Positions 1 to 36,505 of a stretch of 36,505 bases of DNA are shown here, in pieces. The stretch spans positions 1 to 36,505 of the forward strand of contig VBKG01000226.1 in assembly GCA_005879585.1 (NCBI GenBank), read 5' to 3'. This DNA is from Deltaproteobacteria bacterium. GTDB taxonomy: Bacteria > Desulfobacterota > Binatia > DP-6. The notes below the pieces were generated by a model. It saw only the letters and a list, made by a program, of their open reading frames with translations, was not told the DNA's origin and did not search any database. The translations under genes were made by a program, and so were the position numbers. Each line of letters opens with the position of its first letter. Position 1 is the stretch's first letter.

Positions 1-223
1 CGACGCTGCGCTTCGACGTGTTGAGGAAGCGAAAGAGCACGCCGTCCTCGCCCGGCGGCAGCTCCGCGCCGGAGGACGTCCAGCGCCGCATGGGATCGCC
101 ACCCGCCGGCTGCTCCACCTTGATGACATCGGCCCCGGCGTCGGCGAGCAGCTTCGTGGCGTACGGCGCCGCGATGTCGGTCGCGAGCTCGACGACGCGG
201 AGCCCCGCGAGCGGCGGAGTCAC
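1..223 (-). CDS. CaiB/BaiF-type CoA-transferase, N-terminal part (cut by window edge)
   Basis: The first 74 codons of a class III (CaiB/BaiF) CoA-transferase, which moves coenzyme A between carboxylic acids in the cytoplasm. The visible N-terminus begins MTPPLAGLRVVELATDIAAP and continues with a stretch typical of the family's first Rossmann-like unit (ADAGADVIKVEQPAGGDPMR). The catalytic Asp lies beyond the window. The start is GTG at 223, chosen because the family motif begins right after it and because GTGA overlaps the TGA stop of the amidohydrolase remnant upstream (222-220). That overlap suggests the two genes formed one operon, probably for breakdown of an acyl-CoA or aromatic compound. 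The substrate cannot be told from this fragment. Confidence 0.85.
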   Translation of the reverse strand, partial: MTPPLAGLRVVELATDIAAPYATKLLADAGADVIKVEQPAGGDPMRRWTSSGAELPPGEDGVLFRFLNTSKRSV

Positions 224-387
224 GGCAGCGTGTCGGGAATGCGATCGAGGCGGTAGAGCGCCTTGCAGTTCGCGTGCAGCATCTTCTTCACGTCGACCTT
301 CGGCACGCCGCGGAACAGACGCTCGACGGTCACGCGGTGGTTCGGCCAGTCGCTCCCGGTGTGCGGATAGTCGGTGGACCACAGCGG
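220..387 (-). pseudogene. Amidohydrolase family gene, 3' remnant
   Basis: The last 55 or so codons of an amidohydrolase (amidohydrolase_2 / ACMSD-like family, cytoplasmic metal-dependent hydrolase or decarboxylase). The segment PLWSTDYPHTGSDWPNH matches the C-terminal metal-site region (TDYPH) of the family. It is followed by a typical helical tail ending in LYRLDRIPDTLP and a TGA that overlaps the next gene's GTG start. Upstream of about position 387 the reading frame stays open to 492 but reads as low-quality, Arg-rich sequence with no family resemblance. The N-terminal 80 percent or more of the gene is therefore missing. The break lies just before the divergent orphan gene at 491, as if a rearrangement joined unrelated DNA here. 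Confidence 0.7.
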
Positions 388-490
388 TCGCTGTTCACGA
401 GGTGTACATGGTTGGCCGGTGCCGCTCCATGACCGACGTACTTCCGCGGGCATTCGATCGGCACGATGCGTGCACCGCTCGGGAAGAACC

Positions 491-1261
491 ATGGCCGCAC
501 AGGACTACTACTTCTCGAGCAAGTCGATGCCTACGCTGGGACGCATGTGGATCCTCAAGATGCTGCAGGACGCCAGCGGGAGCGGCGGGGGCCTCAGCAT
601 GCTCGGCTCGGTGGTCCAGGAAGCGAGCGAGCGCGGCGGCTTTCTCGGCCTCGCCGTGAGCCACTATCCGATCCCGATGCTCATGTCGCAGCCCGGAATC
701 GTGACCCGAGCGCTCGCGGGGATCCGACCCGAGCTCGGGCTCGCACCGGACGATCCGATCGTCCTCGTCCAGGCGCTCACGATCGCGAACCAGAGCATCA
801 TGATAAACCGCAAGGATGCGTTTGCGACGGGTGTCGGCCCACTGCCGGCCCTCCCGGCGACCTTCGGCCTCGACGTCGACTACGGCAAGATGGTAAGCGC
901 GACGATCAACTTCGGCACGACCGCTGAGCTCCGATACATCCCGCTCGGATACCTGGGCGGCCTCTACCGCCACGTGAACGGCACGGCGACGGCGGTCGAT
1001 CCGACGGGCGTGCTCGAGGACAACTACGTGGTCGACTCGGTGCTGCTCACCCACGACGTGGAAGTGAGCTTCACGTCGGCGGAACGCTTCACGGGCGATT
1101 TCGATGCGAAGCTCACGGCGTTCGGCAGCATCCCCGCCGGCAATCTGAAGGTGATCTATCGGCGGATGGACGACCGGACGATCGTCGCGAAGGTGAGAGG
1201 AGAGAAAGCCTGGCTCGCCGCGTTCAGCGTGAGCGAGTGGCATGATCTCAACATGACGTGA
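491..1261 (+). CDS. Uncharacterised protein, 256 aa
   Basis: I do not recognise the family. The protein starts MAAQDYYFSSKSMPTLGRMW and has no clear signal peptide or membrane helix. Residues 1-60 look helical and Gly/Ser-rich (SGSGGGLSML). The middle carries a Pro/Met segment (HYPIPMLMSQPG). The second half looks beta-rich, with alternating hydrophobic residues and aromatic Tyr/Trp (YIPLGYLGGLYRHVNGTA, SEWHDLNMT at the end). I chose ATG 491 because third-position GC is high from there on, while the longer open frame from 374 is not coding-like. It lies next to the broken amidohydrolase gene and 19 bases before a glycosyltransferase on the same strand, but nothing links it to either function. 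Confidence 0.65.
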   Translation: MAAQDYYFSSKSMPTLGRMWILKMLQDASGSGGGLSMLGSVVQEASERGGFLGLAVSHYPIPMLMSQPGIVTRALAGIRPELGLAPDDPIVLVQALTIANQSIMINRKDAFATGVGPLPALPATFGLDVDYGKMVSATINFGTTAELRYIPLGYLGGLYRHVNGTATAVDPTGVLEDNYVVDSVLLTHDVEVSFTSAERFTGDFDAKLTAFGSIPAGNLKVIYRRMDDRTIVAKVRGEKAWLAAFSVSEWHDLNMT

Positions 1262-1280
1262 GACCCTGGCTTCACTTGTG

Positions 1281-1994
1281 ATGAACCCGTGCGCGCCCGT
1301 GACGCGCGCGCTCGACATCGTGGTCCCGATCCGCAACGAGGTGGACAGCATCGACGAGTTCCATGCGCGGGTCGAGCGGCTCGGCCTCGCCGACGCCCTG
1401 ATCTTCGTCGACAACGCTTCCACCGACGGCACGCTCGAGCGCCTGGCGGCCTGCCCCCGCGTGCGCGTCATCCGCCACGCGACCGACGAGGGCTGGGGCG
1501 CCTCGATGCGCGACGGGATCGCGGCATCGGACGGCGAGCTGATCGTCATCATCGACGCCGACCTGGAGTATCCTCCGGAGGCGATCCCGCGGCTGCTGGA
1601 GGCGTTACGGGAGCACCCCGTGGTGTACTGCTCGCGTTTCCGCGGAGCGCGACCACCCGACATGCCGCTCTTCCGCCGCCTGGGCAACGCGTGGCTGTCA
1701 CGACTCTACAACGTGCTCTTCCACCAGCACGTCACCGATTTCGCCACCGGCATGAAGGGGCTCCGTCGCGGCGCCCTGCCGCTCGAGCGGCTCCGGCGGA
1801 AAGGCTTCGAGCACGGCGCGGAGATCGCCGCGCTGGTCGCCCTCTCCGGGCACCGGATCGAGGAAATCGCGGTCGAGTACGCCCCGCGCCGGCGCGGCCG
1901 GTCGAAGATGCGTCACCTCCGCGAGACGATGAAGGTGGTGTGCTATCTTCTGTGGTACCGCCTCCGCGGGCGCGTGGGCGGCATGAGCAGCTGA
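1281..1994 (+). CDS. Family 2 glycosyltransferase (dolichol-phosphate mannose synthase-like)
   Basis: A cytoplasmic GT-A fold glycosyltransferase of 237 aa that moves a sugar from a nucleotide donor, probably to a lipid or polyprenyl phosphate. Visible motifs are the N-terminal VVPIRNEVDSI, the nucleotide-binding VDNASTDGT, and the DxD-type metal site DADLEYPPE. A later FATGMKGLRR segment is typical of DPM1/GtrB-like enzymes. The basic C-terminus (RRRGRSKMRHLRETMK) and the following hydrophobic YLLWYRLRG suggest peripheral membrane contact, but there are no C-terminal transmembrane helices. GTG at 1278 just before ATG 1281 is an alternative start. It faces the radical SAM gene tail to tail. 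Acceptor and donor are unknown. Confidence 0.85.
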   Translation: MNPCAPVTRALDIVVPIRNEVDSIDEFHARVERLGLADALIFVDNASTDGTLERLAACPRVRVIRHATDEGWGASMRDGIAASDGELIVIIDADLEYPPEAIPRLLEALREHPVVYCSRFRGARPPDMPLFRRLGNAWLSRLYNVLFHQHVTDFATGMKGLRRGALPLERLRRKGFEHGAEIAALVALSGHRIEEIAVEYAPRRRGRSKMRHLRETMKVVCYLLWYRLRGRVGGMSS

Positions 1995-2004
1995 CGGCCC
2001 CGCG

Positions 2005-3855
2005 CTACGACTCGAGATCGCGCGGCGCGAGCCCGAAGGCGGTCAGCCGGTCGCGCCAGAATGCCGACGTCGCCTGCTGCGCTCGCAGGCGGTCGAGGAT
2101 GTGCGGGTCCGGCGCGCCGTCGAGCCGCCGCTGGACGACGGCGAGGGCGTAGAGCGCGAAGGCGTTGTCCGGCGCGATCAGGTCGCAGATGCCCTGCAGC
2201 GTGCGGCGGTGCTGTGCGAGCTTGACCGGCCGGGTCTCGGCCAGGACGCGCTCGTAGTTCAGCCGGAAGTTCATGTAGAACCACAGGTCGTCGATCTGCG
2301 CGCGGGTCGGGATGGCCTCCGCCGGCAGGGCTTCGATCATGGCGCGGAAGTCGGCGCCGGTGCCCCGCACGTCGTGCTCCAGGCCGACGTGCTTGCCGTA
2401 GGCCCCGGTCATGTAGCGCACGGCCTTCGGATCGGCGTCGTCGAGCAGACCCTGCTCGATCATCGTCTGGTAGATCGGCGTGCTCGGGAGCGGTTGCAGC
2501 GGCTTGATCCGGTACCAGTCGAGGTTCATCTGCCGCGACACCGCGATCGTGTCCCGGATCATGCCGACGGTCTCCCCCGGAAAGCCGAGCATCAGGTAGA
2601 CGTTGGCATTGATTCGCTGGTGCCGGCCGAGGACGTCCGCGGCGCGGAGGAACGTCTCGACCGTGCCGGGCTTGGCGATCTGGCGCAGCACCGTCGGGTT
2701 CCCGGATTCCATGCCGATGATGAGCGCGATGCACCCGCTCGCCTCGGCCGCCGCGATCACCTCCTCCGTGCACGACGCGGCAATGACGCCGTTCGACGCA
2801 TCCCACGTGAGGCGCAGCCCGCGGCGGACCATGCCATCGAAGAGCGCGATTGCCCGCGCGTGGTCCTTGAGCAGGTCGTCGTCGAGCCACATCACGTGGC
2901 CGACGCCGAACTCCTCCTCGAGTCGTTGCAGCTCGTCGAGCACGGAATCGACCGGGCGCAGCCGTACCCCGGCGCCATTGAAAGCCCGCACGCTGCAGAA
3001 CGTGCAGCGCGCTCGGCAGCCGCGCGTGGAGAGCGCGGTCGCGAAGCGCGTCCCTGGTGCCTTGAAGTACGGGAACGAGCCGACGATGCCGTAGCGGGTG
3101 AGTTCTCCGATCTCGGTCAGCTCGAAGGCCGGTATCACGTCCATCACGGCCGCGGTCGGCTGACAGCCGTCCAGGAACCGGTGCCGGCCGCCCACGCCGT
3201 CGGCGAGGATCACCTGCCCGAGCGCGTCGACCCCGAGCTCGCCGCGGACGACGCGGACGAAAACCTGCACCGAACGGTCCGCCTCGCGCAGGAACGCGAA
3301 GCGCGCGGCGGGGATGTCGTCCAGGACCCGCTCGACGTCATTGGTCACGTGGACGCCGCCGATCGCGACCGGCACGCCGCGGCGATCCGCCCACGAGCAC
3401 ACCTGGCGCAGCGACTCGTGCGTCATCGTGAACATGCAGGTGATGCCGACCAGGTCGGGCTGGAAGGCGTCGATCGCGTCGTCGAGATGCCGCTGCCATA
3501 CGCAGTCGAGGTCGAAGGCGGCCGCCGACGCCGCGGCATGGCTCGCCTTCAGCACCTCGTGGTTGAGGTTCACGATGCGGACGTGGACGCCCACCCGACG
3601 GAGCTGCTCGGCGAGCACGACGAGGCCATAGGGCGGGAAGTTCGGACAGACGCCGCGGCGCGCGGCGTCGAAGCGGAACAGGCTGGCATCCGCGTCGGGC
3701 GGGTTCACCAGCAGGACGCGATCGAGGCGGCCGGCGGGAAACTGCGCCCGCAGGAAGCCCTGCGCGCAGACGAGCCCGTCGCCGGTCACGCCGGCGTGCG
3801 GCTCGGGAGGCATGGGCGGATGCGGCGCCGGTCCATGGCTTGGCGATGGTCCCAC
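2005..3855 (-). CDS. B12-binding radical SAM enzyme
   Basis: A 616-residue protein with a cobalamin-binding-like N-terminal half and a radical SAM core. The N-terminal part has VLLVNPPD, an FPPYGLVVLAEQLRR segment and DLVGITCMFTM...VAIGGVH, all typical of the Rossmann-type B12 domain, though a classic DxHxxG motif is not evident. The core carries the 4Fe-4S ligands in TRGCRARCTFCSVRAF (CxxxCxxC), then WLDDDLL and IGMESGNPTVL as in MiaB/BchE-like radical SAM proteins. About 150 C-terminal residues resemble the helical tail of this group. Such enzymes often methylate unactivated carbons or remodel lipids; the substrate here is unknown. GTG 3855 gives the longest form. ATG 3813 is a good alternative because residues 1-14 are low-complexity. 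Confidence 0.88.
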   Translation of the reverse strand: MGPSPSHGPAPHPPMPPEPHAGVTGDGLVCAQGFLRAQFPAGRLDRVLLVNPPDADASLFRFDAARRGVCPNFPPYGLVVLAEQLRRVGVHVRIVNLNHEVLKASHAAASAAAFDLDCVWQRHLDDAIDAFQPDLVGITCMFTMTHESLRQVCSWADRRGVPVAIGGVHVTNDVERVLDDIPAARFAFLREADRSVQVFVRVVRGELGVDALGQVILADGVGGRHRFLDGCQPTAAVMDVIPAFELTEIGELTRYGIVGSFPYFKAPGTRFATALSTRGCRARCTFCSVRAFNGAGVRLRPVDSVLDELQRLEEEFGVGHVMWLDDDLLKDHARAIALFDGMVRRGLRLTWDASNGVIAASCTEEVIAAAEASGCIALIIGMESGNPTVLRQIAKPGTVETFLRAADVLGRHQRINANVYLMLGFPGETVGMIRDTIAVSRQMNLDWYRIKPLQPLPSTPIYQTMIEQGLLDDADPKAVRYMTGAYGKHVGLEHDVRGTGADFRAMIEALPAEAIPTRAQIDDLWFYMNFRLNYERVLAETRPVKLAQHRRTLQGICDLIAPDNAFALYALAVVQRRLDGAPDPHILDRLRAQQATSAFWRDRLTAFGLAPRDLES

Positions 3856-3938
3856 ACGGCATTCGCGGAAGTCAACGTCAAATGCCCGCGGTGCACACGT
3901 GCGGGTGGCGTCAACGCGAAGAGACCCCCTGATGAGCC

Positions 3939-4583
3939 TTACGCGTACTGCGTCCTATCCTCTACGCCCGCGTGACGAAATGCCTCCTGACGTTCGCGGC
4001 ATTTGTTGCAGGCGCCGCAATGCTTCCCCTCCCGCGGCGCCATGCAGGTCAGCGTCAGGTGCAGCGGCAACGCCGCGAAGCGCGCGATCAGGTCGCTCTT
4101 CTGCAGACGCCCGTACGGCGCGACCACCTCAATCTCGTGCGCGAGGGCCCTGCTGAGCAGGCGGCCGTAGCCCTCCAAGAAGGACGGCGTCGCATCAGGG
4201 AACGGGTTCGCGTCGAGCGAGCCGATCGCGATCATGCCGATGTCGTGCAAGGCGCACCACACCGCCGTCACGCCGATCAGGAGGACGTTGCGCCCCGGCA
4301 AGTAGACCGCGCTGTCCGGCGCCCCGTAATCCGGGACGCCTTCGCCCGTCGTGCTCCAGTGCTCGCCATAGAGGCGCCGCAGCGGCAGCTCGAGCGACGT
4401 CAGCGGCTGGACGTTGGTGTCGTTCAGCGCGTCGAGGAAGACACGGAGCGCGTACTTCTCTCCGTCTTCCCAGGCGAGGCCAGCTTCGACGTAGATGGGG
4501 AAGACCTTCGCCTCGCCGGCGATGTCGGCGATAAGGACGCCGCTATCGAGCCCGCCGCTGGCTAGGACGGCGACGCGTCTCAC
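3939..4583 (-). CDS. QueC-like 7-cyano-7-deazaguanine synthase family protein
   Basis: A 214-residue PP-loop ATPase. The N-terminal SGGLDSGVL is the PP-loop (SGGxDS) that adenylates a carboxylate. YLPGRNVLLI, PFPDATPSF and the C-terminal CMAPREGKHCGACNKC zinc site align with the corresponding QueC segments, which convert carboxydeazaguanine to preQ0. It differs from canonical QueC: VPARN is LPGRN, the YPDCRP segment is FPDATP, and the FDYGQRH region reads IYVEAGLAWEDGEK. There is no queD, queE or queF nearby. It may be a paralogue with another substrate. GTG 4583 was chosen because the fold begins at once and the divergent methyltransferase starts at 4656; GTG 4610 is possible. Confidence 0.82.
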   Translation of the reverse strand: MRRVAVLASGGLDSGVLIADIAGEAKVFPIYVEAGLAWEDGEKYALRVFLDALNDTNVQPLTSLELPLRRLYGEHWSTTGEGVPDYGAPDSAVYLPGRNVLLIGVTAVWCALHDIGMIAIGSLDANPFPDATPSFLEGYGRLLSRALAHEIEVVAPYGRLQKSDLIARFAALPLHLTLTCMAPREGKHCGACNKCRERQEAFRHAGVEDRTQYA

Positions 4584-4655
4584 CGTGCGCCTCGGGCCTG
4601 GTCGCGACACGACCCAGTATACACACAAGGGCCGTCTGCGTAGGCTGGCGGGTCG

Positions 4656-5411
4656 ATGACCGACGCGCCTTGGTACGAGAGCTTTTTCGGCGACAACTAT
4701 CTCGACGTCTACGGCCACCAGTTGAGCGCCGAGGGCGTAGAACACGAGGCCAGCTTCGTCGAGCGGGCGCTGGCGCTGAAGGCGGGCGAGAGCCTGCTCG
4801 ACCTCTGCTGCGGACCTGGGCGCCATGCGCTACTGCTGGCGCAGCGCGGCCTGCGCGTCACGGCCCTGGACCTGAGCCAGCCGTACCTTGACGCGGCGGC
4901 GGCTGAGGCGAAGCGCCGGGGCATCGAGATCGAGACAGTGCGTGCCGACATGCGCGCACCGGGTTTCGACGGCCGCTTCGACGCCGTGATCAACATGTTC
5001 AGCTCGTTTGGCTACCTGGAGTCGGAGGCAGAGGACGCGAAGGTGTTGCGGGGCGTTGCGGCGGCGCTGCGGCCAAGCGGCCGCGCCCTCTTCGACCTGA
5101 TCAACCGCGAGTGGGTCATCAGAAACCAGGTGGCGAACGAATCGCGCACGGGCGCGAACGAGACGGTCTATCTCGAGCACCGTGAGCTCAACCTCGTGAC
5201 GAGCCGCAACCACGTGACCTTCATCGCGGTCGCGTCCGATGGCCGCCGCCGCGACCTGGACGGGCACCACATCCGTCTCTACACGCTCACGGAGCTCATC
5301 GGCATGCTCGAGGCCACCGGTCTACGCCTCGAGCGCGTATACGGCGGCTTCGACGGCGAGGTCTACGGGGTCGACACGCGTCGCATGATCGTCGTCGCGA
5401 CGAAGCCCTAG
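4656..5411 (+). CDS. Class I SAM-dependent methyltransferase
   Basis: A complete 251-residue Rossmann-fold methyltransferase acting in the cytoplasm. Motif I is LLDLCCGPGRHALLLA, followed by the acidic strand-2 end VTALDLSQPYL, motif II VRADMR, motif IV FDAVINMFSSFGYL and the post-motif segment LRPSGRALFDLINRE. This order matches the methyltransferase_25-like group with a C-terminal beta-rich extension that often covers the acceptor site. It is divergent from the QueC-like gene with only about 70 bases between the likely starts, so the two may share a control region. The acceptor is unknown; a nucleoside or small molecule related to the neighbour is possible but unproven. Confidence 0.85.
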   Translation: MTDAPWYESFFGDNYLDVYGHQLSAEGVEHEASFVERALALKAGESLLDLCCGPGRHALLLAQRGLRVTALDLSQPYLDAAAAEAKRRGIEIETVRADMRAPGFDGRFDAVINMFSSFGYLESEAEDAKVLRGVAAALRPSGRALFDLINREWVIRNQVANESRTGANETVYLEHRELNLVTSRNHVTFIAVASDGRRRDLDGHHIRLYTLTELIGMLEATGLRLERVYGGFDGEVYGVDTRRMIVVATKP

Positions 5412-5431
5412 AGTCCCGAATCTCGAGAGCC

Positions 5432-5869
5432 CTACTCCGGGACGAACATCGGCGCCGTGACCTCGCCCCGCACACCGGCGAAGCGGAGCGGCCGGAAGAC
5501 GACGCGCACGGGCAGGTCGATCCGCAGCACCGCCGGCTCGCAGTCGACGATGCGCGTCACGATGCGCACGGCCGGATCCTCCTCGATCGCCACGAGCCCC
5601 GCGACGTACGGCACGTCCGCCGCGAGCTGGGGGATGAAGGCCCGGCGGACGACGGACCACGAGAAGAGCCGCGCGCGGCCGCTGACCGCTGTCCACGTCG
5701 AGGACGCCGAACCGCAGAACCGGCACGTGGCGTCGGGATACCAGCGCCAGCGGCGGCAGGCGTCGCAACGCGGCAACGCCAGCTCGCCGCGCGCCGCGGC
5801 GGCCCAGAACTCGCGCGTCGGCGGCCATTCCGTATCGGGCAGCGGGAACTCGCGCCGGAAGCTCGTCAC
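5432..5869 (-). CDS. DUF35 zinc-ribbon/OB-fold protein (acyl-CoA partner of thiolase-like enzyme)
   Basis: A 145-residue member of the DUF35 family. Residues about 34-52 form a rubredoxin-like zinc ribbon (CDAC and CRFC pairs), followed by an OB-fold with the usual SWSVVRRAFIP and VPYVAGLVAIEEDP segments. These proteins bind acyl-CoA ligands and form complexes with thiolase-like enzymes; in actinobacterial steroid side-chain breakdown, DUF35 of ChsH2 pairs with the aldolase Ltp2. Start GTG 5869 overlaps the thiolase stop (GTGA, 5869-5866), so the two subunits are translationally coupled. The complex is inferred from family knowledge and this coupling. Confidence 0.88.
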   Translation of the reverse strand: MTSFRREFPLPDTEWPPTREFWAAAARGELALPRCDACRRWRWYPDATCRFCGSASSTWTAVSGRARLFSWSVVRRAFIPQLAADVPYVAGLVAIEEDPAVRIVTRIVDCEPAVLRIDLPVRVVFRPLRFAGVRGEVTAPMFVPE

Positions 5870-7062
5870 CGGCGCCTCAAGATGAGGGTGCTCGCCTGCG
5901 GCCCGGTGTACCCGCCGTAGACGCCGATCTCGGCGTCCTTCACCTGCGCCGCCGCCTCGCCGCGGAGCTGGCGGACCACCTCGACGACGTGCGCGATGCC
6001 GAGCACGTAGGCGTGGGAGAGCATGCCACCGTGCGTGTTGTACGGGATTCGCCCGCCGTCGAAGTGCAGCGTCGTCCCCTCGACGAACGGGCCGCCCTCC
6101 CCTTTTTTGCAGAAGCCCATGTCCTCGATCTGCATGAGCGAGACGATCGTGAACGGGTCGTAGCAGGCCAGGACATCGACGTCCGCGGGCGAAAGGCCCG
6201 CCATGCGGAAGGCGCCGGGCGCGGCAAAGACCTGCGGCGTCGCCGTGAAGTCGCCCTGCTGCGCCCAGTAGGTCCGCGTCCTCGAGTTCCCGACGCCGAC
6301 GCCCGCGACCTCGATGACCGGGCGGCGCAGGTCGCGCGCCCGCTCGACGGACGTCATGACGTACGCCCCGCCGCCGTCGGAGATGAGGCAGCAGTCCTCC
6401 TTCCGGAACGGATCGCAGATCGTCGGGCTCGCGAGGTACTGCTCGAGCGTGAGTGGCTTGTCGCGCAGCACGGCGGCGGGCGTGCGATTCGCGTGCCGCC
6501 TGCAGGCGACGGCGATGGCGCCCAGCTGAGCCGGCGTCGTGCCGTACTCGTGCATGTGGCGGCGCGCGATGGTCGCGAAGTACACGGGCTGCGGGAACCA
6601 GCCGAACGGCACCTCGAGGTTCTGCTTGAAGAGCTCGGCGGCGTGCACCTCGCCGGGACCGCCGACCATGTCTGCGCGCTGGGTCGCCCATGCGACCGAG
6701 AAGACGTTGACGATGGTGCGCGCCTTGCCGGCGCGGATCGCGAGCGCGGCCTCGTGCGGCGCGGAGCCCGCCCAGACCATCCCGCCGCCCGCGGTGGACG
6801 TCCACATCTCGTGCGTCGTGCCGAAGTGCGCGCGGTAGTCGTCGGCCCCGAACTGCTGCCCGTCGAATGGCGTGTGCATGATGCCGTCGACGTCGCGCGG
6901 CGTGAGGCCCGCGTCGGCGAGCGCGCGCTCGATCGCCTGCGCGCCGATCTGCTTCGTCGTACGACCCGACGCCTTCGTGTGGTCGGCCTCGCCGACGCCG
7001 GCGATCGCGACTTCGCCGGAGACGTCGTCCAGGTCGGATGGGAACCCCCAGTCGGCGGTCAT
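5866..7062 (-). CDS. Thiolase-like (SCP2-thiolase / Ltp2-type) enzyme
   Basis: A 398-residue thiolase-fold protein. Family marks include VAIAGVGEADHTK near the N-terminus, a YDPFTIVSLMQIEDMGF segment, and NTHGGMLSHAY near the C-terminus. Where true thiolases carry the nucleophilic Cys (about residue 88-92) this protein reads TSTAGGG, so a classical Claisen thiolase reaction is unlikely. Ltp2-type aldolases also lack the Cys and use conserved Tyr residues. The Tyr in CYDPFT and the coupled DUF35 gene fit a retro-aldol, chain-shortening role on a CoA thioester. ATG 7062 is used; a TTG at 7092 would add ten residues. Other options are an inactive thiolase or a lipid carrier. Confidence 0.82.
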   Translation of the reverse strand: MTADWGFPSDLDDVSGEVAIAGVGEADHTKASGRTTKQIGAQAIERALADAGLTPRDVDGIMHTPFDGQQFGADDYRAHFGTTHEMWTSTAGGGMVWAGSAPHEAALAIRAGKARTIVNVFSVAWATQRADMVGGPGEVHAAELFKQNLEVPFGWFPQPVYFATIARRHMHEYGTTPAQLGAIAVACRRHANRTPAAVLRDKPLTLEQYLASPTICDPFRKEDCCLISDGGGAYVMTSVERARDLRRPVIEVAGVGVGNSRTRTYWAQQGDFTATPQVFAAPGAFRMAGLSPADVDVLACYDPFTIVSLMQIEDMGFCKKGEGGPFVEGTTLHFDGGRIPYNTHGGMLSHAYVLGIAHVVEVVRQLRGEAAAQVKDAEIGVYGGYTGPQASTLILRRR

Positions 7063-7107
7063 CGCGCCATGGCGTACCACCTTCGTTGACAATGATGAAG
7101 GTTCGCT

Positions 7108-7851
7108 TCATGGGACGCGCTTTCGCACGTGGTACCGGACCGCGATCACCGCGAGATCCCACGCCGTCCGCACCATCTGGAGCGGGCCGATCTTCGACCC
7201 CGACACGTCGATCCAGCGCTGCAAGGGGATCTCGACGAAGTCCGCCGGCCGCAGCGGCGGGTCGCCTTGCAGCAGACGGCCGATCAGCTCGACGTCGAAC
7301 GCCCAGCGCGACGCGAACGGCGTGGCGAGCGCGTGGCGCACCGCCGGGGTGTCGCGAAAGAACTTCGCGCCGCACTGCGTGTCGTAGACCCGCACGCCGA
7401 GGACCAGCGACGCGGCCGTGGCGAACAGCCGGCCGAGGTAGTGCCGGTGGGCGCGGCGCGCGATCGCCGTGCCGAGCAGCGCGACGCGGGCGCCCATGAC
7501 CACCACCGCGTGACGCCGCTCCATCTCGGCGAGCAGGCGGAGGACCTCCGGGACGGGCGTCGAGAGGTCGGCGTCGACGTACCCGATGGTGGTCGCGCCG
7601 CCCTCGAGCGCCTCGCGGAGACCCCGCCGGACGGCCTCGCCCTTGCCCGCGTTGCCGGGGAGGGACAGCGCCGTGATGGCGCCGTCGCCGCGCGCGGCGA
7701 GGCTTGCGAGGCGGGCGGCGGTCCCGTCCGTCGAGCCGTCGTCGACGAAGAGCACGCCGATGCCGGGTGCCGCCGCGAGCGCGAGAAACGACGCATCGTC
7801 CAGGCGCGCGGCCTCGTTGAAGCAGGGCACGACGACTACGGTTTGCGGCAC
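7108..7851 (-). CDS. Family 2 glycosyltransferase (ALG5-like, polyprenyl-phosphate type)
   Basis: A 247-residue GT-A glycosyltransferase. It has VVVVPCFNEAARL at the N-terminus, FVDDGSTDGTAA, then the Lys-containing LPGNAGKGEAVRRG that is typical of dolichyl-phosphate beta-glucosyltransferase-like proteins. The metal site is DADLSTPVPE, and YDTQCGAKFF is another hallmark of this subgroup. The likely product is a lipid-linked hexose on the inner membrane face, which could serve the GT39-like transferase encoded divergently at 8564. Start GTG 7851 lies 16 bases inside the upstream methyltransferase gene, so the two are co-transcribed and probably coupled. GTG 7860 is an alternative start. Confidence 0.85.
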   Translation of the reverse strand: MPQTVVVVPCFNEAARLDDASFLALAAAPGIGVLFVDDGSTDGTAARLASLAARGDGAITALSLPGNAGKGEAVRRGLREALEGGATTIGYVDADLSTPVPEVLRLLAEMERRHAVVVMGARVALLGTAIARRAHRHYLGRLFATAASLVLGVRVYDTQCGAKFFRDTPAVRHALATPFASRWAFDVELIGRLLQGDPPLRPADFVEIPLQRWIDVSGSKIGPLQMVRTAWDLAVIAVRYHVRKRVP

Positions 7852-8480
7852 AGCGCCCACCAGCTGAGCCCCGGCACGTCGAGACCCGCGCGCGAGAGGA
7901 GCAGCGAGAGGCGCCCCTCGAGCGCGAGCGCCTCCTCGAGGAGGCGCGCGGTCGCGGCGCCCGACCGCCATTCGAGGGAATGCGCCGCGGCCGTCCGCTG
8001 ACGCCGCCGGAGCAACGTGCCGAGGTAGCGGGGAAGAATCAACGAGTGGAAGAGGCCGCCCCGGCGGACGATGGCGAGGCCGGCGTCCGCGACGAGCCGC
8101 GCGGCGCCCGCCGGCGCGTACCGGCGATGGTGGCGGAGCCAGGCGTCGTGGTCGTTGTAGAGCGCCATCCACGTGGGAACGCTGATCACCACGAGGGCGC
8201 CCGGCTCGAGGCTCCGACCGACCAGCTCGGAGAGGAACTCCTGGTCTCGCTCCACGTGCTCGAGGACGTCGAGCAGCAGGAGAATACCGAACCGCCCCGT
8301 CGGCGGCTCGGCGGAGAATTCGATCGCCCCGCCGCTAGCGTCGCCCGCGCCGACGTCGAGGATGGCCTGCGGCCGTCGGTCGGCACCCGCGTCGCGGAGG
8401 AGCGCCCGGAAGAAGCGGAAGCGCGCGAGCTCCCAGGGATGACGGTGAAAGGGATGGGCGGGGCGTTCGGAGAGATCCAT
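7836..8480 (-). CDS. SAM-dependent methyltransferase with an apparent internal deletion
   Basis: A 214-residue protein. It keeps motif I (AILDVGAGDA), then jumps at once to a segment typical of much later in the fold (AIEFSAEPPTGRF, LLLLDVLEHVERD, VVISVPTWMALYNDHD). The HHRRYAPAGAARLV and GGLFHSLILPR segments follow normally. In related methyltransferases about 35-40 residues lie between motif I and the EPPTGRF region, including the strand-2 acidic residue that binds the SAM ribose. Their absence here is in frame, so the protein is full length in outline but probably cannot bind SAM normally. It overlaps the glycosyltransferase downstream and is divergent from the GT39-like gene. The deletion could be biological or an assembly error. 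Confidence 0.75.
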   Translation of the reverse strand: MDLSERPAHPFHRHPWELARFRFFRALLRDAGADRRPQAILDVGAGDASGGAIEFSAEPPTGRFGILLLLDVLEHVERDQEFLSELVGRSLEPGALVVISVPTWMALYNDHDAWLRHHRRYAPAGAARLVADAGLAIVRRGGLFHSLILPRYLGTLLRRRQRTAAAHSLEWRSGAATARLLEEALALEGRLSLLLSRAGLDVPGLSWWALCRKP

Positions 8481-8563
8481 GCGATCGGCCGCGATCCCTT
8501 AGCACGACCCGGCGCGGGCTGTCGTCGACTTCGGGACGCCGGCGAGGGTATGACGAACGGCCC

Positions 8564-10432
8564 GTGACGACCCAGGCGCGCACCGCACGCGAGCAGTCCC
8601 GGCGCCGGTCCCGCGCAGAACGACGCGCCCGCGGACGCATGGTCACGCTCGAGACCACAGGAGGCCCCGACGGCCGTTCGACGGACCGCGCGATGCAGGC
8701 GTTCGATCGGGCGGTCGTGGCGCTCGTGGCCACGTGCGCCGTGTACACCCTCTGGCGAGGCGCGACGCTCCAGGTCGAGTACTACGACGGCTATCGCTAT
8801 CTCGCGAACGCGAGCCGGCTGCTCGGCGAGGACGTCAGCTTCGACCAGATCCGGCCCCCGCTCCTGACGCTTCTCCTGGTGCCCGTCGTCGCGCTCGGCC
8901 GGCTCGGCGGTCCCGCGAACGCCGCACTGGTGTTCGGTCCGCATCTCTTCAGCGCGGTCCTCTCGCTGTGCACCGCGGCGGCGGTGTTCGTCCTCTTCGC
9001 GGCGCCGTGCGGCCGGCGAGTCGCGCTCGTCGGCACGCTGCTCTTCATGACCTCGCGGTACTTCGTCCGCTACGGCGCGCACGTCATGACCGACGTCGTG
9101 ACGGCCGGGGCGTCGGCACTGTCCGTCGCCCTCTGGATGCGTGCGCGCACGGCACTCCGATTCGGGCGGTATGCTCTCTTTGGGGCCGCGCTCGGTGCCG
9201 CGATGGCGATGAAATTCAGCAGCGCGCTCCTCCTCCCCGCGCTCCTCGCCGCGGAGCTCGTGGCGACAGTGGGGGAATCGCCCACGCCACGATGGCGACG
9301 CTTTGCGGGACTCGCGGTCGCAGCGGGGACCGCCGCGGGTTTTTTCCTCGCCGCGGAGGGGCTCGTGCTGTGGCGCGTCCACGGCTCCGGCGCATGGCGG
9401 GAGCTCGGGGTGGTCCTCCGGGGCGCGAAGGGCGCCGTCGACGCGTGGCCGGGAGAATCGTGGCGCGACTATGTTCCCATGCTGCAGACGATGGTGTCTC
9501 TCCCCGTCGTCGTGCTCGCGGTCGCCGGCATGGCACGCGCGCTCTGGCGGCCGGAGCGGCGCGACGTCCCGTTCTGGTCGTGGCTTCTCCTGATCGGCGG
9601 CAGCATCGTCCTGTTCGTCGGCCACACCGAGGCGCGCTACCTGCTGCCGGCGCTGCCGCCGTTCTTCTACTTCGCGCTCCGCGCCGTCGAGCTGCCGGGC
9701 CGGTTCGGAGTCGCGCTGCTCGTCCTGCCCGTGGTCGCCTCGATCGCGAACGGCGCCGCCCAGGCGTGGAGCGACCAGGATCCGGTCTTCCGCCACGACG
9801 TGCAGCGGCGGGCGGTGGCCTTCGCCGCGGCGTCACTCCGCCACGACGGCCGGCTCTGGATCCTCGGGCGGCGACACACGCTGTCGGCGCAGGAGCCGGG
9901 CCCCGTCCCGCAGGACGAGTTCTGGAACACGTTCCACTTCGAGCGGCACGTGGCCGAGTACTTCGTCGGTCGGCAGCTGCCCGTCCTGCCGCTCCCCAAC
10001 GGACCGCTGAGCGCCGTCACGCCGCGGCTCGCCGCGCAGGTCGCCGACGGCGATGCCGTGCTCCGTCTGAACGACGTCAACTACTATACCTCGAGGTTTC
10101 CGACGGGGCCGCATCCGGCGCCGCTCGAGGTCTGGAGCATCCGGCGGCTCGACTTCCACGCCACGCCGGGCAGCCCCGAGCTACTCGTGGACAACGCCGG
10201 CGCGTCGCTGCGGGTCGAGCTCGGCCAGAATCCCGAAGAGGTCGTGCTCACGCCCGACCGGTCGCTCGGCGACTTCGCCACGTTCCTCGCGTCGGCGAAC
10301 GGGGCCGATCCGCGGTTCGCCGGGCACGTGCAGCTCACGGCGTGGACCCCTGCGTCCGTCGCCGGCGGCGCGGCCGCGATGCCCGCGTCGGTGATCCTGC
10401 TGCGGGTCGACGTCGAGCACGTCGGGCTCTGA
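8564..10432 (+). CDS. Multi-pass membrane glycosyltransferase (GT39/ArnT-like)
   Basis: A 622-residue integral inner-membrane protein with about ten hydrophobic segments between residues 45 and 410 and a soluble C-terminal part of about 200 residues. The first outer loop contains YYDGYRYLANA, with acidic and aromatic residues placed as in the catalytic loop of GT-C enzymes that use polyprenyl-phosphate sugars. The EARYLLPALPPFF motif is typical of the GT39/PMT_2 group. It probably moves a sugar from a lipid carrier to a protein or glycan outside the cytoplasm, and the divergent ALG5-like gene could make its donor. GTG 8564 is the longest start; ATG 8639 and ATG 8693 fall just before the first helix and are credible. 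Confidence 0.75.
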   Translation: MTTQARTAREQSRRRSRAERRARGRMVTLETTGGPDGRSTDRAMQAFDRAVVALVATCAVYTLWRGATLQVEYYDGYRYLANASRLLGEDVSFDQIRPPLLTLLLVPVVALGRLGGPANAALVFGPHLFSAVLSLCTAAAVFVLFAAPCGRRVALVGTLLFMTSRYFVRYGAHVMTDVVTAGASALSVALWMRARTALRFGRYALFGAALGAAMAMKFSSALLLPALLAAELVATVGESPTPRWRRFAGLAVAAGTAAGFFLAAEGLVLWRVHGSGAWRELGVVLRGAKGAVDAWPGESWRDYVPMLQTMVSLPVVVLAVAGMARALWRPERRDVPFWSWLLLIGGSIVLFVGHTEARYLLPALPPFFYFALRAVELPGRFGVALLVLPVVASIANGAAQAWSDQDPVFRHDVQRRAVAFAAASLRHDGRLWILGRRHTLSAQEPGPVPQDEFWNTFHFERHVAEYFVGRQLPVLPLPNGPLSAVTPRLAAQVADGDAVLRLNDVNYYTSRFPTGPHPAPLEVWSIRRLDFHATPGSPELLVDNAGASLRVELGQNPEEVVLTPDRSLGDFATFLASANGADPRFAGHVQLTAWTPASVAGGAAAMPASVILLRVDVEHVGL

Positions 10433-10473
10433 GCGGATCCGCGGCGTAGCGCTGATGCACGGGCTGCGATCGC

Positions 10474-11901
10474 GTGCGCCGGTTGACGCTCCCGCCGAGA
10501 CGGAGTACGCGCGCGGACGTGCGAACGTGTGCCGCGTGCCTGCTCGCGGTCTGCCTCGTCACCGCGGCCGTGCTCGACGCCGCGGATTCCCTCGTCTGGA
10601 GTACCGATCGCGGCGAGGTCGACGCGCACATCGAATCGTGGCCACTCCCGCGCGTGCTCGAGGCGATCTCGTCCGAGACCGGCTGGCAGATCTACGTCGA
10701 GCCGGACGCGCACCACACGGTCAGCGTGCGCTTCAAGAAGCTGAAGCCTCGCGAGGCGCTCGATCGGCTGCTCGCGGGGTACAACTTCGCGCTGCTCCCG
10801 CAGGTGAGCGGCCCGGCGAAGCTCTTCGTCTATCGGAACTCCGTGAACGACGCGACCGAGCTCATCCACGTCACCGGGAAAGCGGACCATCGGCGGAGCC
10901 GCCCGATTCCCACCGAGCTGATCGTGGCGCTGAAGCACGGGTCGGAAGCGGGCGTCGACGCGCTGGCCCGGCGATTGGGTGCCACGGTGGTGGCGCGGCT
11001 CGACGCGGCGGGCGCGTACCGGCTCCGGTTCGGCGATGAAGCCGCCGCACGGGGCGCGCGGGCCAAGCTCGAGCACGAGAGCGACGTGGCATCCGTCGAG
11101 ACGAATTTCTCGATCGCCCCTCCCGGCAACCTCGAGCCGCTGGCGATGAGCTCGGGGCCGCCGGCGCTGCCCCAGCCCGACGTCTCGCCGTCGGCCGATC
11201 GCGTGGTCGTGGCGTTGATCGACACGGCGGTGCAGCCGCAAGGGACGCTCGTCAAGGATTTTCTCCAGCCGGGGATCTCGCTCTTCGGCGACTATCAGCC
11301 TCCGGCCGATCGGATGACGCACGGCACGGCGATGGCCGAAACGCTCCTCGACGGGGTCGGGCGCGCGCTCCAGGAGCGCGGCGATGCCGGCGCCAAGGTG
11401 CCGGTCTCGATCCTGCCCATCGACATCTACGGCGGCGACGAGAGCACCACGACGTTCGACCTGGCGCGCGGCCTCTACGAGGCGCTCAACCGGCACGCGA
11501 ACATCGTGAACCTGAGCCTCGCGGGCGACCACGACAGCCCGCTCGTGACGGACCTGATCCGCGAGGCTGCCGCGCGGGGCGTCCTCTTCTTCGCCGCGGC
11601 CGGCAACCTCCCGGTGACCAGCCCGACCTATCCCGCGGCCGACCCCGGCGTCATCGCGGTGACCGCGGGCGACGCGCGGGGCGACATCGCGTCGTACGCC
11701 AACCGCGGCTCGTTCGTGGATGCGATGGCGCCGGGGATCAACGTCGTCCACTTCGACCAGAACGCGTGGCTCGGCACGGGCACCTCGTTCTCCACGAGCT
11801 GGGTGAGCGGCTGGGCGGCAGGATTCATGGCGACGGCGGGCCACTCCGCGTCGAGCACCCGGGCCGAGACGCTGCAACGCTGGCGTATGCCGACGCAGTG
11901 A
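10474..11901 (+). CDS. Secreted subtilisin-like serine protease with N-terminal STN domain
   Basis: A 475-residue protein with a hydrophobic signal segment (residues 17-37). Next comes an STN-type domain (about 52-120: IESWPLPRVLEAISSETGW, YNFALLP) of the sort found at the N-terminus of secretins and TonB receptors. Residues about 147-213 resemble a subtilase propeptide (ELIVALKHGSEAGVDALARR ... VASVETNFS). The S8 catalytic domain then begins at about 243, with Asp250 in ALIDTAV, His283 in THGTAM, the oxyanion Asn378 in FAAAGN, and Ser438 in GTSFSTSWVSG. The triad is complete, so an active periplasmic or exported protease is likely. STN fused to S8 is unusual. GTG 10474 is the start. It lies 41 bases after the GT39-like gene. 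Confidence 0.85.
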   Translation: MRRLTLPPRRSTRADVRTCAACLLAVCLVTAAVLDAADSLVWSTDRGEVDAHIESWPLPRVLEAISSETGWQIYVEPDAHHTVSVRFKKLKPREALDRLLAGYNFALLPQVSGPAKLFVYRNSVNDATELIHVTGKADHRRSRPIPTELIVALKHGSEAGVDALARRLGATVVARLDAAGAYRLRFGDEAAARGARAKLEHESDVASVETNFSIAPPGNLEPLAMSSGPPALPQPDVSPSADRVVVALIDTAVQPQGTLVKDFLQPGISLFGDYQPPADRMTHGTAMAETLLDGVGRALQERGDAGAKVPVSILPIDIYGGDESTTTFDLARGLYEALNRHANIVNLSLAGDHDSPLVTDLIREAAARGVLFFAAAGNLPVTSPTYPAADPGVIAVTAGDARGDIASYANRGSFVDAMAPGINVVHFDQNAWLGTGTSFSTSWVSGWAAGFMATAGHSASSTRAETLQRWRMPTQ

Positions 11902-11912
11902 TGAAGTTTCAA

Positions 11913-11945
11913 TTCGCCTTTCGTTCGCCCCGCATCATTATATAG
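11913..11945 (+). promoter_or_regulatory. AT-rich possible promoter of the DNA ligase gene
   Basis: A locally AT-rich stretch in a very GC-rich region. It holds TTCGCC (11913-11918), a 17-base spacer and CATTAT (11936-11941), running into TATATA. The match to sigma-70 boxes is only partial (3/6 and 4/6). It sits 36 bases before the ligase ATG. Confidence 0.3.
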
Positions 11946-11981
11946 GGCAAGGCCAGCTCCCGCGCTCCGACCGCCGGCGCT

Positions 11982-13007
11982 ATGTTGCGCGATGTGACGC
12001 GCCGTCGCTCCGGCGCGGGCGACGTCCCGCTCCCCAGGATATTCGCACCGCAGCTCGCGACGCTCGTCGACACGGCGCCCGAAGGCGACGAGTGGCTGCA
12101 CGAGCTCAAGTTCGACGGCTACCGCATCGGCTGCCGCATCGACGGACGGACGGTCTCGCTCATCAGCCGGAACGGCAAGGACTGGACGGACCACTTCCCG
12201 GAGGTGGCGACGGCAGCCCGCGAGCTTGCCGTCCGGCGCGCGTTCCTCGACGGCGAGGTGGCGATGCTGCTGCCGGACGGCCGCACGAGCTTCCAGGCCT
12301 TGCAGAACGCGTCCGCCACGGGCGATGGCCAGCTCGCCTACTTCGTGTTCGACCTCCTGCACGTCGACGGCAAGGACGTCGCCGCGCTGCCGCTCGAGCA
12401 GCGGAAGGCGCGGCTCGCCGACCTGCTCCGCACGAAACCTCCGCGCTGCTTCCGCTACTCGGAGCACGTCGTTGGCCACGGCGGGGAGTTCTTCGCGCGC
12501 GCCTGCGGCATGGGGCTCGAGGGGATCGTGTCGAAGCGCCGGCACCTGCCGTACGCGGCGGGGCGCGGCCCGGCGTGGCTCAAGACGAAGTGCATCAAGC
12601 GCCAGGAATTCGTCGTCGGTGGGTTCACGGACCCCGAGGGGTCGCGCCTCGGGATCGGTGCCTTGCTGATCGGCGTGCGCGACGCCGGCGGCACGCTCGT
12701 CTTCGCGGGGAAGGTCGGGACGGGTTTCACGAACCGGAGCGCACAGGAGCTGCGGAAGAGGCTCGACGGCATCGCGCAGGCCGAGTGCCCGTTCACGCCG
12801 TGCCCCAAGGGACCGCTCGGCCGGAACGCCCACTGGGTGAAGCCCACGCTCGTCGCGGAGGTGGCGTTCACCGAGTGGACGAGCGACGGCAAGATCCGTC
12901 ATCCGTCGTTTCAGGGCCTCCGCGAGGACAAGCCCGCCCGCGACATCCGGCGCGAGGACCCCGACCCGTCCCGCGGGACGCGTACTGGCGGTGCAAGCAG
13001 CAGCTGA
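11982..13007 (+). CDS. ATP-dependent DNA ligase, LigD-type ligase domain
   Basis: Seals nicks or breaks in DNA using ATP. Motif I with the adenylated Lys is ELKFDGYRIG, followed by SRNGKDWTDHFPEV, the FLDGEVAML motif III, FVFDLLHVDG, the GLEGIVSKR motif IV and WLKTKCIKRQEFVVGG motif V. The OB-fold with KVGTGF and WVKPTLVAEVAFTEWT follows. This is the LIG module of bacterial end-joining LigD, without the polymerase or phosphoesterase domains, and no ku gene is in the window. The annotated frame ends with an odd tail (GTRTGGASSS) of poor codon quality. A coding-like tail continues in another frame to 13042, so a one-base frameshift near 12955-12972 is likely and the true end may be 13042. Confidence 0.85.
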   Translation: MLRDVTRRRSGAGDVPLPRIFAPQLATLVDTAPEGDEWLHELKFDGYRIGCRIDGRTVSLISRNGKDWTDHFPEVATAARELAVRRAFLDGEVAMLLPDGRTSFQALQNASATGDGQLAYFVFDLLHVDGKDVAALPLEQRKARLADLLRTKPPRCFRYSEHVVGHGGEFFARACGMGLEGIVSKRRHLPYAAGRGPAWLKTKCIKRQEFVVGGFTDPEGSRLGIGALLIGVRDAGGTLVFAGKVGTGFTNRSAQELRKRLDGIAQAECPFTPCPKGPLGRNAHWVKPTLVAEVAFTEWTSDGKIRHPSFQGLREDKPARDIRREDPDPSRGTRTGGASSS

Positions 13008-13042
13008 CGCCGGCACTGCTCCGGGCGGTCGGCGAGCTCTGA
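12966..13042 (+). other. Frameshifted C-terminal tail of the DNA ligase gene
   Basis: In the frame that ends with TGA at 13040-13042, the codons from about 12966 translate as VPRDAYWRCKQQLTPALLR followed by AVGEL, and almost all end in G or C. The annotated ligase frame over the same bases has weak third-position GC. Adding one base in the C-rich run ACCCGTCCC (12961-12969) would join the two as DPDPVPRDAYW. Confidence 0.5.
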
Positions 13043-13290
13043 CGAGACCATCGGACAACCCGTCGCACCGAGGAAGGTCCGATGGCGCGCGCCACCGTCA
13101 CGACGCTGATGGGCGCGGTCAGTCCTGTACGCGCGATCCGATCTCCGCGCCGCAGATGGCGCGCCGGACGCCATCGCACCGCGCATCGCACTCGATCGAC
13201 GGGCATGATCGGCGGCGCGTGAGCGTCGCGTCGAGCCGCGCGCGTCTTCTGGCATGGCCGTTGCCACCTTCCGGGCGCGGAGGTGGAGCC
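13043..13290. other. Intergenic stretch without a supported gene
   Basis: I see no convincing gene here. An ATG at 13082 follows a purine-rich GAGGAAGG and opens a 46-codon frame to 13222, but its product is Arg-rich, low in complexity and unlike any protein I know. The last bases (AGGTGG, 13281-13286) serve as the ribosome binding site of the next gene. Confidence 0.4.
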
Positions 13291-14457
13291 ATGACGGCGA
13301 TACGACGCACGACGAGGACATGGATGACCGCGGCGATGGTACTGCTCGGGGCGACCGCGAGGGCCGAGTTCGGCGACCCCGTGGGCGGCCTCACGATCGA
13401 CGAGCTCGCGCGCTTCACCGCCGGGCGCGACACGTTCGAGGAGGTCGAGACCGTGGCGGACGGGCTCGGTCCCGTGTTCAACGGCGACTCGTGCGCCGCG
13501 TGTCACAACGTCGGTGGCACGGGCGGCGGGAGCACGCTCGTCGAGACGCGCTTCGGCAAGACCACCGCGGGCGCGTTCGATCCGATGACGTCGCACGGCG
13601 GCTCGCTCATCCAGAACCAGGGCATCGGGGCACAGGGCACGTGCACGTTCGTCGGCGAGCAGGTCCCCGCGGAGGCGACCATCCGCGCCGGACGGCGGAC
13701 CACGCCGCTGTTTGGCCTCGGCCTCGTGGATTCCGTGCCGGCGATCACGCTGCTGTCGCTCGCCGCGATCGAGGCTCGGTGGCAGCCCGCCACCGCCGGG
13801 CGCCCGAACATCGTCACCGACGTCGTGACCGGAAAGCGGGCGGTCGGGAAGTTCGGCTGGAAAAGCCAGGTACCGAACCTCCTTCACTTCTCCGGCGACG
13901 CCTACCTGAACGAGATGGGCATCACGAGCCCGCTCTTCCCGAACGAGAATTGCCCGCAGGGCGACTGCTCGCTGCTCGCCTGTGATCCCGTCGCCGACCC
14001 GGAGGACGACGGCACGGACGTCGCGCTGTTCAACGACTTCATGCGACTCCTCGCCCCGCCGCCACGCCCGCGCCTCGGCTTCGCGGAGCTCGGCGGCAGC
14101 TGCGTCTTCGACCACATCGGCTGTGCGAACTGCCACGTCCGCACACTGATCACGGGCGCGAGCCCCGTACAGGCCCTCCGCTTCCGGTCGTTCAAGCCCT
14201 TCTCCGACTTCCTGCTCCACGACATGGGCTCGCTCGGCGACGGCATCGCGCAAGGGCGCGCGCGCGGCACCGAGATGCGCACGGCGCCGCTCTGGGGCCT
14301 CCACCTGTTGACGACCTTCCTGCACGACGGTCGCGCCACCACGATCGCAGACGCGATCCTCGCGCACGACGGCCAGGGGCGCGCGGCGCGCAACCGCTTC
14401 GCGGCACTCTCGCCCGACGCACGGGCCCGGCTGTTGAAGTTCCTGGGTGCGCTGTGA
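13291..14457 (+). CDS. Di-heme oxidoreductase, DUF1111 family (c-type cytochrome)
   Basis: An exported 388-residue protein with a signal peptide (residues 5-25, ending TARAEF) and two heme c sites: SCAACH near residue 70 and GCANCH near residue 278. The first follows GPVFNGDSCAACHNVGG, the usual opening of the DUF1111/thiol-oxidoreductase-like group that is distantly related to di-heme peroxidases. GRRTTPLFGLGLVDSVP, TAPLWGL and FLHDGRATT are other family marks. It should act in the periplasm in electron transfer; the partner is unknown. A good ribosome site (GGAGGTGG) precedes ATG 13291, which decides the start over the longer open frame from 12991. Its stop is exactly adjacent to the end of the readthrough frame of the convergent NTF2-like gene. 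Confidence 0.88.
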   Translation: MTAIRRTTRTWMTAAMVLLGATARAEFGDPVGGLTIDELARFTAGRDTFEEVETVADGLGPVFNGDSCAACHNVGGTGGGSTLVETRFGKTTAGAFDPMTSHGGSLIQNQGIGAQGTCTFVGEQVPAEATIRAGRRTTPLFGLGLVDSVPAITLLSLAAIEARWQPATAGRPNIVTDVVTGKRAVGKFGWKSQVPNLLHFSGDAYLNEMGITSPLFPNENCPQGDCSLLACDPVADPEDDGTDVALFNDFMRLLAPPPRPRLGFAELGGSCVFDHIGCANCHVRTLITGASPVQALRFRSFKPFSDFLLHDMGSLGDGIAQGRARGTEMRTAPLWGLHLLTTFLHDGRATTIADAILAHDGQGRAARNRFAALSPDARARLLKFLGAL

Positions 14458-14568
14458 TCAGCGCCCGCCCTCGGGCACGATGATGCCGCGCTTCAGCGGC
14501 TTCGTGCCCGGGGGCGGGAAGACGGCGAGGCCGGCCTGCTCGCCCGGCTTGACGTTCGTCGCTACTTG
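14458..14568 (-). other. In-frame coding-like extension after the TAG stop of the NTF2-like gene
   Basis: Directly after the TAG (14571-14569) of the NTF2-like gene, and in the same frame, lie 36 sense codons and a TGA at 14460-14458. From the sixth codon onward the predicted peptide (VKPGEQAGLAVFPPPGTKPL, then KRGIIVPEGGR) uses codons ending only in G or C, the signature of real genes here. The final TGA abuts the stop of the convergent cytochrome gene. The TAG is therefore probably a premature stop, a sequencing error or a read-through site. Confidence 0.6.
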
Positions 14569-15093
14569 CTACGGCCGCGGCCGCTCGAACCACGAGCGCC
14601 CGCCCTTCGTCCACGCCGGGCCGTTGCCCCAGTCGAGCCGCGTGCGCTTCTTCGGGTGGTCGGGGTCGTCGCGCTGGCAGGCGGCCTCGTACTCGCGCAT
14701 CGCGGCCTCGCGCGCCTTCACCGCCCAGTAGTCCTCCTCGCGCTGCCATTTCCCGCCGCCGGCATAGTCGAGGACGGTGACGCCAGGAAAATCGCACGTC
14801 CCTCGCCCCGACGGATGATCGCGGCGGTTCTGGACGTACAGGACGACGCGGCTTCGCTCGGGATCGACCACGTGCCACTCGTAGCCCGTGTAGATCTCGC
14901 CGTACTTCTCCATGAGCGGCACGATCCACGCCCGGACCGTCTCGCGCCCGTGCATGAGGCCGTACCAGTGCTCGAAGTACGTGCAGTCCTCGGTGAAGAG
15001 GTCGGCCCAGGCGTTCCAGTCCTCGCCGACGGCGCCGGTGCGCCAGTAGATGCGGAACGCGTCCTCCAGCTCCTCGCGGCGGAACGCACCCAT
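14569..15093 (-). CDS. NTF2-like / SnoaL-like protein
   Basis: A 174-residue cytoplasmic protein of the NTF2-like superfamily, a cone-shaped alpha/beta fold used as a small enzyme (dehydratase, isomerase) or binding protein. The start MGAFRREELEDAFRIYWRTG, the WNAWADLFTEDCTYFEHWYG segment with its acidic and His residues, and GRETVRAWIVPLMEKY are the classic SnoaL-like pattern. About 40 extra C-terminal residues rich in Lys, Asp and Trp follow. The gene ends at a TAG after which the same frame remains coding-like for 36 codons, so the natural protein was perhaps 211 residues. The function is unknown; relatives often act on lipid or aromatic compounds. Confidence 0.8.
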   Translation of the reverse strand: MGAFRREELEDAFRIYWRTGAVGEDWNAWADLFTEDCTYFEHWYGLMHGRETVRAWIVPLMEKYGEIYTGYEWHVVDPERSRVVLYVQNRRDHPSGRGTCDFPGVTVLDYAGGGKWQREEDYWAVKAREAAMREYEAACQRDDPDHPKKRTRLDWGNGPAWTKGGRSWFERPRP

Positions 15094-15134
15094 CGAAGCA
15101 GCCCATAGCCCGCGTGGAGCGCGGTCGTAAAGAG

Positions 15135-17063
15135 TCAATCTCGCCGCGCGACGTCGCGCCAGCCGGCCGCATCCTTCATCGCTTCGTCGGGCGGCAGCCC
15201 GTTCCACGACATCCAGCGCGACCGGTGGAACGCCGTCGCCGCGAGCTGCATGCGGAGCGGCCGCGGCGGCGGTCCCGCGACACCGAGCGCGCGCCACGGT
15301 ACCGTTGCCTCGACGGTGATCCGCGGCTGGTCGCTCCCGAAGTAGACCGCGACGGCGCCGGGGACCGGGTCGCAGCGGCCGTGCTCGTCGTAGCAGAGCT
15401 CGGCGCGCATCTGGGGCGCGCTCTTCTTCGGAAACACCTTCGGCGGGATGATCGAGAGGCTCAGGCGGCGCGGGCCCGCGCCGGCGTCGACGCCCCAGTC
15501 CACACGGAAGGCTTCCCCGCGCGGGAACTCGTCGCCGTAGGCGAGCAGGTGCGGGTCGTAGTAGTCCATCGCGACGAGGCCGAGCGCCAATCCCTCGCCG
15601 TTCCAGGCGAGCAGCAGGTCGCCGAACGGCACCTCGCCGGCCGGGGTGGCGAGGCTCGGGACGAGCGCGGTGTCCTTCGGCCACTCGCCGAGCGAGCGGT
15701 CGCGGGGGTCGATGTCGGCCCGCGGCATCGTCCAGGCGCCGCTGAATCGCGGCCGCGGGCCGTCGGCGGAATCGCGATGGACCACGGCCAGGTGGCCATT
15801 CGTCCGGGCGAGCGCCGCGACGAGTCCCTCGTAGGGGCGGTCGTTCACGTCGACGAGGCCGAAGTCGTAGTCCTCGCCGTCCTGCCGCCCGCCGCGCGGG
15901 TGATCGTAGTACTGGAACCAGTGGCTGCCGACGACCGCCGGCTGGCGCGCGAAGCCCTCCGCCGCGGCGGCCGCGCCGCGGGCGCGCTCCGCCTGGGTTG
16001 CGACCGTCATCAGGTGGCCGTTGTTGCGGTTGCCGGTCCGGTTCTCGGCGGCCGCGAAGAACCACTCGGTGACGAGCACGGGCTTGCCGCCGCTCAGCTG
16101 GTGGAGGCCCTCGAAGTAATAGGGCGCGATCCAGCCGTCGGGACTGTCGACGTTGTAGTTCGTCGCGATCGCGTCGACCCACGGCGCCATCGCCCGCACC
16201 GCCGCCGGGTCGTAGTAGATCGGCAGCCGGTCGCCGAAGTTGACCGCGTCCGGGTCCGCCGCACGCAGCGCGGCATGGACCAGGCGGTAGTAGCGTTCGG
16301 CGACGAGGCCGGTCCAGCGCCGGACCACCTGGATACCGGCACCGCCGGGACGGAGGCGCGGATGGTCGGCAGTCTCGGCGAGGAGACCGTCGAACGAGCC
16401 GACGCCGGCGGGCGGCACGAAGTCGTGCTGGAAGCGCGCCCAGTCGCCGCCGTAGTGCTCGCGGAGGAGCGCGATCAGTCGCTGCTTGGTCTGGTTCGTC
16501 GCTGGCTGCTGCGCGAAGAAGTTGAAGAGCGCGCCGTTCCACCAGCCGACCTCGTTGTCGGTGAAGTAGCCGATGCGATACCGGTCCGCGCGGTACGGCG
16601 CCACGAGCCGGTGCGCCCAGGCGCGCATCCGCCGCTCGGCGGCGGGGGCGAACGGGTCGACCCAGTGGAACGTCGCCGTCTGCCCGAGCGCGAGGTTCGG
16701 GATCTCCGGCATGCGGAGCACGTGCGGCGGCAGCGACCCGGCGCTGGCCGTGTTGAAGCCCCACCCCGCCGCCCGCGCCCGCGTCGTCGTGAGCCAGCTC
16801 GCGAAATCCGGGAAGAAGCGCGCCCAGTGATACGCGGTCCGCCGTCGAACCGGCGAGCCCCCGTCGAGACCGTTGATCCCGACGGAGTAAAAGCGCTCGC
16901 CGCACGGGGTGACGAGCCATGCCACACCCCCGTCCGAGGCGAGCGTCCAGCGCGGGTGCGCGGCGCTCGTCGCCGTGCAGGCGGCGGCGTCGGCCGCAAG
17001 GGCGAAGGCGGCGAGCACGAACCACGATGCGGCGGTCCTCACGTGTGGGAGCGGATAGCGCAA
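15135..17063 (-). CDS. Secreted glycoside hydrolase, GH50/agarase-like, with C-terminal CBM9-like domain
   Basis: A 642-residue exported enzyme. Residues about 10-28 form a signal peptide. The catalytic TIM-barrel region has RFYSVGINGLDGG near the start, YFTDNEVGWWNG with the likely acid/base Glu171, and KPVLVTEWFFAA with the likely nucleophile Glu333. SHWFQYYDHP and EDYDFGLVDVNDRPYE follow, as in GH50 beta-agarases and relatives of clan GH-A. After about residue 430, segments such as PRFSGAWTM, LLLAWNGEGLALGLVAMDYY, FRVDWGVD and VEATVPWRALGV look like a CBM9-type sugar-binding beta-sandwich. The substrate is a polysaccharide of unknown type; agar is not implied. The TTG at 17063 gives the longest frame; GTG 17042 starts right before the signal peptide and may be the real start. 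Confidence 0.72.
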   Translation of the reverse strand: MRYPLPHVRTAASWFVLAAFALAADAAACTATSAAHPRWTLASDGGVAWLVTPCGERFYSVGINGLDGGSPVRRRTAYHWARFFPDFASWLTTTRARAAGWGFNTASAGSLPPHVLRMPEIPNLALGQTATFHWVDPFAPAAERRMRAWAHRLVAPYRADRYRIGYFTDNEVGWWNGALFNFFAQQPATNQTKQRLIALLREHYGGDWARFQHDFVPPAGVGSFDGLLAETADHPRLRPGGAGIQVVRRWTGLVAERYYRLVHAALRAADPDAVNFGDRLPIYYDPAAVRAMAPWVDAIATNYNVDSPDGWIAPYYFEGLHQLSGGKPVLVTEWFFAAAENRTGNRNNGHLMTVATQAERARGAAAAAEGFARQPAVVGSHWFQYYDHPRGGRQDGEDYDFGLVDVNDRPYEGLVAALARTNGHLAVVHRDSADGPRPRFSGAWTMPRADIDPRDRSLGEWPKDTALVPSLATPAGEVPFGDLLLAWNGEGLALGLVAMDYYDPHLLAYGDEFPRGEAFRVDWGVDAGAGPRRLSLSIIPPKVFPKKSAPQMRAELCYDEHGRCDPVPGAVAVYFGSDQPRITVEATVPWRALGVAGPPPRPLRMQLAATAFHRSRWMSWNGLPPDEAMKDAAGWRDVARRD

Positions 17064-17085
17064 CGAGGGCGGATGAGGAAACGTC

Positions 17086-17114
17086 TTGACTCAACCTACC
17101 GGCGGCATCTGAAT
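17086..17114 (+). promoter_or_regulatory. Possible promoter of the GST gene
   Basis: TTGACT (17086-17091), a 17-base spacer, then CTGAAT (17109-17114), ahead of a strong ribosome site GGGAGGTG and ATG 17138. The -35 box is good and the -10 weak. It lies between two divergent genes. Confidence 0.35.
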
Positions 17115-17137
17115 GCCTGGTCGAAGGGAGGTGCTGC

Positions 17138-17785
17138 ATGAAGCTCTATTCCGGACCGCTGAGCCTCTTCACCGCCAAGGTACGTGTCGCGCTCGACGAG
17201 AAGCGGCTCGCCTGCGAGCTCGTGTCGGTGCCGTTCAGCCGCGCCGGCGGGTACCAGCCGAAGCACCCGGACGTCCTCGCGATCAATCCGAAGGGCCAGG
17301 TCCCCGTCCTCGTCGACGGCCCGGTCGCCCTCTACGATTCGACGATCATCCTCGAGTACCTGGAGGACCGGCACCCGGAGCCGCCGCTCTATCCGCGGGA
17401 CGTCGCCGAGCGTGCACGCTGCCGGCAGCTCGAAGCCGCCGCCGACGAGATCCTCTTCCCGCTCGTCTTCGAGCTGATCTCCGAGGTCTTCTACAAGGCC
17501 GGTGACGCGCGCGACGCGCAGCGCATCGCCGGTGCACGTGCCGCCATCGGGGCGCACTACGATGGCCTCGAGCAACGGCTCGGGGACCGGCCCTGGCTCT
17601 GTGGCGAGTTCAGCGTGGCGGACATCGGGTACGCGCTGACGATCACGTTCGCCGCCAACCTCGGCGTGCCGCTCGGCGACGCACATCCGCGCCTGCAGGC
17701 GTGGTACGGCCGCGTCATCGCGCGCCCGAGCGTCACGAAGGAGCTCACGGGGCTTGCGGGGGCGATGGAGCGTGCCACGGCCTGA
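17138..17785 (+). CDS. Glutathione S-transferase
   Basis: A complete 215-residue cytosolic GST. The N-terminal thioredoxin-like domain begins MKLYSGPLSLFTAKVRVAL and has the NPKGQVPVLVDG cis-Pro motif and YDSTIILEYL, which bind glutathione. The all-helical C-terminal domain carries CGEFSVADIGYALTI, the conserved N-capping box of GSTs. The usual N-terminal catalytic Ser/Tyr/Cys position reads SLFTAK, so a Ser-type (theta/zeta-like) enzyme is likely. The ribosome site GGGAGGTG six bases before ATG 17138 supports the start. It stands alone, divergent from the glycoside hydrolase; detoxification or a ring-opening step are both possible. Confidence 0.88.
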   Translation: MKLYSGPLSLFTAKVRVALDEKRLACELVSVPFSRAGGYQPKHPDVLAINPKGQVPVLVDGPVALYDSTIILEYLEDRHPEPPLYPRDVAERARCRQLEAAADEILFPLVFELISEVFYKAGDARDAQRIAGARAAIGAHYDGLEQRLGDRPWLCGEFSVADIGYALTITFAANLGVPLGDAHPRLQAWYGRVIARPSVTKELTGLAGAMERATA

Positions 17786-17813
17786 AGGTGCTGCTCGTGA
17801 CGGCCGCCAGGCG

Positions 17814-17936
17814 CTAGGACCCGCTCTCTTCGGCCGGCAGCGACTTCAGGTACTCGACGAGGTCGCTCTTCTCCCCGTCTGTCAGGCCGAGCGCGACGGT
17901 CGTGTCGTCCGTGCCGAGCGGATCCACACGACGCAG
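17814..17936 (-). pseudogene. C-terminal remnant of a c-type cytochrome-like gene
   Basis: About 40 codons ending in TAG at 17816-17814. The peptide VDPLGTDDTTVALGLTDGEK runs on as SDLVEYLKSLPAEESGS, and LTDGEKSDLVEYLKSL is the usual last helix of cytochrome c and MauG-like proteins. Codons mostly end in G or C. No heme-binding CxxCH or upstream body remains: the frame runs directly into the AT-rich promoter region of the regulator gene. It is therefore a broken gene end, not a small gene. Confidence 0.55.
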
Positions 17937-17940
17937 CCTA

Positions 17941-17984
17941 TTGACAGTACGTTCAGAATATTCTAAACGCTCTGCACAGAGCGT
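17941..17984 (+). promoter_or_regulatory. Promoter and double palindromic operator of the GbsR-type operon
   Basis: A perfect -35 box TTGACA (17941-17946) is followed, 17 bases on, by a weak TAAACG. Two palindromes overlap the start region. The first, CGTTCAGAATATTCTAAACG (17950-17969), has one mismatched pair. The second has perfect 8-base arms, ACGCTCTG and CAGAGCGT, around a CA centre (17967-17984). They end five bases before the ATG of the regulator gene. The arrangement fits autoregulation by the winged-helix protein encoded next; the second could also be an RNA hairpin. Confidence 0.6.
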
Positions 17985-17989
17985 ACGCT

Positions 17990-18526
17990 ATGGATCGTAC
18001 GACCGGCATCTTCGTCGACGGCATGGGGGCCGCCGCCGCCACCTCGGGGATCCTGAACCAGCTCCAGGGCCGCATCTTCGCGCTCCTCTACCTGCAGCCC
18101 GGGCCTCTCTCGCTCGACGAGATCGCCACCGAGCTCGAGCAGAGCAAGAGCAACATCTCGGTCAACATCCGCGGCCTCGTCGACTGGCACCTGGTGCGAC
18201 GCAGCCGCGTTGGCGGGTCGCGCCGCGACCAGTACGAGGCCGCCGCCGACTTCTGGCGCGTCATGCAGGAGATCATGGAGCGTCGCTTCCGCTGGAACGT
18301 GCGCCAGGTGCTCGCGACCATCGATGAGACCGAGCGCGCGGTCGAGGAGGAGCGCGGGCGGCGCGACTGGGTCCAGTTCGTCACCACGCGTGTCGCGGGA
18401 CTGCGAGCGTTCTTCGCCGCCATGGACGCGGGGTTCGGGGCCTTCGCGCATGGCAAGCCGCTCGATCCCGCCGCGCTGAAGCACCCGCTGCTGGCGGCGG
18501 TCCCCCGGCCGCGCCCGCGCGGGTGA
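17990..18526 (+). CDS. GbsR/MarR-family transcriptional regulator
   Basis: A 178-residue DNA-binding protein. The start FVDGMGAAAATSGI...QGRIFALLYLQPGPLSLDEI and the helix-turn-helix LEQSKSNISVNIRGLVDWHLV followed by the wing RRSRVGGSRRDQYEA are typical of the GbsR branch of winged-helix regulators. The C-terminal half is helical (IMERRFRWNVRQVLATIDE, with Glu/Arg-rich coil) and probably dimerises. It lies directly behind two palindromes and 12 bases before the NnrU-like gene, so it likely controls itself and the three genes after it. There is no strong ribosome site and a short leader. The signal sensed is unknown; GbsR proteins in other bacteria respond to choline or osmotic conditions. Confidence 0.87.
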   Translation: MDRTTGIFVDGMGAAAATSGILNQLQGRIFALLYLQPGPLSLDEIATELEQSKSNISVNIRGLVDWHLVRRSRVGGSRRDQYEAAADFWRVMQEIMERRFRWNVRQVLATIDETERAVEEERGRRDWVQFVTTRVAGLRAFFAAMDAGFGAFAHGKPLDPAALKHPLLAAVPRPRPRG

Positions 18527-18538
18527 AAGGAGGAATCC

Positions 18539-19354
18539 ATGGAACCCGCATTGACCGTCGGTCTCCTCTGGCTCCTCTTCGGCGGGCTGCACATCGGGCT
18601 CGCCACGCGGCGCCCACGCGCCGCGCTCGTCGCGCGCCTCGGCGAGCGGGGCTTCACGACGCTCTTCTCGCTCATCGCCGCGGTGATGTTCGTCGTGGTC
18701 GTCCGCTTCTATGCGAACCACCGCCTCGAAGGGGCGCCTGGCCTGGCGCTCGGCGATGTGGCCGCGCTCCGCTGGCCCCTCATGGCGATGATCGGCTTCG
18801 GGATCGCGCTGGCGCTCGCGTCGCTCGTCTCGTCGTACGCCGCCTCGCCGATGGCGATCCTCACGCACACGGTGCGGCCGCCGCACGGGCTCGAGCGCAT
18901 CACGCGCCACCCGTTCTTCATGGGCTTCGCGCTCGCCTCGCTGGCGCACGTGCTCCTCGCGACCCGGCTGGTCGGCGCCGTCTTCCAGGCGGGGATCGCG
19001 ACGGTGATGATCGTCGGCGCCTGGCACCAGGACCGGAAACTCCTCGTGCTCCGCGGCCGGCCGTACGAGGCGTATCTGGCCGCGACGTCGGCCGTGCCGT
19101 TCGTCGCGATCCTCGCCGGCCGCCAGCGTCTCGTGTGGCGCGAGCTTCCGTACGGCGCGCTCGCGGCGTGCGCCGCCATCGCGGTCTCACTGCGGGTCGT
19201 GCACGGCGCGATCTTCGACCACGGCGGCGCGTGGGTCATCGTGGCGACGCTCGGGGGCGCGGCCGGGGCAGGGCTGGCGAGCGCCTGGCACGCGCGGCGC
19301 CGGCGTCGAAGGCTGCCCGATGCAGCCGGTCTCGCGGGCAGACCGGCCGCCTGA
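18539..19354 (+). CDS. NnrU-like / isoprenylcysteine methyltransferase-like membrane protein
   Basis: A 271-residue integral membrane protein with about six or seven hydrophobic helices. GLLWLLFGGLHIGLAT opens it, and PPHGLERITRHPFFMGFALA contains the RHPxxxG-type motif shared by NnrU and the ICMT/PEMT-like methyltransferases. DRKLLVLRGRPYEAYLAATS is the conserved cytoplasmic segment that follows. NnrU was named for a gene near nitrite/nitric-oxide reductases; its reaction is unsettled. An excellent ribosome site (AAAGGAGG) precedes ATG 18539. It is the first structural gene of the GbsR operon; the tail (RRRRRRLPDAAG) is basic and cytoplasmic. Confidence 0.8.
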   Translation: MEPALTVGLLWLLFGGLHIGLATRRPRAALVARLGERGFTTLFSLIAAVMFVVVVRFYANHRLEGAPGLALGDVAALRWPLMAMIGFGIALALASLVSSYAASPMAILTHTVRPPHGLERITRHPFFMGFALASLAHVLLATRLVGAVFQAGIATVMIVGAWHQDRKLLVLRGRPYEAYLAATSAVPFVAILAGRQRLVWRELPYGALAACAAIAVSLRVVHGAIFDHGGAWVIVATLGGAAGAGLASAWHARRRRRRLPDAAGLAGRPAA

Positions 19355-19363
19355 GCGGCGCGG

Positions 19364-19881
19364 GTGATTCCCTACGCATGGGGGGCGACCGAGGCGGAAC
19401 GCGCGGCCGCCTTTCCGTGCGACCGGCATCTGGTACCCGCCGACGAGGCCGTCTTTCGCGCGGTCGACGTCGACGCGCCCGCTGCGGTCGTGTTCCGCTG
19501 GCTCTGCCAGCTGCGTGTGGCGCCGTACAGCTACGACTGGATCGACAACTTCGGACGGCAGAGCCCGCCCCAGCTGACACCGGGTCTCGACGACCTCCAG
19601 CGCGGCCAGACGGTGATGGGGGTCTTCGAGCTCGTCGACTTCGAGCGGGACCGCCACCTGACGGCGGTGACGCGGCCGAGCGTGCTCGACGGCGTCTTCG
19701 GGCGGTTCGCGGCGAGCTACGTCGTCGAGCCGCGTGGCGATACCCGCGCGCGGCTCGTCGTGAAGGTCCTCGTCCGCTATGGTCGAGGGCCGATCGGGTG
19801 GTTGACGCGCGGGCTCTTCCCGTGGGGCGACCTCGTGATGATGCGGAAGCAGCTCCTCAACCTGAAACGCCTGGCGGAGAC

Positions 19882-19885
<4 letters not shown>
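19364..19885 (+). CDS. SRPBCC (START/Bet v 1-like) domain protein
   Basis: A 173-residue soluble protein with the SRPBCC helix-grip pattern: FRAVDVDAPAAVVFRWLCQL (first strand and helix), YSYDWIDNFGRQSP, a GQTVMGVFELVDFERDRHLT hairpin, AASYVVEPRGDTRARLVVKV strands and a long C-terminal helix ending LNLKRLAET. Such folds bind hydrophobic ligands in a deep cavity. The GTG at 19364 lies 9 bases after the NnrU-like stop, and its own stop overlaps the next start (ATGA, 19882-19885). Three proteins that could act on or sense a membrane-associated small molecule are thus made together. The ligand is unknown. Confidence 0.75.
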
Positions 19886-21160
<1,275 letters not shown>

Positions 21161-21179
21161 GCGTGAGCGAAGGATATCG

Positions 21180-22360
21180 ATGACGAACGCGGAGATTCTC
21201 GCGGCGAGCGCGGCGCACGAGATCGGGGTCTATGCCCGTCAGCCCGTCGCCTTCGTCCGGGGGCGCGGGGCCGAGCTCTGGGACGCCGACGGCAAGCGCT
21301 ATCTCGACTTCTTCGCCGGCCTCGCGGTCAACAATCTGGGCCACTGCCATCCGGCGGTCGTCGAAGCGATTCGCGCCCAGGCCACGACCCTGCTCCATGC
21401 CTCGAACGTCTACTACACCGCGCCGGCGGTGGAACTGGCGGCGCTCCTCTGCCGGCACTCGTTCGCCGAGCGCGTCTTTCTCTGCAACAGCGGCGCCGAG
21501 GCGAACGAGGCGGCGATGAAGCTCGCCCGCCGCTGGGGCAGCGAGCACGGCGGCCGGTACGAGATCCTGTCGACCACAGGCTCCTTCCACGGCCGCACGT
21601 TCGCCACGCTCACCGCCACCGGCCAGGAGAAGTACCACCAGGGCTTCCAGCCGCTGCTGCCCGGCATTCGACTCGTCGCCTACGACGACGCGGCGGCGAT
21701 GGCGTCGGCCGTGCGCGACGAGACGGTCGCGATCCTCGTCGAGCCGATCCAGGGCGAGGGCGGCATCAACGTGCCGGCGCCCGACTACTTGCCGCGCCTC
21801 CGCGACCTGGCCGACCGGCACGAGCTCCTTCTCATCTTCGACGAGGTGCAGTGCGGCATGGGCCGCACGGGCCGGCTTTTCGCGCACGAGCACGTCGGCG
21901 TGCCGCCGGACATCATGACGCTCGCGAAGGCACTCGGCGGCGGGCTCCCGATCGGCGCCACGTGCACGACCGCCCGTATCGCGGCGGTGCTGACGGCCGG
22001 CGCCCACGGCACGACGTTCGGCGGTAACCCGGTCGCCTGCGCCGCGGCCCTCGCGGCGGTCGACGAGCTCGCGCGGCCGGCGCTCCTCCAGCACGTGCGC
22101 GAGGTCGGCGCCTACTTCGCGGACCGGCTCCGGGCCCTCGCCGCGAAGTTGCCCGTCATCCGCGAGGTCCGTGGCGTCGGCCTGATGCTCGGCGCCGAGC
22201 TCACGCGGCCGGGCGCCGCCGTGGTCGAGCGCTGCCTCCGCGACGGGCTGCTGATCAACTGCTGCGCCGACCGGGTGCTGCGCTTCGTCCCGCCGCTCGT
22301 CATCACGCGCGCGCAGGTCGACGAGGGCTTCGCGGTGCTCGAGCGAGCGCTCGCCACGGC

Positions 22361-22364
<4 letters not shown>
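21180..22364 (+). CDS. argD: Acetylornithine aminotransferase
   Basis: A PLP-dependent class III aminotransferase of 394 residues, converting N-acetylglutamate semialdehyde to N-acetylornithine. Visible are LDFFAGLAVNNLGHCHPAVV, the phosphate-binding CNSGAEANEAAMKLAR, TGSFHGRTFATL, VEPIQGEGGINV, LLIFDEVQCGMGRTG (the Asp that binds the PLP ring) and LAKALGGGLPIGA with the Schiff-base Lys. THGTTFGGNPVACAAALA completes the site as HGTTFGGNP. It is complete and looks active. ATG 21180 is preceded by AAGGATATCG. The stop overlaps the argF start (ATGA, 22361-22364), so argD and argF are coupled. Confidence 0.95.
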
Positions 22365-23159
<795 letters not shown>

Positions 23160-23235
23160 TGCCTCGCGGCGGATGTTGCATCGTCCCGCCATGCGACCGA
23201 TCCTCCGCCGTCATCGCTTCGCGGAAGGAGGGCGA

Positions 23236-23637
23236 ATGGGGCGCATCATGACATCCGTCACGGTCGGAAGCTTCACCGAACCGGGGCGCGAGATCCGGAG
23301 CGACGCACTGGTCGATACCGGAGCGTACTGCCTGATGCTTCCCGCGGCGTGGAAGCCGCGCCTCGGCCCCCTCCCGATCTGCCGGCCCGTGGAAGTTGAG
23401 CTGGCCGATCACCGGACGGCATCCGGCGAGATGTGCGGTCCGGTGCGCATTCAGATCGCGGGGTTCGAGCCCTTCGCCGGCGAAGTGCTGTTCCTGGAGA
23501 TGCAAGAGCCCTCAGGCGGCTTCGAGGTGCTGATCGGCTATCTCACGCTCGAGCAGGCGCGGCTCGTCGTCGATACGATTCGCCACCGCCTCGTGCGATA
23601 CCCGTACGTCGATCTGAAGCTGCAGCGCATCGCCTGA
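23236..23637 (+). CDS. Small clan AA (retropepsin-like) aspartic protease
   Basis: A 133-residue soluble protein with the single catalytic DTG triad of retropepsin-like proteases (Asp27-Thr28-Gly29 in ALVDTGAYCLMLP). VEVELADHRTASGE is a likely flap strand, and FEVLIGYLTLEQARLVVD matches the conserved late segment (G-x-L-x-L) of these proteins. They work as dimers. Bacterial members of this size are common but their targets are mostly unknown. The start ATG 23236 has a strong ribosome site (GGAAGGAGG). The gene stands alone, after argF and convergent with the ABC operon, with its stop eight bases from the permease stop. Confidence 0.82.
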   Translation: MGRIMTSVTVGSFTEPGREIRSDALVDTGAYCLMLPAAWKPRLGPLPICRPVEVELADHRTASGEMCGPVRIQIAGFEPFAGEVLFLEMQEPSGGFEVLIGYLTLEQARLVVDTIRHRLVRYPYVDLKLQRIA

Positions 23638-23644
23638 TATTCGT

Positions 23645-25312
23645 TCAGGCGCCGCCGAGCCGTCCGAGCGCGCGCATGCCGATGCGCTTTGCGACCCAGA
23701 ATGCCGCCACCGCGACCCCGCTGCCGGCGACCGCAGCGAGCGCGACCAGCGTCTGCGTCCCCACGGTCCCACTCCGCGCCTCCGCCAGCAGCCGCGACAC
23801 GGGCCACGCCTCGAGCGCCACGACGAGCGCGATCAACCCGAGACACGCGAGCATGTAGAGGATCGCGCCGAACCCCGTGGCGATCTGCGCCGCGTTCTGG
23901 GTGTCGAGCCGCGGGTAGACGGCGCCGAAGGCCAGGCCGAGGCTCACGACGGCCGCCATGAGCGGCACGAGCGTCACGAGGAAGACGACCGTCACCGGGA
24001 GCGGGACGCGCAGGAGCCCGTTCGTCGCCGCGACGAGCAGCTCGGCAAAGACGACGAGCGGCAGCCAGCCGAGCCAGAACTTGCTCCACCACACCTGCAG
24101 GAGCGGAACGGGGGCGGTGCGCAGGATCCACCACGCGCGGCCCTCGAGGCTCACCATCGGAAAGATGAAGCGGACCGCGACCGCCGTGGTCATGAAGGCG
24201 CCGAGTCCGAGGTTCAGGATCGTCGCCAGGTCGCGCATCGCGATCGCGAGCGGCGTGGCGTCGCCGAGTGGCAGGGCGGAGAAATTGTAGAGGTAGATGC
24301 CGACCAGCGCCGAGACCAGCAGCAGCTGCGACCACTGGCTCGCGTCGCGCAGGAACACCGTGACGTCCTTCGCGAAAAGACAGCCCGGGACTCGCGGCAG
24401 CGGCCGCACGAGGACCGCGAGCCAGCGCGACAGTGGCCGCTCGCCGGCGCCGGCGCGCACGTGGCCGGTCTGGGCGCGCGACCACGCGGTCAGGAAGACG
24501 CGCTCCACCACACCCGCGCTCGTCTGGAAGAGCATCGCGGCCGTGCTCGCGAGCATGCCGAAGGAGAAGAGCGGTTCGCCCGGTCGTGCCCCGAGCAACG
24601 GGAGGAGCGTCTCGGCGGCCCACGTCGTCGGGAGATAGGGCGAGCCCGTCGCGCCGAAGCCGGCGAGAAAGCCGGTGAACCCCGCGAGGCCGGACGGATC
24701 GGCGAGCCGCTCGGGGCGGAGCAGCCGGACGGCGACCACCAGCGCCGCGACGCCGAGCCCCACGCCCACGAGCAGCGCGTCGCGTGTCCGCCGCGCCGGG
24801 AACACGAGCACGAGGCCCGTCGTGACGAGCACCCCGAGCGCCGCCGGGATCACGAGGAATACGAGCAGCACCGCGACGGCGGCCGCGAAGAAGAGCGGCC
24901 CGGCGTGGTAGACGACCCCGTAGGCGAGGAGCACCGGCAGGCCGACGAGCAGCACCATCCACGACGAGGCGACGGCCGTCTCGACGAAGCGCGCGTGATG
25001 GAGTCGGCGGTGGGACAGCGGTGCCGCGAGGAGCGGCGTCACCTCCCCGGCCAGGTAGTACGTGGTGAGCGCCGTCACCGTGTTGCTGACCAGCAGGATG
25101 CCGAAGAACGTGAGGAAGAGGAGCGACAGCAGGCGCTCGGTCAGGAACGGCCCGAAGCTGCCGAGGCCGTGGAAGTAGCCGAGCACCCGCGTGAAGAGGA
25201 CGAAGCAGGCGACCCAGAAGAGCCCCACGAGCACGCTCACCGTCGCCGCCCGCAGGCGGGCGCGGCGGATGACGTTCCACAGCGCGCGGAGCCGCGGCTC
25301 GAGGAGCGTCAT
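23645..25312 (-). CDS. ABC-2-type transporter permease
   Basis: A 555-residue inner-membrane protein with about 12-14 hydrophobic helices in two halves, separated by a soluble stretch near residues 265-320. The first helix is VSVLVGLFWVACFVLFTRVL and the last VALAAVAGSGVAVAAFWVA. Segments such as KDVTVFLRDASQWSQLL and VSLEGRAWWILRTAPV are typical of the large bacterial ABC-2 permeases that pair with one ATPase. Its ATG overlaps the ATPase stop (ATGA, 25312-25309), so the subunits are made together. It is the last gene of the transglutaminase-ABC operon. The substrate is unknown and export is more likely than import, because no binding protein is present. Confidence 0.85.
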   Translation of the reverse strand: MTLLEPRLRALWNVIRRARLRAATVSVLVGLFWVACFVLFTRVLGYFHGLGSFGPFLTERLLSLLFLTFFGILLVSNTVTALTTYYLAGEVTPLLAAPLSHRRLHHARFVETAVASSWMVLLVGLPVLLAYGVVYHAGPLFFAAAVAVLLVFLVIPAALGVLVTTGLVLVFPARRTRDALLVGVGLGVAALVVAVRLLRPERLADPSGLAGFTGFLAGFGATGSPYLPTTWAAETLLPLLGARPGEPLFSFGMLASTAAMLFQTSAGVVERVFLTAWSRAQTGHVRAGAGERPLSRWLAVLVRPLPRVPGCLFAKDVTVFLRDASQWSQLLLVSALVGIYLYNFSALPLGDATPLAIAMRDLATILNLGLGAFMTTAVAVRFIFPMVSLEGRAWWILRTAPVPLLQVWWSKFWLGWLPLVVFAELLVAATNGLLRVPLPVTVVFLVTLVPLMAAVVSLGLAFGAVYPRLDTQNAAQIATGFGAILYMLACLGLIALVVALEAWPVSRLLAEARSGTVGTQTLVALAAVAGSGVAVAAFWVAKRIGMRALGRLGGA

Positions 25313-26049
25313 GCGTCGCGCGCGGCCCCGAGGACGTCGAAGAAGACCGTCTCGAGCGAGGCGGCGCCGTCGTCGGGCCGGGCGCGCGCCCGGAGGTCCG
25401 CAAGCGTTCCCACGGCGACCAGCCGGCCGCGGTCGATGATGCCGATCCGCCCGCACAGCTCCTCCGCCACGGCGAGGCTGTGCGTGGACAGAAAAACCGT
25501 GACCCCATCCGCGGCGAGACTGCGCACCAGCCGGCGCAGCTCGAGCGCGCCCTCGGGGTCGAGGCCGACCATGGGCTCGTCGAGCACGAGGACGCGCGGG
25601 CGATGGACGAGCGCCGCGGCGAGCGCGAGCCGCTGCCGCATGCCCTGCGACAACGTCTCGGTCAGCTCGTCCGCCGTGCGCGTGAGGCCGAACTGCTCGA
25701 GCAACGCCTGCGCGCGCTGTCCCACGTCCGCGCGGCGGAGGCCGTAGAGGCCACCGGCGAAGCGCAGGAACTCGAGGGCCGTGAGCTTGTCGTAGAGGAA
25801 GGGATGGTCGGGCAGGTAGCCGGTCACCGCCTTGGCCGCCTCCGGCGCGCGGCGGATGTCGTGGCCGCCGAGGACGGCCGTGCCCGCCGTGGGCTCGAGC
25901 AGGCCCATCATCATGCGGATCGTCGTCGTCTTGCCGGCGGCGTTCCGCCCGAGGAAGCCGAACACGCAGCCGGACTCGACCTCGAGGCTGAGATCGTCGA
26001 CGGCAACGAGGGTGCCGTAGCGCTTCGTCAGGCGCTCGAGACGGATCAC
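25309..26049 (-). CDS. ABC transporter ATP-binding protein
   Basis: A 246-residue cytoplasmic ATPase subunit. It has the Walker A FLGRNAAGKTTTIRMM, Q-loop region TGYLPDHPFLYDKLTALEFL, ABC signature LSQGMRQRLALAAAL, Walker B VLVLDEPMVGLDP and the switch His in LSTHSLAVAEEL. This is the CcmA-like family that drives ABC-2 exporters. The Walker A carries NAAGK where most relatives read NGAGK, a mild change. The start GTG 26049 overlaps the upstream stop (GTGA) and the gene end overlaps the permease start. The three genes thus form a tightly coupled operon. Confidence 0.93.
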   Translation of the reverse strand: MIRLERLTKRYGTLVAVDDLSLEVESGCVFGFLGRNAAGKTTTIRMMMGLLEPTAGTAVLGGHDIRRAPEAAKAVTGYLPDHPFLYDKLTALEFLRFAGGLYGLRRADVGQRAQALLEQFGLTRTADELTETLSQGMRQRLALAAALVHRPRVLVLDEPMVGLDPEGALELRRLVRSLAADGVTVFLSTHSLAVAEELCGRIGIIDRGRLVAVGTLADLRARARPDDGAASLETVFFDVLGAARDA

Positions 26050-27476
26050 GCGCCGGCCTCCGGCGTCGCGAAAGCGAGCCCACCCACGAGCCCCGCGAGA
26101 CCCAAATGGCGTTCCGGGCCGCCTTCGAGGAGCTTCACGTGCGTGGCGTCGGCCGGCATCTGCTCGAACACGGCGTCGGCGCTCACCCAGCGGCCGAGCC
26201 AGAGCTCGCTCCAGGCGTGGTAGAGGAACGCACCGTCGAGGTAGACGGCGCTGGCGACCATGCGCGCCGGGTTGCCCGCGGCGCGGGCGAGCGCGGTCAG
26301 GAGCACCGCGTGCTCGTTGCAATCCCCTCGGAGCACGCGGAGCACCTCCCGCGCGCTCGGGACGGTCGCGCTCGGCTCTTTCGTCATGCTCGTCGCGACC
26401 CAGTGGAGAAGACGTTCGGCGCGCCGTACGGCGTCGGGTTCGTCGCCGACGATCGCCCGCGCGCGCGCGACGATCCCCGGGTCGTCGGATTCGATGAACG
26501 GCGACGGTTTCCGGTACGGATCGTCCCCGCGCGGCGACACCGATCCCGGGACGGGCGACGGCTCGCGCTCGATGCGCAGCACGCCCGCGCGCATCCGCTG
26601 CCGCGGCGGATCGTCCGGCACCGATCCCGCCGCCGGCCCCGACACCCGGAGCGTCAGCGCCGCCACGGTGCGCGGGCTCGCGATCGTCCCGTGGAGCGGG
26701 ATGCGGGCAATCGTCGCGACGTCGAGCGGCGCGGCGCCGTCGAGGCCGCCGAGCGCCGCGTCGCGGGGCTCGGCACGGAGGATGAGCCCGAGCATCGCCT
26801 CTTCCCGCACCGCGCGCCCGTCGTCCGTGAGCCAGACCTGGCTGCGGACGCCCTGCTCCTCTTCGGTGACGCGCAACGTCTCGACACCGTCGACGGTCTC
26901 GCGGCCCTCGACCACGGTCGTGACCGGCTCGCTCCGCAGCGTGAGCGGGCTGAAGACGGCGTGCGTGAAGCGCGTACCGGGCGCCGGTCGGGCGGCGGCG
27001 ATGCGCGGCCGGAACGTCGTCGCGAGATGGATCGGCTCCGCGAGCGGGATGGCGAGCGTGTCCTGCCGGTCGCCCGTTCCGTAGCGCACCTCGAGGCGAT
27101 GGCCGTCGCTCGTGCCGCTCGCGGTGAACGTGGCGGCCGGCGAGACGAGCGCGAAGTGGAAGGCGCGGAGACCGAACTGTGCGTCGGTCTCGGCGGCGAG
27201 CGACGTCGTCACGCGCTGCGGCACACCGAGCAGTGCCAGGGCGAGCGTGGAGTCGTCCCGGACGTCGTAGCCCTCCCCGGTCGCCACCACGGCGCGCCGC
27301 GCATAGCCGACCTTGCGCTCGCCCTGGTAGATGCCGAACCACTCGTCGCGCGACGATGCCGCGGCCGACGGCAGCAGCGCGACGTCGGTCCCCGTTGGTG
27401 CCGCGTGCTTGCGCACCAGGAGCGCGAGCATGACGAGCCACCAGACGAAGACCGCGAGGGTAAGCGGGCGCCTCAC
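26046..27476 (-). CDS. Membrane-anchored transglutaminase-like protein
   Basis: A 476-residue protein starting with one hydrophobic helix (LTLAVFVWWLVMLALLV), so most of it should lie in the periplasm. A beta-rich region (residues about 45-270, for example VGYARRAVVATGEGYDVRDD) precedes a papain-like transglutaminase core. There Cys386 (RGDCNEHAVLLTALAR), His420 (YHAWSELWL) and Asp434 (WVSADAVFEQ) form a complete triad. Bacterial members of this fold act as proteases or amide-bond modifying enzymes. It is coupled by GTGA to the ABC ATPase. GTG 27476 is chosen as the start closest before the anchor; the longer open frame upstream belongs to other DNA. Confidence 0.82.
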   Translation of the reverse strand: MRRPLTLAVFVWWLVMLALLVRKHAAPTGTDVALLPSAAASSRDEWFGIYQGERKVGYARRAVVATGEGYDVRDDSTLALALLGVPQRVTTSLAAETDAQFGLRAFHFALVSPAATFTASGTSDGHRLEVRYGTGDRQDTLAIPLAEPIHLATTFRPRIAAARPAPGTRFTHAVFSPLTLRSEPVTTVVEGRETVDGVETLRVTEEEQGVRSQVWLTDDGRAVREEAMLGLILRAEPRDAALGGLDGAAPLDVATIARIPLHGTIASPRTVAALTLRVSGPAAGSVPDDPPRQRMRAGVLRIEREPSPVPGSVSPRGDDPYRKPSPFIESDDPGIVARARAIVGDEPDAVRRAERLLHWVATSMTKEPSATVPSAREVLRVLRGDCNEHAVLLTALARAAGNPARMVASAVYLDGAFLYHAWSELWLGRWVSADAVFEQMPADATHVKLLEGGPERHLGLAGLVGGLAFATPEAGA

Positions 27477-27532
27477 GGTGCGGGTGATGAAACGCCGACG
27501 CGGACGTCGCGTCAAACGCGGGCGACGACCCC

Positions 27533-28381
27533 TTACGCCGCGGGCGGATACTCCTCGTGTTGCGGCAGCTCGTCCGCGATGTCGAACCAGGGCGCCTTCG
27601 ACCCGACGAAGATGTGCATCTGCGGTCGGATGCCGGGATCGTCGTCGAGCGTGCCCATGGGCACGACCGCGATGTTGCGGTCGCGGTCGAGGCGCGGCAC
27701 GGGGCCGCCGCACGTCCGGCAGAACGACTGCCCGAAGAACCGCGCCTCCGGCACCTTGTAGAACGCGATGCGCTCGGCGCCGCGTGTGAAGCGGACCCCG
27801 TCGGCCGTCGTGACGAGGTTCGAGGCGTGCGCCGCGCCGCGGGCCTTCCGGCACCGCCCGCAATGACAGTTGCGCGCGAAGGTCGGCGGTCCCTCCACCA
27901 CGAAGGCGACGCCGCCGCAGAGACAGCTGCCGCGCGGCGCCGCACCGGGCGGATCGGGCGCCGGCCGATCGGGCTGCGCCGGCATGTCGACGCCGGGAGG
28001 ATAGGCCTCGAACTGCGGCAGGGAATCGCGGATCGCGAACCACGGCGCGCGCGACGCGACGAAGATGTGCGCGGCGGGGCGCGTGCCCGGATCCTGCTCC
28101 ATGCATCCCGTGGGCAGGAACACGAGATTCTGCCACGGGTCGCCCGGCACCACCGAACCGCAGCGCGTGCAGAAGTCGCGGAAGAACCCGGGCGACGACT
28201 CGTAGCGTCCAACGTGGTCGCGGCCGCTCGCGCGGAAGCCGTCGGCCGGCGCGGTCACGTAGGTGGCGAACGGCGTGCCGTGTGCCTTCCGGCAGCGCGA
28301 GCAGTGACAGTGCGACATGAACTGGAGGGGTCCCTCGGCATCCCACGTGACGGCGCCACAGAGACAGCGGCTGTGTGTCAT
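27533..28381 (-). CDS. GFA-family protein with two tandem GFA domains
   Basis: A 282-residue protein made of two copies of the GFA (glutathione-dependent formaldehyde-activating enzyme / CENP-V) fold. Copy one spans residues 1-130 (RCLCGAVTWDAEG, CHCSRCRKAHG, FCTRCGS). Copy two spans about 148-282 (SCLCGGVAFVVEG, CHCGRCRKARG, FCRTCGG). Each has the cysteine sets that bind zinc. Both end in a similar AHIFVASRAPWFAI / MHIFVGSKAPWFDI and a LPQ-E-YPP closing motif, showing an internal duplication joined by a Pro-rich linker. Single-domain proteins are the rule. The function is not settled; glutathione or other thiol adducts are possible ligands. ATG 28381 faces the SGNH gene. Confidence 0.85.
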   Translation of the reverse strand: MTHSRCLCGAVTWDAEGPLQFMSHCHCSRCRKAHGTPFATYVTAPADGFRASGRDHVGRYESSPGFFRDFCTRCGSVVPGDPWQNLVFLPTGCMEQDPGTRPAAHIFVASRAPWFAIRDSLPQFEAYPPGVDMPAQPDRPAPDPPGAAPRGSCLCGGVAFVVEGPPTFARNCHCGRCRKARGAAHASNLVTTADGVRFTRGAERIAFYKVPEARFFGQSFCRTCGGPVPRLDRDRNIAVVPMGTLDDDPGIRPQMHIFVGSKAPWFDIADELPQHEEYPPAA

Positions 28382-28388
28382 GCGGGCG

Positions 28389-29702
28389 ATGTCGCAGGTC
28401 CGGTTCCGGCGCGCAAGGCGTTTTCCTCCACGGCCGTTGCGTGGTAAGCGCCGCTCGCTCTTGGAGGTCATCCGACGTGCCGCCCTCGCGCTCGGCGCCG
28501 CGGCCGTGGTGCTGGTCGCGCTCGAGGTGGTGCTGCGCGTCTGCGTCACGCCATCACCGCACTCGGCCGGCCGGCTCTTCGGCAGCGAGCTGCCGCCCGT
28601 GCAGCTCATCCCGCCGGAGCCGCCGCGCCCCGCGCGACGCGACGCCCAGCCGGGGCGCATCCGGTTCGACGATCTGAGCGGCCTCGTCCGCGACGACGTG
28701 GTCCTCGGCTACACGTCCCGGGAGCACGCGATCTCGACGAACGGATGGTGGCAGTCGAACAACGTCGGCGCCCGCGCTCGCCGCGACACCGCCGCCACGA
28801 CCGCTCCCGGCACGACCCGCGTGCTCGTCTTCGGCGACTCGTTCGCCGCCGGGAGCCGCGTGCCACAGGAGTCGGCCTGGCCGGCGGTGCTCGAAGCGGC
28901 CGACCCGGGGCTCGAGGTCGTCAACTTCGGTGTCGACGGCTACAGCCTGGCGCAGAGCCTGCTGCGGTATCGCGGGGTCGGGGCGTCGCTGGCGCACGAC
29001 GTCGTCATCCTGACGCTCTCGCCGCGCGCGGACCTCTGGCGCGAGGTGAACACGCTCCGGGCGCTCGCCGGATGGCGCTCGTATCGCGTCATGCCGCGGT
29101 TCGTGCTCGACGACGGGCTGAAGCTCGTGCCGAGCCCGTACGACCCGCCGAGCGCCGTGCACGCCGACAACCCGAGCGGGCTCGGCCCGCGGCTCCGCGA
29201 GCACCTCCGCCGCTACGACCGCTTTTACGTGCCCTGGATGTACGACCCGCCGCGCGGTCTCGCGCGCCACTCGGTGCTCGCGAAGCTGGTGCTCGCCCGC
29301 TGGCACGCGCGCCTCATGCGACGACTCCACGAAGACGCCCTCGATCCCCGCTCCGAGGCGGTCGCGGTGAGTGCCGGGATCGTGCAGGCGATGCGCGCCG
29401 ACGCTGCCGCCCGCGGCGCCCGCTTCCTCCTCGTGTTGCTGCCGAGCGAGATCGACCTCGGGCGGCTCCGCCGGCGCGCCGGCTACCGCGAGCAATGGCG
29501 GGCGATCGCCGCCGTCGTCGCGCGGGACGGTGTCGCGTGCGTCGACCTCGCCGACGCGCTCGTCGCCGCACCCGCCGAGCGCATCGACCGCGGCTACGAC
29601 GGGACGCACCACGGCCCGCGCACCAACGCCCTGGTCGCCGGTGTCGTCGGGCACGCACTCGCCGCGCCGCAGGCGCTGGCCTGCGGTGCCCCCGGGGCGT
29701 GA
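28389..29702 (+). CDS. SGNH-hydrolase-like protein of an O-acylation cluster
   Basis: A 437-residue protein with one N-terminal hydrophobic helix (AALALGAAAVVLVALEVVL) that should anchor it in the inner membrane facing out. The SGNH nucleophile lies in VLVFGDSFAAGSRVP (Ser151 with this start), and a late D-G-T-H-H box near residue 400 could supply Asp and His. NFGVDGYSLAQSLLRYRG is the block II/III region. The MBOAT acyltransferase gene follows 7 bases later, so the protein probably receives or transfers acyl groups to an exported glycan, as AlgX/AlgJ do for alginate. The ATG at 28389 or TTG starts at 28437 and 28461 are all possible. Confidence 0.75.
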   Translation: MSQVRFRRARRFPPRPLRGKRRSLLEVIRRAALALGAAAVVLVALEVVLRVCVTPSPHSAGRLFGSELPPVQLIPPEPPRPARRDAQPGRIRFDDLSGLVRDDVVLGYTSREHAISTNGWWQSNNVGARARRDTAATTAPGTTRVLVFGDSFAAGSRVPQESAWPAVLEAADPGLEVVNFGVDGYSLAQSLLRYRGVGASLAHDVVILTLSPRADLWREVNTLRALAGWRSYRVMPRFVLDDGLKLVPSPYDPPSAVHADNPSGLGPRLREHLRRYDRFYVPWMYDPPRGLARHSVLAKLVLARWHARLMRRLHEDALDPRSEAVAVSAGIVQAMRADAAARGARFLLVLLPSEIDLGRLRRRAGYREQWRAIAAVVARDGVACVDLADALVAAPAERIDRGYDGTHHGPRTNALVAGVVGHALAAPQALACGAPGA

Positions 29703-29709
29703 AGACCGG

Positions 29710-31107
29710 ATGCTCTTTCACGACGCGCCGTTCCTCTGGCTCCTGCTCGCCACCTGCGTCGCCTATTGGGGCGTGCTCCGCACGCGGCGCGCGCGGAACC
29801 TCCTCCTGCTCGGCGCGAGCGTCGTCTTCTACACGCGCTGGAGCGCGCCGCTCGTCCTCCTCGTCGTCGCGACCGCGCTCTACGACTACGGGATGGCCCT
29901 CGCGATCGAGGCTGCGCCGACGGCGCGGGGACGCCGTGCCCGTCTCGTCGCCGCGGTGGTCGTTCCGCTCGGGCTCCTTGCCTACTTCAAGTACACGAAC
30001 TTCCTCGTCGCACAGGTGTGGCCGCTCTTCGGTGCGTCGCGCCCGCCGCCCGTGTTCGCCATCGTGCTGCCGCTCGGCATCTCGTTCTACACCTTCGAGA
30101 CCATCGCCTACGTGATCGACGTTTACCGCCGCCGGATCCCGGCCGAGCGCGACATCGTGAACTACGCGCTCTTCCTCCTCTTCTTCCCGCACCTGATCGC
30201 CGGGCCGATCGTGCGGCCGGGCCAGCTTCTGCCGCAGCTGCGCCGCGGCCGGCCGCTCGACTGGAGTCGCGTCGAGGTCGGCGTCCGCCTCTTCGTCCTC
30301 GGGATGCTGAAGAAGGCGGTGGTGGCGGACCAGCTCGCCCTGATCGTCGACCCGGTCTTCGCGCGGCCCGACTCCTACGCGACGGGAACGCTGTGGACGG
30401 CGGCGGTCTCGTACGCGGTCCAGATCTACTGCGACTTCTCGGGTTACTCCGACATGGCGATCGGCGCCGCACACCTCCTCGGCATCACGCTGCCGACCAA
30501 CTTCCGGATGCCGTACTTCGCGGCGAACCCGGCCGAGTTCTGGCGCCGGTGGCACATCACCCTTTCCACGTGGCTGCGCGACTATCTCTACATCCCGCTC
30601 GGCGGGAACCGGCACGGGACGCTCATGACCTACCGGAACCTCCTGCTGACGATGCTGCTCGGCGGGTTGTGGCACGGGGCGGCGTGGACGTTCGTCGTCT
30701 GGGGCGGCTACCACGGGATGCTCCTCGCCCTGCACCGCGCGATCCCGTGGCCCGCGTGGACGGGGCGCCCGTCGCTCCGGCCGTTCCGCGTTGCCCTCAC
30801 GTTTTTCCTTGTCTGCGTCGGATGGGTCTTCTTCCGCGCGGCGAGCCTCGGCCTCGCCGCGACCATGCTCGCGCGCATGTTCGCTCCGGCGGCGGGCCTC
30901 GGGCTCGCGCCGGGTGTGAGCGCGCTCGTGGCCGCGATTCTCGGCACGGTATTGGTCGCGCACCTCGTCGGCACGTTCGCCGACGTGCCGCGCCTCGTAC
31001 GCGCCGTTCCCGCTCCGATCCTCGGCACGGCGCTCGCCGGCGGGTTCCTGCTCGCCGCGCTGCTCGCCCCCGACACGGGGGGGGCGTTCATCTACTTCCA
31101 GTTCTGA
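29710..31107 (+). CDS. MBOAT family O-acyltransferase (AlgI/DltB-like)
   Basis: A 465-residue inner-membrane protein with about ten helices. It begins MLFHDAPFLWLLLATCVAYW. LPLGISFYTFETIAYVIDVYRR, FLLFFPHLIAGPIVR, IYCDFSGYSDMAIGAAHLLG and FWRRWHITLSTWLRDYLYIP are the hallmarks of AlgI-like MBOATs. The catalytic His322 sits in GGLWHGAAWTF. Such enzymes hand acyl (mostly acetyl) groups across the membrane to an extracytoplasmic acceptor with the help of SGNH partners, which flank it here on both sides. ATG 29710 follows a short gap after the SGNH gene; its stop is one base before the next start. Confidence 0.93.
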   Translation: MLFHDAPFLWLLLATCVAYWGVLRTRRARNLLLLGASVVFYTRWSAPLVLLVVATALYDYGMALAIEAAPTARGRRARLVAAVVVPLGLLAYFKYTNFLVAQVWPLFGASRPPPVFAIVLPLGISFYTFETIAYVIDVYRRRIPAERDIVNYALFLLFFPHLIAGPIVRPGQLLPQLRRGRPLDWSRVEVGVRLFVLGMLKKAVVADQLALIVDPVFARPDSYATGTLWTAAVSYAVQIYCDFSGYSDMAIGAAHLLGITLPTNFRMPYFAANPAEFWRRWHITLSTWLRDYLYIPLGGNRHGTLMTYRNLLLTMLLGGLWHGAAWTFVVWGGYHGMLLALHRAIPWPAWTGRPSLRPFRVALTFFLVCVGWVFFRAASLGLAATMLARMFAPAAGLGLAPGVSALVAAILGTVLVAHLVGTFADVPRLVRAVPAPILGTALAGGFLLAALLAPDTGGAFIYFQF

Positions 31108-31108
31108 A

Positions 31109-32140
31109 ATGCCGTCGTCGCGTCACCGTCCCGATGCCGTTCGCGCACGACGCGTGCTCGCCGTCGCCGCGATCGCGGTGGCCGTGGCGCAGCTCGCCGC
31201 GGGGCTGGCACTCGATACGGCGCCGGCGCGCGTGCGCTTCGCGCACGGGGCGCGGGTGCTCGACCAGGCGCGCGCGCTCGGCGGCGCGCCGTACGTGCTC
31301 CTCCTCGGCAGCTCGCGCTTCTGGCAGCTCGACGCCGACACCGCCGCCGTCGCGCTCCGCGAGACCGTCGGCGGCGACGGTCCCGGTCTCCTCAAGGGCG
31401 CCATGCCGGCGGGTGATCCGATCGTCGCCGACTACCTGCTCGAGCGCCTGCTCGCCGAGGGCAGCCACCCGCGGCTCATCGCGCTCGAGATCAGCCCCGA
31501 GATCATCGCGAACCCCTCCCGCTGGGTGGCGGAGCACGCGGTCCGCTTCTTCACGTGGCGCGACGTGGCGGTGTGGACGCCGGAGATCGTCCGGGCGGGC
31601 AAGACGCGGCAGGTGGCCGCCGCGCGCTTCGCCCCGATTCACCTCTATCGCCGCGAGCTGCTCACCTGGATCACCGGGGTTCAGCCGCCGTACCTCCGGG
31701 TAGCGGCAGCCGTGCAGGCCGCCGCAGCCGCACCCGCCGACCACGACGGGGCGGGGCCGAACGCGGTAACGCTGTTCGGCCTCCGCGAGACGCGGAAGTG
31801 GCTCCGTCGCTACCGCGTCGACGGTGGGGCCGCCCGCGCGCTCGAGCGCCTGCTGGCGCGTTGCCACGACGCTGGCATCCGCGTCGCGCTCGTCGGCGTT
31901 CCCGTGTCGAGCTGGGTCCGCGAGCTCTACACGCCTGAGATCGAGCGGACGTTCGGCGCCTACATCGACCGCGTGAGCCGCCGCTACGGCGCCGAGTTCG
32001 TCGACTATCGCGCGAAGGTCCCCGACCGCTTCTTTCGCGACCACCACCACCTGAACCGTCGCGGCAGCGAGCTCTTCGTCCGGTTGCTGGTGGCCGAGGT
32101 GCTCGCGCCGCGCTGGTCGGCGTCGGCCGCGGCCTCGTAG
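31109..32140 (+). CDS. DltD/AlgX-like SGNH protein, partner of the MBOAT acyltransferase
   Basis: A 343-residue protein with an N-terminal signal-anchor (VLAVAAIAVAVAQLAAGLAL). The presumed SGNH nucleophile is in YVLLLGSSRFWQL (Ser68 or Ser69), in a DltD-like GSSR context. DHHHLNRRGSELF near residues 311-323 has the Asp and His (D311, H314) of the catalytic triad. The middle contains ALEISPEIIAN and VALVGVPVSSW, usual in this group. It starts one base after the MBOAT stop, so the acyltransferase and its two extracytoplasmic SGNH partners form one operon. The acceptor polymer (capsule, exopolysaccharide or lipid) is unknown; no polymer synthesis genes are next to it. Confidence 0.8.
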   Translation: MPSSRHRPDAVRARRVLAVAAIAVAVAQLAAGLALDTAPARVRFAHGARVLDQARALGGAPYVLLLGSSRFWQLDADTAAVALRETVGGDGPGLLKGAMPAGDPIVADYLLERLLAEGSHPRLIALEISPEIIANPSRWVAEHAVRFFTWRDVAVWTPEIVRAGKTRQVAAARFAPIHLYRRELLTWITGVQPPYLRVAAAVQAAAAAPADHDGAGPNAVTLFGLRETRKWLRRYRVDGGAARALERLLARCHDAGIRVALVGVPVSSWVRELYTPEIERTFGAYIDRVSRRYGAEFVDYRAKVPDRFFRDHHHLNRRGSELFVRLLVAEVLAPRWSASAAAS

Positions 32141-32161
32141 TGCCGCGGCGGCTCGACGTCG

Positions 32162-32377
32162 TCAGGCAGCCTTGCGCAGCTCTTCGGCCAACGCCACCGC
32201 GACCGTGGCCCGCATCCGCCGGCGAAGGGCGGCCATCAGCATGCCGATGCCGACCAGCGCGGCGGCGACCACGACCGGGCCCGAAAGATCGCTGACCAGA
32301 GCCGATGCGGCGCCCGGCGGGAGCCCCGACTGCAAGGTCAAGGCGAGTTGAAGTCCGGAATCGAAGTTCGGAATCAT
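32162..32377 (-). CDS. Small one-helix membrane protein, 71 aa
   Basis: A short gene without a family I recognise. The peptide MIPNFDSGLQLALTLQSGLP is followed by a Gly/Ala stretch and a single hydrophobic helix (GPVVVAAALVGIGMLMAAL). A basic RRRMRAT and an amphipathic end AVALAEELRKAA follow, so the tail should be cytoplasmic. A good ribosome site (GGAGGG, 8 bases before ATG 32377) supports this start over the longer frame that stays open to 32953. Third positions are GC-rich. The layout, with a short N-terminal half, one helix and a positively charged tail, resembles phage coat proteins, pilin-like peptides or small stress proteins, but I cannot choose between these. Confidence 0.65.
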   Translation of the reverse strand: MIPNFDSGLQLALTLQSGLPPGAASALVSDLSGPVVVAAALVGIGMLMAALRRRMRATVAVALAEELRKAA

Positions 32378-32460
32378 CGCTGTGCCCTCCCTGCCGTGGG
32401 GAAAAGCAAGCGCAGTGCCGCGGCGGCAGGCACGAAAGACCAGCACGCGGCTCGTATGGG

Positions 32461-32487
32461 TGCCAACCTCGCTTGGCAGTCCGCCAA
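32461..32487. promoter_or_regulatory. TTGGC inverted-repeat cluster between divergent genes
   Basis: Three half-sites alternate in orientation: TGCCAA (32461-32466), TTGGCA (32473-32478) and GCCAA (32483-32487). The first pair is a perfect 6-base inverted repeat with a 6-base spacer; the second pair reads TTGGC-N5-GCCAA. The site sits in the 197-base gap between the small membrane protein gene and the Ogt-AlkA gene, roughly in the middle, so it may control both. Confidence 0.4.
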
Positions 32488-32574
32488 CGAAAGTTTGCAC
32501 GCCGCCATGCATGGGATGCGGGCGACGCATGCGCGAGCACGATGGCTGGCTGACAGCTCCGTTCGCGTGATGGT

Positions 32575-33777
32575 ATGAGCGGCACCCGGATGGCGGCCCG
32601 GGAGTTCGCGCTCTTCGACACGCCGATCGGCCGCTGCGGGATCGCCTGGGGGCCGCGCGGCGTCGCCGGCGTGCAGCTGCCGGAAGAGGCGGAGGCGGCC
32701 ACGCGGACGCGCATGCTGCAGCGCTTTCCCGCCGCCTGCGAGAGCGATCCCCCGGCCGGCGTGCAGCGCGCCGTCGACGCCATCGGCACGCTCCTCCGCG
32801 GTGGAGCGGGCGACCTCTCCGGGATCGCGCTCGACATGGAGGGCGTGCCGGCGTTTCACCGCCGCGTGTACGAGGTAACGCGGACGATTCCGCCCGGCGC
32901 CACGCTCTCCTACGGCGACGTCGCAGCACGCGCCGGCGCGCCGGGCGCCGCACGCGCCGTCGGCCAGGCCCTCCGCCGCAACCCGTTCGCGATCGTCGTG
33001 CCCTGCCATCGCGTGCTCGCCGCCGGCGGCAAGGTGGGCGGCTTCTCCGCCGACGGCGGCATCAGCACGAAGCTCCGCATGCTCTCGATCGAGGGCGCGG
33101 AGGTGAACGGCCTCGCGGTCGGCGGCGGGCTCGGCTTCGATCCGCGCGTCGCGGTCGCGCACGTGCGCGCGTCCGACGCGGCGCTGGCGCGCGTCATCGA
33201 CGCCGTTGGCCCGTTTCGGATGTCGCTCCGCCGGACCCCGAGCCTCTTCGGCGCGCTCGCCGAGGCGATCGTCTACCAGCAGCTCCACGGCCGGGCCGCG
33301 GCGACGATCTTCGCCCGCCTCTGCGCGCTGTTTCCGCGCGGCGCGGAGGGTCTCACCGCCGAGCGGCTGCTGCGCGCGTCGGACGAGCAGCTCCGCGGCG
33401 CCGGCCTGTCGCGAGCGAAGCTCCTGTCGCTCCGCGACCTCGCGCGCCGCGTCGCCGATGGAGAGCTTCCGACGCTCGCCGAGGCCCGTCGCCTGGAGGA
33501 CGACGCGATCGTCGAGCGGCTGACCCGCGTGCGCGGCATCGGGCGCTGGACGGTCGAGATGCTCCTGATCTTCCGCCTCGGCCGGCCGGACGTGCTGCCG
33601 GTCGACGACTACGGCATCCGCAAGGGCTTCGCGCTCGCGTGCCGGAAACGCGAGCTGCCGGCGCCGCGCGACGTCGCGAAGCGCGGCCTGCGCTGGAAGC
33701 CGTACCGCACGGTAGCGAGCTGGTATCTCTGGCGCGCGGCGGAGCTCGCGGCGGGAGCTCGTCGGCGGCCCGGGTGA
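32575..33777 (+). CDS. Fusion of O6-alkylguanine-DNA alkyltransferase (Ogt) and AlkA-type DNA glycosylase
   Basis: A 400-residue DNA-repair protein. Residues about 5-175 are an Ogt/MGMT domain, with the acceptor Cys144 in IVVPCHRVLAAGG, GATLSYGDVAARAG and the DNA-binding QALRRNPFA. Residues about 186-395 are an AlkA-like HhH-GPD glycosylase: FDPRVAVAHVRASDAALARV, EAIVYQQLHGRAAATIFARL, the hairpin LTRVRGIGRWTVEML, and LPVDDYGIRKGF with the catalytic Asp345. The first domain removes alkyl groups from O6-guanine directly; the second removes alkylated bases. AdaA-AlkA fusions are known, while an Ogt-AlkA order is less common. Third-position GC is uniform across the join, so it is one gene. It is divergent from the small membrane protein. 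Confidence 0.9.
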   Translation: MSGTRMAAREFALFDTPIGRCGIAWGPRGVAGVQLPEEAEAATRTRMLQRFPAACESDPPAGVQRAVDAIGTLLRGGAGDLSGIALDMEGVPAFHRRVYEVTRTIPPGATLSYGDVAARAGAPGAARAVGQALRRNPFAIVVPCHRVLAAGGKVGGFSADGGISTKLRMLSIEGAEVNGLAVGGGLGFDPRVAVAHVRASDAALARVIDAVGPFRMSLRRTPSLFGALAEAIVYQQLHGRAAATIFARLCALFPRGAEGLTAERLLRASDEQLRGAGLSRAKLLSLRDLARRVADGELPTLAEARRLEDDAIVERLTRVRGIGRWTVEMLLIFRLGRPDVLPVDDYGIRKGFALACRKRELPAPRDVAKRGLRWKPYRTVASWYLWRAAELAAGARRRPG

Positions 33778-33784
33778 GGACGTC

Positions 33785-34129
33785 TCACGCAGCCTGAACG
33801 ACGGCGGCGCGGAGAGCCTTTACTACCGGGGCGCGATCCAACCGAGACAGTCGCCCGATCCGCGACAGAATCAGGCGGCTATCCAGCGTGAATATCTTGC
33901 AGCGGAACATGGATGCATACGCCAGGCCCGTAGCCGGAATATCCGAGAGCGGAACATCCGACGGCCAGCCGGGATTCCGCGCATCGGTGATCATGCCGAG
34001 GACGGCGCACCCATGATCGGTTTGGAACCGTCGCGGCGATAGAACCACCGCCGGGCGCCGTTTCACCTGCCGACGATCGACGAAAGGAAACGGCACGACG
34101 ACCACGCTCCACGGCTCATAGGTCTCCAT
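33785..34129 (-). CDS. MazF/PemK-family toxin (endoribonuclease)
   Basis: A 114-residue protein of the PemK/MazF family. METYEPWSVVVVPFPFVDRR and KRRPAVVLSPRRF form the first strands with the conserved Arg-Pro-Ala-Val. The middle shows VLGMITDARNPGWPSDVPL and the end SMFRCKIFTLDSRLI and IGRLSRLDRAPV, the typical MazF outline. Such toxins cleave single-stranded RNA and are held by the antitoxin encoded directly before them. The 14-base overlap with the antitoxin gene (34116-34129) is standard for these pairs. ATG 34129 is preferred over the longer frame to 34210 because the fold begins there. Confidence 0.85.
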   Translation of the reverse strand: METYEPWSVVVVPFPFVDRRQVKRRPAVVLSPRRFQTDHGCAVLGMITDARNPGWPSDVPLSDIPATGLAYASMFRCKIFTLDSRLILSRIGRLSRLDRAPVVKALRAAVVQAA

Positions 34130-34370
34130 ATGCCTCGTCGTCGTACGGCGAGTTCCATTCCGAGAGAGTGGCTTCAAGACCGCGGAGGTATGCCCTGTCT
34201 GCAGCTGCATGCCGCGCCAAGGTCACGCGCTCGCCATCGATGCGGAACTGCAGCGTGTCGCCCTTCTTCAAGCCGAGAACCTGGCGGACCTCCGCCGGGA
34301 TCGTCGCCTGATACTTCCGTGTGAGCCGCGAGCTTGGGAACGGCGAACTCGACCGACGGCTGCTCGCCAT
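34116..34370 (-). CDS. AbrB/MazE-type antitoxin
   Basis: An 84-residue antitoxin. RLTRKYQATIPAEVRQVLGL followed by KKGDTLQFRIDGERVTLAR is the SpoVT/AbrB swapped-hairpin DNA-binding domain. The acidic C-terminal tail (LEATLSEWNSPYDDEAYGDL) probably wraps around the toxin. It should bind its own promoter, and an imperfect palindrome lies just upstream at 34380-34399. The first 14 residues (MASSRRSSSPFPSS) are Ser-rich and may not be part of the real protein, but no other start codon lies before the domain. It is the first gene of the pair and overlaps the toxin gene by 14 bases. Confidence 0.83.
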   Translation of the reverse strand: MASSRRSSSPFPSSRLTRKYQATIPAEVRQVLGLKKGDTLQFRIDGERVTLARHAAADRAYLRGLEATLSEWNSPYDDEAYGDL

Positions 34371-34379
34371 TGGTCCGAC

Positions 34380-34399
34380 GGTATTACAATCGCATTACC
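34380..34399 (-). promoter_or_regulatory. Likely operator and -10 box of the toxin-antitoxin pair
   Basis: Read on the minus strand, GGTAATGCGATTGTAATACC is an imperfect palindrome (6 of 8 arm positions pair). It contains TGTAAT, a 5/6 match to a -10 box. It ends 10 bases before the antitoxin ATG, so the transcript would be almost leaderless. No clear -35 box is visible. Confidence 0.45.
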
Positions 34400-34450
34400 C
34401 ACGCAACCTGCGATGAGCGACTCGGCGATGGCGTGCGCTGTCCCCTCCGC

Positions 34451-34813
34451 TCAGAGTCCTGCGCGGAGGACTGTACCCGTCACGAGGAACCCGATTGCCC
34501 CGATGGCATGCAGCCAGCAGGACCGATCGAACGGCCGCTGGGGCGCCCCTGCAGCGGTGCGACGGTCGGCCATCACCACCGCGAGGTCGACGAATGCGAC
34601 CAGTGCCGTTGCGAACATGGCCCACGCCAGCGTGTCACGCGCGCGCTCCATCGCGAGCAGCGCGAGGAGGACGCCGATCACGACGTCGCGGACGCCCATG
34701 GCCCGGACCAACGCGAGCGCGCGCGGTTCGCCGGTCACGATGCCGAACTGTACCGATGCCATGCGCGGCGTGACGAGCGCACCGACGCCAACGGCCACGA
34801 GGCCGACGATCAC
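34451..34813 (-). CDS. DUF4267-like small membrane protein
   Basis: A 120-residue protein with four hydrophobic stretches. VGLVAVGVGALVTPRMASVQ, the MGVRDVVIGVLLALL segment with conserved Arg-Asp, and DTLAWAMFATALVAFVDLAVV fit the DUF4267 family of small inner-membrane proteins of unknown function. GTG 34813 is the first standard start, but the same frame continues upstream with the family-like segment ALIGWALSGL (34814-34843). The first helix is thus complete only if a rare start (ATT 34837 or CTG 34840) is used. It lies between the GST gene and the toxin-antitoxin pair on the same strand. Confidence 0.65.
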   Translation of the reverse strand: MIVGLVAVGVGALVTPRMASVQFGIVTGEPRALALVRAMGVRDVVIGVLLALLAMERARDTLAWAMFATALVAFVDLAVVMADRRTAAGAPQRPFDRSCWLHAIGAIGFLVTGTVLRAGL

Positions 34814-34859
34814 GAGGCCCGAGAGCGCCCAGCCAATCAGCGCGGCGGCCTGGTCGCGG

Positions 34860-35465
34860 TCACGCGCTCTGCGCGCGCGCCAGCGCCGGCCGCGCGAGGC
34901 ACCGCCCGAGCCACGCCTGCACGTTCGGCGCCCCGCTCAGGTCGAAGCCCACCATCGACGCGAGCGAGACGACCGAGCAGACGTTCAGGTCCGCCACGGT
35001 GAAGGCCTCGCCGATGAGATAGGGTCGTCCGGCGAGCGCGCTGTCGAGGACGGCGAGCGGCTTCTTGAACCGCTCGGCGGCGTCGGCGACCTTCTTCTCG
35101 TCGCGCTGGGCTTCCGCAAGGAACAAGCGATTCACGATGGCCGTGATGAGCGGCTCCTCGGCTTCCGTCATCGCCCAGAAGCTCCACTGGAACGTGCGGC
35201 CCTCGGCCTCGACGGTCTTCGGCCAGAGTCCCTTGTCGTACTTGCGGGCCAGATAGAGGTTGATCGCCATCGACTCCCAGATGACGAGGTCGCCGTCCTG
35301 GAGCGCGGGGATGTGACCGTTCGGGTTGATGCGCAGGTATTCGGGCTTGCGGGTGTCGCCCGTCGCGAAGTTCACTTTCACGATCTCGTAGGAGAGCCCG
35401 AGCTCCTCGAGCATCCAGAGCGCGCGCATCGCGCGCGACTGCGGCACACCGTAGAGCTTGATCAT
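34860..35465 (-). CDS. Glutathione S-transferase
   Basis: A complete 201-residue soluble GST. MIKLYGVPQSRAMRALWML opens the thioredoxin-like domain with a Ser at the likely glutathione-activating position. NPNGHIPALQDGDLVIWESM carries the cis-Pro and the Glu-Ser that grip glutathione. The helical domain has LIGEAFTVADLNVCS, the N-capping box. This pattern fits the Nu/theta-like bacterial GSTs. A strong ribosome site (GGAGG) precedes ATG 35465. The second GST in the window (17138) is only distantly similar, so this is not a recent copy. Role and second substrate are unknown. Confidence 0.9.
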   Translation of the reverse strand: MIKLYGVPQSRAMRALWMLEELGLSYEIVKVNFATGDTRKPEYLRINPNGHIPALQDGDLVIWESMAINLYLARKYDKGLWPKTVEAEGRTFQWSFWAMTEAEEPLITAIVNRLFLAEAQRDEKKVADAAERFKKPLAVLDSALAGRPYLIGEAFTVADLNVCSVVSLASMVGFDLSGAPNVQAWLGRCLARPALARAQSA

Positions 35466-35526
35466 GCGTCCTCCTTCTCGATCGGGGACCCTACCCCAGC
35501 CGCGCGCGGGCGGTCTACAGGGGCAC

Positions 35527-36505
35527 TCATGCGGCGACGAGCACGCCGATCGCGTGGCGCGCCGCCGCCAGGTAGGCGGGCGACGGATTCAAGGCGAATT
35601 CGCGCAGGCAGGCCTCGGTGAGCTTGATCGCGTGCTCGTCCCCGTTGGCGATCGCCATGTCGACGAGCGTGTCGTGCGACGCCGGCGGCGCGTCGACGTC
35701 GCCGTCCACGGCGGGCGCCGTGCCGAAGGTCGCATACAGCGCGCAGCCCGCCTGCCAGGCGTACGCGAGCATGTCGGGCACCGCCGCTGCCGGTACCCCC
35801 GGGAGCAGCGAGCGGACGGCCGTCGCGCCGGTCACGCCGTGGACGAAGACGATCGCGGTGAGGACGTCGTGGGCGTTGGCGAGATACACGCGCGCGAACG
35901 TCTCGGTCATCTCCGAGATGACGGCCGACGGGTCGCGCCGCACGTCGAGGAGCCCGATCACGGGCGCGAACGCGGGAAAGCCGTCGAGGGCGGCGAGCGA
36001 GCCGACGATCGTGCCGTCGAAGCGGCGCTCCGCCGGCGGGACGACCGGCACGCCGGCGATCGCCGCCCGCGCATGCGTCGCCCGGCCGGCAGCGGGCGCG
36101 GTCGGCAGCGTCTGGTAGGCCGCCGCCCAGTAGCCGAGCCCTTCGGCGAGCTCGCGCCGTCGCGCGGGAGACTCCGCTTCGCCGAGGCTCCGTACCGCAT
36201 GGCCGGCGCGGATCACCCCGTGTAGCGCCGAGGCGCAGATGCCGGGCGCCAGCCGCGTCACCCAGCGCGCGACGACGTCGCGCCACGGCGCGTCCTCGAG
36301 CTCCTCGACGAGCAGCGCGGTCCAGTCGGCGACGCGATCCGTCCGACCGAGCACGGCTTGCCATGCGTCGCGCCGGATCCGCTCACTCCTCGCCGGCGGC
36401 GGCAGCATTCCGGCCCGGTACCGCTCGAGCCACGGCATCACCGCGTCGGCCCGTCCGACCGCGGCGAGCGCCTCGACGACCATCGGGGCGTGGTTGGTGA
36501 GCCCG
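35527..36505 (-). CDS. Questin oxidase-like protein (cut by window edge)
   Basis: The last 325 or so codons of a questin oxidase-like (DUF4243) protein. In fungi such enzymes catalyse oxidative ring opening of anthraquinones; bacterial members are common and uncharacterised. Visible family-like parts are LTNHAPMVVEAL at the window edge, ICASALHGVIRAGHAVRSLG, NAHDVLTAIVFVHGVTGATA, HAIKLTEACLREF and the ending PSPAYLAAARHAIG, with several conserved His residues. The frame continues off the right edge upstream of Met 36483, and the residues there fit the family, so the true start lies outside. It is on the same strand as the GST gene 61 bases downstream. Confidence 0.8.
   Translation of the reverse strand, partial: GLTNHAPMVVEALAAVGRADAVMPWLERYRAGMLPPPARSERIRRDAWQAVLGRTDRVADWTALLVEELEDAPWRDVVARWVTRLAPGICASALHGVIRAGHAVRSLGEAESPARRRELAEGLGYWAAAYQTLPTAPAAGRATHARAAIAGVPVVPPAERRFDGTIVGSLAALDGFPAFAPVIGLLDVRRDPSAVISEMTETFARVYLANAHDVLTAIVFVHGVTGATAVRSLLPGVPAAAVPDMLAYAWQAGCALYATFGTAPAVDGDVDAPPASHDTLVDMAIANGDEHAIKLTEACLREFALNPSPAYLAAARHAIGVLVAA

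Follow-up and report, generated by a model that had tools for sequence, protein, structure and literature searches.

The locus and its genes

The window, that is, the whole stretch of 36,505 nucleotides analysed here, has a GC content of 71%. It carries a gene for a GbsR-type regulator that is preceded by two palindromes, dyad 1 and dyad 2, and followed by an nnrU gene. The features discussed below are as follows:

17941–17983, + strand: conserved 43-bp element, a predicted promoter-operator (position 1 = 17941), defined from 20 aligned elements
17941–17946, + strand: putative -35 box TTGACA; TTGAC is present in 17 of the 20 aligned elements
17950–17969, + strand: dyad 1, predicted operator, CGTTCAGAATATTCTAAACG, 9 of 10 pairs, core TTCAGAATATTCTAAA at 17952–17967
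17964–17969, + strand: putative -10 box TAAACG, after a 17-bp spacer, supported by conservation in the 20 elements
17967–17984, + strand: dyad 2, ACGCTCTG-CA-CAGAGCGT, perfect 8+2+8 inverted repeat, judged coincidental
17970–17976, + strand: CTCTGCA, a degenerate third 9-bp-phased unit (3 of 5 to TTCnnAA); the +18 offset is enriched in two sets
17990–18526, + strand: ORF of a GbsR-type MarR-family regulator, 178 aa (P0001), MarR_2 domain, ATG at 17990
18539–19354, + strand: nnrU, gene for an NnrU-family membrane protein (Pfam NnrU, 1e-17)

In a domain search the 178-aa regulator matched MarR_2 (4.6e-8), and by sequence its nearest solved structure is MJ223 (1ku9, 8e-11). The CudC model matched it at 5e-14 and 52.5 bits, below the equivalog cut-off of 218 bits, and matched no second protein in the regulator's own genome. 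On these sequence matches the protein is assigned to the GbsR-type subfamily of MarR regulators, and not to CudC itself. The helix residues S52, N55, and S57 were invariant when four members of its group were compared with five cyd-type regulators. The C-terminal part is poorly conserved relative to the cyd-type group.

Only 12 bases separate the stop codon of the regulator from the ATG of nnrU, and in many relatives nnrU also lies behind the regulator; it is likely a co-transcribed target. Among NnrU relatives (nine sequences) the histidines H18, H124, H137, H163, and H222 are invariant. A Polyketide_cyc2-like gene (weak match, 19364–19885) follows nnrU after 9 bases and possibly belongs to the same transcript in this species. 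The linkage to cytochrome bd or cydDC genes that characterizes the CydE/CioR functional group was not found; the partner here is nnrU, and in relatives DUF2867 or DUF6463 genes.

Dyad 1 is set apart by composition, uniqueness, and conservation

A near-perfect 20-base palindrome in front of the regulator and a perfect 8+2+8 inverted repeat adjoining it had been reported in the original prediction, and both were confirmed. Dyad 1 has a single mismatch (C17954/A17965), and dyad 2 overlaps it by 3 bp. In the window, perfect 8+(0–4)+8 repeats number 20, where 40 Markov sequences gave 16.7 on average (sd 4.9), and gapless 20-mers in which 9 or more of 10 pairs match number 11, where 7.7 were expected from Markov sequences; window-wide, neither dyad is therefore special by its symmetry. 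As dyads of similar kind are about as frequent as chance predicts, symmetry was rejected as evidence by itself. At the local composition, at least one perfect 8-arm repeat per 150 bp occurred in 1.85% of the simulations. What makes dyad 1 stand out is its composition (13 of 20 A/T; the other ten listed near-perfect 20-mers are GC-rich), its uniqueness within its genome, and its conservation.

A search of 98 genomes turned up relatives of the regulator in 17, counting the genome of the window itself, and a genome-contig collection gave seven loci, two of them repeating loci of the 98-genome search. Counting L015 and L027, which are one contig, as a single locus, the 25 rows represent 24 distinct regulator loci. 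In 19 of these 24, the 300 bp upstream contain TTGACAGnACGTTCAGAATATTCTAAACG with 20–28 of its 28 letters matching, a count that, like the others given here, is not independent because the loci are related by descent. Conservation upstream of orthologous regulators, on which the original prediction depended, is thus found for dyad 1; it does not extend to dyad 2 (see below). Among the loci without the element, a series of TTCnnAA units precedes the upstream gene of a likely operon in L022 and L024, and stands directly before the regulator in L025; upstream of the distant relative L017 the element was looked for and none was found. A second regulator copy in G041 (L053/L020, G041:C180) is interrupted close to its start by an in-frame TAG and is preceded by a degraded element (20 of 28 letters); it looks like a decaying paralogue.

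Twenty elements were aligned, leaving out G011 and AC_12, the 29-mer of which is identical to that of AC_67. Information is concentrated in positions 1 to about 43, and the flanks carry little. The consensus containing dyad 1 reads TTGACwGAACGTTCAGAATATTCTAAACG+TTC..AACGTACAG. When up to 3 mismatches were allowed, a scan of 148 genomes of the class found the element in nine (reversed control, 0), all of them among the 17 regulator-bearing genomes. In 145 genomes, a looser promoter-operator pattern with up to 1 mismatch had 14 matches, spread over 11 genomes that all have a regulator orthologue; at 2 mismatches the extra matches were no commoner than in the reversed control. The window's own genome has the core at one promoter only, with another 1-mismatch match on contig C81.

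These distributions bear on the idea that another protein, for example a TetR-type repressor, acts on dyad 1 and that the GbsR-type regulator is merely its target. The outer AACGTT parts of dyad 1 may resemble TetR-type operators, and two weak pattern matches (L116, L122) are similarly designed promoters before other ORFs. Nevertheless, the element with up to 1 mismatch is confined to genomes with an orthologue of this regulator, unit series of this kind stand before GbsR-type genes of other phyla as well, and the GbsR-type protein CydE was footprinted on the same core, according to the available text of its description (PMC6096048). We therefore regard a foreign repressor as unlikely.

A putative promoter overlaps dyad 1

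The promoter is read from its 17-bp spacing and from conservation: TTGAC is missing only from G003, G041b, and AC_67, and the -10 letters are kept in 18 (T24), 20 (A25), 20 (A26), 19 (A27), and 20 (C28) of the 20 elements. A consensus promoter scan listed no promoter at the element, because TAAACG, with 3 of 6 letters of TATAAT, is a weak -10 box. That dyad 1, as a predicted operator, overlaps the promoter spacer and the -10 box is well supported by the alignment.

Around the centre 19|20, 11 of the 13 counted pairs are kept in 12–19 of 20 elements, and pair 8–31 in eight. In 18 of 20 elements pair 14–25 does not match, since every element has A at position 25, and this invariant A25 (A17965) occupies the second place in the putative -10 box TAAACG. 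G011, which has lost the regulator, has an intact palindrome at this pair (TTCTGAACG). We read the fixed mismatch as a compromise with the -10 box, operator and promoter apparently sharing bases.

The element might also be no operator at all and simply a strong promoter, TTGAC and TAAAC being among its best-kept letters. This we consider very unlikely: the 17-bp spacer, which is free in ordinary promoters, is here conserved with near symmetry and agrees with a footprinted site, and other promoters have the units as well, there downstream of TATA-like boxes.

Transcription would start at about 17976, about 7 bases past the -10 box. The resulting leader of about 14 bases has no Shine-Dalgarno sequence, in agreement with the earlier remark that it lacks a clear ribosome site. 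In three relatives only 6–8 bases lie between the -10 box and the ATG, so short leaders occur in the group.

Dyad 2 is not conserved

The pairs of dyad 2 (six of eight are covered by the alignment) hold in 3–7 of 20 aligned elements, and the dyad is absent from the same-genus copy of the element. Its right arm falls on a conserved stretch, element positions 35–43, which by the alignment is conserved as a direct-repeat unit and not as dyad 2. The centre of dyad 2 (35.5) is out of register with the 9-bp-phased centres 28.5 and 37.5, and the dyad overlies the degenerate third unit.

Two proteins competing for the site, one on each dyad, had been put forward, and the dyads do touch; since neither the same-genus copy nor the remaining aligned elements keep dyad 2, we give this possibility almost no weight. 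The second proposal combined an operator with an RNA hairpin in the leader. Its operator part is upheld for dyad 1 by conservation and by the overlap with spacer and -10 box. As DNA, dyad 2 does offer perfect 8-bp arms and a 2-base gap, yet two bases make a tight loop in RNA, and the left arm (17967–17974) overlaps the -10 box and lies upstream of the presumed start, so that, if the promoter reading is right, no leader hairpin would form. RNA folding, which had been suggested as the test, gave structures no stronger than those of shuffled sequences (z +1.27 and +0.12). A leader hairpin or attenuator would need transcription of both arms and a fold stronger than chance; here the left arm would lie outside the transcript, and no such fold was found. 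With the dyad not conserved either, we think a hairpin extremely improbable. Dyad 2 was accordingly rejected as second operator or hairpin on non-conservation, register, and folds, and from the alignment we judge it to be a local coincidence, a sequence accident of this species.

A 9-bp series of TTCnnAA units

From position 12 the consensus reads TTCAGAA-TA-TTCTAAA-CG-TTCAGAA. In the 20 elements the TTCnnAA score at offsets 0, +9, and +18 was 4.75, 4.45, and 3.3 of 5, compared with 1.03 ± 0.26 in the flanks. When 15 distant promoters, many of them mutually related, were anchored on the first two units, +18 was the top offset outside the anchor (3.4 versus 1.34 ± 0.33; next 2.33). This set comprised six of ten plasmid loci, leaving out L098 and L100 (near copies), L094 (no dyad), and L099 (archaeal), and nine of 15 other loci, leaving out L077, L078, L079, L080, L088, and L090. 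In the window, the series at 17952 had the top score (14.5) with both strands scored.

The unit score was chosen after the first sets had been seen, and a set of ten GbsR/MarR loci was the only fresh test. Five of these loci beat all 200 shuffles, one reached 0.02, and four lay at 0.06–0.33. The five are among the six loci closest to the cyd-linked query, and none of the four more distant loci beat all 200 shuffles; the pattern is therefore a feature of certain branches of the family, not of all. Low unit scores were also obtained for L080, L088, L090, and L082. The series thus precedes many, not all, other GbsR-type genes, other phyla included.

It is conceivable, although we would back it slightly less readily than its opposite, that GbsR-type regulators of several phyla share an operator code of TTCnGAA-like units every 9 bp, in which two units form the dyad, a third and sometimes a fourth extend it, and stacked dimers read the series. 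The series would slide relative to the promoter between lineages and would here have merged with the -10 box, one fixed mismatch being the price. If true, such a family-wide pattern would make target genes of GbsR-type regulators predictable from sequence. In the open-access literature searched, no report of a direct-repeat operator for GbsR was found, and the CydE core string was found nowhere beyond a single paper.

The element at other loci

In G036 the element precedes nnrU at another locus (L070) and not the regulator (L015), an arrangement in favour of action in trans. Three copies are present in G037, one in front of the regulator, one in front of a DUF6463 gene (L057), and one in front of a remnant of the regulator and the dehydrogenase gene behind it (L056/L074); a weak palindrome match in this genome (G037:C149) was judged by direct reading of the locus. 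In G003 the DUF6463 gene lies directly behind the regulator, and in L041 and L025 a DUF2867 gene follows it. In G011 (L058/L069) the element is kept before nnrU and the regulator has decayed to a remnant. The predicted targets in environmental genomes are thus nnrU, DUF6463, and DUF2867 genes, functions not found for GbsR-type regulators in the available portions of the literature compared.

Several further observations were made at these and other loci. At L041:5363–6094, in the second copy of G001, a molybdopterin oxidoreductase gene lies behind the regulator and the DUF2867 gene. At L058:3583–3835 (G011), the remnant is N-terminal, and the operator-like site before the divergent, intact nnrU is nearly fully symmetric. 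L059, L067, L068, L072, and L073 were rejected as further operators, having no TTGAC at the right spacing, and so was G137 (L071/L120), where the match letters are TTTGCTCCATG... and TTGAC is lacking. L116 (around 1501–1529) and L122 (around 1501–1529, reverse strand) have TTGAC-17-TAAACG with CCTACTAAACG shortly before the ATG of other genes, which resembles the present promoter-operator layout but uses a different motif; these genes are perhaps TetR-type regulators. In Methylobacterium (L108:1950–2000) a GbsR/MarR-like gene has a long, different palindrome, GTTATTTCTGTTATGACAGAAATAAC, reaching from just before the annotated start codon to past it.

Proposed mechanism and comparison with known systems

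We consider it highly probable that dyad 1 is the operator of the downstream GbsR-type regulator and serves promoter-embedded autorepression of regulator and nnrU. At the sequence level, conservation, spacing, co-occurrence, and the match to the published CydE footprint support this prediction. In the scheme that we infer for promoter, binding, repression, ligand, and second dimer, a regulator dimer would read TTCAGAA-nn-TTCTRAA in the promoter spacer and across the -10 box. Once bound, it would keep RNA polymerase off or stop promoter opening, and such occlusion would thereby repress the regulator itself together with nnrU. Some ligand would release the regulator. The 9-bp TTCnnAA series reaches the start site and could seat a second dimer. 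The case would illustrate the use of the same bases by an operator and a -10 box.

GbsR-type regulators are described as poorly characterized, and in the available descriptions their operators vary from member to member. The closest parallel is CydE of Alishewanella sp. WH16-1, a GbsR-type repressor with a DNase footprint at the cydE operator, which controls cytochrome bd and is released by sulfate, according to the accessible text (PMC6096048). In the same portions, the footprint TATTTCAGAAATTTCTGAAAGTTCA with its core TTCAGAAATTTCTGAA has the half-site and spacing of the dyad 1 core and runs on in register as TTCAGAA-AT-TTCTGAA-AG-TTCA (PMC6096048). TTCAGAATATTCTAAA matches the CydE-type core TTCAGAA-nn-TTCTGAA at all specified letters but one (A in place of G at 17965). 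Unlike dyad 1, the second footprinted site of CydE, GGGATGCGCATATGCAAAT, appears there without the motif (PMC6096048). As proposed for the present regulator, CydE is described as encoded in an operon under its control; the partner here, in contrast, is nnrU, and the putative operator lies inside the core promoter (PMC6096048, in part).

The extracts from PMC7396694 describe GbsR and OpcR of Bacillus subtilis as GbsR-type repressors acting on A/T-rich inverted repeats. OpcR blocks its promoter, as we propose here, whereas B. subtilis GbsR differs in forming a roadblock downstream of the start and in controlling choline/glycine betaine functions; none of the strings tried for its operator letters was found in the text searched, and the operator of MJ223 of Methanocaldococcus jannaschii is given as not known (PMC7396694, in part). 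GbsR and OpuAR are described, in partly available sources, as sensing choline or betaine via an aromatic cage. CioR of Chromobacterium violaceum has cytochrome bd genes as partners, unlike the nnrU found here, and feedback control is described for both CydE and CioR (PMC6096048, PMC11837568, both in part). A link to respiration or nitrogen oxides would be a guess by analogy, based on relatives linked to cyd genes and on the name of the NnrU family. By the same analogies, autorepression by promoter occlusion as with OpcR, with feedback as with CydE and CioR, appears the most likely mode of action of the present regulator.
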